From: Lentzea sp. NEAU-D7
GTDB lineage: Bacteria; Actinomycetota; Actinomycetes; Mycobacteriales; Pseudonocardiaceae
DNA length: 64,000 bases
Assembly: GCF_026242055.1 (NCBI RefSeq)
Contig: NZ_JAPJDL010000013.1
Span: 65,357 to 129,356, forward strand
Reading direction: 5' to 3'
Below the pieces are notes generated by a model. It was not told the origin of the DNA. It saw only the letters and a list, made by a program, of their open reading frames with translations, and searched no databases. Made by a program: the position numbers and the translations under genes. Numbering within the stretch: the first letter of the stretch is position 1; each line of letters begins with the position of its first letter. Positions 1 to 64,000 of this stretch are shown in pieces.

Positions 1-1534
1 GGACCGGCTGGGTGATCAGGCCGACCAGCGCGCTGGCCCCGCGAACGCGGGCCGTGATCCGGTCACCGGGCGACAGCAGCACCTCGGCCGTCCAGTGCGG
101 CGGCTTCAGCAGCGCCTCCTCGACGATGCCGTCCGCCCAGGCCAGCACGGTGGCGTGCCGCTGTCCGGCGACGTCGATCGTCCAGTCGCCGAAGCCGCGC
201 ACGCCGACCAGCATCCGCGCCGGCTCGTCCAGCACGACCTCGCCGGACAGCTCGATCGACGCGGCGCCCTGCGCCCAGCCGCCGTACGCCGCGAGCTCGG
301 CGATCTCCATGTCGCGCGTCGCCAGCACCCCGCCGTCCGCGTCGTACGTCGTGGCACGGACGTCCTTCAGCACCCCGGCGGCGGGAGCGGTGTGCCGGAG
401 GCGGACCTCCACACCGTCCACAACGGACACCCAGTCGCCGAGTGCGGAGGTCAGGCCGTCCGCGATGCTGATGACGTGCGGCGGCCGCACACCGGCGGAG
501 CCACCGCCCTGCGCGACGGTGTCGAGCGCGTGCCGGCCGATCAGCGCGACGCGGGAGTCCCGCAACGGCAGCACGCCGGAGTTCTTCAGCACGGTCATGC
601 CGCCCGCCGCGAACCTGCGCAGCTGCTCACGGCGCAGCGCGCTGCCGGGCGCGGGCAGGTCGCCGGGCCACGAGCGCTGGTCGCCGAACGCGCCGGTACG
701 CGACGCCAGCAGCAGCAACCGGCGCAGGTGGTCGTCGATGACCGGCTCCGCGACCTCGCCCGCCCGCACGGCGGCGACCAGCTCGTCCTCCCACGGGCCG
801 CCGGGGCCGGGCATGACCAGGTCGAGGCCGCCGTTCGCGCTCGCCGCGGTCGACTTCGTGGCGAACCAGTCCGACATGACCAGGCCGTCGAACCCCCACT
901 CGCCCTTCAACACCCCCTCGACGAGTTCGGTGTGCTCGGTGGCGGGGACGCCGTTGACGTTGTTGTAGGCCGCCATGACCGCCCACGGCGCGGAGTCCTG
1001 GACCACGATCTCGAACGGCAGCAGGTAGACCTCGCGCAGGGTCTTCTCGTCCACGACCATGCTCGCCGTGCGCCGCTCGGTCTCGGACTCGTTGGCCACG
1101 TAGTGCTTCGGCGTCGCCGCGACGCCCTTGCCCTGCAGGCCGCGCACGTAGGCGGCCGCGATGAGGCCGGTGAGCAGCGGGTCCTCGCTGTAGGCCTCGA
1201 ACAGCCGGCCGCCGAGCGCCGTGCGGTGCAGGTTGATCGTCGGGCCGAGCACGACGTGGACCCGTTGTGCCGCCGCCTCGTCCGCGAGCACCTCGCCGAC
1301 CTCGTGCGCCAGCGCCACGTCCCAGTGCTGGGCGAGCAACGTCGCGTTCGGCAGCACGCACGCGATCGTGCCGCCCCTGAGCTCGGCGCCGCGGACACCT
1401 GTCGGTCCGTCGGACAGCTTCAGCGACGCCAGGCCGATCTCCGGCTCCGCGTGCAGCGCGAACAGCGCGGAACCGGTGAGCAGCCGGACCTTCCGCGGCA
1501 GGTCCAGCCCGGCGATCGCCTTCTCGATGTCCAT
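1..1534 (-). CDS. GH3 family beta-glucosidase, 5' part (cut by window start)
   Basis: About 511 residues are visible; the frame stays open at base 1. The N-terminal (beta/alpha)8 domain shows GPTINLHR, the conserved KHYVANESETER stretch and GLVMSDWFA. In GH3 enzymes the Asp of the SDW motif is the nucleophile; here it is near residue 222. After the alpha/beta sandwich linker (about residue 340 on) there is a beta-rich insert that could be a PA14-type module, but it is cut before it can be identified. No signal peptide is seen, so a cytoplasmic enzyme acting on imported oligosaccharides is likely. The ATG at 1534 is the only in-frame start near the family start; GAGG lies almost on top of it. 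A perfect palindrome sits 22 bases upstream. The aglycone and sugar specificity cannot be read from sequence. Confidence 0.9.
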   Translation of the reverse strand, partial: MDIEKAIAGLDLPRKVRLLTGSALFALHAEPEIGLASLKLSDGPTGVRGAELRGGTIACVLPNATLLAQHWDVALAHEVGEVLADEAAAQRVHVVLGPTINLHRTALGGRLFEAYSEDPLLTGLIAAAYVRGLQGKGVAATPKHYVANESETERRTASMVVDEKTLREVYLLPFEIVVQDSAPWAVMAAYNNVNGVPATEHTELVEGVLKGEWGFDGLVMSDWFATKSTAASANGGLDLVMPGPGGPWEDELVAAVRAGEVAEPVIDDHLRRLLLLASRTGAFGDQRSWPGDLPAPGSALRREQLRRFAAGGMTVLKNSGVLPLRDSRVALIGRHALDTVAQGGGSAGVRPPHVISIADGLTSALGDWVSVVDGVEVRLRHTAPAAGVLKDVRATTYDADGGVLATRDMEIAELAAYGGWAQGAASIELSGEVVLDEPARMLVGVRGFGDWTIDVAGQRHATVLAWADGIVEEALLKPPHWTAEVLLSPGDRITARVRGASALVGLITQPV

Positions 1535-1555
1535 GTCCTCGAGCAGACCAGAAGC

Positions 1556-1577
1556 ACCGACCGAGCACTCGGTCGGT
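1556..1577. promoter_or_regulatory. Perfect 9-bp-arm palindrome, TetR-type operator candidate
   Basis: Arms ACCGACCGA and TCGGTCGGT are separated by GCAC. The site ends 22 bases upstream of the GH3 start codon at 1534, where a repressor would block transcription. Arm size and spacing resemble TetR-family operators; no TetR gene is visible in the window, so the regulator is unknown. Confidence 0.55.
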
Positions 1578-1611
1578 ATGTCCTGCCGTTACCGTTCGGT
1601 TATCGCGCCGT

Positions 1612-1634
1612 GATGTGCCGCCGCGCGGCACATC
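1612..1634. promoter_or_regulatory. Second perfect inverted repeat between GH3 and SARP genes
   Basis: Arms GATGTGCCG and CGGCACATC flank the pentamer CCGCG. It lies in the 142-bp divergent intergenic region, 43 bases before the chosen SARP start. It could be an operator or a hairpin in the SARP leader; sequence alone does not decide. Confidence 0.35.
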
Positions 1635-1676
1635 CGCGGCACGCCTCTTCTTGTGTCCAAGGGGAGGGGAATGGTG

Positions 1677-2378
1677 ATGAAGGTCGAGGTGCGGCTGCTC
1701 GGGCCGCTGGAAGTCCGCGGGCCGGACGGGCCGGTGCTCTTCACCGGGGCGCGGCGGCGGGCCGTGTTCGCGTTGCTGGCGCTGAGAACGGGCCGCCTGG
1801 TGTCCAGATCCGCGCTGGTCGACGGCCTGTGGGGCGAGGACGTGCCGCCCACCGGGACCAAGACGCTGCAGGGGCACGTGGCCAAGGTCCGCCGGGCGCT
1901 GGAACTGGCCGGCGCGGACGGCGTGGTGCTGACGCGTGAACCGGGCTACCTGCTCGACGTCACGCAGGTCGCCGTCGACGTCGAGGAGTTCGACGAGCAC
2001 CTGCGGTGCGGCAGGTACGCGCAGGCGCTCGCCCTGCACCGCGGTGACCCGCTGGCGGACTGCCCGGTCGAGGGCTGGGCCGGCGCGGAGATCGTGCGGC
2101 TGCGGGAGGCGCTGGCGTTCGCCGAGGAGAACCAGGCCGCGGCGCTCTGCCTGGACGGGCGCTACGCCGAGGCGATCGCGCAGCTCGAACGGCTGGTCGC
2201 GCTGTACCCGCTGCGGGAGTCGTTGTGGGACCTGCTGATGGAGGCCCAGCACCGCGCGGGCCGGGCGGGCGACGCGTTGCGGACGTACCGGCGGGTGCGG
2301 ACGCTGCTCGTCGAGGAGTTCGGGATGGAGCCCGGTAGCGCGTTGCGGCGCAGGGAGGCCGCGGTGCTGGCCGGCTGA
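1677..2378 (+). CDS. Short SARP-type transcriptional regulator (winged HTH + BTAD)
   Basis: 233 residues. An OmpR-type winged helix (about residues 5-85, from VRLLGPLEVRG to the EPGYLLDV turn) is followed by a bacterial transcriptional activation domain (about 90-230, ending YRRVRTLLVEEFGMEPG). This is the length of the small SARPs, which lack the ATPase and TPR parts of AfsR. I chose ATG 1677 because GGAGGGG lies 7-8 bases before it; in-frame ATG 1671 and GTG 1653 are too close to or upstream of that site. It is divergent from the GH3 gene and convergent with a large TPR regulator; two hairpins follow it. Small SARPs usually activate neighbouring secondary-metabolite or catabolic genes; the target here is not evident. 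Confidence 0.85.
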   Translation: MKVEVRLLGPLEVRGPDGPVLFTGARRRAVFALLALRTGRLVSRSALVDGLWGEDVPPTGTKTLQGHVAKVRRALELAGADGVVLTREPGYLLDVTQVAVDVEEFDEHLRCGRYAQALALHRGDPLADCPVEGWAGAEIVRLREALAFAEENQAAALCLDGRYAEAIAQLERLVALYPLRESLWDLLMEAQHRAGRAGDALRTYRRVRTLLVEEFGMEPGSALRRREAAVLAG

Positions 2379-2381
2379 GGC

Positions 2382-2414
2382 GCTGCGGCCCGTGTCGGGG
2401 GTGCGGGCCGCAGC
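2382..2414 (+). terminator. Hairpin after SARP gene
   Basis: An 11-bp perfect stem (GCTGCGGCCCG with CGGGCCGCAGC) and an 11-nt loop begin 3 bases after the SARP stop codon. There is no clear T-run, as is common for actinomycete terminators. Confidence 0.55.
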
Positions 2415-2463
2415 CCCTCAGCCTCCGGCCGGTGCCTCCCCCTCGGAGGTACCGGCCCGGGGT

Positions 2464-2501
2464 GGGTCCCGGCTCGCCCTGGGGGGTGCGAGCCGGGACC
2501 C
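2464..2501. terminator. Strong bidirectional hairpin between convergent genes
   Basis: A 14-bp perfect stem (GGGTCCCGGCTCGC with GCGAGCCGGGACCC) and a 10-nt loop sit between the SARP stop at 2378 and the stop of the convergent TPR regulator at 2558. It could end transcription from both sides. Confidence 0.65.
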
Positions 2502-2557
2502 GGTCCCCGATCCTGGCGGCCGGCGGTGGCGAACCGGCGGCCGTGCGGTGGCCGGGA

Positions 2558-4765
2558 TCAGCCGGGCCGGTAGGAACAGCGGTAGCCGGTGGTCACGGCG
2601 TCGCGCAGCGCGTCCGCCGTGGACTGCTCGGTCGCCGCGATCGTGTCGATGGCACGCCGGATCGCCTTGCGCACCGCGGTTCTGGCGCGTTCGGCGGGGC
2701 CCGCGAAGTTCCGCCCACGCCCGCCCACGCCGGTCTCGCGTTCGAGGTGGCTCAGCAACGCCTCCAGCTCGGCCTCCAGGCGCGGTGACGGATCGTCGTC
2801 GAGCCGGGCGCGCAGGTCGCGGATGCGCGTGAGGTAGGCGGCGCGGGCGACGGGGTCGAGCACCGGCTGGTTGCCGCTGTCCTCGCCGCCGACGAGGTCG
2901 AGAGCGGAGATCTCGGTGCCGGGGGCGGCCACCAGCCGCGCGAGGTACCGCATGCCCACGAGGTCCTCGACGCGGATCTCCCTGCCGTGGTGGGAGACGA
3001 CCCACCACCCGTTCTCCTTGCGGATCACGATCCGGCCGGACAGCCCGTCACGGGCCCGTGCCCACGTCGCGGCGCGTGCCGTCATGCCGATCGCGTTGGC
3101 GTCGTCGACGGCGACGTCGAACAACGCCCTGCCCCGCTCGCCGCCGACGGTCCGGGCGAGGGTGGCGCGGGCGTACGCGGTCATCGGCAGGTTGCCGAGC
3201 CGGATGTTGGTGGTGACGGCGCGTTCCAGGTGCCCGGTGGCGAGAGCGGCGTCGCCGAACGTCGTGGCGGCGATGCCCAGCAGCAGCTCGACCGAGCCGA
3301 AGCAGACGATCGCGGTGGCCGGCACGACGGGCAGCGCGGCGAACGGTTCGAGCAACCGGTAGGCCTCGCGGGCGATGTCCGCCTCGCCCAGCTCCGCCGC
3401 CACGTGCACCACGCAGAACATGCACGTGATCCAGGTGCTCGACAGCGGGACCGCGGTGAGGCCGTTGAGGGTCAGCCGGTGCAACGCCGACCGCGCGCGG
3501 TCCCGCTGGCCCGCCTCGAGCGCCAGCAAGGCGAGCGCGGCCTCGAAGCTGAACTCCAGGTCCGGCAGCGTGGGGGAGTGCGTGACCTGCTCGGCGAGGT
3601 CGACCAGTTCGCCGCCGCGTCCCTGCAGCCACCGGATCGCGAAGAGGTGCGTGCTGTGGAACGTCTCCGCGTCCACGTCACCCGCCTCGACCCCGATCCG
3701 CAGGCAGGCCAGGGACTTCTGCTCGGCCTCGGCGAACCGGCCCGCGCGGATCGTGCGCATCACGTCCATCGCGGCGTGGAAGAAGAGCAGCCCCGGACAG
3801 CCGGACGCGCGCCGGGCCAGCTCGGCCTGGGACCGTTCCGCGTGCGGGTCGCCCAGGCAGAACAGGTCCATCGTGCGGCGGCACAATCCGCTGAGCGCCA
3901 GCAGGTCCAGGCCCGCAGCCGACGCGACGGAGATCAGCTCGTCGGCCAGCGCCAACCGGAAGGCGGTGTGCTCCGGGGACCACAACGCGTGATGCGCCAA
4001 CGACAACGCCTCGGCCAGGGCCAGCCGGTCGCCGGTGTCCCTGGCCTGCTCCAGCGCCCGCAGCACGGGCTCGGTCTCGCGCCGGTCGTAGGCCTGCTCC
4101 GCGGTGAGCCTGGTGATCAACCTGGTGCGCAACGGTTCGGACGGCCGGGAGGCCAGCGCCTCGCGCAGACGGGCGATCGCCAACGCGCGATCGGCCCTGC
4201 CGCGGTACTTGTTGACCCACATGCCCGGCAGGCCGAGCGCCGCCTCCGGATCACCGTCGCGCGCGGCCCGGTCGAGCAGGTCCCGCGCCTCGGCGATCCG
4301 GCCGCCGGCCAGCGCGGCGTGCGCGCGTTCGACAAGGCGGACCGTCTGGTCCAGGGCGGTGGTGCCGGTGGAGGTGACAACGATGACGACGGGCAGCTGG
4401 TGCAGGTTCTCCGCCACCAGCTGCGTGAGCCGGAACGCTTCCGCGCCGGCCAGGTCGACGTCGTCCACCAGGACCAACGCGGGTGTGCGCTTGAGGACGT
4501 CGGCGACCTTCTGCGCGCAGATCTCGGGCTCGGCGTCGAGCACCGCCGTGTCACCGCCCAGACCGGCGAGGACCGCGTGCCACGGCCAGTACGCCGGAGC
4601 GTCGGCGCGGCAGGTCGCCCAGACGACGGCGAGGCCCCGCGCCTGAGCCTGCTCCACGGCCTGGACCAGGTGCCGCGTCCGTTCGGCCCCCGGCGGGCGG
4701 GCGACCGCGAAGAGCTGCCCGGACCCCAGTTCCGCCCGTTCGAACGCCGACTCCGGCACCAGCAC
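2558..4765 (-). CDS. Large TPR regulator with degenerate AAA/P-loop domain
   Basis: 735 residues from GTG 4765, which has GAGGG 7 bases upstream; ATG 4852 (764 residues) is in frame but has no ribosome site. The N-terminus aligns with actinobacterial LuxR/AfsR-like ATPases: the APAYWPWHAVL stretch and a Walker B-like LVLVDDVDL are present. The P-loop, normally GEPGIGKT, reads RPPGAERT, so lysine and glycines are lost and ATP binding is doubtful. Residues of about 150-560 are helical TPR-like repeats. The C-terminal 180 residues contain the ENGWWVVSHHGREIRVEDLVGMRYLARLV type module that ends many such proteins. There is no LuxR HTH. It is probably a signalling or scaffold protein; partner and DNA target are unknown. 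Confidence 0.65.
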   Translation of the reverse strand: MLVPESAFERAELGSGQLFAVARPPGAERTRHLVQAVEQAQARGLAVVWATCRADAPAYWPWHAVLAGLGGDTAVLDAEPEICAQKVADVLKRTPALVLVDDVDLAGAEAFRLTQLVAENLHQLPVVIVVTSTGTTALDQTVRLVERAHAALAGGRIAEARDLLDRAARDGDPEAALGLPGMWVNKYRGRADRALAIARLREALASRPSEPLRTRLITRLTAEQAYDRRETEPVLRALEQARDTGDRLALAEALSLAHHALWSPEHTAFRLALADELISVASAAGLDLLALSGLCRRTMDLFCLGDPHAERSQAELARRASGCPGLLFFHAAMDVMRTIRAGRFAEAEQKSLACLRIGVEAGDVDAETFHSTHLFAIRWLQGRGGELVDLAEQVTHSPTLPDLEFSFEAALALLALEAGQRDRARSALHRLTLNGLTAVPLSSTWITCMFCVVHVAAELGEADIAREAYRLLEPFAALPVVPATAIVCFGSVELLLGIAATTFGDAALATGHLERAVTTNIRLGNLPMTAYARATLARTVGGERGRALFDVAVDDANAIGMTARAATWARARDGLSGRIVIRKENGWWVVSHHGREIRVEDLVGMRYLARLVAAPGTEISALDLVGGEDSGNQPVLDPVARAAYLTRIRDLRARLDDDPSPRLEAELEALLSHLERETGVGGRGRNFAGPAERARTAVRKAIRRAIDTIAATEQSTADALRDAVTTGYRCSYRPG

Positions 4766-4911
4766 CGCTTCACCCTCGAATGCACTTTCTCGGCCAGGAC
4801 TGGGGAAACCTAGCGGAGGACGGCGACCGGCACGTACGCGGTCGAGACGCATTCAGGGGTGAAGTTTTCCGGTTCAGCTCCTGCGGCGCCTGACGCGGGA
4901 CCGTCGCGGAG

Positions 4912-5478
4912 CTACTCGCGGTCCTCGAGGTAGCGGGTGTGGTCGGCCTGCCGTTGCGCGTCGGCCGCGTGGAACCGTTCCGCGGTCCGGACGGCGTCGG
5001 CGTGCAGCAGGTCCAGCTGCCGCACCAGTTCCGTGCCGGAACCCCGTGCGGCGGCGTACCACCGCGGCAGGTTGAGGTAGGTCTGCACGGACAGCGGCAG
5101 GTCGGTGCCGACGAGCCTCGTGACGGCGTGCAGGGCGTCCGGGTCGGCGCGCAGGGCGCGGGGGCGGTCCAGCATGCCGCGCAGCACCTCGGCGACCTCC
5201 GCGATCCTCGGCACGACCTCGTCCGGCACGCGGAACGTCCGCACCCGCTCCACCAGCGCGTCCAGTTCGGACCGCAGCGCGCCCGCTTCCTCCTCCGGGT
5301 CGGTCACCAGGGTGATCCGCTCGGGTGGCGCGGCCAGGGCGCCGACGCCGTAGAGGCCGATGACGACCGCGATCCAGTACGACCCGGCGAGGCCGGCGAA
5401 GTGCAGGACGAGGCCGATCAGCCCGCCCGCGCAGCCGGCCAGGTTCCTCCAGGAGGCCAGGTACCTACTGATAGCCAC
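4912..5478 (-). CDS. XpaC-like membrane protein, last gene of TelA/VWA operon
   Basis: 188 residues from GTG 5478, preceded by AAGGAG at 4 bases. This start overlaps the end of the upstream VWA gene by 14 bases, which argues for translational coupling. Two closely spaced hydrophobic segments (about residues 10-50, with GGLIGLVLHFAGLAGSYWIAVVIGLYGVGALAA) are followed by a long soluble helical domain rich in Leu, Arg and Glu. This layout resembles XpaC-type proteins, and in Bacillus subtilis xpaC sits next to a TelA-family gene (yaaN), as it does here. Sequence identity is low by eye, so the family name rests partly on context. The biochemical role of XpaC proteins is not established. Confidence 0.55.
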   Translation of the reverse strand: MAISRYLASWRNLAGCAGGLIGLVLHFAGLAGSYWIAVVIGLYGVGALAAPPERITLVTDPEEEAGALRSELDALVERVRTFRVPDEVVPRIAEVAEVLRGMLDRPRALRADPDALHAVTRLVGTDLPLSVQTYLNLPRWYAAARGSGTELVRQLDLLHADAVRTAERFHAADAQRQADHTRYLEDRE

Positions 5479-7066
5479 GGATCTCCTTGAAGGCGGCCGA
5501 GAGCGAACGGCTGCGAGCGTCGAACACCTTGCCACCGCTCATCTTCGCCACCTGCTCCATCTCGGCCGTGGCGCTCTCGCCGAACAGGACGGGGAAGATC
5601 GGGATGCCCTTGAGGTCCGGCGTCAGGCTCTGGTGGAACAGCTGGAAGTCGGTGATGCCCTCGCTGCCGGTGTTCTCGCCGTCGGTCATCAGCACGATCG
5701 ACGTGAACCGGTCCGGATCGGCGTCGATCTGCTGGCGCAGCACGGCGTACCCGCCGCGGAGGCTGCTGTAGATCGCCGTGCCACCGGACGCGTCGAGGCT
5801 CGTGGCCGTGGTGCGGATCTGGTCGAGGACGGGACGCGGATCGTCCTGCGGCACCTCGTACTTCAGCGCCGGCCGCGCACTGCTGCTGAACGGCAGCAGC
5901 GTCACCTGCTCGCGGCCGTGGAACCGGCTGAACTTCCCGGCCAGCGACTCGTCGGCGCCGGTCAGCCCGACCAGCGCCTGGCGCAGGCCGTCGATCCGGT
6001 CGCCCTGCATCGAGCCGGACGTGTCGAGCACGTAGAGCGTGCGGGACGGCCGGCGCAACCGGTCGAAGTACGTGGTGATCAGACCGTCCACAGCGGACTG
6101 ACTGCCGGGGAACGGGAGTTCCACGAGGTCTCTGACGGCGAACCGGCCGTCCAGCTGCACCTGCGGCACGGCGGGCCTGCGGTGCGTGGTCTCCATGATC
6201 TTGCGCTGGACGTCGGCGCTCCTGAGGTGGTCGGAGAGCTTCTGGTGCGCCTCACGGGCCTCCGACGACGCCGACGTGAGCAGCGTGAGCGGGTAGTCGG
6301 CCGTCACCACCCCGTCGCTCGGGTAGACCAGCGTCAACGGCTGCGGCATCGACAGCAGCACCGACTCGTAGTTGATCAGGCCGTCCACCTCGGCGCCGGG
6401 ATCCTCACCCGTGGCGCGCCGCGCGTGGGCCTCGGACAGCCAGCCGGACGAGCCCGCCGACAGCTTCTGGGCCGAGAAGAACTGCTCGAGCTGCGGTGCG
6501 ACCGCGTCGATCCGTGCCGCGTCGAGCGCCGAGCCCGAACCCGACAGCGCCGCGGCGACGCCGACCAGCGCGGAGAACCCGGAGTTGGAGGCGGACGGAT
6601 CGGTCATGCCGTAGGTGAACTTCTGCGCGCCCGCGGCTTCGGCGATCTCCGCCCAGCCGACGCGCCTGCCGTCCCAGCCCAGTTCCTTCACCTTCTCCGC
6701 GGGCAGGCCGAGCACGACGGGGGACGACATCACCTTGGCCGGCGTGCCCAGGCGCTTCTGCGCCTCCGGCACGAGTTCGAGGTAGCGGTTGGAGGAGAAC
6801 CAGACCGCGTCGAAGCCCTGCTCGGCCGCGCCGCTCGCGACCTTCTCGGCACCCTCGATGGTGCCGGTGAAGCTGAACTTCACGCTGATGCCGGTGGCTT
6901 TGGCGGCCTCGTCGAGGATCGGCTGGAGGTCTGCCAGTTCGCTGCCCGCGAGGACGCGCAGGGTGCCCGGGGCGGCGTCGCCGACGGGTCTGTCCGGATC
7001 GGTCGAGTCGGAACATCCCGCCAGCAGCGCCACGACGGCGACCGCGGGGACGAGGCGGCGGATCAT
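5465..7066 (-). CDS. Substrate-binding and VWA-domain lipoprotein
   Basis: 533 residues. A lipoprotein signal (VVALLAGCSDS) puts it on the outer face of the membrane. Residues of about 35-320 form a periplasmic-binding-protein fold (TLRVLAGSELADLQPILDEA opening, YGMTDPSASNSGFSAL core). Residues of about 340-533 form a von Willebrand A domain with a complete MIDAS: DTSGS near residue 349, a conserved Thr in SGGTAIYSSL and MTDGENTG. Such domains bind divalent metal and mediate protein contacts. AGGAG precedes ATG 7066. The gene lies between TelA and XpaC-like genes with no permease, so the binding fold probably serves sensing or assembly and not import. Actinobacteria carry this domain pairing widely; function unknown. 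Confidence 0.85.
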   Translation of the reverse strand: MIRRLVPAVAVVALLAGCSDSTDPDRPVGDAAPGTLRVLAGSELADLQPILDEAAKATGISVKFSFTGTIEGAEKVASGAAEQGFDAVWFSSNRYLELVPEAQKRLGTPAKVMSSPVVLGLPAEKVKELGWDGRRVGWAEIAEAAGAQKFTYGMTDPSASNSGFSALVGVAAALSGSGSALDAARIDAVAPQLEQFFSAQKLSAGSSGWLSEAHARRATGEDPGAEVDGLINYESVLLSMPQPLTLVYPSDGVVTADYPLTLLTSASSEAREAHQKLSDHLRSADVQRKIMETTHRRPAVPQVQLDGRFAVRDLVELPFPGSQSAVDGLITTYFDRLRRPSRTLYVLDTSGSMQGDRIDGLRQALVGLTGADESLAGKFSRFHGREQVTLLPFSSSARPALKYEVPQDDPRPVLDQIRTTATSLDASGGTAIYSSLRGGYAVLRQQIDADPDRFTSIVLMTDGENTGSEGITDFQLFHQSLTPDLKGIPIFPVLFGESATAEMEQVAKMSGGKVFDARSRSLSAAFKEIRGYQ

Positions 7067-7136
7067 GCTGGCTCCTGGGAGTCGCGCTGATGGCTCAGGG
7101 GTCGAGCGGGCGGGGGAGTGGCGCGGGTGCGGCCGG

Positions 7137-8279
7137 TCAAGGCTGGTCCCCGCTCTCCCGCACCCGGCTCAGGTGGTCGTGGGCGCGCCGGATCTCGGTG
7201 TCCAGCGCTGAGACCGTGCTGAACAGGGAGTCGGCCGCGCGGGCCTTGAAGGTGTCGACCGCGTCGATCGCCGCGTAGATCTGGTCGAACGAGGTCCGCA
7301 CCGCCTCGATGCCGACGGCCGGGGTCGAGGCGATGCGCTGGATCTCCTCGCCCTGCGACGACACCAGCGCCGCGTTCGAGCGCAGGATCGAGTCGGTGAG
7401 GCCGCGCACGGCGTCCACCTGGTCGATCACCTCGCGCTGGCCCGCCAGCGCCGCCGCGACCGCCACGCCGATCCGCAGCGCGGTGACGGTCGTGCCGACC
7501 GCCCGCTCGATGCCCTTGACCAGCTCGTCGTTGTTGCGGCGCACCACGTCCAGCGCCAGGTAGCCCTGCGCGCACACGGCCAGCTGGGTCAGCAGGTCCT
7601 GGTGCCGTTGCCGCAGGCCGAAAAGCACGTCGGCGCGCAACGCCTGCGCGCGGGCGGGGTCGGACAGGTCCAGGATCGCGACCTGCCGTTCGACGGCCTC
7701 GTCCATCTCGGCGGCCAGCGCGGCGTCCCGCGACAGCGCGGTCATCAGGTCCCACAGGCGTTGCCGCTCGCCCTTGATGGCGGCGTTGTCGCGCTTCAGC
7801 GCGTCCTGGCCGGACCTCAGCTTCAGCACGATGCGGTTGAGCGGCTCGTCGGCCGCGCGCAGTCGTGCCAGCAGGCCGCGGGCCGAGTTGCCGCCGGGCA
7901 GGAAGCCGAGGATCTTGCGGCCGGTCAGCCTGCTCAGGTCCTGCGGGTCGAGCTCGCGGACGGAGCGCCGCAGCTCGGCCAGGCTCGTCGAGACCTGCGC
8001 GCCGTGCGGTGACGAGACGGACGCGAGCGTGCGGTCGAGCAGGCGGCCCGCGATCTGCGCCGCCAGCCGCATCTCCTCCTCGCCGAGCACCAGTGCCTCG
8101 TCGGCGATCCGGCTGAAGTCCGGTGACCGCGGGTCGGCGGCGCCCAGGGCCGAGACGAACGCCTCGGCGCGCGCCGACAGCTCACCCCTGGTCTCGTCGG
8201 CGACGGGGATGAGCCCCGCCGCGCGGCCGACCGGCACGGGCTCGACGGGATCCGGCGGTGTCAGGACGAAGTCGTTCAT
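7137..8279 (-). CDS. TelA-family protein (toxic anion resistance)
   Basis: 380 residues, the usual TelA length. Typical family stretches are visible, such as KILGFLPGGNSARGLLARLRAADEPLNRIVLKLRSGQDALKRDNAAI and the repeated long amphipathic helices to the end. It is soluble and probably coiled-coil. ATG 8279 begins two bases after the stop of the upstream binding-protein gene at 8282. TelA proteins were named from plasmid tellurite resistance but most have no proven activity; many sit beside XpaC or Ter-type genes. Here the context is two solute-binding proteins, a VWA domain and an XpaC-like protein, so an envelope-stress role is a guess from context. Confidence 0.85.
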   Translation of the reverse strand: MNDFVLTPPDPVEPVPVGRAAGLIPVADETRGELSARAEAFVSALGAADPRSPDFSRIADEALVLGEEEMRLAAQIAGRLLDRTLASVSSPHGAQVSTSLAELRRSVRELDPQDLSRLTGRKILGFLPGGNSARGLLARLRAADEPLNRIVLKLRSGQDALKRDNAAIKGERQRLWDLMTALSRDAALAAEMDEAVERQVAILDLSDPARAQALRADVLFGLRQRHQDLLTQLAVCAQGYLALDVVRRNNDELVKGIERAVGTTVTALRIGVAVAAALAGQREVIDQVDAVRGLTDSILRSNAALVSSQGEEIQRIASTPAVGIEAVRTSFDQIYAAIDAVDTFKARAADSLFSTVSALDTEIRRAHDHLSRVRESGDQP

Positions 8280-8281
8280 CG

Positions 8282-9355
8282 TCAGTACTGCTTCGCGATC
8301 GCCTCGAGCATCCGCTCCAGGGTTTCGTGCGCGGGCGGCTCGACGACGTCCACGATCGTCTGCGGCACGGTCAGGTTCTTCTCCTTGGTCATGTCGTTGA
8401 AGTGCCTGGGGTCGGCCGTGCGGAACCCGAACGTCGCGGCGAGCCTGCCCAGTTCGGCGTCGCTCTGCAGCAGCTGCCCGACCCGGTCACCGGTCTCGCG
8501 CAACGGCACCAGCGTGTGCTTGGACAGCACGGTCGGCGCCGGGTAGAGCAGCTTCATGTCCGGCCGGACCGACGAGTCGCCCCGCACCACCCGGTCGACG
8601 AACTGCGCCTCGTACGCCAGGACCAGCGGCGTCTTGCCCATCCCCGCGGAGAGGTAGTCCTCGAACGGCCCCTCGGTGCTGCTCTGCGTGTACCCCTGGT
8701 CCAGGAAGAGCTTCGACACCGCCGGCAGCACCTTCGCCTCGGCGTCCTGCGACGACACCACCCCGCCGTTGGCGACGAACGACGTGATCGCCAGGTACAT
8801 CGCCGCCGAGTTCGAGTCACGCGGATCGGTCGTCGTGACGAGCAGGTTCTTGCGCGCGGGATAGGCCGTGTTGCCCGGCAGCTGGTCCCAGCGCGTGCCC
8901 TTGGCCGCGAGCTCCAGGTAGGCCTGCACGTCGAACGTCTGGTAGCCCGGCCCGGTCTTGACCACCCCGGCCTTCGTCAGCAGGTCGACGACCGGGTCGA
9001 ACGTGGCGACCACCATCGGTGACGAGAACGGCGCGTACGTCCGCGCGGCCTTGCGGTCGCGCTGGATCTTCTCGGCGGCGGGCGCCGAGGAGGGAAAGGC
9101 GAAGTCGTACGAGTTCAGGTCCGTCGCCGTCGCGATCTGCCGCGACCCGGCCGGATCCACCTCGACCTTCAGGCCGTGCTTCGCGAACACGTCCCTGACC
9201 CGCTGGTCGGCGAAGAAGGCGAGCTTCTCCGAGCCGATCACACCGCGGACGGTCTGGAGCTGGGCCTGTTCGCCGGACCCCTGCCCCAGGACGATCGCCG
9301 TCACGACGCCGAGCAGCAGCACGACCGCGAGACCTGTGCCGAGCGTTCTCTTCAC
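8282..9355 (-). CDS. Membrane-anchored solute-binding protein, first gene of TelA/VWA operon
   Basis: 357 residues. One N-terminal hydrophobic segment (LGTGLAVVLLLGVVTAIVLG) has no lipobox cysteine, so it is either a membrane anchor or a cleaved signal. The rest resembles type II periplasmic binding proteins: VRGVIGSEKLAFFADQRVRDVF opening, YDFAFPSSAPAAEKI, and DPRDSNSAAMYLA in the ligand region. It shares this fold with the lipoprotein two genes downstream. ATG 9355 is 169 bases from a divergent YCII gene, so the operon promoter should lie in 9356-9524. No permease or ATPase is nearby. The ligand is unknown. Confidence 0.75.
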   Translation of the reverse strand: MKRTLGTGLAVVLLLGVVTAIVLGQGSGEQAQLQTVRGVIGSEKLAFFADQRVRDVFAKHGLKVEVDPAGSRQIATATDLNSYDFAFPSSAPAAEKIQRDRKAARTYAPFSSPMVVATFDPVVDLLTKAGVVKTGPGYQTFDVQAYLELAAKGTRWDQLPGNTAYPARKNLLVTTTDPRDSNSAAMYLAITSFVANGGVVSSQDAEAKVLPAVSKLFLDQGYTQSSTEGPFEDYLSAGMGKTPLVLAYEAQFVDRVVRGDSSVRPDMKLLYPAPTVLSKHTLVPLRETGDRVGQLLQSDAELGRLAATFGFRTADPRHFNDMTKEKNLTVPQTIVDVVEPPAHETLERMLEAIAKQY

Positions 9356-9524
9356 TGTCCACCTCTACGAAAAGCCCTGCCGGAGAACAGATCTTTCGTC
9401 ACTTCGACGCCGTTTCCGGGTGGGTCGTCGCAATCGTGAGGTGAACAGTCGATGAACGCACCGATGAGTTCCGGGCCGAGGGGCGGTCGGTACGGACGAA
9501 GAGTCCGGACAGTGGAGGTCAGCG

Positions 9525-9857
9525 ATGAAGTTCGTGACGATCGGCTACGGAGAGCGTGCGGACTACGACCGGACGGCGGCGGCCGTTCGGGACGAGGCAC
9601 ACGCGCACGACGCCCGCCTGCGCGCTCAGGGGGTGGAGATGGGCATCGCCGGGGAGCCCGTGCAGGTGCGCAATCCGGGCAACACCGGCACGACCACGAA
9701 GCCGGGGGCGTTCCTCAGGTCCGACCTCCCGATCGCGGGCTTCGCGATCATCGAGGCCGACTCGGTGGACGAGGCCGTCCGCATGGTGGCGGGGACTCCG
9801 TGCGCGGTCGCCCGCGGAGTCGTCGAGGTGTGGCCGCTCGAGTCAGCCGAGGGGTGA
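9525..9857 (+). CDS. YCII-related domain protein
   Basis: 110 residues with the YCII fold signature: a start in MKFVTIGYGERADYD, a central GEPVQVRNPGNTG hairpin, and the C-terminal GFAIIEADSVDEAVRMVAGTPCAVARGVVEVWPLE strand-helix-strand. These small dimeric alpha/beta-barrel proteins often accompany ECF sigma factors, but none is here. GGAGGT stands 6 bases before the ATG. Its stop overlaps the end of a VOC-domain remnant on the other strand. The reaction is unknown. Confidence 0.85.
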   Translation: MKFVTIGYGERADYDRTAAAVRDEAHAHDARLRAQGVEMGIAGEPVQVRNPGNTGTTTKPGAFLRSDLPIAGFAIIEADSVDEAVRMVAGTPCAVARGVVEVWPLESAEG

Positions 9858-9960
9858 GCGGTCCCCCGCGGACCACCTGTGGCCGAACGGGTCCGTGAAG
9901 CCGCCCTGCCGATGCGTGCCCCACGGCATCCCGTGGCTCACGACCGGGACTGGGCGTGGG
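9843..9960 (-). pseudogene. VOC (glyoxalase/PhnB-like) gene remnant
   Basis: The minus strand reads SHGMPWGTHRQGGFTDPFGHR then WSAGDRSPLG and a stop at 9843. The GxFTDPFGHRWS ending is the hallmark C-terminus of PhnB-like VOC proteins. Upstream (to about 10,130) no frame continues the domain, so only the last 35-40 codons survive. It overlaps the YCII stop by 15 bases. It occupies the place where coelichelin loci carry an MbtH gene, and I found no MbtH-like sequence in any frame of 9858-10130. Confidence 0.5.
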
Positions 9961-10130
9961 ATCGCCCGCGTCGGCCGTGAACGACGCTCCGGGATCTCTC
10001 TCCGAAGCCCTGGACGACTTCGCGAGCGGTGGCGGCGCCGGTGTTCGCCCTGGACGCGTTCGCCGACCACCGGCGCGGCAACGGAAGCCTGGTCGGGCCG
10101 CGGGGAGCCGGTCCGCGCACCGGCTCCCGG

Positions 10131-11087
10131 TCAGCTCAGCAACCAGGCGACGTCGCGCACCAGCGCGTGCCGCCAGCCGGCGCGGTCGTGGCCGGAGGGG
10201 GAGCGGTTCACCCGCACCGTCGCACCCGCCTGCGCCGCAAGCTCTTCCACGGCCGAGCAGTGCCGGTGCATCCGCGGCTCGTGCTCGCCGACGTCGAACG
10301 CGACCCGCAGCCCGGACAGGTCCGGCAGCGCCCCGAGGCGTTCCGCGATCTCGCCACCTGCCGGGCCGTCGAGCGACAGGCCGTGCTGAGGGAGGTCGCG
10401 CTTCCACCAGAACGACCCCGACTGGCACGCCACCCGCGTCACCAGCGAGGGGAAGTCCAGCGCGGCCCGGAACGCGCTGAGCCCGCCCAGGCTCTGCCCG
10501 GCCACCACGAACCTGGACAGGTCCACCGCTACGCCGTTCGAGGCGAGCAACGGCAGCAGCTCGTCCCGAATCGCCTGCCACAGCGCGGAAGAGCTGTACT
10601 CGGCATCACGATCACGAGGCGTGGGAAGGAAAACGAGCGTCGCGGCGGGCATCTCGCCGTTCTTCACCGCCGACTCGAACGCCGCCACGGCAGGATGCGC
10701 GTACATCCAGTCGTCGCCGTCGAGCAGCAGCACGACCGGCTCACCGCCCTGGTGCACGCGAACGGTCTTGCGCCCCAGCGCACCGTTCCACCTGATGCGC
10801 AGCGAGGGCACGTCCAGCACCTCGTCCGGTCCGACGACGGGCCAGTGCGGCTGCGGCTCCAGGTCCGGCGTGCTGAAGATCGACCGGTTCGGGCCCGCCC
10901 CGGCGGGGTTCGACGGGTCGGCGTGCTCCTCGCCCTCCGAGAGGAAGTGGTAGGTCACGCGCAGCCGGTCCGGCATCTCGACCTCGGCGGACCAGAGGTC
11001 GTCCTCCTCGTGCGTCAGCTCGACCGGGTCCAGGACGCTCTCGAACCGCAGGGAGGCAGGGCCTCCACGCCACTCGAACCTCGTCAT
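10131..11087 (-). CDS. cchJ: Fes/CchJ-type siderophore esterase
   Basis: 318 residues, cytoplasmic. The N-terminal half (about 1-100) is the enterochelin-esterase beta-domain; the C-terminal half is an alpha/beta hydrolase with nucleophile motif GQSLGG (serine near 200), SGSFWW and a terminal histidine in SPSGHDRAGW. Fes-type esterases open ester-linked ferric siderophores. In the coelichelin locus the equivalent, CchJ, is placed directly after the NRPS and exporter genes and has been proposed to release the peptide from an NRPS that has no thioesterase; the same arrangement holds here. It overlaps the ABC gene upstream by ATGA. Whether it acts in release or in iron retrieval cannot be told from sequence. 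Confidence 0.85.
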   Translation of the reverse strand: MTRFEWRGGPASLRFESVLDPVELTHEEDDLWSAEVEMPDRLRVTYHFLSEGEEHADPSNPAGAGPNRSIFSTPDLEPQPHWPVVGPDEVLDVPSLRIRWNGALGRKTVRVHQGGEPVVLLLDGDDWMYAHPAVAAFESAVKNGEMPAATLVFLPTPRDRDAEYSSSALWQAIRDELLPLLASNGVAVDLSRFVVAGQSLGGLSAFRAALDFPSLVTRVACQSGSFWWKRDLPQHGLSLDGPAGGEIAERLGALPDLSGLRVAFDVGEHEPRMHRHCSAVEELAAQAGATVRVNRSPSGHDRAGWRHALVRDVAWLLS

Positions 11088-12787
11088 CGGGCCACCGCCA
11101 GCTGGTAGGAGGAGTCGCGGCCGAGCAGTTCGCGGTGGGTGCCCTCGGACGCGACCGTGCCGCCGTCCAGCACGACGACCCGGTCGGCCACGTCGAGCAG
11201 CGCCGGGCTGCTCGTGATCACGATCGTCGTCCGGCCGCGGCGCAGCTCGGTCAGGTTGCGGGCGATGAGCTGCTCGGTCACCGCGTCGACGGCCGTCGTC
11301 GGGTCGTGCAGCACCAGGATCTCCGGGTTCGCGGCCAGCGCCCGCGCGAGCGACAACCGCTGCCGCTGCCCGCCGGACAGGTTCGCTCCCCGGTCGCGCA
11401 CGGCGTAGTCGAGGCCGTCGGAGTGCAGGGCCACGACGTCGGTCAGCATCGCGGCGGACACCGCCTCGTCCACCAACGTGCTGGTGCCGGCCGGGTCGAC
11501 GTTCTCCCGCAACGTTCCCGCGAACACCTCGTGGTGCGAGGGGTTGACCAGCAGGTGGGTGCGCACGCTCTCGATCGTCAGCGACGCGACGTCCTGCTTG
11601 CCCACCCGGACCACGCCCGCGTACGAGGCCGGAGGCACGTCGACGGAAAGCACGGCGGCCAGTTCGGCGGCGGCCTGCGGCTGGTAGGCGGCGATGGCCA
11701 CGAACTCACCGGGCTGCACCGAGAAAGTCAAGTCCCGCAACGTTCCGTGCGTGACTCCCGCGACTTCGAGCCCGCTCTCCGAGACGACCTCCTCGACACC
11801 GGGGGTCATCCGCGCGGGGGCGGCGAGGACCAGCGCCATCCGTTCGGCGGAGGCCCGCGCGATCATCACGTACTTGGGCATCTCCGAGAACAGCTTCAGC
11901 GGCTCGATCAGGAACTGCGCCAGCCCGACCGCCATCACCAGCTGGCCTACGGTGATCTCGCCCTGGAACGTCAGCAGGCCCGCCCACAGCGTCACCGCCG
12001 CCGCCAGCAACGAGTTCAGCGCCAGGGCCAGCCCGGCGTAGACGCCGTTGACCCGCGCCACGACGATCGACTGCTGCTTCGCCTCGGTGCTCACCCGGCG
12101 GTAGGCCTGGAACGCCGCGTAGCTGCCGCCGAACCCGTGCAGCGGCCGCAGTCCGGCGATCAGGTCGGACACCTTCGCCCCGGCCCGCGCCACCTTCGCC
12201 TGCTGCACCTGGGTGTTGCTGCCGATCCGCCGGGACATCACGCTGAGCACCGTCAGGATCGCCGCCGTGCCGGCGAACACCAGCACGCCCAGCGGCACGC
12301 TGATCACCACCAGCACGACACCCGTGATGGCCACCGACACCAGCGCGCTGACCAGCAGCGGCACCACCTCGATGATGTCCGCGGTCTGGTCGGCGTCCTC
12401 GGTGGCGACGGTGAGAACCTCGCCGGACTTCAGGTCGACCTCGCGCGCCACCGGCTGCAGGCCGCGGTTCGCGACCTCGACCCGCCACCGGTGTGCCTCG
12501 GTCGTGTTCGCCTTCTGCAGGATCCGCATGCCGAAGCGCCACGAGTACGACACCGTGGCCATCACGAGACCGAGCGCGAGCAGCGCCAGCCCGAGGGAGC
12601 TGAGCCGACCCCCGCGCAGCGCGTACTCGACGATCACGCCGAGCAGGATGGGCACGGCGGTCTCGGCGGCCTGGTAGGACCCCATGAGCAGGGTCCCGGA
12701 CGCCATGGCGCCTCGGTTGCGGCGCAAGGCGATCCGCAGGATCTCCTTGCCGGTGCGGACTTCAGTGTTCGTCAACGTGGCGCGCAA
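11084..12787 (-). CDS. cchI: ABC half-transporter with decayed ATP site but intact signature (CchI-like)
   Basis: 567 residues: six-helix export-type membrane domain (about 30-320) then an ATPase domain. The ATP-binding elements are lost: the Walker A position near residue 365 reads [13 protein letters not shown] without GKS/T, the Q-loop reads [11 protein letters not shown], the Walker B region reads LVLHDPT (Asp to His, Glu to Asp), and the switch His is Ser (VITSSPALL). The signature LSGGQRQR near 470 is perfect. This complements the partner encoded at 23612-25408. The start is TTG 12787 or TTG 12775, both inside the NRPS 3' end, so translation is probably coupled. Expected role: siderophore export or membrane transfer as a heterodimer. 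Confidence 0.85.
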
Positions 12788-15700
12788 TCGCTTCGGGGGT
12801 GGAGAGGGACAGCAGGTCGCGGATCGTGACGACGGGACCGAACTCGCGGCGGAGCAGACCGATGAGCCGCACCGCGAGCATCGAGTGCCCGCCCAGGTCG
12901 GTGAAGCCGCTCGCCATGCCCACCTCGTCCTCGTCGAGATCGAGCGCCTCCGCGAACATCTCGCGGACGAGCGTCTCGGTCTCGGTCAGCTCGCGGTCCT
13001 CGGTCTTGGTCATCAGGGTGCCGAGCGGACGGGCCTCGGGCAAGGCCGCGGTGTCCGCCTTGCCGTTGACCGTGAGCGGGATCGCGTCCACGGCGGCGTA
13101 GTGCGACGGCCGCAGGTAGTCCGGCAGACCGGCCCCGACCTCCGCCGCGATCGACGGGATGTCCGCGCCGTCGGCCAGGACCAGGTAGGCCGCGAGCCGG
13201 TGCGCGCCGTCGACCTGCGGGTCGGCCTGCGCGACGGCCGCGACGAACCGGACGCCCGGATGCGCCGCGAACCGCGCCTCGACCTCGCCCAGCTCGACGC
13301 GGTGGCCGCGGATCTTGACCTGCTTGTCCGTGCGGCCCAGGTAGAGCAGGTTGCCGTCCGGGCGCCGGATCACCAGGTCACCGGTCCGGTACATCCGCTC
13401 ACCGGGCACCCACGGGCACGCCACGAACCGTTCGGCGGACTGCCCCGGCTGCCCGAGGTAGCCGCGCGCGATGCCCACGCCCGACACGTAGAGCTCACCG
13501 GGAACGCCGTCCGGCACGTGCCGCAGCCACGGGTCGAGGACGTAGACGTCGGTGTTGTCGATCGCCACACCGACCACCGGGTCGACGCAGTCGAACGTGC
13601 CGACGCCCAGCGTGTTGATCGTGTACTCCGTCGGCCCGTAGAGGTTGTAGCCGATCGTGCCGGGGGTGTCCGCGAGCTGCTGCCACAGCGTCGGCGTGAC
13701 CGCCTCACCGCCCAGCAGCACCAGCGCCGGCTTGTGCTCGGCGCCCAGAAGTCCTTCGGCCACCAGCTGCTGCGCGTAGGTCGGCGTCACGTTGATGACG
13801 TCGATCTCGTGGTGCAGGCAGTACTCGACCAGCCCGGTCGCGTCCCGGCGCAGCTCCTCGTCGCAGATGTGCACCTCGTGGCCGTCGGCGAGCCAGAGCA
13901 GCTCCTCCCACGACATGTCGAAGGCGAACGACACGGTGTGCGCGATCCGGAACGTGCGGTGCCCGTGCTCGGCCAGCACCGGCTCGAAGATCCGCCGCTG
14001 GTGGTTGACCAGCATGTTGGTCAGGCCGGCGTACTCGGTCACGACGCCCTTGGGCTTGCCCGTCGAGCCCGAGGTGTAGATCGTGTAGGCCGCGTGCTTG
14101 AGCCTGTTCGGGTCGTCCGGCGCGAACGTGGTCACCGGCTCCGCGTCCGGCCACGGCTCGTCCAGCTTGAACGTGGTGCCCTGGATCCTCGGCGCCACCG
14201 CGCTCGTCGTGATGACCAACGACGGCCGCGCGTCGTCGATGATCGCGGCGATCCGCTCGTCCGGGTGGTCCAGCTCCAGCGGCACGTACGCCGCGCCGCA
14301 GCGCAGGATGCCGAACAGCGCCACGACCCAGTCCATCGACCGCGGCACCGCGATGGCGACCGACGTCTCGACGCCGATCCCCTTGCCGGACAACACCCCG
14401 GCGAGGTGCCGGCTCCGGTCGCGCAGCTCCGCGAAGGTCATCGTCCTGCCGTGCGCCACGAGTGCGACCCGGCCGGGGTTGCGGTCTGCCGCCTGGTCGA
14501 ACAGGTCGACCACGGTGAGGTCGCCGAAGTCGTTGGCGGGGTTGAGCTCCGGCGTGACCACCGAACCGCCGACCGAGCCGAGCAGCCCGTCCGCGCGGGT
14601 GAGCTCGTCGAGCACCCGCAGGTACCCGTCGAACAACCGCTGTGCGAACGCGGGGTCGGTGACGTCCGGCCGGTACTCGACCTTGACCGTGAGCTCCTCG
14701 CCCGGCGTCACGACCCACGTGAACGGGTAGTGCGTCGAGTCCTCCGCCTCGTGGGCGGTGATCCCGTTCTTCGCGTTGAACTCGGTGAACGTGTCGTCGT
14801 CGAGGAAGTTCTGCAGCACGAACAGGCTGTCGAACAGCTCGTCGTGGCCGCTCGCCCGCTGGATCTCACCGAGCCCGAAGTGCTCGTGCTCCATCGTCGC
14901 GACCCGCGAAGCCTGCACGGACGCCAGGAACTCGCCCACGGTGTCGTGCGGCCGCGCGGTCACCCGCATCGGCACGGTGTTCAGCAGGACGCCGACGATG
15001 CCCTCGGTGCCCTCCTGCTCACGTCCGGACACCGTCACACCGAACACCGCGTCGCCGCGGCCGGTCTCCCGGCCGAGCACGAGCCCGAGCGCACCGGTGA
15101 CCACCGAGTTCACCGTCACGCCGTACCGGCGCGCGGTCTCCCGCACCCGCTGGGAGGCCTCGACCGGCAGTGTCCGCACGATCTTGGCCGGCAGCGAGTC
15201 CGAAGTGGACCCTCCGCCGAGGAGCGTCGGGCCGGGGAGGTCGGAGAGGTAGCCGGCCCAGAACCGCTGCGCCGCCTCGGCGTCCTTCCCGGCCAGGGCA
15301 CGGGTGTAGCTCTCGAAACTCGGCGTGGCGGGCGTCGAGTCGACGGTCTCGCCCGCGAGGAGCGCGCGGTAGGCGTCGAACAGGTCGTCCAGCACGATCC
15401 CGCGCGACCAGCCGTCCCACAGCAGCAGGTGGCTGGTGAACAGCAGCCTGTCGTGGCCGTTCGGCAGCCGCAGGACCGTCAGCCGCACCAGGGGCGGCGA
15501 CGTCAGGTCGAAGCCCGTGGCGCGGTCCTCGACGCGCAACGCCTCGACGGCGTCCTCGTTCAGCACGTCGACGGTCCGCACGGGCACCGGGCCGCTGACT
15601 CCCAGCACCTGCACCGGCGTGCCGTTCTCGTCGGACTCGAAGCCCGCACCGACGACCGGGTGCTTCGCGATGACGTGCGCGAGCGCCTTGCCGAGCGCGT

Positions 15701-18700
15701 CGGGGTCGAGGCGCCGGTCGAACGCGAAGAAGCTCTGCGCCACGTACTGCCCGGACCTCCCGGCCAGCTCCGCCTGGAAGTACAGGCCGCGCTGCAGCGG
15801 TGAGACCGGCGCGGTGCGCCGCACGGTCACCGAGGCGTCCGCGATCCGTTCCAGTGCCATCAGCCACCGTGCCGCGATCTCGTCCGACACGTCCTCGGTC
15901 AGCCCGAACGTGGCGCGCAGCGAGCCGGTGGCGTCGACCCAGCAGTTGACCTCGACCGCGTACGGGCTCGGCCGGTTCTCGGGATCGACGTGCAGCGCCT
16001 GCGACTCGCTGCCGCGGCCGAGGTAGTTGAACAGCACCTGGGGAGCGGGCAACGCGGCCAGCACGGGTGCCGTCTGCGGGTTCAGGTAGCGCAGCTGACC
16101 GAACCCGACGTGCGCGACCTCGTCCGGCTGCCGCGCGACGACTTCCAGGGCCGCCGCGACCGGATCGGTGGCGGCGCTGAGCCTCACGGGCGCGACCGCG
16201 GTGAACCAGCCGACCGTGCGGGTGTAGTCGTGGTGCTCGGCGGCGGGGACGCGGCCGTGCCGTTCGAGGTCGATCACCAGGTCCGTCGGCGTGCTCTGGA
16301 TCTCGGTGAGGGCGGTCCGCAGGGCGCCGCACAGCAGTTCGGTCAGCCCGATGCCGAGCGCCGTCGGCGCGGTCCGCACGACGTGGCCGGTGATGTCGGC
16401 GGCCAGCGTGACGGTGACCTCGCGCCGTGCACCGAGCTGCGGCGTGAGCACCGGGGCGTCGAGCGTCTCGACCCACCGGCGCAGGTCGCCGCCGGACTGG
16501 GCGTTCAGCGCCAACGCCGCGGCGTAGGAGGCGAACGACGTCGTCACCGGCGCCGGTTCGTTCCCGCGCATCGCGACGGCGAGGTCCTCCAGCAGGATCA
16601 TCCAGGACACGGCGTCCACCGCGAGGTGGTGCACCACCACGACCAGCGTGCGGCTGTTCTCCAGCCACGTGAACGCCGCCATGACACCGGCTTCGGCGTC
16701 GAGCCGGTCCGCGGCGGCCTCGGCGGCCTCCTGCGGGTCGTCGGCCGACACCACGACGTCTGCTTCGGCAGCGGGTTCGGTGCGCAGCGACCACACGCCG
16801 TGGTCCGTGTTCAGGCGCAGGCGCAACGCGGGATGCGCCGCCACGACGGCGTTCGCCGCGCGCCTGGCGTTCTCCAGGCTCGCGCACTCCAGCTGCCTGG
16901 CCTGCGCGAAGCGGTCGAGCGACCCACCGGCTTCCCGCAGCCGCAACACGATCGGCGTCGGTACGACCGGGCCGTCGGAGATCTCCTCGGGGGCCGGGGC
17001 CGTCTGCTCCGCGGTCCGCGCGGCGAACTTCTGCGCAAGCGCTCGCGGGGTCTTGTGCAGGAACATGTCGCGAGGCGAGAACCTCACCCCCAGCGCCCTG
17101 GCCCGGTTGACCACGCCGATCGCGATGATGCTGTCACCGCCCGCGGCGAAGTAGTCGGTGTCGGCATCCACATCGGACGACGACAGGGCGGAGCGGAAGA
17201 TCTCGACCAGCGCGTCGAGCACGGAGGTGTCCGCCGCGACGACCGGCGAGCCGTCCGGTGCTGCGTCCTCGCGGGCGCGTGCGCGCAGCGCGGCGCGGTC
17301 CAGCTTCCCGCTGACGTTCAGCGGCAGCTCGTCCAGCGGGATGACCCGCTGCGGCACCATGTGCTGGGGCAGCTTCGCGGCGAGCACCGACGTGATGTCG
17401 GCGGCCGGGGTGCCCACGACGTGCGCGACGAGGTGGTCGGCCGTGTCCGCCACGGTCACGGCCACGTCGACCACGCCGGCGACCTCGCGGACGGCGGCCT
17501 CGACCTCGCCCAGTTCGATGCGGAAGCCGTGCAGCTGCACCTGGTCGTCGCTGCGGCCGAGGAACTCGATCTCGCCGTCGAGGTTCCACTGCGCCAGGTC
17601 ACCGGTGTGGTACATCCGGGACCCGTCGCCCGCGAACGGGTCGGCGACGAAGCGGCTCGCCGAGAGCCCCGGCCGGTTCGAGTAGCCGTACGAGACCTGC
17701 GGGCCGGATAGGTAGAGCGTGCCGGGGACACCGGGCCCGACCGGCCGCAACCGGTCGTCGAGCACGTAGGTCCGCTGGCCGGGCACGGGTGTGCCGATCG
17801 GGCAGCCGTCGGCACGGCCGGGCTCGAAGTCGGAGTCGTCGAGCACGTGCCGCGAGGTGTACACGGTGGACTCGGTCGGGCCGTAGGTGTTGATCAGCTC
17901 CGGCCGGCGCGTGCCGTACCGCGCCACCCAGTCGCGCAACCGGCTGAGCTCCAGCAGCTCACCGCCGATGGAGAACCGGCGCACGGAGGTGACCGGCTCG
18001 CAGTGCTTGTCCGCCTCGATGAACTGGTAGAACGCCGACGGCGTCTGGACGACGTAGGTGAGGCCGCGCTCGCGCACCAGCCGGTGGAAGTCGACCGGCG
18101 AGCGGGTCAGCCCGCGATCGGGCACCACCAGTTCGGCGCCGTTGGTCAGCGCGCCCCACAGCTCCAGCACCGAGGAGTCGAACGAGAACGAGTGGAACAG
18201 CGGAATCACGTCGTCGGGACCGAACTCCACGTCCGGCTGGACGTTCGCGAGGTACATCACCACGTTGCGGTGCGAGACCACCGCACCCTTCGGCTTGCCG
18301 GTCGACCCGGACGTGTAGATCACGTACGCCGGGTGTTCCCAGGACGCCGGGGTGATCACGCCGGTACCGGGCACCTCGTCGCCGATCGCGACGACCCGTG
18401 CCGCGCCGCCCGCGCGGGAGACGATCGCGGTGAAGCGGTCGCGCTGTTCGGGCGCGACGAGGACGACCTGCGGCGCGGTGTCGGAGATCAGGTACTCGAG
18501 CCGGTCGTCCGGGTAGGCCGCGTCCAGCGGCACGTACGCGCCACCGGCGGACACGACCGCGACGAGCGAGACGACCTGTTCCAGGGACCGAGGCACGGCG
18601 ACCGCGACCCGCCGGTGCGGCTCGACCCCGGCGTTCGCGAGCACGCGGGCCAGCCGGTTCTTCGCCTCGGCCAGCTCGCCGTAGGACAGGCTTTCGGAGG

Positions 18701-21700
18701 GACCGTCGATCCGGCAGAACGTGACGGCCCGCGCGCCGGGTGAGCGGTCCGCGGCCGCGTCGACCAGCTCGGCCAGCGTGGCCGGCTCGACCTCGGCGGA
18801 GCCGGCGCCCTTCGGCGCCGGCAGCTCCTCGCCGGCCAGCAGGGCGGTGAGGGTGCCGGTGAACGTCTCCACGATCCGGCGGGCTCCCGCCGGGCGGATG
18901 ACCGCGGTGTCGTGCACCAGGTTGAACCACAGCGAGCCGTCGTGCCGACGCGCGACCACCAGGGTCAGCGGGTAGTGCGGCGCGCCCTCGTTGACGACGT
19001 CCGCGATGGCGAACGAGTCGCTGCGCAGCGAGGTCACGTCGGTCGCGACGTCGAACACCACGAGCGTGTCGAAGAGCGATCCGGCGCCGGCGAGCTTGCC
19101 GATCCTGGTCAGCGACACGTGCTGGTGCGGCAGGACGGCGGTCTGGTGTTCGCGCACGGCGTCCAGCAGCTCGCGGGCGGTCGTGTCACCGGACCACCTG
19201 GCGCGCACGGGAATGGTGTTGATGAACAGGCCGGCGAGCTCGTCGATGCCGGGCACGTCGGCGTCGCGGCCCGACACCGTCGAGCCGAACACGACGTCCT
19301 GGCTGCCCAGGATCCCGCCGAGCGTCACGGCCCACGCGCTGTGCACGGCGACGCTGAGCGACACCCCGGCCGCCCGCACCCGCTCGTCCACATCGGACGG
19401 TGCGTCCGCGGTCATGTCGGCGAACCGCTCGGACGGCATGTGGTCCGGCACGGTGATGGACGGCCCGGCCAGGCCCTCCAGTTCGCGAGCCCAGACCCGG
19501 TCGCTCTCCTCCGCGTCGCTCTCGACGAGCCACCGCACGTAGTCGGAGTAGCTGCCGCGCACGTGCACCGATCCCGGCGCGTCGTACTCGGCCAGCAACG
19601 CGCGCAGCATCGGCGGCACCGACCAGCCGTCCGCGATGATGTGGTGCACGGTCTGGATCAGGACGTACCGCTGCGGCGCGGTGAGCACCAGCGTGAAGCG
19701 CATCAGCGGACCGGTCGCGAGGTCGAACCCGGCGACGCGGTCGCGTTCGGCGAGCTCCTGGACCTCCTCGTCGGACATGCCCTGGCCGTTCACCGTGGTG
19801 AACACGGGCCGCACACCCGACTCCAGCACCGACACGACCCTGCCGTCGGCGAGGCTCGCGAACCGCGCGGCCAGGTTCGGGAACAGCTCGAACAGCCGCG
19901 CCGCCGCGTCCTCGAGCCGCCGGGCGTCGACGGCGCCGGTCAGCGTCAGCAGCTGCTGCTCGACGTACCGGTGCGCGGAGTCGTCGTCGAAGACGGAGTG
20001 GAAGTACAGGCCTTCCTGCAACGGCGTCAGCGGGAGGATCTCGCGCAACGCCGGGGAGTCCAGGGCGTCGACGTCGGCCTGGGTGAGCGGCAGCAACGGG
20101 AAGTCGCTGGGGGAGTGGCCACCGGTGGTGAGCTCCGCCAGGCCTTCCAGCGCGGCGACGAAGTACTCGCCGATCCTGGCGATGTCGGCGTCGGTGAAGA
20201 CCCCGGACGGCCACGACAGGACCGTGACCAGCTCCAGCTCACCGTCGGCACCGGGTTCGGCGGAGGCGTTGAACTCCAGGGCGCGCGGCAGCCGCATCGC
20301 CGGGTCGCGCTTCTCGCCGAGCTGACCGGCGTTCTCCGCGAGCTGCCAGTCCCCGTTCGCGCCACCGGCGAACCGGCCGAGGTAGTTGAACAGCACCTGC
20401 GGGCGCGACGCGTCGAACCGTTCGCCGCCCAGGTACTTCAGGGCGCCGTAGGAGACGCCGTTGCTCGGCACCCTGGCGAGGTCTTCCTTGACGCGCTTCA
20501 AAGCCGCGCCCAGGTCGTCGACGTCGACCGGGTCGACCGTCACCGGGAACAGCGTCGTGAACCAGCCGACGGTGCGCGACAGGTCGGGGTCGCGCGGCAC
20601 GAACCGGCCTTCTCGGCCGTGGCCCTCGAGCTCGACATGCGCGAACGTCTGGTCCTGGCCGTTGTCGCGCCGCCACCGGGCGAGCGCGACCGCGAGGCCG
20701 GTCAGCAGCACGTCGTTGACTCCTGCGTGGAACAACGCCGGCACGTCGCTCAGCAACGCGGCGGTGGCGGCCGAACCGACGGTGACCGTGCGAACCTGTT
20801 CGCCCGCGACGACATCCGCGTCGGTCAGCTCACGCCGGCCGAGCAGCTGGTCCACGCCCGGCAGCGCGCGCTCGTAGTACGCGCGGTCGGCCGAGAACGA
20901 CGCCTGCTCCAGCAACTGGGTCCAGCGCCGGAACGACGTGCCGACGGGGCGCAGCTCCACGGCCGCGCCGGAGGAGACCTGCTGCCACGCCAGCGCGAGG
21001 TCGTCGAACAGGATGCGCCACGAGACACCGTCGATCACCACGTGGTGGATCACGAGCACGAGCTGCCGCGCCCATGGCCGCCACACCGCGCGCAGCATGA
21101 TGCCCGCGTCCGGGTTCAGCCCTTCGGTGGCCGCCGCGACGCACTCCTCCAGCGGGGCATCGCTCTGCTCCCAGAGGGCGTGTCCGTCGGCCGGGATGTC
21201 GAACGACCAGCGTTCACCCCGGACGAGCTTGGCGCGCAACATGTCGTGCCGCTCGACCAACGCGTTCAGGATCTGCGTGAGTGCGTCGGGAGTCAGCTCG
21301 GCCGGGGTGTTGAGCACGACCGACTGCACGAACCCGTCGATCGCGTCCGTGGTCTCGCCGAGCCACTGCACGATCGGCAGACCCGCCACCGGGCCGGTCG
21401 GCACGTCGTCGTGGTCGACCGCCGAAGCACCGTCACGGGACGCGACGGCGGCGAGTGCGCGCGGGGTGCGGTTGACGAAGATCTGGGTGGCGGTGACGAA
21501 CACGCCTTCCGCCCGCAGGGCGCTGAGCAACGAGATCGCGAGGATGCTGTCGCCGCCCAGCTCGAAGAAGTCCTGGTCCGCGCCGACCTGCTCGACCCGC
21601 AGCACCGAGGCGACGGCCGCGCAGATCACGGCCTCGTCGTCGTTGGCGGCGGCGGTCACCGGGCCGGTCTCCACCACGGGCTCGGGGAGCGCCCGGCGGT

Positions 21701-23582
21701 CGAGCTTCCCGTTGGGGGTCAACGGGAACTCGCTCATCACCACGACGTGCGCGGGCACCATGTACTCGACGAGGTGCTCGGTCGCCCACTGCTTCACGGC
21801 GTCCGGTGTCAGGCCCTCGTCCGAGGGCACGACGTACCCGACGAGGTAGTTGCCGCCGGCGGAGTTCTTGCGCACCACCACGCAGGTGTGGCGGACCCCG
21901 GGGTGCTCGGCGAGCGCGACCTCGACGTCCTCCAGCTCCAGCCGCATGCCGCGGATCTTGACCTGGTTGTCGACGCGGCCGAGGAAGTCGAGCGACCCGT
22001 CCGGCGCGAACCGCGCCAGGTCACCGGTCCGGTAGAGGCGCGACCCGTCGGTGGCGAACGGGTTCGCGACGAACCGCGACGCCGTGAGCCCCGGCGCGTT
22101 CACGTAGCCGCGTCCCAGCAGGAACCCGCCGATGTACAGCTCACCGCCGACTCCGGCGGGGCACGGACGCAGCTGGTCGTCCAGCACGTACAGGTCGGTG
22201 TTGGGGTTGGCCTTGCCGATCGACGTCGACAGCCGCTCGGCCTCGCCGCGGTAGATCACGTGCGAGACGCCGATCGTGGCCTCGGCCGGGCCGTAGCCGT
22301 GGTACATCGGGATGTCGAGCTGCGTCCGGAACCGCTCGTACAGCTCAGGAGTGAGCACCTCGCCGCCGCACCACACGTGCCGCAGGCTGGCGAGCTCGCC
22401 GTCGCCCGCGATGTTCAGCAGGACGTCCAGCATCGACGACACCAGGTACACGAACGTGACGCGGTGCCGGGCGATGGTCGCGAGCAGGTGGTGCGGGTCG
22501 CGTTCGCCACCGGAGCGCACGACGACGGTCCGGCCGCCGCACACCAGCGGCAGGAAGATCTCGTTGATCGAGATGTCGAACGACAGCGGCGCCTTGAACA
22601 GCGACGCGTCCGAGTGTCCGAAGTGGAGGATCTGGTTCACCTGCCACAGCAGGCGTTCGCTGATCGCCTCGTGCCGGATCATCGCGCCCTTGGGGCGGCC
22701 GGTCGAGCCGGACGTGAACATCACGTACGCCAGCTGCGCACCGCGGATCGCGACGTCGGCGGGCTCGGCGGAGTGCTCGCCGAAAGCCCAGTCGTCGAGG
22801 TCGACCGCGACGGCCTCGGGCTCGGGCTCCTGCTCCTGGCCGGTGCCCAGGAGCAGGACGACCTGCGCGTCGGTGATCACGGACTCGCGGCGGGACGCCG
22901 GCCACTGCGGGTCGAGCGGCACGAACGCGGCCCCCGCCTGCAGCACGGCGAGCAGGCTGATGACCATCTCGGCCGAGCGGGGCAACGAGATGGCGACGAC
23001 CTGTTCCGTGGTGACGCCGCGGGTGATCAGGTGGCGGGCCAGCTGGTTGGACCGCGCCAGCGCCTCGCCGTAGGTGACCGCGCGGTCGCCGTCGTTGATC
23101 GCGACGGCGTCCGGGCGCTCGCGGGCCTGCTCCCGGAACAGCTCGACGATGCTCGGGCGGTCGCGCGGGAACTCGTTGTCGTTCCAGCGGGCCAGGTCCG
23201 CGAGCCGCTCGTCGATCGTCTGGGAGGTCAGCGTGCCGAGGGTGCGGTTGGGGAACTCGGCCAGGTCGTCCAGGACCCGTTGCGCCTCAACCAGGTCGAC
23301 GCCGTGCGGCACGGGGATCGCCCAGCCGCCGGGCCGTTCGGTGACATCGGAGTTCTGGCCCTTGTCGGCCCACACGAGCAGGTCGCTGAACAACGTCGCG
23401 GGGGTGAGCTCGAAGCCGTCGACCGCGAAACCGGGGATGGCCCAGTGGCGCAGGGCGACGGCACTCGCGACGGCGATGGTCCGCTGGGGGTACTCACCGG
23501 CACGGCGCCGGACGGAGGCGATCCGGGCGGTCGAAAGAAGTACGTCGTGCTCGGCCATCTGTTCCATCGACGACTCAGCCAT
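12762..23582 (-). CDS. cchH: Trimodular siderophore NRPS, coelichelin synthetase-like (CchH)
   Basis: 3,606 residues. Order by motif: condensation-like remnant (1-140), A1 (140-640), T1 (GGDS, 676), E1 (HHVVIDG, 846), C2 (HHIIADG, 1314), A2 (1620-2095), T2 (GGDS, 2149), E2 (HHLAVDA, 2319), C3 (2590-3010), A3 (3050-3510), T3 (GGHS, 3566), then the end with no thioesterase. This A-T-E-C-A-T-E-C-A-T order without TE is that of CchH. Hand-read specificity codes are DINYWGGIGK (A1, as in the formyl-hydroxyornithine module of CchH), DSLVSGTVYK (A2, not threonine-like) and DMENLGLINK (A3, as for hydroxyornithine). C3 reads HLLLWDG, so the second His of HHxxxDG is Leu. An iron box precedes the ATG. 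GAAGGG lies directly against the ATG, an odd spacing. Confidence 0.92.
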
Positions 23583-23596
23583 CCCTTCACGATCGG

Positions 23597-23615
23597 TGAA
23601 GGTAGCCTAACCTAA
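23597..23615. promoter_or_regulatory. Iron box (IdeR/DmdR type) before NRPS
   Basis: TGAAGGTAGCCTAACCTAA matches the 19-bp consensus TTAGGTTAGSCTAACCTAA at 16 positions. It lies 15 bases upstream of the NRPS start and overlaps the stop codon of the preceding ABC gene, so the NRPS probably has its own iron-repressed promoter. Confidence 0.75.
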
Positions 23616-25408
23616 GTATTTGTCGTTCCGAATCGCCAAGCGGCCCAAAGTGCCGCGTAACGCCCGTCACGCGCGACAAGTTCTTCGTGAGTTCCCTGTT
23701 CCAGCACACGACCCGCGTCGAGAACGGCGATCCGGTCCGCGGCGATGGCCTGGGTCAGGCGGTGCGCGACCAGGAGTGTGGTGCGGCCCCGGCAGGCCGC
23801 GAGCGCGGCTCGTTCCAGCGCGGCGGCACCCTGGCTGCCGGCCTCGGCCGTCGACTCGTCCAGTACCACGACGGGGGAGCGGCCGAGCACCAGGCGGGCC
23901 AGCGCGATCTGGGCGATCTTGGTCACGTCGAGCCGTTCGCCGCCCTCACCGACCTCGGTCTGCAGGCCCTGCGGCAGCGCCTCGACCCAGGTGTCCGCGC
24001 CGACGGTGCGCAGCGCGTCCACCAGCTCGTCGTCGGTCGCGTCCGGTGCGGCCAGCCGGAGGTCCTCGGCCAGCGGGCCGGCGAACACGTGCGCTTCCTG
24101 GGTCAGGATGCTGACGAGCGCACGGGCTCCCGCTTCATCGAGGGTCGCGAGGTCGGACTCGCCGATGTGCACGGATCCGGTCAGCGGCGTGCCGGTCCCG
24201 GCGACCAGCGCCGCCAGCGTCGTCTTGCCCGCCCCGGTCGCGCCGACGAGCGCCAGCGACGTTCCCGCCGGGATCTCGAGGTCGACGTCCCGCAGCACGT
24301 CGTGCTCGGATTCGGGGTAGCGGAAGGAAAGCCCGCGCACCGACACCGGGAGCGGCCGCGCGTCGGGGTCCACGGCCACCGCGCTGCGCACGAGCTCGTC
24401 GCCGTCGGACTCGGTGAGCACGCCGACCAGCCGCGTCAGCCCGGCACCGGACTTCTGCGCCTCGTCGAAGAAAGCCATGATCAGGCCGAGCGGCACGAAC
24501 AACTTGTGGAACAGCAGCGCCGCGACGGAGACCTGGCCCAGCGAGGACTGCCCGTTGGTGACCAGGAGGTAGCCGACGACGATGATCAGGCCGAGACCGA
24601 TGAACTCGGCGCGGTTCTCCCGTCCGATGAACCGGCCGAAGAACCGGAAGACCTCGATGCCGATGTTGCGCACCCGCCACGACTCCGCGGTCACCTTGTC
24701 CCGGAAGGCGTTCTCCAGGCGGTAGGCGCGCACGGTCGCGATGCCGTCGAGGCCGCTGATCAACGCCTGCGCGCGATCGGCCTGGGCTTCGGAACGGGCG
24801 CGGTAGAGCGGCTGCGAGCGCGGCAGGTACCACCGCAGCGCGAGCCAGTAGGCGGGCAGCGCGCAGGCTCCGGCGAGACCGAGCCGCCAGTCCAGCCCGA
24901 ACATCCCGGCGGTGGCGATGACGACCAGGACCACCGCGGAGAAGATGGTGGGGATCGCCGTGCGGAAACCCTTGGAGATGACGGCGACGTCGTCGCCCAC
25001 TCGCGAGAGCACGTCACCGCGGCCGACTTCCTCGATGCGCGCACTGGGCATCCCGAGCACCGCGCGGACCGCGCCTTCCCGCAGCCGCGCCAGCATGTCC
25101 GCGCCCACCCGGCCGACGAGGTAGGTCGAGAACGCGGTCATGACCGCCCCGGCGAGTGCCGAGACGACGGTCGCGATGCCGATCGACCAGAGGATCGACG
25201 CGTCGCGCCCCTGCACGATCCCGTCCACCACGGTGCCGAGCAGGAACACCGGGACGATCTGCAGCACCGCCCCCGCCACCGTCGCCACCACGGTGGCGAT
25301 CGGCAGGACGGGGGCGGAGCGGCAGTGGTCGAGCAGCCAGCGGGAGGCCTCCCGCCCGGACGCCGTGCGCAGGATCTTCGCGGGCGCGCCGGACAAGCTC
25401 GTGGTCAC
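23612..25408 (-). CDS. cchG: ABC half-transporter with intact ATP site but decayed signature (CchG-like)
   Basis: 598 residues, GTG start. Six-helix export-type membrane domain (about 35-330), then an ATPase domain. Walker A GATGAGKTT near 393, Q-loop LTQEAHVF, Walker B VVVLDEST near 518 and the switch His in VAHRLTQ are all intact. The signature is not LSGGQ but GEGGERLD near 488. Together with the protein encoded at 11084-12787 this gives exactly one competent ATP site, built from Walker A/B here and LSGGQ there. The two genes flank the NRPS, as cchG and cchI flank cchH. The GTG lies 41 bases from the stop of the binding-protein gene. Confidence 0.88.
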   Translation of the reverse strand: MTTSLSGAPAKILRTASGREASRWLLDHCRSAPVLPIATVVATVAGAVLQIVPVFLLGTVVDGIVQGRDASILWSIGIATVVSALAGAVMTAFSTYLVGRVGADMLARLREGAVRAVLGMPSARIEEVGRGDVLSRVGDDVAVISKGFRTAIPTIFSAVVLVVIATAGMFGLDWRLGLAGACALPAYWLALRWYLPRSQPLYRARSEAQADRAQALISGLDGIATVRAYRLENAFRDKVTAESWRVRNIGIEVFRFFGRFIGRENRAEFIGLGLIIVVGYLLVTNGQSSLGQVSVAALLFHKLFVPLGLIMAFFDEAQKSGAGLTRLVGVLTESDGDELVRSAVAVDPDARPLPVSVRGLSFRYPESEHDVLRDVDLEIPAGTSLALVGATGAGKTTLAALVAGTGTPLTGSVHIGESDLATLDEAGARALVSILTQEAHVFAGPLAEDLRLAAPDATDDELVDALRTVGADTWVEALPQGLQTEVGEGGERLDVTKIAQIALARLVLGRSPVVVLDESTAEAGSQGAAALERAALAACRGRTTLLVAHRLTQAIAADRIAVLDAGRVLEQGTHEELVARDGRYAALWAAWRFGTTNT

Positions 25409-25449
25409 GAGGGGAGGCCTTTCGCTGGAACTGTTGTGTCAGAAGGAGG

Positions 25450-26496
25450 TCAGCCGACCGACTTGGCTGCCTTGACGAGCTCGTCCACCGCGTACGGCAT
25501 GGACGCGAGCGTCGCCTGCGAGATCGCGGCGCCGACCGCCGGGCCCTCGCTGTCGAGGATGTAGTGGACCTTGCCGGCCTTGACCGCGGGCAGGTTGTTG
25601 AAGAGCTCGAAACCCTTGAGCGCCTTCAGGTCCGCCTCGTCGTTGATGATGAAGATGCGGTCGACGTTCATCACGTCGATGCGCTCGGGCGACAACGACA
25701 CGAAGAACTTGCCCGCCGCGAGCTCGTCGACCTTCGTGTTGCCCTTGAAGCCGAGGCCGGTGAGGACCTGGCCGCGCACGTCGGTCGTGGCGAACGGGCC
25801 GATGGCGTCCTTGTACCAGGAGGCGACGACCGCGGTCTCGTTCGCCCAGGAGGGGTTGGCCTTCTTGGCCTCGGCGACCTTGTCGTCGATCGCCTTGATG
25901 GCCTTGGCGCCCTCGTCACCCTTGCCGACCGCCTTCGCGATCTGCAGCGCGTTGTCCTGCCACTTGGCGGAGAAGGGCTCCTTCTCCTCCTTGGTGCGGC
26001 CGACGGTCGGGGCGATCTTGGAGAGCTTGTCGTACCACTCCTGGGTCGCCTCGGAGTAGACGGCGACGATCAGGTCGGGGCGCAGCTGCGCGATCTTCTC
26101 GAAGTTCGGCTCGGTGTCGCCGTTCTTCATGACGACCTCGGGCGTGGTCGAACCCCACTTGTCCTTCACCCAGGCCCACTGGGTGTTGATGTCGGGCGAC
26201 TTGCCCTCGGGGTTCGGGTACTGGTCCACCATGCCGACCGGGACTACGCCGAGCGCCAGCAGCGTCTGCTCGTCGGTGTAGCCGAGGGAGACGACGCGCT
26301 TGGGCGCTTCCTTGATCTCCGTCGTGCCGAAGAAGTGCTCGACCTTCGTCGGGAACGTGCCGCCGGCGGCGGTGTTCGATCCCGGAGTCGTTTCAGGCGT
26401 GGAAGAACCGCACCCGGCGAGGACGCTGGCACCGACGACTGCGGCTGCTGCCACAGCGGTCAGTCGCTTCCAGGTCATGGTCGTTCTCTGGCCCAT
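25450..26496 (-). CDS. cchF: Ferric-siderophore-binding lipoprotein (CchF-like)
   Basis: 348 residues with a lipoprotein signal (VVGASVLAGCGSS). It is a type III periplasmic binding fold of the FepB/FhuD class: RVVSLGYTDEQTLLALGVVPVGMV near the start, LRPDLIVAVYS in the middle and a C-terminal helix. It would capture the loaded siderophore and hand it to the two permeases downstream in the locus. Two iron boxes precede it, so it likely has its own iron-controlled promoter. GAGGTG precedes ATG 26496; ATG 26478 is possible. Confidence 0.9.
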   Translation of the reverse strand: MGQRTTMTWKRLTAVAAAAVVGASVLAGCGSSTPETTPGSNTAAGGTFPTKVEHFFGTTEIKEAPKRVVSLGYTDEQTLLALGVVPVGMVDQYPNPEGKSPDINTQWAWVKDKWGSTTPEVVMKNGDTEPNFEKIAQLRPDLIVAVYSEATQEWYDKLSKIAPTVGRTKEEKEPFSAKWQDNALQIAKAVGKGDEGAKAIKAIDDKVAEAKKANPSWANETAVVASWYKDAIGPFATTDVRGQVLTGLGFKGNTKVDELAAGKFFVSLSPERIDVMNVDRIFIINDEADLKALKGFELFNNLPAVKAGKVHYILDSEGPAVGAAISQATLASMPYAVDELVKAAKSVG

Positions 26497-26535
26497 TCGG
26501 CACCTCGTTCTTCGCTGCCCACGCGGCGGGGGAAA

Positions 26536-26554
26536 TTAGGACAGCCGAACCTTA
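26536..26554. promoter_or_regulatory. Iron box 1 before binding-protein gene
   Basis: TTAGGACAGCCGAACCTTA matches the iron-box consensus at 15 of 19 positions and ends 40 bases upstream of ATG 26496. Confidence 0.6.
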
Positions 26555-26562
26555 TCACCCGG

Positions 26563-26581
26563 TTAGGGCAGGCTAACCAAG
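26563..26581. promoter_or_regulatory. Iron box 2 before binding-protein gene
   Basis: TTAGGGCAGGCTAACCAAG matches the iron-box consensus at 15 of 19 positions. It overlaps the stop of the ATPase gene (26573) and stands 8 bases from box 1, an arrangement that would suit two repressor dimers. Confidence 0.6.
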
Positions 26582-27406
26582 GTCTTGGTCACTCTTCGGT
26601 ACCACATGCGTCCGGCCGATGGGGACGATCAACGGGCGCTCGCTGACGGGGTCGTCGATCACCTTCGCCTGCAGGCCGAACGTGTCCATCAGCAGCTCGC
26701 TCGTGATCACCTGGCTGGGATGCCCCTGCGCGACGATCGATCCCGCCTTCATCACGATCAGGTTGTCGCTGTAGCGAACGGCCAGGTTCAGGTCGTGCAG
26801 GACCATGACGATCGTGCAGCCGCCCTCGTGCAGGTCGTCGACGAGGTCGATCACGTCGATCGCGTGCGCGAGGTCGAGGTAGGTCGTCGGTTCGTCCAGC
26901 AGCAGCAGGTCGGTGCCCTGCGCGAGCGTCATCGAGATCCACACGCGCTGCCGCTGACCGCCGGACAGCGAGTCGACCGGGCGGTGGGCGAGGTCGGCGA
27001 CGCCGGTCATGCGCAACGCCTCGGCGACGACGTCCGCGTCGTCGCTCGACCACTGGCGCACCCAGCTCTGGTGCGGGTGACGGCCGCGGGCGACCAGGTC
27101 GGCGACCGTGAGTCCCTCGGGCGCGATCGGGGTCTGCGGGAGCAGGCCCATCCTCTTCGCGACGTCCTTGGTCTTGAGCCGCGCGATGTCGGCGCCGTCG
27201 AGCAGCACCGTGCCCTGGCGCGGCTTGAGCAGCCGGGACAGCGTCCGCAGCAACGTCGACTTGCCGCAGCCGTTGGGCCCGATGACCGTGGTGATCACCC
27301 CGGTCGGGATGGCGACGTCCAGGTTGTCGAGCACGACCCGGTCGGCGTACCCGACCGTGACGCCCTCGGCACCCAGTCGGGCGGCATGGTTGCGCAGCGC
27401 GGTCAT
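26573..27406 (-). CDS. cchE: Ferric-siderophore ABC importer ATPase (CchE-like)
   Basis: 277 residues, FepC/FecE class. Walker A GPNGCGKST (near 45), Q-loop LLPQTPIAPEG, signature LSGGQRQR and Walker B LLLLDEPTTYLD are all intact, as is the switch His in VLHDLN. It powers the importer formed with the two permeases upstream on the same strand. The ATG lies 29 bases after the permease stop; a weak iron-box-like element (27420-27438) sits in that gap. Confidence 0.92.
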   Translation of the reverse strand: MTALRNHAARLGAEGVTVGYADRVVLDNLDVAIPTGVITTVIGPNGCGKSTLLRTLSRLLKPRQGTVLLDGADIARLKTKDVAKRMGLLPQTPIAPEGLTVADLVARGRHPHQSWVRQWSSDDADVVAEALRMTGVADLAHRPVDSLSGGQRQRVWISMTLAQGTDLLLLDEPTTYLDLAHAIDVIDLVDDLHEGGCTIVMVLHDLNLAVRYSDNLIVMKAGSIVAQGHPSQVITSELLMDTFGLQAKVIDDPVSERPLIVPIGRTHVVPKSDQDLG

Positions 27407-27419
27407 AGGCCAACCTTAC

Positions 27420-27438
27420 TTAATGGAGGCTTACCTCA
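27420..27438. promoter_or_regulatory. Weak iron-box-like element before ATPase gene
   Basis: TTAATGGAGGCTTACCTCA matches the iron-box consensus at 13 of 19 positions, mostly in the right half. It lies 14 bases upstream of ATG 27406. It may be a decayed or weak site. Confidence 0.35.
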
Positions 27439-28500
27439 GGCCGCGCGTCGGAGGTTCGAGCGCACCAGCAGGTAGACGAGGAACGGACCGCCGATGACGG
27501 CCGTGACGACGCCGACGGGCAGGTCGTTGGGCAGCACGGTCCGCGCGATCAGGTCCGACCCGATCAGCAGCAGCGCGCCGAAGAGCCCCGACGCGATCAC
27601 CGGCGGCACGGGCGAGCGCAGCAGCCGCATGGTGATCTGGGGCGCGATCAGCGCCACGAACGGCACCGGACCCGCGGCGGAGACCGCCACACCGGCCAGC
27701 AGCACCGCGCAGAGCAGGAGCACGGCGCGCACGACCGAGTAGCGCACACCGAGACCCGCGGCGACGTCGTCGCCGAAGTGCATGGGCTGCATCTGGAAGG
27801 CGACGACCAGCACGACGACGACCAGCACGACCATGACCCAGAGCGACGCCCACACCTCGGTCCACGACCGCGAGTCGAGAGACCCGACGAGCCACCGCTG
27901 CGCGCGGGCCACGTCGCGGATGTCGGCGAGCACCAGCAGCCACGTGGTGAGCGCCTGCATGACCGCGTTGACCGAGACGCCGATGAGGATCAGCCGGAAC
28001 CCGTCGATGCCCTTCTTCCACGCCATGAAGTAGACGAGCAGGCCGGTCAGCAGCCCGCCGACGAGCGCGGCCGTGGACAGCCCGACCGCGCCACCGATCG
28101 CCGCGCCGCCGCCCGCCGTCACGATGAAGACCGCCGTGGCGCTCGCGCCACCGGTGATGCCGAGCACGTCCGGGCTGGCCAGTGCGTTGCGGGCGATCGA
28201 CTGGGTCAGCGCGCCGGAGATCCCGAGCGCGACGCCGGCGATGACGCCGACCAGCGCGCGGGGCAACCGCAGGTCCATGATCACGAACTCGTCGACCCGC
28301 TCGCCCTGCCCGATGAGCGTCCTGAACACGGCGGGCAGCTCGATCGTGAAGTCGCCGATCGCGACCGACACGCAGAAGATCAGGAACGTCAGCGCCGCCA
28401 GCACGACCGTGACGAGCACGGTCCACGGCCGCCAGACCCAGGACCAGCGGCCGACGCGGAGACCGCGGTGCATTTCGGGTGCTTCCGGTGCGATGGTCAT
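27436..28500 (-). CDS. cchD: Ferric-siderophore ABC importer permease 2 (CchD-like)
   Basis: 354 residues from ATG 28500, which overlaps the previous stop as ATGA. FecCD-family permease with about nine to ten membrane segments; family stretches LGISGALTQSIARNALASPDVLGI near 115 and GPVPFVALIAPQITMRLL near 270 are clear. It pairs with the next permease to form the BtuC-like channel. A reading frame open further upstream is not used; the start is set by the overlap and by family length. Confidence 0.92.
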   Translation of the reverse strand: MTIAPEAPEMHRGLRVGRWSWVWRPWTVLVTVVLAALTFLIFCVSVAIGDFTIELPAVFRTLIGQGERVDEFVIMDLRLPRALVGVIAGVALGISGALTQSIARNALASPDVLGITGGASATAVFIVTAGGGAAIGGAVGLSTAALVGGLLTGLLVYFMAWKKGIDGFRLILIGVSVNAVMQALTTWLLVLADIRDVARAQRWLVGSLDSRSWTEVWASLWVMVVLVVVVLVVAFQMQPMHFGDDVAAGLGVRYSVVRAVLLLCAVLLAGVAVSAAGPVPFVALIAPQITMRLLRSPVPPVIASGLFGALLLIGSDLIARTVLPNDLPVGVVTAVIGGPFLVYLLVRSNLRRAA

Positions 28501-29561
28501 GCCTGCCTGAACTTCCCGAGCCAGACCAGCACCGCGAAGAACGGGGCGCCGATGAGTGCGATGACGATGCCGGCCTGCAGTTCGGCGGGACGCGCGACGA
28601 GCCGGCCCGCGATGTCGCCGAGGAGCAGCACGGTCGCGCCGAGCAGTCCCGCGTACGGCACCAGCCAGCGGTAGTCCGGGCCGGTGAACCACCGGGCGAC
28701 GTGCGCGACCATCAGGCCGAGGAACGCGATCGGCCCGCACGCCGCCGTGGCCGCGCCCGCGAGCAGCGTGACCGCCAGGACGCCGACGGTGCGGCCGGAC
28801 GCGATGTTCACGCCGAGGCCGCGCGCGACGTCGTCACCGAGGTTGAGCAGGTTGATCACCGGCAGGTTGACCACCGCCAGCACGAGGCCGACCCCGATGA
28901 AGATCGCCGAGACCGCGATCACGTCGTACCCGACGCCCTGCACCGAACCCGCGTTCCAGAACCGCAGCACGTCGAGCGTCTGCTTGTCGCCCAGCGCGAC
29001 GGCGGTCGTCATCGCGGCCAGGAACACCGTGACGCCCTGCCCGGCGAGCGCGAGCGTGAGCGGGTTGCCCGCGCCGCGCCCGAGGCTCGAGAGCCCGAAC
29101 ACCACCACACCCGCCACCGCGGCACCGAGGAACGCGAACCACGTGTAGTGGACCGGGTTCTGCAGGCCGAACAGGTAGACCGAGAGCACCACGGCGAAGG
29201 ACGCCCCCGAGTTGACGCCGAGCAGCCCGGTGTCCGCGATGGGGTTGCGGGTGTGGCCCTGGATCAGCGCGCCGGCGACGCCGAGCGCGAGGCCCGCCAC
29301 CACCGCGAGCACCGTCCGCGGCACGCGCAGCGTCTGCACGATCAGCGTGATCTCGACGAGTCGCTGGTCGTCGCCGGGATCACCGAACAACCCCTGCCAC
29401 ACCTCGGCCGGGGTGAGCGAGCGCGTGCCGATCACCAGCGACGCCACCGCCATCACGGCCAGCAGCACCAGCAGGCCCGCCAGCCCGAGCCGGCGCCGCC
29501 GGTGCGGGTTCTGCCCGGGCGGTGCGGCCTCGCGCCCGCGTTGCTCCACGACCATGCTCAC
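28497..29561 (-). CDS. cchC: Ferric-siderophore ABC importer permease 1 (CchC-like), first gene of locus
   Basis: 354 residues from GTG 29561 (ATG 29555 also possible). FecCD-family permease with VAGALIQGHTRNPIADTGLLGVNSGA and GPIAFLGLMVAHVARWF, the conserved contact regions for ATPase and binding protein. It opens the eight-gene run. In the coelichelin locus the genes upstream of cchC are cchB (ornithine hydroxylase) and cchA (formyltransferase); here the next gene is an SRPBCC protein, so both are absent from this position. Confidence 0.92.
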   Translation of the reverse strand: MSMVVEQRGREAAPPGQNPHRRRRLGLAGLLVLLAVMAVASLVIGTRSLTPAEVWQGLFGDPGDDQRLVEITLIVQTLRVPRTVLAVVAGLALGVAGALIQGHTRNPIADTGLLGVNSGASFAVVLSVYLFGLQNPVHYTWFAFLGAAVAGVVVFGLSSLGRGAGNPLTLALAGQGVTVFLAAMTTAVALGDKQTLDVLRFWNAGSVQGVGYDVIAVSAIFIGVGLVLAVVNLPVINLLNLGDDVARGLGVNIASGRTVGVLAVTLLAGAATAACGPIAFLGLMVAHVARWFTGPDYRWLVPYAGLLGATVLLLGDIAGRLVARPAELQAGIVIALIGAPFFAVLVWLGKFRQA

Positions 29562-29596
29562 AACGGGCTACGGTAGCTCCCGCCGGGCCCGTTCGG

Positions 29597-29615
29597 TCAG
29601 GGCACCCTTACCTGA
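29597..29615. promoter_or_regulatory. Candidate iron box / dyad before first permease gene
   Basis: TCAGGGCACCCTTACCTGA matches the iron-box consensus at 13 of 19 positions and lies 36 bases upstream of GTG 29561. It is framed by the perfect dyad GGTCAGG and CCTGACC, spaced by 9 bases. It also overlaps the stop of the SRPBCC gene and could be a hairpin ending that gene. Confidence 0.4.
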
Positions 29616-30051
29616 CCCTGGCCTCGATGGCGGAGGCGGTCTTCGCGAGGGCTCCGCCGAGCACCTTCCGGCCGAGCAGCCCGAGCGACAGGCCGAGCAC
29701 CTTGCCCTTGAGGTTCTTGCCTTCCCGGACCACTTCGGCGTGGACGAGCGTCGTGCCGTCGGCCTGCCTCGTGAACGTGTAGGTGTGGCCGGAGCGCCCG
29801 CCCCACACGTTGGAGTCCACGGTGGTCAGCACGACCCGGGCGAGGTCGGACCAGTCGTAGTGCAGGCGCTCCCAGATGCCGCCGGACCCCTCGGTCACGT
29901 CCGCGAACGTGTCGCCCCGCTCGTGCACCCGCAGGTCGGCGTCGGAGCTGTTGGGGAAGAGCTCCGCGCGGCCGGGGCCGAAGTCGGTGAGCCCGGCGAC
30001 GAACTCCTCGGGCGTCGCGGTGGTCTGCTGGGTCAGGGTGATGGTGGGCAT
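29608..30051 (-). CDS. SRPBCC superfamily protein
   Basis: 147 residues with the START/polyketide-cyclase-like helix-grip fold: an opening beta strand, a long basin of strands with YTFTRQADGTTLVHAEVVREG, and a C-terminal amphipathic helix. No signal peptide. It directly precedes the siderophore locus on the same strand, 46 bases apart, and follows an AfsR-type regulator by 32 bases. The ligand is not predictable; it need not belong to siderophore synthesis. Confidence 0.7.
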   Translation of the reverse strand: MPTITLTQQTTATPEEFVAGLTDFGPGRAELFPNSSDADLRVHERGDTFADVTEGSGGIWERLHYDWSDLARVVLTTVDSNVWGGRSGHTYTFTRQADGTTLVHAEVVREGKNLKGKVLGLSLGLLGRKVLGGALAKTASAIEARVR

Positions 30052-30083
30052 GTCGTCCGCTCCTCGTGTTGCTGTTGCAGGAG

Positions 30084-32783
30084 TCAGACTTCCCGGGCCG
30101 GGGTGTCGTTCGCGCCCGTGAGTCTCCCTGGTCCCAGGTGTGCGCGCAGGCGGTCCGCCTCCTCGTCGCGGCCCTGCGCCTCCAGCATGCCCAGCGCCCG
30201 CCGCCAGAGCTCCGCGGCCCGTTCCGGCCGGCCGAGCGCCAGGTGGGTGTGGCCGAGGTTCGTCAGCGTGCCGGCGGTGCTGTAGTCGTCGGCGGCGGCC
30301 CGGTACAGCTCGACGGCGTGTTCGTAGTGGGCGATCGCCGCCGTGAGGTCACCGCTCTGGTGCTCGACGCGGGCCAGGGTGTCGTGGGCGGTCGCCTCGC
30401 CGTGCCGGTCGCCGAGCTCGTGCAGCAGTTCGAGGGCCTTCGTGGCGGACAGGCGGCCCTGCCCGGTGTCGCCGACCTCCGCCGCGCAGTGCCCGATGTT
30501 GTTGTGCGCCATGGCGATCAGCATCTTGTTGCCGGAGCTCTCGTAGTGCTGGAGCGCGGCCTTGGCGTGCTCGAAGGCCCGTAGGTGCTCCGACCGGCTG
30601 GCCCACAGCCACGCGAGCGTGCCGTGCACGTCGGCCAGCAGCAGCGGTTCGCCGACCTGTTCCGCGAGCACCAGCGCTTCGCCCAGGTGGTGCCGCGCCT
30701 CGTCGTGGCGCTGGACCTGGCCGAGGCCGCCGCCCATGATCCGGTGCGCCACGGCCCGGTCCGCCGGGTCCCGCGCCGCGCCGAGGGCGGCCCGCCACAG
30801 CGCCAGCTCGTCGTCGAGATGACCGCGTTGCTGGTGGTAGGCGTGCGACACCCTGGCCAGCAGCACGACCTCGTCGTCCCACCCGCGGGCGGCCGCGGCC
30901 TGCTGCACGGCGCGGCGAGTGCCGCGTTCGGCGTCGAACCACGCCAGTGCGCCGGCCTTGTCCCCGGCGGCGGTGACGTGGACGCGCGGTGCGCCGAGGC
31001 TGATCAACGGGCGGTGCGGGTCGATCAGGCGGTCGTGGGCGTGGGCGGTGTGCACGTGGTGATCGACCAGGCGCCGCAACGCCTCCTCACGGCCTGGGAC
31101 GTCGAGCTGCGCGGCGTAGGTGCGCACCAGGTCGTGCATCCCGACGCGGAAACCGTCGCCGATCGAGATCAGCGAAGCCTGCTCCAGCGCTCTCAGCGCG
31201 TCGCGCGTGTCCTCTGTGGACAACCCGGTGAGGGCGGCGGCCGCGTGCAGGCCGATGTCCTCACCCGGTGCGCCGCCGATCAGGGCGAACACGTCCTTCT
31301 GCCGGTCGGGCAGCGCGCGGTAGGACCAGGAGAGCACGACCGGCACGCTGACGCGCGGGTCGGCGTCGAGCGCGCCCAGCCTGAGCTCGTCGAGCTGGCG
31401 GGCGATGTCGGCGAGCGAGAGACCGGGTTCGGTCAGGACGCGGGCACCGATGATGCTCAACGCCAGCGGCAACCCTCCGCACAGGTCGACCAGCCGTGCC
31501 ACGGCGGGCGGGTCGGCGCTCAGCCTGGCCGCGCCGACCAGGCTCGCCAGCAACGTTCCCGCCTCGTGGCCGGCGAGCACGTCCAGGCAGAGGGTGTCGG
31601 GGCCGCACAGCCGGTTGCGGCTGGTCACGAGGACCCGGCAGGTGGTGCCGCCGGGCAGCAGCGGCGCGATCTGCGCGGCGCCGGCGGCGTTGTCGACCAC
31701 GAGGAGCACGCGGCGCCGGCCGATGACGTCCCGGAACAGCTCGGCTCTGGCGTCCTGGCCGGACGGGACTCGGTTCGCGTCGACGCCGAGCGCGTGCAGG
31801 AACCCGCTGATGGCGACGTCAGGGTCCATCGGCCGTTCGTCGGGGCTGAACCCGCGCAGGTCCACGAACAGCTGGCCGTCCGGGAAGCGGTGCAGGTTGT
31901 CGTGGGCCCAGCGCAGCGCGAGCCACGTCTTGCCCATGCCGCCCGCGCCCGCGATCGTCACCGCGCCGGCCGTGCGCATCACCTCGTCCAGCCCGGCCAG
32001 GTCCTGGTCGCGGCCGACGAACCGCGCCGGCGCGGACGGGAGCTGCCTCGGCACGACCGGCGCCGGTCCGCGGTCGCCGTGGAGCAGTTCCTCGTGCAGG
32101 TCGCGGAGCTCCCGGCCCGGTTCGGTGCCGAGCCGGGCGCGGACGGCGCGGAACTCCTCGAGCGCCTCGGGGATCCGCCCGGCCTGCGCGAGGGCCCGCA
32201 TGTGTTGCGCGGCACCGTGTTCGTCCAAGGGGTTCCGCGCGGCGCGGGCGGAGATCGAGGCGAGCAGTCCGGGGCCCTGGCCGAGCCGCAGCCGGGCGTC
32301 GAGGAGGTCGGCCTCGGCGGCGGTGCGTTCGGCGGTCAGCCGGTCGCGGGTGACGTCGGCCCAGTCGCCGCCGATGCCGGTCAGCGGTTCGCCCCGCCAC
32401 AACCGCAAGGCCTCGGTGAGGACGCGGGCGACCGCCTCGTCGTCGGTGAGTTCGCGGGCCGCGTCGCGGAGTCTTCGGAACCGCACGAGGTCCACGGCGG
32501 ACTCGTCCGCGACGAGGACGTACCCGGCGGCCCGGCCGGTGAGCGCCACCGCGGTGCCGAAGGCCTGGCGCAGACGGGAGAGGTAGCTGTGCAGGGCGGC
32601 GCGCGACCGCCGCGGCGGGTCGGCGCCCCAGACGCGTCCGGTCAGCTGCGTCACGGTCACGACCTTGTTGACGTCGATCGCCAGCGCCGCCAGCACGCAC
32701 CGCTGCCGCGCGTGCCCGAGATCGACCGCGACGCCGTCGACGCGGGCGCCCACCTCGCCGAGCAGGGCGATCTCGACCGTCAC
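30084..32783 (-). CDS. AfsR-type SARP regulator (winged HTH, BTAD, NB-ARC, TPR)
   Basis: 899 residues from GTG 32783, with GGAGGG 6-7 bases upstream. Winged helix about 1-90, BTAD about 95-235 (VRARLGTEPGRELRDLHEELL end), NB-ARC ATPase from about 260 with P-loop GAGGMGKTW near 282 and Walker B VLLVVDNAAG, then a helical region and TPR repeats of about 640-880. All ATPase elements are intact, in contrast to the protein encoded at 2558-4765. AfsR-like regulators integrate phosphorylation or ligand signals to activate secondary metabolism. Its target is unknown; the siderophore locus downstream is controlled at least partly through iron boxes. Confidence 0.88.
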   Translation of the reverse strand: MTVEIALLGEVGARVDGVAVDLGHARQRCVLAALAIDVNKVVTVTQLTGRVWGADPPRRSRAALHSYLSRLRQAFGTAVALTGRAAGYVLVADESAVDLVRFRRLRDAARELTDDEAVARVLTEALRLWRGEPLTGIGGDWADVTRDRLTAERTAAEADLLDARLRLGQGPGLLASISARAARNPLDEHGAAQHMRALAQAGRIPEALEEFRAVRARLGTEPGRELRDLHEELLHGDRGPAPVVPRQLPSAPARFVGRDQDLAGLDEVMRTAGAVTIAGAGGMGKTWLALRWAHDNLHRFPDGQLFVDLRGFSPDERPMDPDVAISGFLHALGVDANRVPSGQDARAELFRDVIGRRRVLLVVDNAAGAAQIAPLLPGGTTCRVLVTSRNRLCGPDTLCLDVLAGHEAGTLLASLVGAARLSADPPAVARLVDLCGGLPLALSIIGARVLTEPGLSLADIARQLDELRLGALDADPRVSVPVVLSWSYRALPDRQKDVFALIGGAPGEDIGLHAAAALTGLSTEDTRDALRALEQASLISIGDGFRVGMHDLVRTYAAQLDVPGREEALRRLVDHHVHTAHAHDRLIDPHRPLISLGAPRVHVTAAGDKAGALAWFDAERGTRRAVQQAAAARGWDDEVVLLARVSHAYHQQRGHLDDELALWRAALGAARDPADRAVAHRIMGGGLGQVQRHDEARHHLGEALVLAEQVGEPLLLADVHGTLAWLWASRSEHLRAFEHAKAALQHYESSGNKMLIAMAHNNIGHCAAEVGDTGQGRLSATKALELLHELGDRHGEATAHDTLARVEHQSGDLTAAIAHYEHAVELYRAAADDYSTAGTLTNLGHTHLALGRPERAAELWRRALGMLEAQGRDEEADRLRAHLGPGRLTGANDTPAREV

Positions 32784-32796
32784 GGCCGCCCTCCGG

Positions 32797-33180
32797 TCAG
32801 TCCCTGCCGGAGGCGAGGAGCGACACGACGGCCAGGCCCGTGTTGACGGCGGAGATGATCGTGGTCAGCTTCGCCGCCTCGGGCGGCAGTTCGCCGCGCC
32901 GGCCGGCGTAGACGGCGGCGGCGGTGTCCGTGGCGTGGATCAGCACGGCCTGGCGCAGGACCCGGCGGGCGTGGGCGTCACCGCTCTTCAGCGTCAGCAG
33001 GTCGACGCCCAGGACGAGGGTGCGGATGCCGAACATGCGGGCCGGGTAGACGAACCTCCTGTCGTCGCCCAGCTCGTCGCCGAGGCTCTTCGCCATCCGG
33101 TCCGCGGCGACCAGGCCGAGGGCACCGTTGAAGATCCGGACGCAGGCCAGAGTGGTCCGCGTGACATCGCCCAGCTTCAT
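32797..33180 (-). CDS. Small integral membrane protein, function unknown
   Basis: 127 residues from ATG 33180, with AGGTGG upstream. Three or four hydrophobic stretches (CVRIFNGALGLVAADRM, MFGIRTLVLGVDLLTL, AVLIHATDTAAAVYAG, TIISAVNTGLAVVSLLA) give a small helical bundle. The family resembles DUF4267-like membrane proteins, but I am not certain of the assignment. It lies 13 bases after the AfsR-type GTG on the same strand and downstream of a lipase gene, so the three may be cotranscribed. Confidence 0.6.
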   Translation of the reverse strand: MKLGDVTRTTLACVRIFNGALGLVAADRMAKSLGDELGDDRRFVYPARMFGIRTLVLGVDLLTLKSGDAHARRVLRQAVLIHATDTAAAVYAGRRGELPPEAAKLTTIISAVNTGLAVVSLLASGRD

Positions 33181-33215
33181 GCCGCCACCTCGTGTCGATC
33201 TCCGTTTCGCGAAGT

Positions 33216-34085
33216 CTAGGAGAACCGGGCGGCGAGCCACCGCGCGATGTCGTCCCGTGCCGCCTGCGCCATCCTGGTGTCGCGGTTGGTGAAGCCGTGC
33301 AGCGACTCCGGGTAGACCTTCAGGTCGACCTCGCCGACCGCCGCCACCCGTGCCGCCATGGCCAGGTTGTCCTCCAGCACGACGTCCAGGGCTCCGACGA
33401 CCATCAGCAGGGGCGGCAGGCAGCGCAGGTCGCCGTAGATCGGCGAGATGTCCGGGACGGTGCGGTCGGGGGCGTGTCCCGCGTAGGCCTCGATGAAGTA
33501 CTCGTCCGCGATCAGCCGGCCGGCGGGGGTCAGGCCGCTCAGGTCGTACGCGCCGAACTGGAGCACCGCGCCCGCGAACGGGTGGTCGCGCAGCCGGAGC
33601 AGCGTCGTCACGGCGAGGGCGGCCCCCGCCGAGAAGCCGCCGATGACCATCCGGCGCGTGCCGAAGCGCTCCTCGGCGTGGTCGATCAGCCAGCGCGCCG
33701 CGGTCTCGGCGTCGTCGGGCGCGGCCGGCCACGGGTGTTCCGGGGCCAGCCGGTACTCGACGCCGACGACCACGACGCCGAGCTCGTCCGCGAGCCGCCG
33801 GTCGCGTTCGTCGTCCTGCGCCGTGACACCCAGGTAGAAGCCGCCGCCGTGGAAGTGGAGGTAGACGCCTTTCGGACGGCCCCGCGGCTCGTGGATCCTG
33901 ACGGGCACCCGCCGGCCGTTCGCCTCGACCGTCGTCGAGCCGCCGAGCGGCGCGGGCCTCATCTCCCGCAGCTCGCGCACGTCGCGCGGGCCTCTTCTGA
34001 TCCCCCTGCGGGCGTTCTCGCCGCGGGCCTCCTCGACGTGCCGCGCCAACTCCGGGTCGATGAAGTCGTTCAACTTCAGTCGCAC
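33216..34085 (-). CDS. Alpha/beta hydrolase, hormone-sensitive-lipase family
   Basis: 289 residues. The HGGGFYLG oxyanion motif (near 85), the nucleophile elbow GFSAGA (serine near 155), a catalytic Asp in VVGALDVVLEDN and His in ESLHGF are all present, which defines the HSL/BioH-like carboxylesterase group. No signal peptide, so cytoplasmic. Substrate is probably a short-chain ester; the natural one is unknown. The start ATG follows the family N-terminus MRLKLNDFIDPELARHVEEARGE-like helix. Confidence 0.88.
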   Translation of the reverse strand: MRLKLNDFIDPELARHVEEARGENARRGIRRGPRDVRELREMRPAPLGGSTTVEANGRRVPVRIHEPRGRPKGVYLHFHGGGFYLGVTAQDDERDRRLADELGVVVVGVEYRLAPEHPWPAAPDDAETAARWLIDHAEERFGTRRMVIGGFSAGAALAVTTLLRLRDHPFAGAVLQFGAYDLSGLTPAGRLIADEYFIEAYAGHAPDRTVPDISPIYGDLRCLPPLLMVVGALDVVLEDNLAMAARVAAVGEVDLKVYPESLHGFTNRDTRMAQAARDDIARWLAARFS

Positions 34086-34198
34086 TGGGCATCCCCCTGC
34101 CGTGATCCGTGCGTGGAGTCAACCAGCCGCCGTGACGCAGGAGACACGAACCCGATCGACCTCCGATGCGAACTTCCAGTAGATACGGAGGTGTTGCT

Positions 34199-34492
34199 GT
34201 GAACTCGTCCAGGCGAGAAGACCCCGTGCTGATCACCTCGGCCGCCCCGTCGTACCAGGACCAGCTCTCCGCACGGCGCCGCAGGTACGCACTGATGATG
34301 AGCCTGCGCATCCCGTGCATCGTGCTGGCCGTGCTGTTCGCGAAGATCTGGTGGCTCGCCCTCGCCCTGATCCTGCTGTCCGTCCCGTTGCCGTGGATGG
34401 CCGTCCTGATCGCGAACGACAGGCCGCCGCGCAAGGCCGAGAAGCCCCAGCGCCTGCAGCGGTCTCGACGGGCGATCGAGGAGTCGCGGTGA
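34199..34492 (+). CDS. DUF3099 membrane protein
   Basis: 97 residues from GTG 34199, with GGAGG 7 bases upstream; an in-frame ATG at 34166 lacks a ribosome site. An opening LITSAAPSYQDQLSARRRRY and two membrane segments (MMSLRIPCIVLAVLF, WWLALALILLSVPLPWMAVLIAND) followed by a basic tail match DUF3099. The stop overlaps the next gene as GTGA, so the pair is translated together. Function unknown. Confidence 0.75.
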   Translation: MNSSRREDPVLITSAAPSYQDQLSARRRRYALMMSLRIPCIVLAVLFAKIWWLALALILLSVPLPWMAVLIANDRPPRKAEKPQRLQRSRRAIEESR

Positions 34493-34869
34493 TCGGTCTC
34501 ACGGTGGTGCTCGGGTACGGCGACGCGGCACTGGACGTGCTGAGACACCTCCCGTTGCACGTCGAGAACCCCGAGGTGGTGGTCGTCGACCCCGACCCGA
34601 TCGCGCTGACCGGCGCGCTGGCCAACGGCGCCAGGGTCGTGCGGGGTGACGGGCGGGACATCTGCGCGTTGCAGCGGGCGCACACGCAGTTCGCGGCACG
34701 GGTGGTCGTCGCCGTTCCCGACGACAGGGACGGCCTGCAGATCACCATGGCCGTGCGCGGCCTCAACCCGGCGGCGGTCGTCGTCGCCGCGGTCCGCGAC
34801 TCGGCCAACCAGGAGCTGTTCACCAGGCTGGGCGCGGACGAGGTCTTCGTGCGCGCCCGATCCGTCTAG
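34489..34869 (+). CDS. Single-domain TrkA-N (RCK) nucleotide-binding protein
   Basis: 126 residues from GTG 34489. Rossmann fold: LGYGDAALDVLRHL dinucleotide loop, acidic VVVVDPDP at the second strand, GDGRD, and DVIGL-type later strands ending FVRARSV. It has no membrane segment and no TrkA-C domain, unlike complete potassium-channel regulators. Coupled by GTGA to the DUF3099 membrane protein, so the two may form one complex. It converges on the epimerase gene with a 4-base overlap of stops. Confidence 0.75.
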   Translation: MIGLTVVLGYGDAALDVLRHLPLHVENPEVVVVDPDPIALTGALANGARVVRGDGRDICALQRAHTQFAARVVVAVPDDRDGLQITMAVRGLNPAAVVVAAVRDSANQELFTRLGADEVFVRARSV

Positions 34870-36191
34870 CTCGTGCGGCCCAGCAGGTGCCGCAGTGCCG
34901 GTTCGAGGTCCGCGTACCGGAACCGGTGCCCGGCCTTGGCCAGCACGGCGGGCCGCACCAGCTGGCTCGCCTCGGCGAGTTCACGTGCGCCCTGCTCACC
35001 CAGCAGGAGCCGCGGCCCGAACGACGGCACCGGCAGCAGCGCGGGCCGGCGCAGCACCTTCGCGAGCGTGGCGGCGTAGGTGCTGTTGCGCACGGCCTCG
35101 GGCGCGACGGCGTTGACCGGCCCGCTGAGCCCCGTGTCGTAGAGCGCGCGGTGGTAGACGTCGACCAGGTCGTCCATGCCGATCCACGACTGCCACATCC
35201 GCCCGTCGCCGAGCCTCCCGCCCAGCCCGGCGGCGAACAGCGGGTGGAAGAGCCGCAGCGTGCCGCCGTTCGGGGACTGGACCAGCCCGGTGCGGACGTT
35301 CACCACCCGCACGCCGGCCGACGCGGCGGGTGCCGTGGCGGCCTCCCAGTCGGCGACCACGTCCGCGAGGAAGCCCTCACCCCGTTCGCTGTCCTCGGTG
35401 AGCTCCTCGTCGCCGCGGTCGGCGCCGTAGAAACCGATCGCGGACGCGCTGACGAACACCGGCACACCGGTGGCGGCGGCCAGATCCGCGAGCGCCCTGG
35501 TGGGCCCGATCCGGGACGACCGGATCGCCCGCCGGTGCGCGTCGGTGAACCTGCCCGCGATCGACGCGCCCGCCAGGTGCACCACCGCGTCCACATCGGA
35601 CAGCAGGTCGGGCGCGGGGCGGTCGGGGTCCCAGCGCCGCTCGTCCGGGGCGGTGGGGGAGCGGCGGACCAGCTTCACCACCCGGTGGCCCGCCGTGCTG
35701 AGGAACGACCACAGCGCGGTGCCGACGAACCCGCTGCCGCCGGTGACCGCCACGGTGATCGGCCGGTCGCCGGCCTTCCGCGCGGAGGCCTGGGCCGCCA
35801 GGTCGGCGGCGAGCTGGCGGTGCCGGTAGGCGAACATCGACCGAAGCAGCGCACCGGGAACCGGCGTGTCCACGCGGTCGGTCATCCGCGTCCGGTCACC
35901 CTCCGCCGCGAACTCGTGGGAGTGCCGCCACTTCAGCGCCCAGCTCAGCGGCGCGGAGTCCAGCTCGTCGACGAACCGGTGCGGCGGCTCGAAGCCGGTG
36001 TGCCGGGCTCCCCAGCGCAGTCCGAGCGGCAGCCCCAGCACCGCGCGGCCCCCGTCGAGGGTGCTCGCCTCGCTCACGACGCCCACCGGCTGCCACGGCG
36101 GCGAGAGCCGGTGGATGGCTCCCGGCCGCGCGTGCCAGGCGAACACCTCGTCGAGGGGAGCGTCGACGACGCTGGAGAAGATCAGGGACAT
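34866..36191 (-). CDS. TIGR01777-family epimerase with N-terminal SRPBCC domain
   Basis: 441 residues. An SRPBCC domain (1-135: VDAPLDEVFAWHARPGAIHRLSPPW) is fused to an extended-SDR domain with the glycine motif TGGSGFVG near 152 and the HLAGASI and SASAIGFYG motifs typical of TIGR01777. A C-terminal DUF1731-type segment ends the protein. The NAD(P) loop is intact; the usual YxxxK pair is not obvious, as in most of this family. It is a common actinobacterial housekeeping-type gene with unknown reaction. Confidence 0.88.
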   Translation of the reverse strand: MSLIFSSVVDAPLDEVFAWHARPGAIHRLSPPWQPVGVVSEASTLDGGRAVLGLPLGLRWGARHTGFEPPHRFVDELDSAPLSWALKWRHSHEFAAEGDRTRMTDRVDTPVPGALLRSMFAYRHRQLAADLAAQASARKAGDRPITVAVTGGSGFVGTALWSFLSTAGHRVVKLVRRSPTAPDERRWDPDRPAPDLLSDVDAVVHLAGASIAGRFTDAHRRAIRSSRIGPTRALADLAAATGVPVFVSASAIGFYGADRGDEELTEDSERGEGFLADVVADWEAATAPAASAGVRVVNVRTGLVQSPNGGTLRLFHPLFAAGLGGRLGDGRMWQSWIGMDDLVDVYHRALYDTGLSGPVNAVAPEAVRNSTYAATLAKVLRRPALLPVPSFGPRLLLGEQGARELAEASQLVRPAVLAKAGHRFRYADLEPALRHLLGRTS

Positions 36192-36277
36192 GCCTCCACG
36201 CTAAGTGCGCCCCAGGACGTTCGCTTGATGGATGGCCAGGCAGTTCGGGGTGAATGTCGTGATCACTCCGCGTGCTC

Positions 36278-36306
36278 TTGTGATCTCTGAGAGTCATCTG
36301 TAGGGT
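36278..36306 (+). promoter_or_regulatory. Sigma-70-like promoter for LPMO gene
   Basis: TTGTGA (36278) and TAGGGT (36301) are separated by 17 bases. The predicted start site falls about 36,313, directly before the CebR-type box, which would make the box a roadblock. Confidence 0.5.
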
Positions 36307-36314
36307 TGATGTTC

Positions 36315-36328
36315 TGGGAGCGCTCCCA
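36315..36328. promoter_or_regulatory. CebR-type box upstream of LPMO gene
   Basis: TGGGAGCGCTCCCA is a perfect 14-bp palindrome identical to the streptomycete CebR operator, through which cellobiose/cellotriose controls cellulase genes. It lies 50 bases before the LPMO ATG. Confidence 0.8.
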
Positions 36329-36378
36329 ATCCGCCGCTGCTGTTTGAACATCGATCATCGGAGATCGGAGGCTCATTC

Positions 36379-37041
36379 ATGCGCACGCGCAGCACCTACG
36401 GGTCGCTCACCAGACGGCGGGGCTTCATCGCGCTCGTCGTCAGCGCGCTGGTCTGCACGTTCCTGTGGACCCCCACGGCGTCGGCACACGGCACGATCGT
36501 CGGCCCGGCCACCCGCGCCTACCAGTGCTGGCAGACGTGGGGCAGCCAGCACACGAATCCGGCCATGCAGCAGCAGGACCCCATGTGCTACCAGGCCTTC
36601 CAGGCCAACGCGGACACCATGTGGAACTGGATGAGCGCGCTGCGGGACGGCCTCCGCGGGAACTTCCAGGGGTCCACTCCGGACGGACAGCTGTGCAGCA
36701 ACGCTTTGGCGCGCAACAACTCGCTGAACACGCCGGGTCGCTGGAAGACCACCAGCCTGGGCAGCAGCTTCTCGATGCACCTGCACGACCAGGCCAGTCA
36801 CGGAGCTGACTACCTGCGCGTCTACATCAGCAAGAACGGGTTCGACCCGACCACCCAGCGGCTGGGTTGGGGCAACCTGGACCTCATCACGCAGACCGGC
36901 AGGTTCGCTCCGGCCAAGGACATCAGGTTCAACGTCCAGACCAACGGCACCTACCGCGGTCACCACGTGGTGTTCACGATCTGGCAGGCCTCACACCTCG
37001 ACCAGACGTACATGTGGTGCAGTGACGTGAACTTCGGCTGA
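36379..37041 (+). CDS. Secreted AA10 lytic polysaccharide monooxygenase
   Basis: 220 residues. A long signal with TRRRGFIAL (Tat-like) ends at ASA, leaving His37 as the mature N-terminus; His141 in DQASHGADY completes the copper histidine brace. The HGTIVGPATRAYQCW start and the WQASHLDQTYMWCSDVNF end are diagnostic of AA10. No binding module is attached. AA10 enzymes cleave cellulose or chitin oxidatively; the cellobiose-type operator upstream favours cellulose, but sequence alone does not settle it. GGAGG is 7 bases before the ATG. The gene converges on GH127 and shares a terminator with it. Confidence 0.92.
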   Translation: MRTRSTYGSLTRRRGFIALVVSALVCTFLWTPTASAHGTIVGPATRAYQCWQTWGSQHTNPAMQQQDPMCYQAFQANADTMWNWMSALRDGLRGNFQGSTPDGQLCSNALARNNSLNTPGRWKTTSLGSSFSMHLHDQASHGADYLRVYISKNGFDPTTQRLGWGNLDLITQTGRFAPAKDIRFNVQTNGTYRGHHVVFTIWQASHLDQTYMWCSDVNFG

Positions 37042-37053
37042 CAAGGCCGGAGC

Positions 37054-37089
37054 GGTGCGTGTCCCCGGTGGCTTCCGGGGACACGCACC
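37054..37089. terminator. Shared bidirectional terminator between LPMO and GH127 genes
   Basis: A 15-bp perfect stem (GGTGCGTGTCCCCGG with CCGGGGACACGCACC) and a 6-nt loop sit exactly between the two convergent stops (37041 and 37096). Confidence 0.8.
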
Positions 37090-37095
37090 ACGCGT

Positions 37096-39408
37096 TCAGT
37101 TCGCGACCAGCCGCCAGCGGTTGTCCGCGCTGCCGTTGTCCGAGTCCTGCACCACCTGCGCACCCGCGGTGGTGGAGCCGTTGAGGACTCCGAGCAGCTT
37201 TCCGCTGTGGGCGTTGCGGAGCTTGTAGGTGCCGTCGCCGTTGGGGACCAGGGTCCACCTGTGGTCGGCGGTGCCGTTGTCGGACCACTGCAGGACGCGA
37301 GCGTTGTCGGCCGTGGACATGTTCTCCACGCCGAGGACCTTGCCGCTGTGGACGTTGCGCAGCCGCACGTCGGACCCGTCGGTGATCATCTGCCAGTTGT
37401 GGTCGGCCGTCCCGCTGTCGTGCCACTGCACGGCCAGGCCACCGTCCGCGGTGGACATGTTCTGGATTCCCAGCACCATGCCGGTGCCCGCGTTGACCAG
37501 CCGGTGGCTCGCGACCGCGCCGCCGGTGTTCCAGTAGACGTTGTAGTTGAAGCCGTGGGCGTCGTGGAACGGCCCGAGGTTCACCCGCGTCCCGTTCGCC
37601 GTCGCCGTGAACGCCAGCGACGTCGTGCTGGTGCGCGTGACGGAACCGACGTCCAGCGAAGGCAACCCGGACAGCGTCGTGTTGCCGTAGTTGCCCGCGA
37701 GCACGGCCGGGCCGTAGGTCAGCGCGACGACACCGGCGTTGTCGTTGGCGGGCTGGGCGACCACGCGCATCGGCAGCCGCAGCGCCACCACGTCACCGGA
37801 CGTCCACGAGCGCGTCAGGGACGCGTAGGTGCCGGGCGTCGTGGTCACGTTCTGCGTCACGCCGTTGACGCTGACGGTCGCGCCCGTGGTCCAGGCGGGG
37901 ATGCGCAACCGCATCGTCCACGAGCCGGCGACGTTGCCGGTGACGGTGAGCGTCGTGGTGTCGCTCGCCGGGTAGTTCGTGCTCTGGGTGACGGTGATGG
38001 CGCGTGCCGACCACGTGAGCACCGACGGCGTGTACAGGTTCACCGTGAGGGTGGTGCCGCTGCGGAAGTAGACGGAGTCGGCGAGCTTGGTGTTGGTCTC
38101 CAGCCCGGTGCCCTGGCAGCACCAGAACGTGCCGTAGTCCGTGCTCCAGTTGCCGCCGCCCCACGCCGGACCCGTGTTGCCCCGGCGGTGACCGGGGTTG
38201 AGGCCGGTGAAGTAGCAGATGTGGCCGTGCGGGTCCGCCGGGTTCTGCTGGCCGATCAGGTGGTTGAGCAGGGCGCGCTCGTAGTAGTCGAAGTAGGCGG
38301 CCCGGCCGGGGTCGGTCAGCCACAGCTCCCTGGTCAGCTTGAGCATGTTGTAGGTGTTGCACGCCTCGCACGCGTCGGTGCTGAGGTAGGCCGCGATCGC
38401 GTTGGGCGCGCGGAAGTGCTCTGCCTGGCTGTTGCCGCCGATGACGTAGGTGTGCGCTCCGACGGTGATGTTCCAGGCGTTGAGGGCGATGTCCCGGTAG
38501 CGGGTGGTCCCCGTCGCCTTGTACTCGCGGGCCGCGCCGATCCACTTCGGCACCTGGGTGTTGGCGTGCAGGCCGTTCAGCCGGTCCTGGCTGGCCGCCA
38601 GCGGGTCGAACACCGCGGCGTGGTCGAACCGCTGGGCCGTCGTCAGCCAGCGCGAGTCGCCCGTCTGCTGGTACAGGTCGGCGAGCACCTCGTTCATGCC
38701 GCCGAACTCGGTGTTCAGCACGGACTGCATCCGGCTCTGGGACAACCGCGCCGTGCGCCAGTCCACCCACCCGGCGAAGCGCAGCAGCACGTCGCGGGCC
38801 TGCGTGTTGCCGATGTGGCGCCACACGTCCAGCAACCCGGCGAGGGTCTTGTGCAGCGAGTAGTACGAGACGGACTTGGGGGAACCGCTCTCCAGCGCGT
38901 CGAAGTCCGACTCGGGGAAGCCCGACAGGTACCCGGTGTTGAACCCGGCCGCCGCGTTGTTCGCCTGGCACTTGGCCAGTTCCGCGACCATGTAGTTCGC
39001 CCTGTCCCGGCACGCCGTGTCACCCAGGACGGCCCACGCCTGCGCCCAGGCCGTGAGGAAGTGCCCCTGGCTGTGCGTGCGGAACGGGAAGTTCGGTGCC
39101 TCCCAGCCACCCAGCGCGGCGGCGCCGTTCGTGGACAGCCGGTGGTTGGCGCGGAAGTTGTAGAGCAGGCGGTCGACGTCGACGAAACGCAGGTAGGACA
39201 GCGTCCGGTTCTGGTTGTCCAGCCACCGGCCCGGCGTCAGCCGGACCTCGGACAGGTCGAACGGGTAGGCCGACACACCGGTGTCGGCGCGCACAGGCGG
39301 CACCGAGGCCGCCTGCGCCGACCCCGGCACCAGTGACGGCGCCGTGGTCGCGAGGGCGGCGACACCCGCGGCTTGGAAGAGCCTGCGTCGACTCAACGAT
39401 GAGGACAT
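37096..39408 (-). CDS. Secreted GH127 beta-L-arabinofuranosidase with ricin-type lectin domain
   Basis: 770 residues from ATG 39408 (GGAG 7 bases upstream). Tat signal SRRRLFQAAGVAALATT. Residues of about 40-620 are a GH127 (DUF1680) catalytic region: NEVLADLYQQTGD, the acid residue in DACEACNTYNMLKL and the paired cysteines in FWCCQGTGLE that form the zinc/cysteine nucleophile site. Residues of about 640-770 are a beta-trefoil lectin with three repeats of the LGxxNxSTADxxxVxQW type and QXW-like closings. It would remove beta-L-arabinofuranosyl units from plant cell-wall glycoproteins or pectin outside the cell. An operator-like dyad lies upstream. Confidence 0.9.
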   Translation of the reverse strand: MSSSLSRRRLFQAAGVAALATTAPSLVPGSAQAASVPPVRADTGVSAYPFDLSEVRLTPGRWLDNQNRTLSYLRFVDVDRLLYNFRANHRLSTNGAAALGGWEAPNFPFRTHSQGHFLTAWAQAWAVLGDTACRDRANYMVAELAKCQANNAAAGFNTGYLSGFPESDFDALESGSPKSVSYYSLHKTLAGLLDVWRHIGNTQARDVLLRFAGWVDWRTARLSQSRMQSVLNTEFGGMNEVLADLYQQTGDSRWLTTAQRFDHAAVFDPLAASQDRLNGLHANTQVPKWIGAAREYKATGTTRYRDIALNAWNITVGAHTYVIGGNSQAEHFRAPNAIAAYLSTDACEACNTYNMLKLTRELWLTDPGRAAYFDYYERALLNHLIGQQNPADPHGHICYFTGLNPGHRRGNTGPAWGGGNWSTDYGTFWCCQGTGLETNTKLADSVYFRSGTTLTVNLYTPSVLTWSARAITVTQSTNYPASDTTTLTVTGNVAGSWTMRLRIPAWTTGATVSVNGVTQNVTTTPGTYASLTRSWTSGDVVALRLPMRVVAQPANDNAGVVALTYGPAVLAGNYGNTTLSGLPSLDVGSVTRTSTTSLAFTATANGTRVNLGPFHDAHGFNYNVYWNTGGAVASHRLVNAGTGMVLGIQNMSTADGGLAVQWHDSGTADHNWQMITDGSDVRLRNVHSGKVLGVENMSTADNARVLQWSDNGTADHRWTLVPNGDGTYKLRNAHSGKLLGVLNGSTTAGAQVVQDSDNGSADNRWRLVAN

Positions 39409-39457
39409 GCGGTTGCTCCAGTCGCTCGGCGAAACTGCTGGCGCGGCGCTGCAACGG

Positions 39458-39507
39458 AATGTAGCCACGACGTTGCCGGGAGGTCAACGCTCAATGTGAG
39501 CGTTAAC
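39458..39507 (-). promoter_or_regulatory. Promoter and operator-like dyad of GH127 gene
   Basis: On the minus strand TTGACC (39482-39487) and TACATT (39458-39463) are 18 bases apart. A dyad of 11-base arms with one mismatch (39483-39507; core AACGCTCA, ATG, TGAGCGTT) covers the -35 element. Size and symmetry fit a LacI- or GntR-type repressor; none is encoded next to it. Confidence 0.5.
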
Positions 39508-39746
39508 TTTGAGCAATGTGGCGACTGGGGGTGTGTGCGGTGCCTTGATCGGTCAGGTTCTGTTAGCGTTCACAGCCGTTTGGGGACGGCGCCTGCCGGG
39601 GTGTTGCACGCCCTTGGGGTTCGCTCGGTGCGGTGGGTGTGCGCGGGTCGTGTCGCCGGGGGGTTGTGGCCGGATGGCTCGCGGCAGGCTGCGCACTGAG
39701 GTTCGGGGACGGGCCGCTGCGCGTGATCATCGCGGCAGGCGCGTGC

Positions 39747-40142
39747 CGTGTGCCCGATGTCGGCCGATTGAAGCGCTGGCTGCGCTGGATCGCAGCGGCC
39801 GAGGTGTCTCGGGGGGTCAGTGTTGGCCGTCTGCGGGGCTGGCCGGCTTCAGCCGCGTTCGTGTCGAGGCGGCGGGATCGCAGCGAGCGTCGCTTGCTCA
39901 ACGTCGGCCGCTTGCAGGTGTGCCGCGCGGCGCGCGATCGCTGTGGCGGAGTTGTGTCGAGTGCCCGATGTCGACCATGTGCGGGGCTGACCCGCCTCAG
40001 CCGCGCTTGCGCCGGGCAGTGGGGTCGCGTGCTCAAACGCCCCGTCTGCAGGCGTGCTTGCGTCGGCCGACGCGGGATCACCAGGTGCCCGACATCGTCC
40101 GCCCGCGGAGCTGACCGGCCTCAACCGCGCTTGCGCCGGGCC
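39747..40142. repeat. Three degenerate direct repeats derived from the MarR gene 3' end
   Basis: The 712-bp stretch between GH127 and MarR has no credible gene. From about 39,750 it holds three diverged copies, about 124-148 bases apart, of a unit with GTGCCCGATGTCG (near 39750, 39961, 40085), GCGGGGCTGACC (39833, 39981, 40105) and CTCAGCCGCGCTTGCGCC (39847, 39996, 40120). The last copy is the end of the MarR coding region itself (codons for ARRKRG and stop). The others therefore look like tandem duplications of the gene end that have drifted. Bases 39508-39745 show nothing I can name. Confidence 0.6.
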
Positions 40143-40747
40143 GGCGTGATTGCCGGTTCGTGCTCCGGGCAGTCCGTGCGCAGGTCCGCCAGCGGCAAAG
40201 CGATGCGCAGCAGGTGGCAGTGGTGCGGCGCGTCGGGCTCGGGGTACTCGTCGCGGCCGAAGAAGCGGCACGTCGTGCACGTGTGCGTCACGCTCACCAC
40301 GCCGGAGCGCTGCAGGTCCGCGATCGCGCGCAGGACGGTGTGCAGGGTGATCGCCCTGTCCTGCTCGGAGATCCCGGCGAGCGCGGCGGTCAGCGGATCG
40401 TCCCAGGAGGACAGTCCTCGTGCGACCTCGTCGCCGGTGGCGGTCAGTGCCAGCGAGCGGCGGCGTCCGTCGGTTCCGGGGGAGCGCGTCACGAGTTCCT
40501 TGCGTTCCAAGGCGGTCACCGCGTCGGACATCGTCGGGGTGGTGACGTCGAACTCGGCGGCGAGTGCGGCCACCTCGCCGCGGGACTGCGGGTGGCGGGC
40601 CAGTGCCAGCACGACCTGCTGTTGCAGCGGCGACAGTCCGTGCTCCCGCGCGGTCCGCTGGGCCAGTGCGCGCATGCCGTGCCCGAGCCGCTCGAGCGCG
40701 TCGGCCAGCCGCCGGTCGAGCCCGGCCGTGCCGTCGGTGTCAGTCAT
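40121..40747 (-). CDS. MarR-family regulator with Cys/His-rich C-terminal tail
   Basis: 208 residues from ATG 40747 (GAGG 8 bases upstream). Winged helix of MarR type: LSPLQQQVVLALARHPQSRGEVAALAAEFDVTTPTMSDAVTALERKELV, then the RSPGTDGRRRSLALT wing. After the dimer helix a tail of about 50 residues has CTTC, HHCH and DCPEHE, enough ligands for one or two metal ions or a redox switch. Divergent from a redoxin gene with a dyad operator between them. Likely it represses the redoxin/AhpD-like pair and responds through the tail; that is inference. Confidence 0.85.
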   Translation of the reverse strand: MTDTDGTAGLDRRLADALERLGHGMRALAQRTAREHGLSPLQQQVVLALARHPQSRGEVAALAAEFDVTTPTMSDAVTALERKELVTRSPGTDGRRRSLALTATGDEVARGLSSWDDPLTAALAGISEQDRAITLHTVLRAIADLQRSGVVSVTHTCTTCRFFGRDEYPEPDAPHHCHLLRIALPLADLRTDCPEHEPAITPARRKRG

Positions 40748-40831
40748 GCGATCCGCCTCGCCAGTGGGACTTTGCACGGCGATCGTACGTGCGGGCCGCT
40801 GTGAGACGTGGGTCACCCGCGCCTAGAAGTT

Positions 40832-40845
40832 GTTAGGAGTCCTAC
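40832..40845. promoter_or_regulatory. MarR-type dyad in the MarR/redoxin intergenic region
   Basis: GTTAGGAGTCCTAC has arms TAGGA and TCCTA around one base and sits midway between the divergent starts at 40747 and 40907. It is a plausible operator for the adjacent MarR protein. Confidence 0.5.
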
Positions 40846-40906
40846 CCACTTTGTGGCAGTCTGGTGTCACCCCACCGCGGAACCCCGACACCGTGAAGGA
40901 AGCGAC

Positions 40907-41434
40907 ATGAGTCTCCTGCTGTCCGCGCCGAGCGGACTCCTGACACCCGCGATGCCTTGGGAGACAACCGAATGGTTCAACAGCGAGCCGCTGAACCTGG
41001 CCCAGCTGCACGGCCGGGTGGTGGTGCTCGAGGCGTTCCAGATGCTGTGCCCCAGCTGCGTGAGCCACGCCCTGCCGCAGGCCGTGCGCCTGTCCAGGAC
41101 CTTCGGTGACGAACTGGCCGTCATCGGCCTGCACACGGTGTTCGAGCACCACCAGGCCATGACGCCGACGAGCCTCGAGGCGTTCCTGCACGAGTACCGC
41201 ATCCCGTTCCCGGTCGGTGTCGACGCGCGGCGCAGCGCGCACCCGGCGCCGGTCACCTTCAGCCGTTACCGCATGCAGGGCACGCCCACCACGGTGCTCA
41301 TCGACCGCGACGGCATGCTGCGCGGCCAGAAACTCGGCCCGCTCGACGACATGGCGCTGGCCTCGGCCGTGACGCGCCTGCTCGACGACGCCGTGCCGCC
41401 CGCCGTCTGCGCGATCGACGGCACCTGTTCCTGA
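40907..41434 (+). CDS. Thioredoxin-like (redoxin) protein
   Basis: 175 residues from ATG 40907 (GAAGGA 6 bases upstream). Thioredoxin fold of AhpC/TlpA type: LHGRVVVLEAFQMLCPSCVSHALPQ carries a CPSC active site, and GTPTTVLIDRDG gives the cis-proline strand. Two more cysteines close the protein (AVCAIDGTCS). No signal peptide. It is cotranscribed with the AhpD-like gene 31 bases downstream and divergent from the MarR gene, so a thiol-peroxide or electrophile response is likely. Confidence 0.85.
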   Translation: MSLLLSAPSGLLTPAMPWETTEWFNSEPLNLAQLHGRVVVLEAFQMLCPSCVSHALPQAVRLSRTFGDELAVIGLHTVFEHHQAMTPTSLEAFLHEYRIPFPVGVDARRSAHPAPVTFSRYRMQGTPTTVLIDRDGMLRGQKLGPLDDMALASAVTRLLDDAVPPAVCAIDGTCS

Positions 41435-41465
41435 TCCACCCCGTCCACATCAGAGGAGAACCACC

Positions 41466-42005
41466 ATGTCCCGCGTCGAGCTCACCAACCCCGACCAGAT
41501 CACCGACGAGCGCGCCGAGACCCTGGCGCAGATCAAGGGCGCTTTCGGTGTCGTGCCCAACATGTTCAAGGCCGTCGCCCACTCGCCCGCCGCGCTGCAG
41601 AGCATGTGGGCGCAGTTCGGCGCGCTGGGCAAGGGCGCGCTCGGCGCCAAGCTCGGTGAGATGGTCGCCGTGGCCGTCGCCGACCAGAACCGGTGCGACT
41701 ACTGCCTTTCCGCGCACACCATGCTCGGCAAGAAGGCGGGTGCCACGGCCGAGGAGATGAGCGACGCCCAGAACGGCAAGTCTGACGACCCGCGCGCCGC
41801 GGCCGTGCTGGCGCTCGCCACCGTCCTGGTCGAGAAGCGCGGCCAGATCGCCGACGCCGACGTCCAGGCCGCGCGCGACGCCGGGCTGAGCCAGGAGGAG
41901 ATCGTCGAGACGGTGGCGCACGTGGCCCTGAACGTGTTCACCAACTACGTGAACGTCGCCCTGGACGTCCCGGTCGACTTCACCCGCGTGGCGCTGACCC
42001 GCTGA
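41466..42005 (+). CDS. Carboxymuconolactone decarboxylase (AhpD-like) family protein
   Basis: 179 residues, all helical, with the AhpD core motif RCDYCLSAHT (CxxC followed by His) near 75-85 and a preceding Glu in LGEMVAVAV. AhpD proteins use this CxxC as a reductase or peroxidase. GAGGAG lies 7 bases before the ATG. It follows the redoxin gene on the same strand and is likely part of the same MarR-controlled unit. A bulged hairpin follows. Confidence 0.9.
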   Translation: MSRVELTNPDQITDERAETLAQIKGAFGVVPNMFKAVAHSPAALQSMWAQFGALGKGALGAKLGEMVAVAVADQNRCDYCLSAHTMLGKKAGATAEEMSDAQNGKSDDPRAAAVLALATVLVEKRGQIADADVQAARDAGLSQEEIVETVAHVALNVFTNYVNVALDVPVDFTRVALTR

Positions 42006-42011
42006 CGGCGC

Positions 42012-42070
42012 GGACGAGGAGCCCGGCATGCTGGCGGCCCCGCCGCACCGCCGCAACCGGGCTCTCGTCC
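42012..42070 (+). terminator. Hairpin after redoxin/AhpD-like operon
   Basis: A 14-bp stem with one bulged base pairs 42012-42026 with 42057-42070 (GGACGAG-AGCCCGG against CCGGGCTCTCGTCC) around a 30-nt loop, starting 7 bases after the stop codon. Confidence 0.5.
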
Positions 42071-42133
42071 GAAAGTACGAGATGGCCGTCCGGCGTTCGG
42101 CAACCGCTTTCCCGGCGTCCTAACGTCCTGATC

Positions 42134-42586
42134 ATGACTACTGCAACGGGCAGGACCACGCCGCCGAGCACCATCATCGCGGCCTTCGTCGGGTTCCTCG
42201 TGTCGTGCGTCTTCGCGGTGACGTCCGCGGGTGTCCTCGTGGGCACGCGGGACGACCTCGTCGACGCGCTGAGGGCGTCGGGCACGGCGATGACCGAGGA
42301 ACAGCTGCAGAGCGCGGCCACGTTCACCCAGGTGCTGGTGGCGGGCATCGCGGTGCTGGTCGCACTGGTCCAGCTGTGGCTCGCGTTCAAGCTCCGGTCC
42401 GGGCGCAACTGGGCCAGGGTGCTGCTGACCGTGTTCACCGTGTTCCAGGTGGCGGCGCTGTTCATCGGCGAGGGTGCCGCGACGCTTCCCGCGTACGCAG
42501 GCGCGGCGGTCGCCGCGCTGTCGGTGGTGGCGAGCTACCTGCCCGCCTCCAACGTCTACATCGAGACCGTCAAGCGGGCGGGGTAG
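42134..42586 (+). CDS. Four-helix membrane protein, function unknown
   Basis: 150 residues with four membrane segments (about 14-36, 68-86, 98-115, 120-138). A DDLVDALRASGTAMTEEQLQSA loop lies outside the first pair. No ribosome site stands out before ATG 42134. It stops 37 bases before the sensor kinase gene and may belong to the same unit, for instance as a signal input; that is context only. Confidence 0.65.
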   Translation: MTTATGRTTPPSTIIAAFVGFLVSCVFAVTSAGVLVGTRDDLVDALRASGTAMTEEQLQSAATFTQVLVAGIAVLVALVQLWLAFKLRSGRNWARVLLTVFTVFQVAALFIGEGAATLPAYAGAAVAALSVVASYLPASNVYIETVKRAG

Positions 42587-42623
42587 CGGGATCGTCCACG
42601 ACGACCGGGGCCAGAATGCCGCT

Positions 42624-43784
42624 ATGACGGCAGGGGGAACGCCGGCGCGGCGGAGCGTGTTCGTGGCCGAGGTCGCCGCGCTGGTCGTGGCGGTGGCGGT
42701 GGACGCGGTGCTCGCGGCCGGGGGAGACGGTCCGCGGGGCGTCCTGGGACCGCTCGTCGCGGTGGTCGTGCCGTACGCGGGTGAGGCCGCCGCGGTCCTC
42801 GCGGTCCTGCGGCGCCGGTTCCCCCGGCGGATCGAGCTGCTGGCGGGTGCGGCCGTGGGACTGTCGCTGCTCGGCACGGCGGTGGCGGGGCTCGTGGAAC
42901 GGGCTCCCGTGCGGCCGCCGGTGACGGAGGTGCTGGCGGTGCTGCTGCTGGCCGCCGCGGGGTGCCGCCGGCTCCCGCCGGTGCGGGCGGCGGTGCTCGC
43001 CACCGCCGCCTGCGTCACCGTCGTGCTCGCCCCGGTCGTGCGCTACGGCCTCGACTCGCTGTTCCCGGTGGCCGCGGCTGTCGCCTGGGGTGCCGCACTG
43101 GTGCTGGGCCTGATCCTGCGCGACGCGGACGCCCGGCACCGCCGCGAGCTGGAACGCGTCCGCAACGAGGACAGGCTGCAGCTCGCGCGGGACCTCCACG
43201 ACCTCGTGGCGCACCACGTCACCGGCATCGTGGTGCGGACCCGCGCGGCCCAGGCGCTGGCCGCGAACCCGGCGGCACCGGTGCAGGACCCCGCCGAGGT
43301 CTACGACCAGATCGAACACGCCGCGGCGGAGGCGCTGACCGCGACGCGCGGCCTGGTCGGCGTGCTGCGCAGCGACGAGCCGCTGCCGTCCCCGAGCCTC
43401 GTGCTGGGGGACGTGGTGCGCGCGGCGGCAGGGGATGCGCAGGTGCACGTGGCCGCCGACGTCGAGTCCTTTCCGCTGCCACCGCAGGTCTCCGTCGCGC
43501 TGCACCGGGTGGTGCTGGAGGCGCTGACCAACGTCCGGCGCCACTCGCGTCCCACCCTCGTGCGGGTCGCGGCACGGTCCGAGGAGGGCTTCCTGGTGCT
43601 GGAGGTCGACAACGACGGGGTGCCGCCCGGTGACGCGGCCGGGCACGGGCACGGCATCATCGGCATGACCGAGCGCGTGGCCGCGGTGGGCGGGGAGCTC
43701 ACCGCGGGCCCGCACGGGAACGGTGGCTGGCGGGTCATCGCACGGGTGCCGGACGACTTCGACGGCCTGCCGAGGGGGATCTGA
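42624..43784 (+). CDS. NarL-type sensor histidine kinase
   Basis: 386 residues from ATG 42624. Four to six N-terminal membrane segments (to about 160) have short loops and no extracellular sensor domain. HisKA_3 box DLHDLVAHH puts the phosphoacceptor His near 192; the ATPase domain has LTNVRRHS (N box), VDNDG and GHGIIGMTERV (G boxes). The stop overlaps the regulator start by one base (TGATG). The signal is unknown and is probably sensed within the membrane. Confidence 0.9.
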   Translation: MTAGGTPARRSVFVAEVAALVVAVAVDAVLAAGGDGPRGVLGPLVAVVVPYAGEAAAVLAVLRRRFPRRIELLAGAAVGLSLLGTAVAGLVERAPVRPPVTEVLAVLLLAAAGCRRLPPVRAAVLATAACVTVVLAPVVRYGLDSLFPVAAAVAWGAALVLGLILRDADARHRRELERVRNEDRLQLARDLHDLVAHHVTGIVVRTRAAQALAANPAAPVQDPAEVYDQIEHAAAEALTATRGLVGVLRSDEPLPSPSLVLGDVVRAAAGDAQVHVAADVESFPLPPQVSVALHRVVLEALTNVRRHSRPTLVRVAARSEEGFLVLEVDNDGVPPGDAAGHGHGIIGMTERVAAVGGELTAGPHGNGGWRVIARVPDDFDGLPRGI

Positions 43785-44428
43785 TGACGATCCGCGTGCT
43801 GATCGCCGACGACCAGACCCTCGTGCGCACCGGCTTCCGGCTGGTCCTCGACGCCGAGCCCGGCATCAAGGTGATCAGCGAGGCCGCCGACGGGGAGGCG
43901 GCGGTGCGGATGGCGCGGCAGCTGCGTCCCGACGTGACCCTGATGGACATCCGCATGCCGAAGCTGGACGGCCTGCGGGCGACCGAGCTGCTGGCGGGAC
44001 CGGGCGTCGAGGACCCGCTGCGGGTGCTGGTGGTCACCACCTACGACGTCGACGCGAACGTCTACGCCGCGTTGCTCGCCGGGGCCTGCGGGTTCCTGGT
44101 CAAGGACGCCCGGCCGCGGCTGCTGGTGGAGGCGGTGCACGCCGCGGTGAGGGGCGAGGCGCTGGTGTCGCCCGCCGTGACGGTGCGGCTGCTCGCGCAC
44201 TTCACCGCGGGCGGCGGGCGCGAGCACCCCGGCACGCCGCTGACCGGCCGCGAGCTGGACGCCGTGCTGGCCGTGGCACGCGGCCTGACCAACGCGGAGA
44301 TCGCCGAGCACCTGCGCGTCTCGCTGTCGACGGTGAAGTCGCACCTGGCCAACGCGGGCGGCAAGATCGGCGCGCGCAACCGCACCGAGATCGCGATCTG
44401 GGCGTGGCGCAACGGCCTGCTCAAGTAG
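43784..44428 (+). CDS. NarL/LuxR-type response regulator
   Basis: 214 residues. Receiver domain with the acidic pair DD at 9-10, phosphoacceptor Asp55 in LMDIRMP, Thr in VTTYD and Lys in FLVKDA. The C-terminal LuxR HTH (LTGRELDAVLAVARGLTNAEIAEHLRVSLSTVKSHL) is intact. It is the partner of the kinase it overlaps. No target motif is evident nearby. Confidence 0.93.
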   Translation: MTIRVLIADDQTLVRTGFRLVLDAEPGIKVISEAADGEAAVRMARQLRPDVTLMDIRMPKLDGLRATELLAGPGVEDPLRVLVVTTYDVDANVYAALLAGACGFLVKDARPRLLVEAVHAAVRGEALVSPAVTVRLLAHFTAGGGREHPGTPLTGRELDAVLAVARGLTNAEIAEHLRVSLSTVKSHLANAGGKIGARNRTEIAIWAWRNGLLK

Positions 44429-44882
44429 CGCCGCGGCGCACCACGACCGTGCCGGCGACCATGTCGCCGAGCCGCTGGTTGCGGGGCGTCACGGCGATCA
44501 GCACGGCGCCGACCAGCCCCAGCAGCAACCCGTCCACGACCATCAGCAGCCACCGCACGAGGTAGGCCCGCAACGAGGGCTCGCCGCCGCGCAGCGTGGT
44601 GATCCGCAGGCCCAGCCACCGCATCGCCGGTGTCGAACCGCCGTGCCGGTGCGGGTACCACACCTCGATCCACAGCACCCCGAGGAACGACACCACGGCC
44701 ACCGTCGCGAACGGCAGAACCTTGAACACCTCCGGTGTCATGCCGAGCTTGAGCAGCGGCAACGACAGCAGGACGCCGAGCACCAGGCTCAGGACGGCGG
44801 CGACGACCAGGAGGGCGAGCTCGGTGAGGTGCTGCCAGTAACGGCGCAGGACGATCGACCGGGCGACGGCATCGGTGGCCAC
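44421..44882 (-). CDS. RDD family membrane protein
   Basis: 153 residues from GTG 44882. Two membrane segments near 20-70, then the RDD-type core RHGGSTPAMRWLGLRITTLRGGEPSLRAYLVRWLL and RNQRLGDMVAGTVVV. RDD domains occur in cation/proton exchange and unknown membrane functions. The stop overlaps the response regulator stop by 8 bases in convergent fashion. The start is uncertain because no clear ribosome site precedes it. Confidence 0.75.
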   Translation of the reverse strand: MATDAVARSIVLRRYWQHLTELALLVVAAVLSLVLGVLLSLPLLKLGMTPEVFKVLPFATVAVVSFLGVLWIEVWYPHRHGGSTPAMRWLGLRITTLRGGEPSLRAYLVRWLLMVVDGLLLGLVGAVLIAVTPRNQRLGDMVAGTVVVRRGAT

Positions 44883-44926
44883 CCGGCCATCATGCCAAGG
44901 CCCGCAACCCCCTGGGCAGACCCGTC

Positions 44927-45766
44927 CTAAGTGGACGCGGGTGCCGTCGTGCCGCGCGGGAGGTAGCGGGCCGTCGGTGACCAGCGCGGCGTGACCGGGC
45001 CGCCGTCGATCCGCTCCAGCACCGACTCCGCCACCGACACGCCGAACTGGTGCACGTCGACGCTCATCGTCGTGAGGGCGGGGGAGGCGAGCTGGCACAG
45101 CGTCGAGTCGTCCCACGCCACGAGGCTGAGGCGGTCCGGCACCGCGACACCGAGCTCGGCGGCCGCGGCGAGTCCCGCCACGGCCATCACGTCGTTGTCG
45201 TAGAGGATCGCGGTGGGCGGTTCCGGCCCGCTCAGCAGCGCGGTGGTGAGCTTGGCGCCCGCCTCCTCGGAGTAGTCGCCCTCGACGACCACCGGCTCGA
45301 CGCCCGCCCGTGCGCACCCGGCCAGCAGCGCGTCCGTGCGGGCCCGCGTGTGCTGCAACGCGGAGGGGCCGGTGACCCTGGCGATCCGCCGGTGCCCCAG
45401 GTCGAGCAGGTGCTCGAGCGCTTCGGCGACAGGCCCGGCGTGGTCGGTGCGGACCGAGGGCAGCCGGGGGTCGTCACCGACGACCACCGCGGGCAGCGCG
45501 ATCTCCGCGAGCACGGCCGGGCGCGGGTCGTCCGCCACCGGGTTCACCACGACCACGGCGTCCACGAGGCCGCGGCTCGCCCAGCGCCGGTAGGCGGCGA
45601 TCTCCGCGTCGTGGTCCGCCACCACGTGCAGCAGGACGGACAGGTCGCGCTCGGCGAGCCGTTCCTCGATCCCGGCGATGAACTCCATGAAGAACGGCTC
45701 GACCCCGAGCAGGCGTGCGGGCCGCGCGAGCACCAGGCCCACCGCGCCCGCCGGTTCACCCGGCAT
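44927..45766 (-). CDS. LacI-family sugar-binding protein lacking the DNA-binding domain
   Basis: 279 residues from ATG 45766, inside the last codons of the beta-mannosidase gene (11-base overlap). The sequence begins MPGEPAGAVGLVLARP, which corresponds to residue 55-60 of a normal LacI regulator (the RTGAVGLVV strand), and then covers the complete type I periplasmic-binding fold to the end: FFMEFIAGIEERL, VRTDHAGPVAEALEHLLDLGHRRIARV, TAILYDNDVMAVAGL and VAWDD. No helix-turn-helix exists in this or other frames upstream, since that DNA encodes the mannosidase C-terminus. It may be a cytoplasmic sugar sensor or a regulator that lost its head. Confidence 0.8.
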   Translation of the reverse strand: MPGEPAGAVGLVLARPARLLGVEPFFMEFIAGIEERLAERDLSVLLHVVADHDAEIAAYRRWASRGLVDAVVVVNPVADDPRPAVLAEIALPAVVVGDDPRLPSVRTDHAGPVAEALEHLLDLGHRRIARVTGPSALQHTRARTDALLAGCARAGVEPVVVEGDYSEEAGAKLTTALLSGPEPPTAILYDNDVMAVAGLAAAAELGVAVPDRLSLVAWDDSTLCQLASPALTTMSVDVHQFGVSVAESVLERIDGGPVTPRWSPTARYLPRGTTAPAST

Positions 45767-48209
45767 CGGGCACCGCGCGGAGGTCGTTGGCACAGCGCAG
45801 GACCAGCGGATCGGTGAAGGCCGCCGGGTCGACGACGGCGTCCGTGCGGATGTGGAACACGCGCACCTCTCCGGCCAGCATCGGCACGAGCGAGTCGTCC
45901 ACGACCGCGTCCGGCGCCACCCGGTCGGCCAGGACGGCGACGTCGCGCGCGAACGAGCCGGCCCGCACCTCGACCTCGTACCCGCCGTGCACCGCCTGTG
46001 CCTGCGCGGCAAGGGGACGGGGGTCGTAGGAGAGCTCGACGTCCTCCCGGAACGGCAGGATCGCACGGGCTTCGGCGGTGGTCGCCACCATCACCTCCGC
46101 GTCGTCGTTCACCGGCTGCAGCAGCGCGTCCTCCAGGTCCAGGCAGAGGACCGAGCGGGGCGGCACCGTCCGGCGCAGTCTAGTCAGGTGCAGCGTGACG
46201 CCCCGGAACGTCTGCCGGTCGAGGGTGAGGTGCGCGTCCCACGGCTCGTCGTGGTCGTTGACGGCGACGAGCACGAGCCGGTCGCCCCGCGGCTGGAAGG
46301 TGAGGAGCCGGGGCTCGTAGGCGTGCCGCAGCCCGTACCACAGCGGTTTGAGCCGTTCCTCGCTGTCGATCGCCGCCCAGGAGGTGACCGGCCAGCAGTC
46401 GTTGAGCTGCCACACGACCGCGCCGGCCGTGCGCGGCCACCACGAGCGGAAGTGCTCGACGCCGAAGCTCACCGCCCGCGCCTGGTTGAGCTGCGTCGCC
46501 CAGTGCCAGTCCTCGAACCGCGCCGGCACGGGCAGGTGCGCCGCCAGTCCGCGCACGAGCTTGCCGTTGCCGTCCTCGGCCTTCTGGTGCGCCAGGAAGC
46601 TCGGCGAGTCCGGGGACAGCGGCCGGTCGTGGATCCAGCGGGTGAGCGTGGCCCACGCCGGCGGGCCCTGGAAGCCGAACTCCGAGCAGAACCGCGGCAC
46701 GTGGTCGCGGTAGTGCCGGTAGCCGGCCTCGTTCCAGACGTGCCAGTCGTGCCGCGTGCCGTGGTGCTCGTCGTTGGGGTGCACGCCGTCCACCGGGCTG
46801 TACGGGCTGCTGGGGCAGTAGAACCGCGTCGGGTCCAGCTCGGCGACGATGCCGGGCAGGAGCTCGTCGTAGTGGCCGAGGCCCCACGTCCGGCCGTCCA
46901 GCTGCTCGGGCCAGCCCCAGTCGGCGAACCCCCAGACGTTCTCGTTGCCGCCGTTCCACAGCGCCAGCGAGGCGTGGGACATCAGGCGCGCGACGTTCTC
47001 GCGGGCCTCGGCCTCCAGCTCCGCGCGGATCGGCTCCTCCTCCGGGTACGCGGCGCAGGCGAGCGGGAAGTCCTGCCACACCAGGACTCCGCGTTCGTCG
47101 CAGACGTCGTAGAAGTCGTCGGACTCGTAGATCCCGCCGCCCCACACCCGCAGCAGGTTGACGTGCGCGGCCACGGCCTGGTCCACCCGCCGCGCCAGCC
47201 GGTCGCGGGTGATCCGGGTGAGGAAGTGGTCGTCGGGGATCCAGTTGGCGCCCTTGACGAAGAGCGGCCGGTCGTTCACGACGACGGTGAACGGGGTGCC
47301 GTGCTCGTCCGGTGCGGTGTCGACGGTGATCGTGCGGAACCCGATCCGCTTCGAGGTGCTGTCGAGGACGCCGGATTTCGCGCGCAGCACCACTTCCAGG
47401 TCGTACAGCGGCTGCGCGCCGTGCCCGGCCGGCCACCAGAGCGCGGCCTGGGGCACGTCGACGCGTGCGACCAGGTCCTCCTGTCCGGCCGGGACGGTGA
47501 CCGTGCGCTCGTGGCCGCCCACGGCGATGTGCAGGGTCAGGTCCTCCGGGACCGCCCACTCGAAGTCGACGTGCAGCTCGACCTGCCCGGTCGTGCCGGC
47601 GACCGTGACGACAGGGCGGACCCGCGCGAGCCGGGCGGTGTGCCAGCGCTCCAGCCGCACCGGCCGCCAGATGCCCGCGGTCTGCAGGTCGGGGCCCCAG
47701 TCCCAGCCGAAGCTGCACGCCATCTTGCGGATCATGTTGAACGGGTGCGCGTTGACGTGCGGCCGGGCGCCGAGAGCGGCCTCGGCCTTCTCGGCGTGCG
47801 CGAGCGCGGACGAGAACGACACCGTCAGGTCGTTGCCGCCGTCCACCAGGAACTCGCGGACGTCGAACCGGTAGCCGCGGTGCATGTTCGCCGTCTGCCC
47901 GGCCACGTGCCCGTTCAGCTCGACGGTGGCGATGGTGTCGAGGCCGTCGAAAACGAGGTCGGCCCGCTGTCCCGGCCTGGCCGTGGCGGCGAGGAACGTG
48001 GTGCTGTAACGCCAGTCCGCGCGGTGCATCCAGGCGAGCTCCTCCTCCGCCCGGTCGAGGAACGGGTCGGTGATCAGCCCGGACGCGAGCAGGTCGAGGT
48101 GGGTGCTGCCGGGCACCGCGGCGGGCACCGTGCGGCCCCGGATGTTGTCCGGCACCTCGTTCGTGGCCGCGGTCAGCTGCCAGCCGTCGTGCAGGTACTG
48201 GCGGATCAA
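45756..48209 (-). CDS. GH2 beta-mannosidase
   Basis: 817 residues, close to family length for bacterial beta-mannosidases. N-terminal sugar-binding domain with FGWDWGPDLQTAGIWRPV, immunoglobulin-like domain, then the TIM barrel with VKGANWIPDD, the acid/base Glu in WNGGNENVWG (near 424) and the nucleophile Glu in FCSEFGFQG (near 510). No signal peptide: it would split mannosides brought in by the ABC importer encoded just upstream. TTG 48209 overlaps the importer ATPase stop as TTGA, so translation is coupled. Confidence 0.92.
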   Translation of the reverse strand: MIRQYLHDGWQLTAATNEVPDNIRGRTVPAAVPGSTHLDLLASGLITDPFLDRAEEELAWMHRADWRYSTTFLAATARPGQRADLVFDGLDTIATVELNGHVAGQTANMHRGYRFDVREFLVDGGNDLTVSFSSALAHAEKAEAALGARPHVNAHPFNMIRKMACSFGWDWGPDLQTAGIWRPVRLERWHTARLARVRPVVTVAGTTGQVELHVDFEWAVPEDLTLHIAVGGHERTVTVPAGQEDLVARVDVPQAALWWPAGHGAQPLYDLEVVLRAKSGVLDSTSKRIGFRTITVDTAPDEHGTPFTVVVNDRPLFVKGANWIPDDHFLTRITRDRLARRVDQAVAAHVNLLRVWGGGIYESDDFYDVCDERGVLVWQDFPLACAAYPEEEPIRAELEAEARENVARLMSHASLALWNGGNENVWGFADWGWPEQLDGRTWGLGHYDELLPGIVAELDPTRFYCPSSPYSPVDGVHPNDEHHGTRHDWHVWNEAGYRHYRDHVPRFCSEFGFQGPPAWATLTRWIHDRPLSPDSPSFLAHQKAEDGNGKLVRGLAAHLPVPARFEDWHWATQLNQARAVSFGVEHFRSWWPRTAGAVVWQLNDCWPVTSWAAIDSEERLKPLWYGLRHAYEPRLLTFQPRGDRLVLVAVNDHDEPWDAHLTLDRQTFRGVTLHLTRLRRTVPPRSVLCLDLEDALLQPVNDDAEVMVATTAEARAILPFREDVELSYDPRPLAAQAQAVHGGYEVEVRAGSFARDVAVLADRVAPDAVVDDSLVPMLAGEVRVFHIRTDAVVDPAAFTDPLVLRCANDLRAVPDAG

Positions 48210-48961
48210 GGCTGTCCTCCTTGTCGGAAACGGGCTTCCGGGTCGGGCGCGGCGGCGGCGAGCTGCCGGGTGTACGGGTCCCGCGGACGCAGGAGCACGT
48301 CGTCGCCCGGACCTCGTTCGACGATGCGGCCCCGGTGCATCACCAGGACCTCGTCGGAGAAGTGCCGGGCGGTGGCCAGGTCGTGCGTGATGTAGAGGAC
48401 CGCGAGGTCCTCCTCGCGTTGCAGCCGGTCGAGCAGCTTGAGCACGCCCAGCCGGATCGAGACGTCCAGCATGGACACCGGTTCGTCGGCGATGATCACC
48501 TTCGCGCCCGGTGCGAGCGCGCGGGCTATCGCCACCCGTTGCCGCTGCCCGCCGGACAGCTCGTGCGGGCGGCGGCGGGCGAGGTCCGGCGAGAGGCTCA
48601 CGCGCTCCAGCAGGTGGGGCACCTCCGCGCGGGAACGTCCGTGCAGCAGCAACGGCCGGGCGAGGTGGTGTTCGACGGTGTGGAACGGGTTGAGCGAGGC
48701 GAACGGGTCCTGGAAGATCATCTGCACGTGGTCGCGATACGCCCGCCGCGCCACCGGTGCGCCGTCCTGGCCGGTCAGCGTGATCTCGCCGGAGGTGGGA
48801 CGGACCAGGCGGGCGATCATCCTCGCGATCGTCGACTTCCCCGACCCGGACTCGCCGACCAGCGCGACGGTCCGGCCGGGGGTGAGCGTGAACGAGACAC
48901 CGTCGACCGCGCGGTGCCGGTGGAACGTCTTCGTGAGGTCGCGGACTTCGAGCGTGGTCAT
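48206..48961 (-). CDS. Oligopeptide/oligosaccharide ABC importer ATPase (DppF/OppF type)
   Basis: 251 residues from ATG 48961, overlapping the previous stop as ATGA. Walker A GESGSGKST, signature LSGGQRQR, Walker B VIIADEPVSMLD and the switch His in YITHDL are intact; the C-terminal RDPYTRQLAAAAPDPEA matches the OppF extension. It forms a heterodimeric motor with the ATPase half of the fused protein upstream. The Dpp/Opp class includes importers of manno- and cello-oligosaccharides, which fits the beta-mannosidase next to it. Confidence 0.92.
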   Translation of the reverse strand: MTTLEVRDLTKTFHRHRAVDGVSFTLTPGRTVALVGESGSGKSTIARMIARLVRPTSGEITLTGQDGAPVARRAYRDHVQMIFQDPFASLNPFHTVEHHLARPLLLHGRSRAEVPHLLERVSLSPDLARRRPHELSGGQRQRVAIARALAPGAKVIIADEPVSMLDVSIRLGVLKLLDRLQREEDLAVLYITHDLATARHFSDEVLVMHRGRIVERGPGDDVLLRPRDPYTRQLAAAAPDPEARFRQGGQP

Positions 48962-50637
48962 CGGATCAGAGCTCCTCGCTCGCCGGTCAGGCTCGGGAAC
49001 GACGCCAGCAGCTGCCGCGTGTAGGGGTGCCGCGGCCGCAGGTACATCTCCTCGGCCGTCGCGTACTCGACGACCTCGCCCTCGCGCATCACCGCGATCC
49101 GGTCGCTCAGCTCCAGCAGCAGCGGCAGGTCGTGCGTGATGAACACGACCGCGAACCGCAGCTCGTCGCGCAGGCGCTTGATCTCGTTGAGGATCTCCCG
49201 CTGCACCAGCACGTCGAGAGCGGTGGTGGGCTCGTCCATGATCATGACCTGTGGTTCGAGCAGCAACGCCATGGCGATCATCACGCGTTGCCGCATGCCG
49301 CCGGACAGCTCGTGCGGGTAGGAGCCGAGCCTGGCCCGGTCGACGCCGACGAGCCGGAGCACCTCCGCGCACCGCGCCGCGCGATCCGTCGCGGTCATCG
49401 ACGGGCGGTGCGTGCGCAGGACGTCCTGCAGCTGCGCGCTGATCGGCGTGACGGGGTTCAGGGAGTTCATGGCGCCCTGGAACACCATGGACAACCTGAC
49501 CCAGCGGAACCGGCGGAGCTCCTCCGGGCCCAGCGCCAGCACGTCGACGCCGTCGAACACGACGGATCCCGAGGTGACCTCGGCCGGCGGCCGGTGCAGG
49601 CGGTTGACCGCATAGGCGAGGGTGGTCTTGCCGCAGCCGGACTCGCCCGCCAGGCCGAGGATCTCGCCGCGACGCAACGTGAGCGACACGTCCTTGACGG
49701 CGTGCACGGGTGTGGCGCCCTGGTAGACGACGTTGAGGTCGCTGACCGTCAGCACCACGTCCTCGTCCGCGGGCGCCACCACGGGCGTGGTGGCCACGAC
49801 GTCGCGCCCGCGCCGGACCCGCTCGCGCAGCGCGGGGTTGATGATCTCGTCGATGCTGAAGTTGACGAGGGACAGCGCGCCGCCGAACAGGGCGATGACC
49901 AATCCCGGCGGGACGAACCACCACCACGCCTCGCGTTGCAGCGCGAAGCCGTTCTGCGCGTAGTAGAGCATCGTGCCCAGCGTCGAGGAGTCGGCCGCCC
50001 CGAGCCCGAGGAACGACAGGCCCGCCTCGCTCAGGATCGCCAGGACGACGGCGAACACGAACTGGGACGCGAGGATCGGCAACAGGTTCGGCAGGATCTC
50101 CACGCAGATCACGCGCCACGTCTTCTCGCCGGACACCCGCGCCGCGGCCACGTAGTCCCGGTTGCGCAACGACAGCGTTTGCGCGCGCAGGACCCGGGCC
50201 GCCGCGGCCCACCCGGTGATCGCGAGCACCAGCGAGATCGTCCACGTGCCGCGCTGGTCGGCGGGCACGAACCCGGCCACGACGATGACCAGCGGCAGGC
50301 CGGGGATCACCAGCATCACGTTGGAGAACAACGAGAACGCCTCGTCCACGGCACCGCCCGCGTAGGCGCCGACGATGCCGAAGACACCGGACAGCACCGT
50401 CGCCATGACCCCGACGAGCAGGCCGATCCACAACGAGCCGCGGGTGGCGTGGGCGAGCTGGGCGAGCACGTCCTGACCGGTGATCGTGGTGCCCAGCAGG
50501 TGCCCGTCGCCGGGCGGGGTGAGGCCGACGTCCCTGATCGTCGCGGGATCACCGGTGAGCAGCGGGCCGACGAGTCCGAACAGGACGATCAGGCCGGCCA
50601 GCAGGAGGCCGGCGCGGAGTTTTCCCGACCAGGTCAT
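48958..50637 (-). CDS. Fused ABC importer permease (DppC) and ATPase (DppD)
   Basis: 559 residues from ATG 50637. Residues 1-280 are a DppC-type permease with the EAA-like loop in [25 protein letters not shown] and six membrane segments. Residues of about 300-559 are a DppD-type ATPase with Walker [10 protein letters not shown], signature LSGGMRQR and Walker [13 protein letters not shown]. No stop or ribosome site separates them, so this is one polypeptide; such fusions occur in some actinobacteria. ATGA overlaps join it to both neighbours. Confidence 0.92.
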
Positions 50638-51632
50638 GACACCGTGCTCCGATCCCTCGTGCGGGCGTCGATCAGCCCGTAGAGCAGGTCGACGACCAGG
50701 TTCGCGCCGAGCACCGCGATCGTGATCACCAGGAAGATCCCCTGCATGAGCGCGTAGTCGTTGTTCTGCACGGCCTGCAGCAGCTTCGAGCCGATGCCGG
50801 GGTAGGAGAAGACCTGCTCGGTGACGATCGACCCGGACACCACGAACCCGAGTGAGATCGCGAACCCGGCGACGGAGGGCAGCACGGCGTTGCGCGCCGC
50901 GTACCGGATCATGACCCGGCTGCCGGTCAGGCCCTTGGCCCGCGCGGTCAGCACGTAGTCCTCCGACATGGCCGAGACCATCATGTTGCGCATGCCGAGC
51001 AGCCAGCCGCCGACCGAGGAGAGCACGATCGTCAGCGCGGGCAGGATGCCGTGGTACAGCGCGGAGCCGAGGAACTCGGGGTTCCAGCCGGGGTCCAGGA
51101 CCACGTCGTAGCCGCCGTTGAGCGGGAACCAGCCGAGCCCCGACGAGAGCAGCGCGACCAGGATCAGCGCCAGCCAGAAGTACGGCACCGCGGACAGCAT
51201 CGTGGTCGCGGGCACCAGCGCGTCGAGCCAGGTGCCGCGCTTCCAGCCGACGAGCGCGCCGAGCCCGACCCCGAGCACGAACGAGATCAGGGTCGCGAGC
51301 CCGACCAGCACGATCGTCCACGGCAGCGAGTCGCCGATCACGTCGGAGACCTTCGCCGGGAACGCGCTGACCGACACCCCGAGGTCCCCGCGCAGCAGGT
51401 TCCCCAGGTACGCCAGGTACTCCTGTGCGAACGACTCGCGCCCGCCGGTGCCGAGCAACGTCTCGTAGGCCTGGCGGGCGGCGGGGTCGACGGACCCGCC
51501 GCGCTGCTGGAGCTTGGCCATCAGGATGTCCACGGGGTTGCCCGGCAGCAGCCGCGGGATGACGAAGTTCAGCGTCACCGCCGCCCACAGCGCCGCCAGG
51601 TAGAAGGCGACCTTGCGCAGGTGGTAGCCCAT
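50634..51632 (-). CDS. ABC importer permease (DppB type)
   Basis: 332 residues from ATG 51632, two bases after the binding-protein stop. DppB/OppB family: FVIPRLLPGNPVDILM near the N-terminus, six membrane segments, and the EAA loop YVLTARAKGLTGSRVMIRYAARNAVLPSVAGF. It pairs with the permease half of the fused protein. Its stop overlaps the next start as ATGA. Confidence 0.92.
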   Translation of the reverse strand: MGYHLRKVAFYLAALWAAVTLNFVIPRLLPGNPVDILMAKLQQRGGSVDPAARQAYETLLGTGGRESFAQEYLAYLGNLLRGDLGVSVSAFPAKVSDVIGDSLPWTIVLVGLATLISFVLGVGLGALVGWKRGTWLDALVPATTMLSAVPYFWLALILVALLSSGLGWFPLNGGYDVVLDPGWNPEFLGSALYHGILPALTIVLSSVGGWLLGMRNMMVSAMSEDYVLTARAKGLTGSRVMIRYAARNAVLPSVAGFAISLGFVVSGSIVTEQVFSYPGIGSKLLQAVQNNDYALMQGIFLVITIAVLGANLVVDLLYGLIDARTRDRSTVS

Positions 51633-51634
51633 CG

Positions 51635-53299
51635 TCAGGACCCGGCGGGCTTGAGCTTCGCGTACACCTGGGAGGCGTCCGGGCGCTTCCACACGGCGGG
51701 GAACGCGTAGAGGTCGTCCTTCGTCGGCCAGCCGGTGAACGCCTTGTCGTTGTACTCGTTCGGGACGCCGCCGGTCAGCACCGGGATGTACGGCATCGAC
51801 TTCTCGAGCTCGACCTGGATGGTGTCGTAGTGCGCCTGCCGCGCCGGGTTGCCGCGGTCGGTCCTCTTGAGCTCGGCCAGGGCCGCGTCCACGACGGGGT
51901 TGCTGAACCGGGAGAAGTTCGGGTTGGCGGCCTGCCCGACCGGCGCGGTCGTCGCGGTCGAGAAGAAGTAGCTGTAGGTGTAGTACGGGTCCGGTGCCGG
52001 GCCCTGCTCGACCGAGTCGATCAGCAGCTCGAACTGGCCGCGGCCGCGCGCGTCGGCCCACTCGTTCCACGACAGCTGCTGCGGCGTGATCTTGATGCCG
52101 ATCTGGAGCAGCTGCTGGCTCAGGGTCTCCAGCGCGGTGATGTAGTCGGTCCAGCCGGCGACCACCTTGACGGTCAGCGCCAGCGGCTTGCCGTCCTTGG
52201 CGTAGATGCCGTCCGCGCCCTTGACGTACCCGGCGGACGTGAGCAGCTCGGTGGCCTTGGCGACGTCGGCGCTCATCGGCGCCATGCGGTCGGTGAGCTT
52301 GCCCGACAGCAAGGCCGAGTCGCGCGGCTGCAGCGTGAAGCCGGGTGACATCTCGCTGCCGGTGTTCTGGAAGGCCAGCGAGTTGATCTGGGTGCGGTTC
52401 ATCCCGTGGTAGATCGCCCTGCGCACGGCCGGGTCGGTCTGCGCGCCCTGACAGCCGAGCTGGGCGTTGGAGCACGTGAACAGCGAGACCTGGTTGAGCG
52501 GCAGGGTGACCGCCTTGTAGCCGGGGTAGTTCTTCTCGATGTCCTTGATGTCCGGGATGGGACCGGTCTGCCAGTCGATCGAACCGGCCTTGAGCGCGTC
52601 GACGCCCGCCTGGTTGCCCGACAGCGACAGGTAGCGGATCTGCTTCAGCGCCGGCTCGCCGCCCCAGTACTTCGGGTTCGCCTTGAGCGTGAACGACTGC
52701 GCCTTGAACTCGCCGAGCTGGAACGGGCCGGTGCCGACCGGGCTCGGGTTCACCTCGGTCGCGGGCGTGGCGTAGTTCTTCCAGATGTGCTCGGGCATGA
52801 TCCACAGCTGGCCCAGCACCTGCGGTCCGTCCATGTAGGACGGTTCGGGGAACTTGACGACCACGTGCGTGTCGTCCACGGCGGTCGTCGATCCCTTGAA
52901 GCCGGTCCTGTTGACGGCGGGGGTCTTGGCGACCATGTCGAGCGTGAACTTGACGTCCTCGGCGGTGAACTTCTCGCCGTCGGACCAGGTCACGCCGTCT
53001 CTCAGCGTGATCGACAACTCCGTGCCGTCCGCGTTCCACGCGAACTCGGTGCCGAGCATGGGCTTCGGCGGTCCGTCCTTCGCGATGTTGAAGAAGAACA
53101 GCGGTTCGTAGATCGTCCCGGGCCCCTCGATCTGGGTGGGGGCGTACGGGTTGAAGTTCAGCTGGTAGTCGCCGGCCTGCCCGGTGTAGACGACGAGCGT
53201 GTCGCGGGCCCGGCCCGCGCCGCCGGATCCGGAGCAGGCAGCGGTGGCCGCGACGAGGACCGCGAGACCGAGTGAGCAGAGCCGCTTGTGCAGGAACAT
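51635..53299 (-). CDS. Family 5 solute-binding lipoprotein
   Basis: 554 residues with a lipoprotein signal (VLVAATAACSGSG). DppA/OppA-type fold: NPYAPTQIEGPGTIYEPLFFF, WSDGEKFTAEDVKFTLDMV, and the C-terminal ARQAHYDTIQVELEKSMPYIPVL. It delivers its ligand to the importer. The neighbouring beta-mannosidase suggests manno-oligosaccharides and not peptides. It is the first gene of a six-gene unit and is divergent from a ROK regulator. Confidence 0.92.
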   Translation of the reverse strand: MFLHKRLCSLGLAVLVAATAACSGSGGAGRARDTLVVYTGQAGDYQLNFNPYAPTQIEGPGTIYEPLFFFNIAKDGPPKPMLGTEFAWNADGTELSITLRDGVTWSDGEKFTAEDVKFTLDMVAKTPAVNRTGFKGSTTAVDDTHVVVKFPEPSYMDGPQVLGQLWIMPEHIWKNYATPATEVNPSPVGTGPFQLGEFKAQSFTLKANPKYWGGEPALKQIRYLSLSGNQAGVDALKAGSIDWQTGPIPDIKDIEKNYPGYKAVTLPLNQVSLFTCSNAQLGCQGAQTDPAVRRAIYHGMNRTQINSLAFQNTGSEMSPGFTLQPRDSALLSGKLTDRMAPMSADVAKATELLTSAGYVKGADGIYAKDGKPLALTVKVVAGWTDYITALETLSQQLLQIGIKITPQQLSWNEWADARGRGQFELLIDSVEQGPAPDPYYTYSYFFSTATTAPVGQAANPNFSRFSNPVVDAALAELKRTDRGNPARQAHYDTIQVELEKSMPYIPVLTGGVPNEYNDKAFTGWPTKDDLYAFPAVWKRPDASQVYAKLKPAGS

Positions 53300-53339
53300 C
53301 GTTGATCCTCCCGTGGCTGGGTGGTTCGCGGCGAGGATT

Positions 53340-53395
53340 CTTCAGTTACTAAACAAAGAAAGTCAACGCCTCGGGATGCTTTACTGATCCCGAGG
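53340..53395. promoter_or_regulatory. Divergent regulatory region: AT-rich island and 27-bp dyad
   Basis: Between the binding-protein start (53299) and the ROK start (53435) lies an AT-rich run (53343-53365, containing AGTTACTAAACAAAGAAAGT) that stands out in this high-GC DNA. It is followed by a perfect dyad: CCTCGGGAT (53369-53377), nine bases, ATCCCGAGG (53387-53395). Either may bind the ROK protein. Confidence 0.5.
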
Positions 53396-53434
53396 TTGTC
53401 GATGGATCTGTTCGTCGTTCGACGGAGGAGTGCT

Positions 53435-54667
53435 GTGAGCGGACCGGCGCGGGTGACCCACGCCAGCACCAGGGCGGCCGTGCTGGACCTGGTCAGGGCG
53501 GCCGGGATGATCAGCCGTGTCGGCCTGGTCAACGCCACCGGCCTGACCGGCGGCACGATCTCCACCGTCGTGCGCGGCCTGATCGACGAGGGGCTGGTGG
53601 CCGAGACCGGGCACGCCGAGTCGACCGGCGGCAAGCGCCGGGTCATGCTGCAGCTCAACCACTTCGCGCGCTACGCCGTCGGCGTGCACCTCGACGACGC
53701 GCGGATCACCTACGTCCTGACCAACCTCGGCGGAGCGGTCGTCGCCAGGATCTCCCGCGCGGGCGCCGGCGCCGACGAGCCGGCGGCCGTGGTCGCCAGG
53801 GTGGCCCGTGAGGTCGGCGCGCTGATCGACAGCGTGGGTGTCGAACGCGATCGAATCCTCGGGCTGGGACTCGTGGCGGCTCGTCCGGCGGAGCACCACG
53901 AGTTCGGCCGTGCGGTCGAGCGGGCGACCGGCCTGCCGGTGGTGCTCGACAACGACGCGACCGCGGCGGCGATCGGCGAGCACTGGTCCGGCGGTGTCGG
54001 CGCGACGTCGACGTTCGCCGCGCTGTTCATGGGGTCGGACGTCGGCGCGGGCATCGTGCTCGGCGGCACCACCTACCGGGGCCCGAGCGGCCACACCGGC
54101 GAGATCGGCCACACCTGCCTCGACGTCGACGGCCCGCGCTGCCGGTGCGGCGCGCGCGGGTGCCTGGAGGTGCTGGCCGGTCCCGCCGCGGTCGTGGAGC
54201 AGGCACGGGCCGACCGGGCACTGAGTCGTGCGGCAGGGCTCGTCGGAGGCCGTACCCGCGCGGCGACACCGGTCGCGGCCGACTTCGCGGCGATCAGCAG
54301 GGCGGCCAGGCAGGGCAACACCCGCGCGGTCGCGTTGCTCGAACGGTCCGCCCGGTACTTCGCGGCCGCCGCGCGCACGCTGGCGAACGTGCTGGACCTG
54401 GAGGTGCTGGTGCTCACCGGCCCGAGCTTCGCGATCGCGGGCTCGATCTACCTGCCCGTGCTGCGCGCCGAGCTCGACAGCGCGTTCATCGCGCGCGACG
54501 CCCACCCGATCTCCGTGCGGCTGTCGCCCTCCGCGGCGTCGGCGCCCGCCATCGGCGCCGCGGCGATCGTGCTGCAGTCGGAGCTGGTGCCGCGGCGTCA
54601 GGGCCTGCGGCTGCCGGACGACCTGGCCGCCGAGGAACCGCCCGTGTTCGGGCAACTGGTCCGCTGA
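53435..54667 (+). CDS. ROK-family transcriptional repressor
   Basis: 410 residues from GTG 53435, preceded by GGAGGAG at 4 bases; an ATG at 53402 has no ribosome site. N-terminal winged helix (STRAAVLDLVRAAGMISRVGLVNATGLTGGTISTVVRGLIDEGLV), then a ROK sugar-binding fold with DNDATAAA, GHTGEIGH and the zinc motif CRCGARGCLE. It lies divergent from the mannoside importer operon, the usual arrangement for a local sugar-responsive repressor. Since the LacI-like protein of the operon cannot bind DNA, ROK is the likely regulator. Confidence 0.88.
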   Translation: MSGPARVTHASTRAAVLDLVRAAGMISRVGLVNATGLTGGTISTVVRGLIDEGLVAETGHAESTGGKRRVMLQLNHFARYAVGVHLDDARITYVLTNLGGAVVARISRAGAGADEPAAVVARVAREVGALIDSVGVERDRILGLGLVAARPAEHHEFGRAVERATGLPVVLDNDATAAAIGEHWSGGVGATSTFAALFMGSDVGAGIVLGGTTYRGPSGHTGEIGHTCLDVDGPRCRCGARGCLEVLAGPAAVVEQARADRALSRAAGLVGGRTRAATPVAADFAAISRAARQGNTRAVALLERSARYFAAAARTLANVLDLEVLVLTGPSFAIAGSIYLPVLRAELDSAFIARDAHPISVRLSPSAASAPAIGAAAIVLQSELVPRRQGLRLPDDLAAEEPPVFGQLVR

Positions 54668-54679
54668 GCGGATCCAGGC

Positions 54680-54776
54680 CGTGTCCCGGAAGTCCCGTCG
54701 GGCGGCAGTAGCGGCCGAGGGCGCCGTCTCCGGGTCTCTCGCCCGCGCCTGCCACCGGACGAACTTCCGGGGCACG
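54680..54776. repeat. 14-bp inverted repeat after ROK gene
   Basis: CGTGTCCCGGAAGT (54680-54693) pairs with ACTTCCGGGGCACG (54763-54776) with one mismatch across 69 bases. It may be a terminator-like structure or a decayed element; the loop shows no gene. Confidence 0.35.
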
Positions 54777-54791
54777 ACCTAGGGTGTGCGC

Positions 54792-55343
54792 ATGAGCCGG
54801 GGCAGGGCGGCAGTGGTGCTGCGCAGGAAGTTCGACAGCGCCTTCAGCTGGGTCGTGACGCTGGGCGCGCTCGCGACGAGCACGTACGTGCTGCTCAACC
54901 CGTTCCCCGGCAACGGGTTCGGGCACCAGCTGGAGTTCATCGCGATCATGGCGCCACTCACGTGGTTCATGTGGATGGTCGGCGCGCACGCGGTGGTGGA
55001 GGTCCACGACTCGGGTGTCCTGGTCGTGAACTGGTTCCGCAGGTACTGGGTGCCGTGGGCCGACCTCGCGGCGGTCGAGGCGACGCGGGAGCTCACCCTC
55101 GTCACCACCTCGGGGGAGCGGATCAACGTCGCCGTCGGCGCCTTCTCCGCGGCGAGCTCGTTGCGGGGGAGCCAGGTGCAGGCGCGGCTGCGGGAGGCGA
55201 TCGAGCGGCACCGGCCGCGCCCGGCGCCCACCGGCGGCGGTGGTGTGCGCAAGAGCCTCGACCTGGTGCCGTGGCACTTCGCGGGCGTGGTCGCGTTCCT
55301 GCTCGTCGTCGCCTGGCTCGGCATGTGGCTCAACGGGGGCTGA
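54792..55343 (+). CDS. Membrane protein with PH-like domain
   Basis: 183 residues from ATG 54792 (AGGG 7 bases upstream). Two N-terminal membrane segments (about 15-55), a bPH-like beta domain (VVEVHDSGVLVVNWFRRYWVPWADLAAVEATRELTLVTTSGERINVAVG), a basic helix and a final membrane segment (WHFAGVVAFLLVVAWLGMWL). The layout matches PH-domain membrane proteins common in actinobacteria, with unknown function. Confidence 0.7.
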   Translation: MSRGRAAVVLRRKFDSAFSWVVTLGALATSTYVLLNPFPGNGFGHQLEFIAIMAPLTWFMWMVGAHAVVEVHDSGVLVVNWFRRYWVPWADLAAVEATRELTLVTTSGERINVAVGAFSAASSLRGSQVQARLREAIERHRPRPAPTGGGGVRKSLDLVPWHFAGVVAFLLVVAWLGMWLNGG

Positions 55344-55383
55344 ACCTGTAACGAAGAGGTGCCCGTCTCAGACAAAGCCGGGC

Positions 55384-55980
55384 ATGACTACCGGTGGGCC
55401 AGGTCACAAACCCAGGCGGTGGATCACTGGCGTGGCCGCCGTGGTCATCGTGCTGGTGATCGGGACGTCCCTGCTCGTCAGCGGGGTGCTGAGCGGTGAC
55501 GAGCCCGCGGCCACCGTGCTCACCACGTCACCGGCCGCTCCTGCGCCTCCCGCCGAGGACTGGTACGACCTCACCACCCACCAGGCGGTCGAGTCCGGCG
55601 ACGGGCACGAGACCGTGCCGTCGATCAGCATCGGGGTGGGCAGGGAGCCGTTCTCCCACAGCATCCGGGGCTCGGCCGGCTCGTCGGCGAACTTCCGCAC
55701 CTGGTCCACCGCGGGCAGGTGCACCCGCCTCTCGGTGTGGGTCGGGAAGGACGCGGCCTCGCCTCAGCAGGACGGGGTGGGGCAGTTCGTGATCAGGGCG
55801 GACGAGAAGGAGGCCACCACCCGGCAGGCGAGCATCGCCGACGCCCCCCAGCACGTCGAGGTCGACATCTCGGCCGTCGACCGGCTGACGTTGCTCGACG
55901 TGCGCGGTGGCCGGGACGCGCACAACGCCTGGGGCACCCCGAGGGTGTTCTGCTCCGCGCCGCCCGGCAGGACCGTCTGA
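55384..55980 (+). CDS. Membrane-anchored protein with NPCBM-like domain
   Basis: 198 residues. One N-terminal membrane segment (WITGVAAVVIVLVIGTSLLVSGVLSG), a Pro/Ala/Thr linker, then about 130 residues of beta structure with RTWSTAGRCTRLSVWVGKD and VEVDISAVDRLTLLDVRGG. These are typical of NPCBM (carbohydrate-binding) modules, which have an internal Cys pair here. Probably exposed outside the cell. The ligand is unknown. Confidence 0.6.
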   Translation: MTTGGPGHKPRRWITGVAAVVIVLVIGTSLLVSGVLSGDEPAATVLTTSPAAPAPPAEDWYDLTTHQAVESGDGHETVPSISIGVGREPFSHSIRGSAGSSANFRTWSTAGRCTRLSVWVGKDAASPQQDGVGQFVIRADEKEATTRQASIADAPQHVEVDISAVDRLTLLDVRGGRDAHNAWGTPRVFCSAPPGRTV

Positions 55981-56084
55981 CCCGGACGTAACGCGGTGAT
56001 CAGCTCAACCGACATTCCAGCAGCCGGGTGAGCGCTGTCGTCCGCACGGGACAGCGGGTCGGGTGGACGGTCAGGGGAGTGACG

Positions 56085-56972
56085 GTGGCGCGCAAGCACC
56101 TGCTGGTGATGTTGTTGCTGTTCGCGGGCGCGTGCTCGGCGGAACCCCCGGCACCGTCGCCCTCTCCGCAGTCCCCGCTGAAACCGCCGACGCTCGTCAA
56201 CGAGGTGGTGCCGCCGCAGGACGTGCTCACCGTCGTGCGGGACGTCATCGACGCGCGGACGGTCGAGTTCGCCGACGGCACGCGGGTCCGCGTCGCGTCG
56301 CTGGCGGAACCGAAGGAGTGCTTCGCGGCGGCCTCGCTCTCCTTCGCCAGGTCGACGCTGCTGGCGAGCTCCGTCCGGTTCACCGGGCTGGAGATCGGCC
56401 TGGTCGACCTGGAGCTGGAGGACGGCACCGACTACGCGGTGCTCGCCGTGCAGCAGGGCGCCCTGAAGCCCGAGGGCGTCGAGAGCGGACCGCTGATCAA
56501 CGCCCGGGACGAGGCGTCCGCGGCGAAGCGCGGACTGTGGGGCCCGCCCTGCGAGGGTTCCGACACGTCCAAGCCCGCCCCCACCACGACGACCACGACC
56601 CCCGCGCCGCCGCCACCGCCCCCGCCGACCACGACTCCGCCGCCTCCGGCGAAGGCCTGCGCTGTCGCCTACCGGATCACCGAGCAGTGGCAGGGCGGTT
56701 TCCAGGCGAGCGTGACCGTGCGCAACACCGGCACCGCGGCGGTGAACGGCTGGTCGCTGCTGTGGGCCTTCTCCGACGGGGAGAGCCTTCGCGAGATGTG
56801 GGACGCGTCCGGCAGGCAGTACGGGTCGGTCGTCGGCGCCGCGAACACGAGCTACAACCGGCGGATCGAGGCGGGTGCGTCGGTGCGGTTCGGCTTCAAC
56901 GGCACCTCCCGCGGCCGTCCGAACCCGCCGGCCGCGTTCTCGCTCAACAACGTGAAGTGCGCGGTGGAGTAG
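56085..56972 (+). CDS. Secreted lipoprotein: SNase-like domain fused to CBM2
   Basis: 295 residues from GTG 56085 (AGGGGA 6 bases upstream). Lipoprotein-like signal (LLLFAGACSAEPP), a staphylococcal-nuclease-like fold (VLTVVRDVIDARTVEFADGTRVRVASLAEPKECF; about 45-160), a Thr/Pro linker (about 165-200) and a C-terminal CBM2 (ACAVAYRITEQWQGGFQASVTVRNTGTAAVNGWSLLWAF). In nucleases the loop after the second strand carries catalytic Asp and Arg; here ASLAEPKE keeps the shape but not clearly the residues, so activity is doubtful. CBM2 modules bind cellulose or chitin. Confidence 0.75.
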   Translation: MARKHLLVMLLLFAGACSAEPPAPSPSPQSPLKPPTLVNEVVPPQDVLTVVRDVIDARTVEFADGTRVRVASLAEPKECFAAASLSFARSTLLASSVRFTGLEIGLVDLELEDGTDYAVLAVQQGALKPEGVESGPLINARDEASAAKRGLWGPPCEGSDTSKPAPTTTTTTPAPPPPPPPTTTPPPPAKACAVAYRITEQWQGGFQASVTVRNTGTAAVNGWSLLWAFSDGESLREMWDASGRQYGSVVGAANTSYNRRIEAGASVRFGFNGTSRGRPNPPAAFSLNNVKCAVE

Positions 56973-56999
56973 CGGGGACTCGCGCGCGCCGGCGAGGCT

Positions 57000-57017
57000 T
57001 TGCGCAGGGGCGCAAAA
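57000..57017 (+). terminator. Short hairpin after SNase-like/CBM2 gene
   Basis: TTTGCGC and GCGCAAA pair around AGGG, 27 bases after the stop at 56972. It lies in the leader of the next gene and may also act there. Confidence 0.45.
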
Positions 57018-57055
57018 GCTTCAGCGGCCGTGGTGGGGCGTTGTTAACTGCCGCC

Positions 57056-57511
57056 ATGGTTTCTAGAACCTTCACCAAGATCGCCGGCCGGGTCGCGGCC
57101 GTCGCCGTGGCGGCGCTCTCCGCCGTCGTCGTCAACACGCCTTCGGCCGGTGCCGCCGACCAGGAGTTCATCTACTCGGGACAGGACTACGGCTACGCCG
57201 GAGCGACGTTCGACTGGGCCGGGCGCAGCTCGGTCAGGAACATCGACCTGCTGGTCTCCGACTGGGGCTGTGACGCCAAGCCGGTCTACGCCTACTTCCT
57301 GTTCTACAACGGCTCGCTGCACCCCGACACGACGCCGACGCGCCGGTACGACCACTCCGGCTGCGACAAGGAGGACTACTCGTCGTACAACGACCTGACC
57401 TGGTCGATCAGTGGCGACTCGATCACCTACATGGGCGTCGTCGTCTGCCGTGACGCGGCGAACGGCCCGTGCAAGGTCGGCGGGCTGTCCGGACGCAACC
57501 CCTACGCCTGA
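57056..57511 (+). CDS. Small secreted protein, function unknown
   Basis: 151 residues. Signal peptide to about residue 33 (VAAVAVAALSAVVVNTPSAGAA), then a compact mature domain of about 118 residues with four cysteines (WGCDA, HSGCDK, VVCRD, GPCKV), enough for two disulfides. Aromatic-rich strands (FIYSGQDYGYAG, YAYFLFYNGSL) suggest a beta sandwich. I recognise no family. A strong terminator follows. Confidence 0.7.
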   Translation: MVSRTFTKIAGRVAAVAVAALSAVVVNTPSAGAADQEFIYSGQDYGYAGATFDWAGRSSVRNIDLLVSDWGCDAKPVYAYFLFYNGSLHPDTTPTRRYDHSGCDKEDYSSYNDLTWSISGDSITYMGVVVCRDAANGPCKVGGLSGRNPYA

Positions 57512-57516
57512 AGCGA

Positions 57517-57560
57517 ACCGGGAGGGCGACAGGTCCGGTGACCCGACACGCCCTCCCGGT
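57517..57560 (+). terminator. Strong terminator after small secreted protein gene
   Basis: A 12-bp perfect stem (ACCGGGAGGGCG with CGCCCTCCCGGT) and a 20-nt loop, five bases after the stop codon. Confidence 0.75.
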
Positions 57561-57586
57561 CAAGCCTCCACAAAGGACTTCGCTGT

Positions 57587-57627
57587 TTCGACGGCGTTCG
57601 ACGGGGTCGTTCGACGGCATTCGACAG
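57587..57627 (+). repeat. Four phased TTCGACGG repeats upstream of sugar importer
   Basis: TTCGACGG at 57587, 57597 and 57610 and TTCGACAG at 57620, with spacings 10, 13 and 10 bases (near one helical turn). They lie just upstream of a -35-like TTGACG (57633), the position of an activator. The reverse-complement motif recurs before the GH16 gene. Confidence 0.65.
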
Positions 57628-57632
57628 CTTGC

Positions 57633-57680
57633 TTGACGCTCATCAAGCACCGATGCAGACTCCGGAAAGCGTTTTCCGGA
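57633..57680 (+). promoter_or_regulatory. Promoter and LacI-type operator of sugar importer operon
   Basis: TTGACG (57633) and CAGACT (57656) are 17 bases apart. TCCGGAAAGCGTTTTCCGGA (57661-57680) is a 20-bp near-perfect palindrome with the central CG of LacI-family operators; it covers the predicted start site and ends 18 bases before the first ATG. Confidence 0.65.
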
Positions 57681-57698
57681 CGGCGAGGTCGGGGGTAG

Positions 57699-58622
57699 AT
57701 GAGCGCTCTAGACGAACTGCGTCAGCTGCGCCGGGGTGGTGTGCAGGTCCGGAAAAGCGACAACAAAGCCGCTTTCTGGTTCCTCGCGCCGTGGTTCGCC
57801 GGGCTGCTCCTCGTCACCATCGGCCCGGTGATCGCGTCCTTCGCGCTGGGCTTCACGAAGTACAACCTGATCCAGCCGCCCAGGTTCATCGGTTTCGACA
57901 ACTTCGCGCGCATCCTCAGCGACTCCCGCCTGCACAACGCCCTGCGGGTCACGTTCACCTACGTGCTCGTCTCCGTGCCCCTGCAGCTGGCCTGCGCGCT
58001 GGGAGTCGCGCTGCTGCTCAACCGGGGGTTGCGGGGGCTCGCGTTCTACCGCTCGGCGTTCTACCTGCCGTCACTGCTCGGGTCGAGCGTGGCGATCGCG
58101 GTGCTGTGGACGCAGGTCTTCGGCACCGACGGACTGGTGAACCGGGTCCTGGGCTTCTTCGGCGTCGAGGGCAGGGGCTGGATCTCCGACCCGGACACCG
58201 CGCTGTCCACGCTGATCGTGCTGAACGTGTGGACGTTCGGCTCACCGATGATCATCTTCCTGGCAGGGCTGAGACAGATCCCGGAGGTCTACTACGAGGC
58301 CGCCGCGATCGACGGGGCGAGCAGGTGGTCGCGGTTCCTGCGGATCACCCTGCCGCTGCTCTCGCCGATCCTGTTCTTCAACCTGGTGCTGCAGATCATC
58401 CACGCGTTCCAGTCGTTCACGCAGGCGTTCGTCGTCTCCGGCGGCACCGGCGGACCGTCCGACTCGACCATGTTCTACACGCTCTACCTGTACCAGCAGG
58501 GTTTCAGCCGGTTCGACATGGGTTACGCGTCGGCGCTGGCGTGGTTCCTTCTGCTGATCGTGGCCGCGTTCACGGCGATCAACTTCTGGGCGGCGAGGTA
58601 CTGGGTGTTCTATGACGACTAG
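57699..58622 (+). CDS. Sugar ABC importer permease (MalF/UgpA type)
   Basis: 307 residues, six membrane segments. The EAA loop reads YYEAAAIDGASRWSRFLRITLPLLSPIL, typical of carbohydrate (CUT1) permeases. N-terminal KAAFWFLAPWFAGLLLVTIGPV starts the first helix. The stop overlaps the next gene by 11 bases. No ATPase gene lies in the operon, so a shared MsiK-type ATPase is expected, as in other actinomycete CUT1 systems. Confidence 0.92.
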   Translation: MSALDELRQLRRGGVQVRKSDNKAAFWFLAPWFAGLLLVTIGPVIASFALGFTKYNLIQPPRFIGFDNFARILSDSRLHNALRVTFTYVLVSVPLQLACALGVALLLNRGLRGLAFYRSAFYLPSLLGSSVAIAVLWTQVFGTDGLVNRVLGFFGVEGRGWISDPDTALSTLIVLNVWTFGSPMIIFLAGLRQIPEVYYEAAAIDGASRWSRFLRITLPLLSPILFFNLVLQIIHAFQSFTQAFVVSGGTGGPSDSTMFYTLYLYQQGFSRFDMGYASALAWFLLLIVAAFTAINFWAARYWVFYDD

Positions 58623-59445
58623 AAGACTCGCCACTCCCGCCAAGCATCTCGGCCTGGTCCTGATCGGGTTCGTGATGCTGTACCCGGTGCTGTGGATGGT
58701 CGCGAGCTCGTTGCGGCCGGGGGACGAGATCTTCCGCAGTCCGGGCCTGATCCTCGACGGACTCCGGACCGAGAACTACACCGAGGGCTGGAACGCCCTG
58801 ACGCCGTCGTTCGGCACCTACCTGCTGAACTCGGCGATCCTGGTGCTGGGCTGCATCGTCGGCAACCTCGTGTCGTGCTCGATGGCCGCCTACGCCTTCG
58901 CCCGGTTGCACTTCACCGGCAAGCGGTGGTGGTTCGGCATCATGCTCGGCACGATCATGCTGCCTATCCACGTGATCATCGTGCCGCAGTACGTGCTGTT
59001 CTCGAACATCGGCTGGGTCAACACGTTCCTGCCGCTGATCGTGCCGAAGATCCTCGCGACCGACGCGTTCTTCGTCTTCCTGATGGTGCAGTTCATCCGG
59101 GGCCTGCCGCGCGAGCTCGACGAGGCGGCGCGCATCGACGGCTGCGGCCATCCGCGGATCTTCCTCCAGATCATCCTGCCGCTGATGACGCCGGCGCTCG
59201 CGACCACCACGATCTTCACGTTCATCTGGACGTGGAACGACTTCTTCAGCCAGCTGATCTACCTGACGGACCCGGACATGTACACGGTCCCGGTCGCACT
59301 GCGCTCGTTCGTCGACTCGACGGTCGCCACGTCCTGGGGCTCGCAGTTCGCGATGAGCGTCGTGTCCCTCCTGCCGATCTTCCTCGCCTTCCTCGTCGGC
59401 CAGCGGTTCCTCGTCAAGGGGATCGCCACGACCGGGGGCAAGTAG
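58612..59445 (+). CDS. Sugar ABC importer permease (MalG/UgpE type)
   Basis: 277 residues, six membrane segments. EAA loop ELDEAARIDGCGHPRIFLQIILPLMTPALA. It partners the preceding permease, whose reading frame it overlaps. CUT1 importers of this type bring in di- and oligosaccharides. Confidence 0.93.
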   Translation: MTTRRLATPAKHLGLVLIGFVMLYPVLWMVASSLRPGDEIFRSPGLILDGLRTENYTEGWNALTPSFGTYLLNSAILVLGCIVGNLVSCSMAAYAFARLHFTGKRWWFGIMLGTIMLPIHVIIVPQYVLFSNIGWVNTFLPLIVPKILATDAFFVFLMVQFIRGLPRELDEAARIDGCGHPRIFLQIILPLMTPALATTTIFTFIWTWNDFFSQLIYLTDPDMYTVPVALRSFVDSTVATSWGSQFAMSVVSLLPIFLAFLVGQRFLVKGIATTGGK

Positions 59446-59460
59446 CCGAAAGGACAGCTC

Positions 59461-60771
59461 ATGCTCAGAGGTGTTCGCCGCGGGACCGCGTGGGCGGTCC
59501 TGCTGTCGCTGACCGCGTCCCTGCTGGCGGCCTGCGGGTCCGGATCGGACGCGGGTGGCGACCTGACGACGGAGAAGGTCACGCTGCGGTTCACCTGGTG
59601 GGGCGCGGACGACCGGCACAAGCGCACCCAGCAGGTCATCGAGATGTTCCAGCGCAAGCACCCGAACATCACCGTCAAAGGTGAGTTCAAGGAGTGGAAC
59701 GGGTACTGGGACAGCCTCGCCACCACCATGGCCGCCAACGACGCGCCCGACATCATGCAGATGGACGAGCTCTACATCGCCTCCTACGCCGAGCGCGGCG
59801 CGCTGCTGGACCTGAACGAGGCAGGCAAGCACCTCGACACCTCGAACTTCGACAAGAAGGCGCTCGCGACCGGCGCCATCGCCGGCAAGCAGTACGGGCT
59901 GCCGGTCGGTCTCGGCATGTACTCGATCATGGTCAACCTCGACCTGCTGGAGAAGTACGGCATCCCGGTGCCCGACGACACGAAGTGGTCGTGGGACGAC
60001 CTGAGGAAGGTCGGCGAGCAGGTGTCGAAGGCCGGTGGCGGCCAGGTGTTCGGCGTGCAGTCGCCGGGCATCAACGACGCGGCGGGGCTGAGCATCCGGG
60101 CCCGGCAGCAGGGCAAGGCGATGTTCGACGCCGACGCCAAGGTCGTGCTGCCGCAGGAGATCGCGCGCGACTACTGGCAGTACATCCTCGACCTGTCCAA
60201 GTCCGGCGTCACGCCCCCGCCGTCGGTGAGCATCGAGAAGGCGTCCGCCGGGCTGAACCAGTCCGCCACCGCGACCGGCACCGCGGCGTTCGGCCTGTGG
60301 TGGAACACCCAGCTGACCGCGCTGACCGCCGCCAGCGGGGCCAAGCTGAAGCTGCTGCGTCTGCCCGGCGAGACCCAGGGCACGGCGCCCGGCGCGTACT
60401 ACAAGCCCTCGATGTTCTGGTCGGTGTCCGCGCGGTCGAAGTACCCGGCCGAGTCCGCGGCGTTCGTGAGCTTCCTCGCCAACGACGAGGAGGCCGCGAA
60501 GGTCCTTCTGACCGAACGCGGCGTGCCCGCCAACCAGAAGATCCGGGAGGGGATCGCTGGGCAGCTCAAGGACACCGACAAGGCCGCCAAGGAGTACCTC
60601 GACACCGTTCCGGTCAGCGACCCGCCCAGGATCACACCGAACGGGGCCAGCACCCTCGACACCGTCCTGAAGCGGTACACCGAGGACGTGCTGTTCGGCC
60701 GGACGACGCCCGATGCGGCCGCCGCGGGGTTCATCAGGGAAGTCCAGTCCGAAGTGGACGCCGCGAGGTGA
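59461..60771 (+). CDS. Sugar-binding lipoprotein of ABC importer (family 1)
   Basis: 436 residues with a lipoprotein signal (TASLLAACGSGSD). Family 1 fold: VTLRFTWWGADDRHKRTQQVIEMFQRKHPNITVKGEF start, ANDAPDIMQMDELYIASYAERGALLDLNE and a C-terminal FVSFLANDEEAAKVLLTERG-like region. It gives ligand specificity to the importer; nearby PmoA-like, oxidoreductase and GH16 genes suggest a polysaccharide fragment. AAAGGA lies 6-7 bases before the ATG. The stop overlaps the next gene as GTGA. Confidence 0.92.
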   Translation: MLRGVRRGTAWAVLLSLTASLLAACGSGSDAGGDLTTEKVTLRFTWWGADDRHKRTQQVIEMFQRKHPNITVKGEFKEWNGYWDSLATTMAANDAPDIMQMDELYIASYAERGALLDLNEAGKHLDTSNFDKKALATGAIAGKQYGLPVGLGMYSIMVNLDLLEKYGIPVPDDTKWSWDDLRKVGEQVSKAGGGQVFGVQSPGINDAAGLSIRARQQGKAMFDADAKVVLPQEIARDYWQYILDLSKSGVTPPPSVSIEKASAGLNQSATATGTAAFGLWWNTQLTALTAASGAKLKLLRLPGETQGTAPGAYYKPSMFWSVSARSKYPAESAAFVSFLANDEEAAKVLLTERGVPANQKIREGIAGQLKDTDKAAKEYLDTVPVSDPPRITPNGASTLDTVLKRYTEDVLFGRTTPDAAAAGFIREVQSEVDAAR

Positions 60772-61850
60772 GGCGGGCCGCCATCGTCGGCACGGGTGCG
60801 ATCGCGGCCGCGCACGCGGAAGCACTGCGCGCGGCGGGAGACCGCGTCGAGCTGGTGGCCGTGGTGGACGTGGACGCCGATCGCGCCACGGCGTTCGCCG
60901 AGGAGTGGGGCGTGCCGCGCACGCACCTCACCACGGCGGCGCTGCTGGACGCGGAGGACCTCGACCTGGTGCACGTCTGCACGCCGCCGCGCTCGCACGT
61001 GCCGCTCGCCCTCGAATGCCTCGCCGCGAACGTGAACGTGCTGGTGGAGAAGCCGCCGGCGTTGTCGTTGAGCGGGATCGACGCGCTGATCGCGGCCGAA
61101 CGCGGCTCGACCGGCCGGGTCGCGACGGTGTTCCAGCACCGCTTCGGGCCCGCCGCTGTCCGCCTGCGCCGCCTGGTCTCCGAGGGGGTGCTCGGCAGGT
61201 CGTTCGTCGCCAAGTGCGACACGCTCTGGTACCGCGGCGACGCCTACTTCGACGTGCCGTGGCGCGGCACGTGGGACAGCGAGGGCGGCGGCCCGACGAT
61301 GGGCCACGGCATCCACCAGTTCGACCTGCTGCTGTCGGTCCTGGGGCCGTGGCAGGAGATCCGGGCGGTCGCGGTCCGGCAGGCGCGGCACGTGCAGACC
61401 GAGGACGTCTCGATGGCGCTGGTGACGTTCGCCGACGGCACGGTCGCCTCGATGATCAACTCCTTGCTGTCGCCCAGGGAGACCTCGCAGCTGAGGTTCG
61501 ACTTCGAGCGCGCCACGGTCGAGGTCGAACACCTCTACGGCTACACCGACGCGGACTGGACCGTGACTCCCGCGCCCGGCCACGACGAGGTCGTGACCCA
61601 CTGGCGCGGTGAGCGGCCGGAGGTCGTGAGCGGTCACCGGGGTCAGCTGACGGCGTTGCTGGACGCGCTGGACAGCGGCGAGACGCCACCGGTGACCCTC
61701 GCGGACACCAGGAACACGATGGAGTTCGTCGCGGCGCTGTACGCCTCCGCGTTCACCGGCGCCGTCGTGAAGGCCGGGGAGATCGGTCCGGACAGCCCGT
61801 TCTACGCGACGATGGAAGGAATCGGTGCCCCGTGGGCGAACGCTCGGTGA
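60768..61850 (+). CDS. Gfo/Idh/MocA-family oxidoreductase
   Basis: 360 residues from GTG 60768. Rossmann domain with the NAD(P) loop VGTGAIAAAHAEAL, DVDADRA, VHVCTPPRSH and the EKPPALS motif carrying the conserved Lys near 95. The C-terminal alpha/beta domain has GGGPTMGHGIHQFDLLL, with the histidine expected near the active site. These enzymes oxidise or epimerise sugars. It lies in the sugar importer operon, so the substrate is probably the imported sugar or a derivative. Confidence 0.92.
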   Translation: MRRAAIVGTGAIAAAHAEALRAAGDRVELVAVVDVDADRATAFAEEWGVPRTHLTTAALLDAEDLDLVHVCTPPRSHVPLALECLAANVNVLVEKPPALSLSGIDALIAAERGSTGRVATVFQHRFGPAAVRLRRLVSEGVLGRSFVAKCDTLWYRGDAYFDVPWRGTWDSEGGGPTMGHGIHQFDLLLSVLGPWQEIRAVAVRQARHVQTEDVSMALVTFADGTVASMINSLLSPRETSQLRFDFERATVEVEHLYGYTDADWTVTPAPGHDEVVTHWRGERPEVVSGHRGQLTALLDALDSGETPPVTLADTRNTMEFVAALYASAFTGAVVKAGEIGPDSPFYATMEGIGAPWANAR

Positions 61851-62713
61851 TCCTGCGGCAGGACGAGGAGGTGCTCACCGCGTCGGTGGGCGACGTCGAG
61901 CTCTTCCGGTACGTCTACCGGCCGTCCACGCCCGCGTTCGAGGGCCCGAAGCCCTACCTGCACCCGGTGCGCACGCTGGCGGGCGACGTCGTGACGGCGT
62001 TCCGGCCGCACGACCACCGCTGGCACAAGGGCGTGCAGATGACCGCGACCGACGTGTCGGGGGAGAACTTCTGGGGTGGCGTCACGTACGTGCGCGACCG
62101 GGGCTACGCGGCGCTGTCGAACGTCGGAACCATGCGGCACGAGGAGTTCGAGGTCGACGGTGCCCGGTTCGACGAGCGGCTGTCCTGGTTCACCGAAGAG
62201 GAAGAACGGTGGGTCGGCGAGTCGCGTTCGTTCGCCGTGCGCGACGTCGAGGAAGACTCGTGGACGCTGGAGTTCGCCACCACCCTGACGAACCTGCGTG
62301 CCGAGCCGCTGGTGTTCGGCAGCCCGACGACGAACGGGCGTGAGCTGGCCGGGTACACCGGGTTCTTCTGGCGCGGCCCGCGTTCATTCACCGACGGCAC
62401 CGTGATCGCCGCCGACGGGGGAGCAGGGCAGGAGATGATGGGCAAGGCCGCGCGCTGGCTCGCGTTCATCGGCCGGCACGACGAGGTCGACCGCACGTCG
62501 ACGCTGCTGTTCCTGGACCACCCGGACAACAAGAACACGCACTGGTTCGTGCGCAGCACGCCGTTCGCGGCGGTCAACCCGTCCTTCGCGTTCTTCGACA
62601 CGGTGGAGCTGGCGCCCGGTGCGGCGCTGACCCTGCGCTACCGGCTCGTCGTGGCCGACGGCGAGTGGGACAGGGCGCAACTGGAATCCCATGTGGAGGA
62701 ACATCCGTGGTGA
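61832..62713 (+). CDS. PmoA-like (DUF6807) family protein
   Basis: 293 residues from GTG 61832, overlapping the oxidoreductase end by 19 bases. Features of this beta-sandwich family: RPHDHRWHKGVQMTATDVSGENFWGG near 55-80 (His/Asp cluster), FFWRGPRSFTDGTVI, and HWFVRSTPFAAVNPSFAFF near the end. Despite the PmoA label it has no membrane segments and is not a methane monooxygenase. The family is frequent next to Gfo/Idh/MocA genes in sugar loci; its reaction is unproven. Confidence 0.85.
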   Translation: MGERSVILRQDEEVLTASVGDVELFRYVYRPSTPAFEGPKPYLHPVRTLAGDVVTAFRPHDHRWHKGVQMTATDVSGENFWGGVTYVRDRGYAALSNVGTMRHEEFEVDGARFDERLSWFTEEEERWVGESRSFAVRDVEEDSWTLEFATTLTNLRAEPLVFGSPTTNGRELAGYTGFFWRGPRSFTDGTVIAADGGAGQEMMGKAARWLAFIGRHDEVDRTSTLLFLDHPDNKNTHWFVRSTPFAAVNPSFAFFDTVELAPGAALTLRYRLVVADGEWDRAQLESHVEEHPW

Positions 62714-63420
62714 CACCGTTTCCCGGTGGGATCGGGATCTCCGGCCTGAGGGTGTACGACTGGCCGGCGGTGGACGGGGTCTGCGGCGGCTCGCCGCACG
62801 TCCACCTCGCGTGCTCGGAGTGCTACTACGTGGTCGGCGGGCAGGGCAGCGTCCAGACCCTGACCCGCCGCGGGTTCGCCGAGACACCGCTGCGTGAGGG
62901 CACCGTCGCCTGGTTCACGCCCGGCACGATCCACCGCCTGGTCAACGACGGCGACCTGCGGATCCTCGTCGTGATGCAGAACAGCGGCCTGCCCGAGGCG
63001 GGCGACGCGGTGTTCACGTTCCCCCCGGAGGTGCTGGCGGACCCGGAGGACTACTCGGCGCACGCCCGGGCCGGTGACGAGGAGTCGGCCCGGCGGCGCA
63101 GGGACCTGGCCCTGGAAGGGTTTCTCGAGCTGAGACGACGCGTCGAGGCGGGCGAGGACGTGGCGCTGGACGACTTCTACCGCTCCGCGGCGCGGCTGAA
63201 GCAGGGCGTTCTGGGCGACTGGGAGAAGCGGTGGCGGGCCGGTGCCCTGGCCTCGGCCGAGCGCACCGGCGAGCAGCTGGACCGCCTGCGGGACGGCGAC
63301 ATCGGCCACCTCGCGGAGGCGGACGTCCACGTGGTGCGCGCGGAAGGGCCGAGGCGGTTCGGCATGTGCGGCCGGCTCGACGTCCACGACCCGGCCGACG
63401 GACGCTCACCGCACGACTGA
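62710..63420 (+). CDS. Cupin-domain protein
   Basis: 236 residues from GTG 62710 (GTGA overlap with the preceding stop). A cupin barrel (about 20-120) with SPHVHLACSECYYVVGGQG and GTVAWFTPGTIHRLVNDGDLRILVV gives the two cupin motifs and likely metal ligands. The C-terminal half (about 125-236) is helical. It ends the operon. Probably a sugar isomerase or sensor, since it is co-encoded with an oxidoreductase and a PmoA-like protein; that is context only. Confidence 0.8.
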   Translation: MTPFPGGIGISGLRVYDWPAVDGVCGGSPHVHLACSECYYVVGGQGSVQTLTRRGFAETPLREGTVAWFTPGTIHRLVNDGDLRILVVMQNSGLPEAGDAVFTFPPEVLADPEDYSAHARAGDEESARRRRDLALEGFLELRRRVEAGEDVALDDFYRSAARLKQGVLGDWEKRWRAGALASAERTGEQLDRLRDGDIGHLAEADVHVVRAEGPRRFGMCGRLDVHDPADGRSPHD

Positions 63421-63421
63421 C

Positions 63422-63458
63422 CCGTCGAGTCGAACCACCCGTCGAACCGTCCGTCGAA
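63422..63458 (+). repeat. CCGTCGAA repeats upstream of GH16 gene
   Basis: CCGTCGAG (63422), CCGTCGAA (63439) and CCGTCGAA (63451), plus a partial AGTCGAA (63428). These are the reverse complement of the TTCGACGG repeats at 57587-57627. They end 48 bases before the GH16 ATG. Confidence 0.6.
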
Positions 63459-63506
63459 TCGGCGGAACTGTTGTGCGGCAACGAGTTCGTCCTGGACAGT
63501 GAGGCG

Positions 63507-64000
63507 ATGAGAATCGCAGCAGGCGCACTCGTCGTCGTCCTCACGGCCGCCTCCACCACTCCCGCGAACGCGGCGGCGTGGGAAGAGGTGATCGGGACCG
63601 GGTCCTTCAGCGGCTACGGCGCGCTGGAGTCGGAGTGGAACTACCGCTACCCGTGGGGCTCCGACCACAACGGCACGGCCAGGATGTACGCGAGCCCCAG
63701 CGACCACAACCACGTGTCGCTGTCCGGCGGCGTGCTGACGGTGAAGGCGACCCGCATCTCCTGGGACGAGGGCAACAGCAGCGCCGACCCGCACCTGCCC
63801 ATCCGCTACCACTCCGGTGCGATCCACGCGAAGGAGCACGTCGTGGTGAACGACCAGTTCCCGAACTGGGAGGTGAAGGGAGACTTCCAGGCACCCTCCA
63901 CCCGCGGCACCTGGCCCGCGTTCTGGTTGACCGGCGTCAACAGCTGGCCGCCTGAAAGTGACATCTTGGAGTTCAAGGGCGACAACCGGAACTGGTTCAA
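63507..64000 (+). CDS. Secreted GH16 endoglycanase, 5' part (cut by window end)
   Basis: 164 codons are visible. Signal peptide MRIAAGALVVVLTAASTTPANAA-like, then a GH16 beta-sandwich start with LESEWNYRYPWGSDHNGTARMYASP, and the catalytic ExDxxE motif as ESDILEF near residue 154. GH16 members cut beta-1,3-, beta-1,3-1,4-glucans or marine galactans; the lineage cannot be chosen from this fragment. GAGG precedes the ATG at 3-4 bases. It is downstream of the sugar importer operon and shares its repeat motif, so it is probably the secreted enzyme feeding that importer. Confidence 0.85.
   Translation, partial: MRIAAGALVVVLTAASTTPANAAAWEEVIGTGSFSGYGALESEWNYRYPWGSDHNGTARMYASPSDHNHVSLSGGVLTVKATRISWDEGNSSADPHLPIRYHSGAIHAKEHVVVNDQFPNWEVKGDFQAPSTRGTWPAFWLTGVNSWPPESDILEFKGDNRNWF

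Follow-up and report, generated by a model that had tools for sequence, protein, structure and literature searches.

In actinobacteria, the control of sugar utilization rests mainly on substrate-specific LacI repressors. Activators of the SARP/OmpR type bind direct repeats about one helical turn apart upstream of the -35 element, with a spacing of 11 or 22, whereas the LexA SOS box is formed by converging half-sites (TCGAAC-N4-GTTCGA), and the motifs of StrR and GlpR are likewise built on converging GTTCGA-type half-sites. Members of the BldC family are reported to bind head-to-tail to direct repeats that vary in number and have the consensus AATTXXXX(C) (PMC5859096), and IclR proteins of the PcaU/PobR type are reported to recognize GTTCGAT halves accompanied by an external direct half-site (PMC8222616).

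The window analyzed here, the whole stretch of 64,000 nucleotides, comes from a Lentzea genome of 9.3 Mb in 43 contigs and contains a sugar importer operon followed by the gene of a secreted GH16 enzyme, each preceded by an array of short repeats:

57567..57578, + strand: second element TCCACAAAGGAC, a short way 5' of the importer array
57587..57627, + strand: importer array, three exact copies of TTCGACGG and one of TTCGACAG
57633..57638, + strand: putative -35 of the importer operon, TTGACG, found in 22 of 22 Lentzea
57656..57661, + strand: putative -10, CAGACT, of presumed function, after a 17-nt spacer
57661..57680, no strand: LacI-type palindrome TCCGGAAAGCGTTTTCCGGA, over the presumed transcription start of the importer operon
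57699..58622, + strand: ABC permease 1 (PF00528)
58612..59445, + strand: ABC permease 2 (PF00528)
59461..60771, + strand: solute-binding protein (PF13416, PF01547)
60768..61850, + strand: Gfo/Idh/MocA oxidoreductase (PF01408, PF22725)
61832..62713, + strand: DUF6807 protein (PF14100)
62707..63420, + strand: cupin protein (PF07883)
63429..63458, - strand: GH16 array, two exact copies of TTCGACGG and one TTCGAC
63471..63500, + strand: putative GH16 promoter, by eye (-35 TTGTGC 63471-63476, 18-nt spacer, -10 GACAGT 63495-63500)
63507..64000, + strand, continuing past the window end to L005 position 12289: GH16 enzyme gene (PF00722)

The GH16 catalytic domain is present (PF00722, 23.7 bits against a cut-off of 22), and the product matches GH16 chains in the PDB with a best E value of 3.1e-4.

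Repeat arrays at the importer and GH16 promoters

The original prediction placed four octamer repeats before the importer promoter and three, in opposite orientation, before GH16. Three of the importer repeats are exact copies of TTCGACGG on the + strand (57587-57594, 57597-57604 and 57610-57617), and the fourth, TTCGACAG at 57620-57627, agrees with the octamer in 6 of 8 bases; all four are direct repeats whose starts lie 10, 13 and 10 apart. At GH16, two exact copies on the - strand (63451-63458 and 63439-63446) bear out the predicted orientation, while the third box is TTCGAC (63429-63434), 6/8 of the octamer, at spacings of 12 and 12. Because bases 7 and 8 differ from copy to copy and from species to species, we rejected the octamer as the unit in favor of the core TTCGAC, which also has far more targets than the two loci for which the octamer had been proposed.

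The octamer occurs 14 times in the window, compared with 4.29 expected, a count reached by 0 of 100 shuffles. TTCGAC is common, with 26 copies on one strand and 48 on the other, and same-strand clusters of at least three copies within 50 bases occur twice; when 64 kb of sequence was simulated 300 times with a fifth-order Markov model, six runs contained at least one such cluster and none contained two. Since a search of the whole genome for TTCGACN3-8TTCGACN3-8TTCGAC returned the importer, GH16 and one coding match only, the three-box pattern is not common at random sites, which had been named as grounds for dismissing the prediction. The coding match, a triple at C3:61033, was rejected as an array, its frame reading FDFPFDIDFD. 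A looser pattern, TTCGACN4-7TTCGAC, gave 32 matches against 5 for its reversed control, with 5 pairs at a spacing of 10 bp, 6 at 11, 19 at 12 and 2 at 13, so that pairs are not commoner at 10 bp than at 11 bp. A spacing of 12 bp is a codon-phased distance.

All 22 Lentzea importer orthologues carry at least three TTCGAY boxes 5' of the -35, as predicted for the array position, arranged as TTCGAY-N6/7-TTCGAY-N4-TTCGAY before an invariant TTGACG, with the caveat that box identities within this 22-sequence set are circular because the pattern itself fixes the boxes. All 22 have CAGACT or CAAACT in the -10 place (the spacer is 18 in two), although a strict sigma-70 scan called no promoter at the importer array. 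In an alignment of nine Lentzea species of equal spacing, anchored on the start codon only and using no motif, box columns were 97.5% identical and the remaining columns of the same 40 nt 73.7%; 16 of 18 box columns were invariant, compared with 9 of 22 elsewhere. Conserved boxes amid drifting intervening bases are what a regulon would show among orthologues. A second element of the type CCACAnnGGA is found in 15 of 22 importer regions.

At least three TCGA boxes precede GH16 in 11 of 11 Lentzea upstream regions compared, a set that leaves out a twelfth locus, L050, which is a partial match. By eye, the GH16 array also lies upstream of its putative -35, where a strict promoter scan found no promoter; the transcript is perhaps leaderless. 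In most other species, the TTCGAC triple is not conserved and the GH16 array consists of TCGAATCGA doublets, a geometry unlike that of the importer, as might be expected if each array had its own regulator, the two being related in specificity, and there were no single regulon. We regard such a division as unlikely: exact TTCGACGG copies stand at both loci in our species, as the original prediction of a shared element held, and the 10-bp pair recurs at many genes, if partly by construction because the pair was the search pattern.

Spread of the boxes and their putative target genes

The exact three-box geometry is nearly restricted to Lentzea, occurring in 22 of 24 Lentzea genomes as against 5 of the family's 273 other genomes, with none of the 297 genomes matching the reversed control. 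In a sample of the class it appeared in 1 of 296 genomes, namely our own, and in 0 of the 295 others, and among the loci compared box clusters were present in 20/20 from Lentzea versus 1/59 from elsewhere. The pair TTCGAYNNNGTTCGAC matched 122 times, in all but one of the 24 Lentzea genomes, whereas its reversed control matched twice. A box pair alone is not Lentzea-specific: the G-prefixed pair GTTCGACNNNGTTCGAC was found in 19 of 24 Lentzea genomes and in 61 of the 273 genomes from the rest of the family, being absent from our own genome, where its reversed control gave 1.

Box pairs also lie 5' of GH2/BNR, RGL11, GH5, GH10, GH43, PETase-like/GH85 and CBM2-esterase genes and before a divergent LacI pair, the regulator genes confirmed by Pfam to adjoin a box array. 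Orientation varies, some boxes being inverted, and spacing ranges from 9 to 13. Among 70 of the 122 TTCGAYNNNGTTCGAC loci read by eye, 45 were intergenic, 18 apparently coding and 7 ambiguous; this count omits 52 matches, nine of them in stretches read separately, as were the importer and GH2/BNR matches. Importer or polymer-degrading genes (Pfam assignments for representatives) follow 36 of the 45 intergenic sites, and genes without a clear carbohydrate link follow the other nine. The motif is thus found at several functionally related operons and rarely elsewhere, as in a regulon, despite these nine sites and the pairs in other genera. It seems highly improbable that the repeats have no regulatory role and stem from TCGA-rich stretches or repeated Phe-Asp codons, as a high-GC genome might contain: the frequency of TTCGAC in the window and the coding pair loci would fit, but the conservation of intergenic boxes amid drifting spacers, the simulations and the genus-restricted geometry all argue otherwise.

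Some box-pair targets adjoin LacI-type palindromes. At the importer, 11 of the 15 non-Lentzea relatives (L059-L065, L070-L073) were seen by eye to have an AAAGCG- or AATGCG-type palindrome, and because it is kept in relatives without the array, the palindrome is seemingly the older of the two and, in keeping with the original prediction, a separate input. Across 48 array loci, hand-picked and with orthologues among them, a looser palindrome definition, for which L253, L256 and L258, left out by the seed filter, were restored by hand, gave 18 matches, hardly above the 24% background, and a stricter one, chosen after the looser, gave 14 of 48 as against 82 of 4000 random pieces and 6 of 75 intergenic controls. 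Our genome has 37 LacI-family matches, all of them outside the window, as had been predicted.

A probable shared regulator and its alternatives

Because the repeats recur before many polymer-digesting genes in Lentzea, a regulator common to those genes probably docks on them. We infer protein binding, a single protein, LacI repression and, from box position alone, activation. In the model that we find reasonably likely, the arrays would be docking sites of one Lentzea protein that activates the uptake and breakdown of polysaccharides, working with substrate-specific LacI repressors. Its unit would be a directional TTCGAY box, often with a G in front, each box taking one DNA-binding domain of a single transcription factor lined up along the DNA, with some one or two turns of the helix from box to box. 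The factor would dock just upstream of the -35 at the importer and GH16 and recruit RNA polymerase there. Several targets appear to carry an additional operator for a LacI-family protein, so that they would be transcribed only with the activator in place and the substrate-specific LacI repressor released.

The predicted activator role agrees with the position of the arrays upstream of the -35 but less well with GH2/BNR, where the box pair, identical in 13 of 13 loci, sits between the putative -35 (TTGCGT) and -10 (CACGCT). Because the boxes overlap the putative core promoter there, the same factor may act as a repressor at these genes. GH2/BNR would also suit a common repressor or dual regulator that occupies the core promoter there and hinders polymerase from just upstream of the -35 elsewhere. 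We think this improbable, since the importer boxes end before the -35 in every one of the 22 species, with GH16 alike by eye, and the presumed importer start point already lies under a LacI-type palindrome distinct from the boxes.

Binding by a known protein with GTTCGA half-sites, namely LexA or a regulator of the IclR (PcaU/PobR), StrR or GlpR type, appears very unlikely. The half-site letters agree, the external direct half-site of PcaU-type motifs (PMC8222616) offers a parallel, and our genome holds 13 TCGAACN4GTTCGA palindromes (reversed control, 0), one of which, by eye, adjoins a lexA-like gene. Yet these motifs are converging halves at a fixed distance, our importer boxes are direct repeats, and 0 of the 13 palindromes lie at any array site found, the importer and GH16 included. 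No array adjoined the gene at the 30 of 51 IclR-type loci examined, which yielded no cognate regulator. At one of these loci, L233, three half-sites fall within 45 bp at a distance of about 1.3 kb.

Two regulator genes lie in the window itself. The ROK regulator (53378-54664, PF00480) is thought unlikely as the binder because the gap before it has no box array and the box pair inside ROK genes is coding; no array lies upstream of the SARP-type gene. The proposed activator's geometry would fit families that bind direct repeats head-to-tail, such as OmpR/PhoB-type winged-helix proteins, SARPs included, or BldC-like proteins.

We lean only slightly toward a broader proposal, in which a master activator specific to the genus governs the breakdown of extracellular polymers (cellulose, xylan, arabinan, rhamnogalacturonan, glycans and polyesters) and reads TTCGAC arrays that were added in the Lentzea lineage to older LacI-controlled promoters, creating an AND gate whose inputs are the global activator and a LacI repressor specific to the substrate. 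If true, this would be a clear case of rewiring, with a second input added to existing promoters, and an activator common to many polymer-degrading genes, in one genus only, could be exploited to produce enzymes. Affinity capture with the motif offers a way to find the regulator.

Relation to described systems

A literature search for the box motif as a whole word returned one paper, unrelated to it judging by the title; in further listings, titles and abstract openings had nothing on the motif, and the term "direct repeat" occurs 0 times in PMC10766802. The boxes here, TTCGAY, differ from the BldC consensus (PMC5859096). PcaU/PobR-type IclR activators share GTTCGAT half-sites and an activator role but have a palindromic core and targets in aromatic catabolism, unlike the four direct boxes of our importer. 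The LexA SOS box has a similar half-site, GTTCGA, but its converging halves with a 4-nt gap are found at neither the importer nor GH16. SARP/OmpR-type sites resemble the importer array in having direct repeats near the -35 (10/13/10), and a SARP-type gene lies in the window; they differ in that spacing here varies from 9 to 13, some boxes are inverted and no SARP is linked to the arrays. The likeness to CebR/LacI-family control of actinobacterial cellulases and hemicellulases lies in the LacI-type palindromes near importer and hydrolase genes, and TGGGAGCGCTCCCA, which we take to be the CebR consensus, flanks a box pair before a GH5 gene of our genome (L257). LacI sites, however, are single palindromes, whereas the boxes of the TTCGAC arrays repeat in direct orientation 5' of the -35, and genes whose palindromes differ have these arrays in common.

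Shared box arrays at a polysaccharide locus

Our results confirm the observation behind the original prediction: the octamer TTCGACGG, whose core is TTCGAC (a box), is repeated before both the sugar importer operon and the gene for the secreted GH16 enzyme.

Importer array, + strand: 57587, 57597 and 57610, exact copies of TTCGACGG
Importer array, + strand: 57620, fourth copy, TTCGACAG
GH16 array, other strand: 63451-63458 and 63439-63446, two exact octamers
GH16 array, other strand: 63429-63434, third box, TTCGAC

The importer boxes are spaced 10, 13 and 10 from start to start. Chance was put aside as the source of the repeats because the window holds 14 octamers against 4.29 expected and because three or more TTCGAC cluster on one strand at two places, when 300 Markov simulations average 0.02 such clusters. 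The triple is also rare in the 9.3-Mb genome, where it occurs before the importer, before GH16 and at one coding place. A second element, TCCACA(AAG/GTG)GAC, lies immediately upstream of the importer array (57567-57578); elements of the CCACAnnGGA type recur in 15 of the 22 importer regions and also beside some of the other arrays.

The operon encodes two permeases, a solute-binding protein, a Gfo/Idh oxidoreductase, a DUF6807 protein (61832-62713) and a cupin, in that order before GH16. Together with the genes downstream, which past the window encode a beta-galactosidase-type GH2, a BNR_4 protein, a GH30-like protein, a rhamnogalacturonan lyase (RGL11), GH95 and a melibiase, it is a large polysaccharide locus, with further box sites beyond the window.

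GH2/BNR gap: TTATCGAAC and GTTCGATTTTGTTCGAC
Gap before RGL11: box site

Conservation of the arrays in Lentzea

Of the 24 Lentzea genomes, 22 carry the three-box pattern TTCGAYN6-7TTCGAYN4TTCGAY (26 matches); the rest of the family has it in 5 of 273 genomes, where three of the five matches lie within predicted frames and two have no assignment; the reversed control matched none of 297 family genomes, and a class sample gave 1 of 296, NEAU-D7 itself. Among 79 fetched loci, clusters of at least three boxes were present in 20/20 from Lentzea (including Nocardia sp. NRRL S-836, placed there by identity) versus 1/59 others. The sole exception, Crossiella sp. SN42 (L124, about 7082-7240), has one cluster directly preceding another sugar-binding-protein-like gene; locus L062 shows similar clusters. 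The box pair alone is less genus-restricted than the three-box pattern: GTTCGACNNNGTTCGAC has 41 matches in 19/24 Lentzea genomes, is found in 61/273 other family genomes, and is absent from NEAU-D7.

Of the sampled genomes, 22 of 24 from Lentzea encode the solute-binding protein, and across the family 37 of 297 do so (E up to 1e-100). In all 22 Lentzea importer promoters, three TTCGAY boxes precede TTGACG, with 10 bp from box 2 to box 3 and 12 or 13 from box 1 to box 2. The start of box 3 lies 13 or 14 bp upstream of the -35 in 20/22 (24 in L042 and L044), and an extra inverted box lies farther upstream in 18/22 (absent in the NEAU-D7 locus L005 and in L038, L039 and L056). Because the search pattern itself fixes the boxes, identities from this motif-based set are circular; nine Lentzea species with equal spacing were therefore aligned by start codon alone. 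Box columns were 0.975 identical (16/18 invariant) and non-box columns within the same 40 bases 0.737 (9/22), which looks like a protein footprint. The array is absent from the 135 bases upstream of permease 1 in 15 more distant relatives (L059-L073; L066 is uninformative, as gene order differs there), and an AAAGCG-type palindrome is kept, by eye, in 11 of them (L059-L065, L070-L073). Since the palindrome persists where the array is missing, the LacI input seems the older of the two, the array apparently having been added in Lentzea.

A GH16 match was found in 12 loci, and all 11 read up to the start carry at least three TCGA boxes upstream, in most other species as TCGAATCGA doublets. A TTGTGC-like -35 and GACAGT or CACAGT close before the start codon (by eye) suggest a leaderless transcript; a strict scan found no promoter at GH16. 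At GH2/BNR, all 13 loci with GH2 inside the fetched stretch (at >80% identity) share an identical TTCGATTTTGTTCGAC pair, and one further genome (L076) has TTCGATGTTGTTCGAC. These boxes are flanked by TTGCGT and CACGCT, which may form the BNR core promoter, and this overlap is the main observation against pure activation.

A probable wider regulon with two proposed inputs

The arrays support the predicted common regulation of importer and GH16 through a shared element, and extend it to a larger Lentzea regulon. The pair TTCGAYNNNGTTCGAC has 122 matches in 23/24 Lentzea genomes (reversed control, 2). Reading 70 of these by eye, as sets of 30 and 40 loci, gave 45 intergenic, 18 coding and 7 unclear; 36 of the intergenic pairs precede the importer (5), GH2/BNR (3), the PETase-like/GH85 gap (11) or other polymer-related genes (17), and nine precede genes without a clear link. 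Some of these genes were assigned by their resemblance to a member that Pfam had placed.

Examples confirmed by Pfam
PETase-like hydrolase divergent from GH85 (box pair in 13 genomes by reading)
GH10 with CBM2
GH43 with AbfB
GH5 with CBM2/CBM46
Other GH5
CE2-type and PHB-type esterases with CBM2
GH31 with GH39-like gene
RGL11
Divergent LacI pair, about 69 kb downstream of the importer

GTCGAAC boxes lie in and around the gap between the two divergent LacI-family genes (L253, G000:C5:188035-196000). The pair in L259 may sit inside the 5' coding end of a sugar-binding-protein gene. An unassigned protein gene, again with no clear link, is a target in four genomes. Arrays also precede the gene for a small protein, roadblock-like by eye and without a Pfam match, in two genomes (L186, L088) and probably a third (G140:C29:96626, a pattern match only), with no carbohydrate link. 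Three boxes 10-11 bp apart in a transporter-like/acetate-permease-like gap (families by eye; L265, G140:C25:218345-224345) hint at a wider carbon role. In L079, L203 and L217, two box pairs form a palindrome before a CBM2 gene, with a GGAAAGCGCTTCCC palindrome nearby.

Strict LacI-type palindromes lie within 150 bp of 14 of 48 hand-picked array sites versus 82 of 4000 random pieces; under the looser definition used first, array sites and background hardly differed (18/48 versus 24%). Intergenic gaps contain a palindrome in 6/75 cases without box pairs and 12/20 with them, mostly importer orthologues. The palindromes vary by target, with a GGAAAGCGCTTTCC type and, at AbfB-like genes, a TGTTAGCGCTAACA type; in NEAU-D7, TGGGAGCGCTCCCA, of the CebR type, flanks a GH5 box pair on both sides (one copy with a single mismatch). 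Different palindromes beside one array type are the pattern expected if a shared activator acted on the common array and local, differing LacI repressors on each target, and the numbers support this moderately. Our confidence that the arrays are regulatory is high, and that one activator reads them, moderate.

Candidate readers of the arrays

No regulator of the arrays was found in this analysis, and confidence in any protein family is low. LexA looks unlikely: LexA-type palindromes share the half-site, but their halves converge and they stand elsewhere than the arrays. NEAU-D7 has 13 SOS-type palindromes, one beside a lexA-looking gene (L306, G000:C14:100181). A SARP-type regulator with BTAD, NB-ARC and TPR domains (30087-32783) has no array upstream; in one genome, a gene that is SARP-like by eye has a box pair some 30 bases upstream of its start (L204, G182:C8:30760-36775). 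IclR and LacI matches recur on NEAU-D7 contigs C3 and C34 with equal scores and constant offset, suggesting a stretch present twice in the assembly. Judging by search listings, the literature searched holds no description of the motif.

OmpR/PhoB-type and SARP winged helices bind head to tail. PcaU-type IclR motifs are palindromes (PMC8222616), which are absent from the NEAU-D7 importer array. BldC binds direct repeats head to tail (PMC5859096). As a lead, OmpR/PhoB-type, SARP or BldC-like binders would fit direct repeats spaced by roughly one turn.
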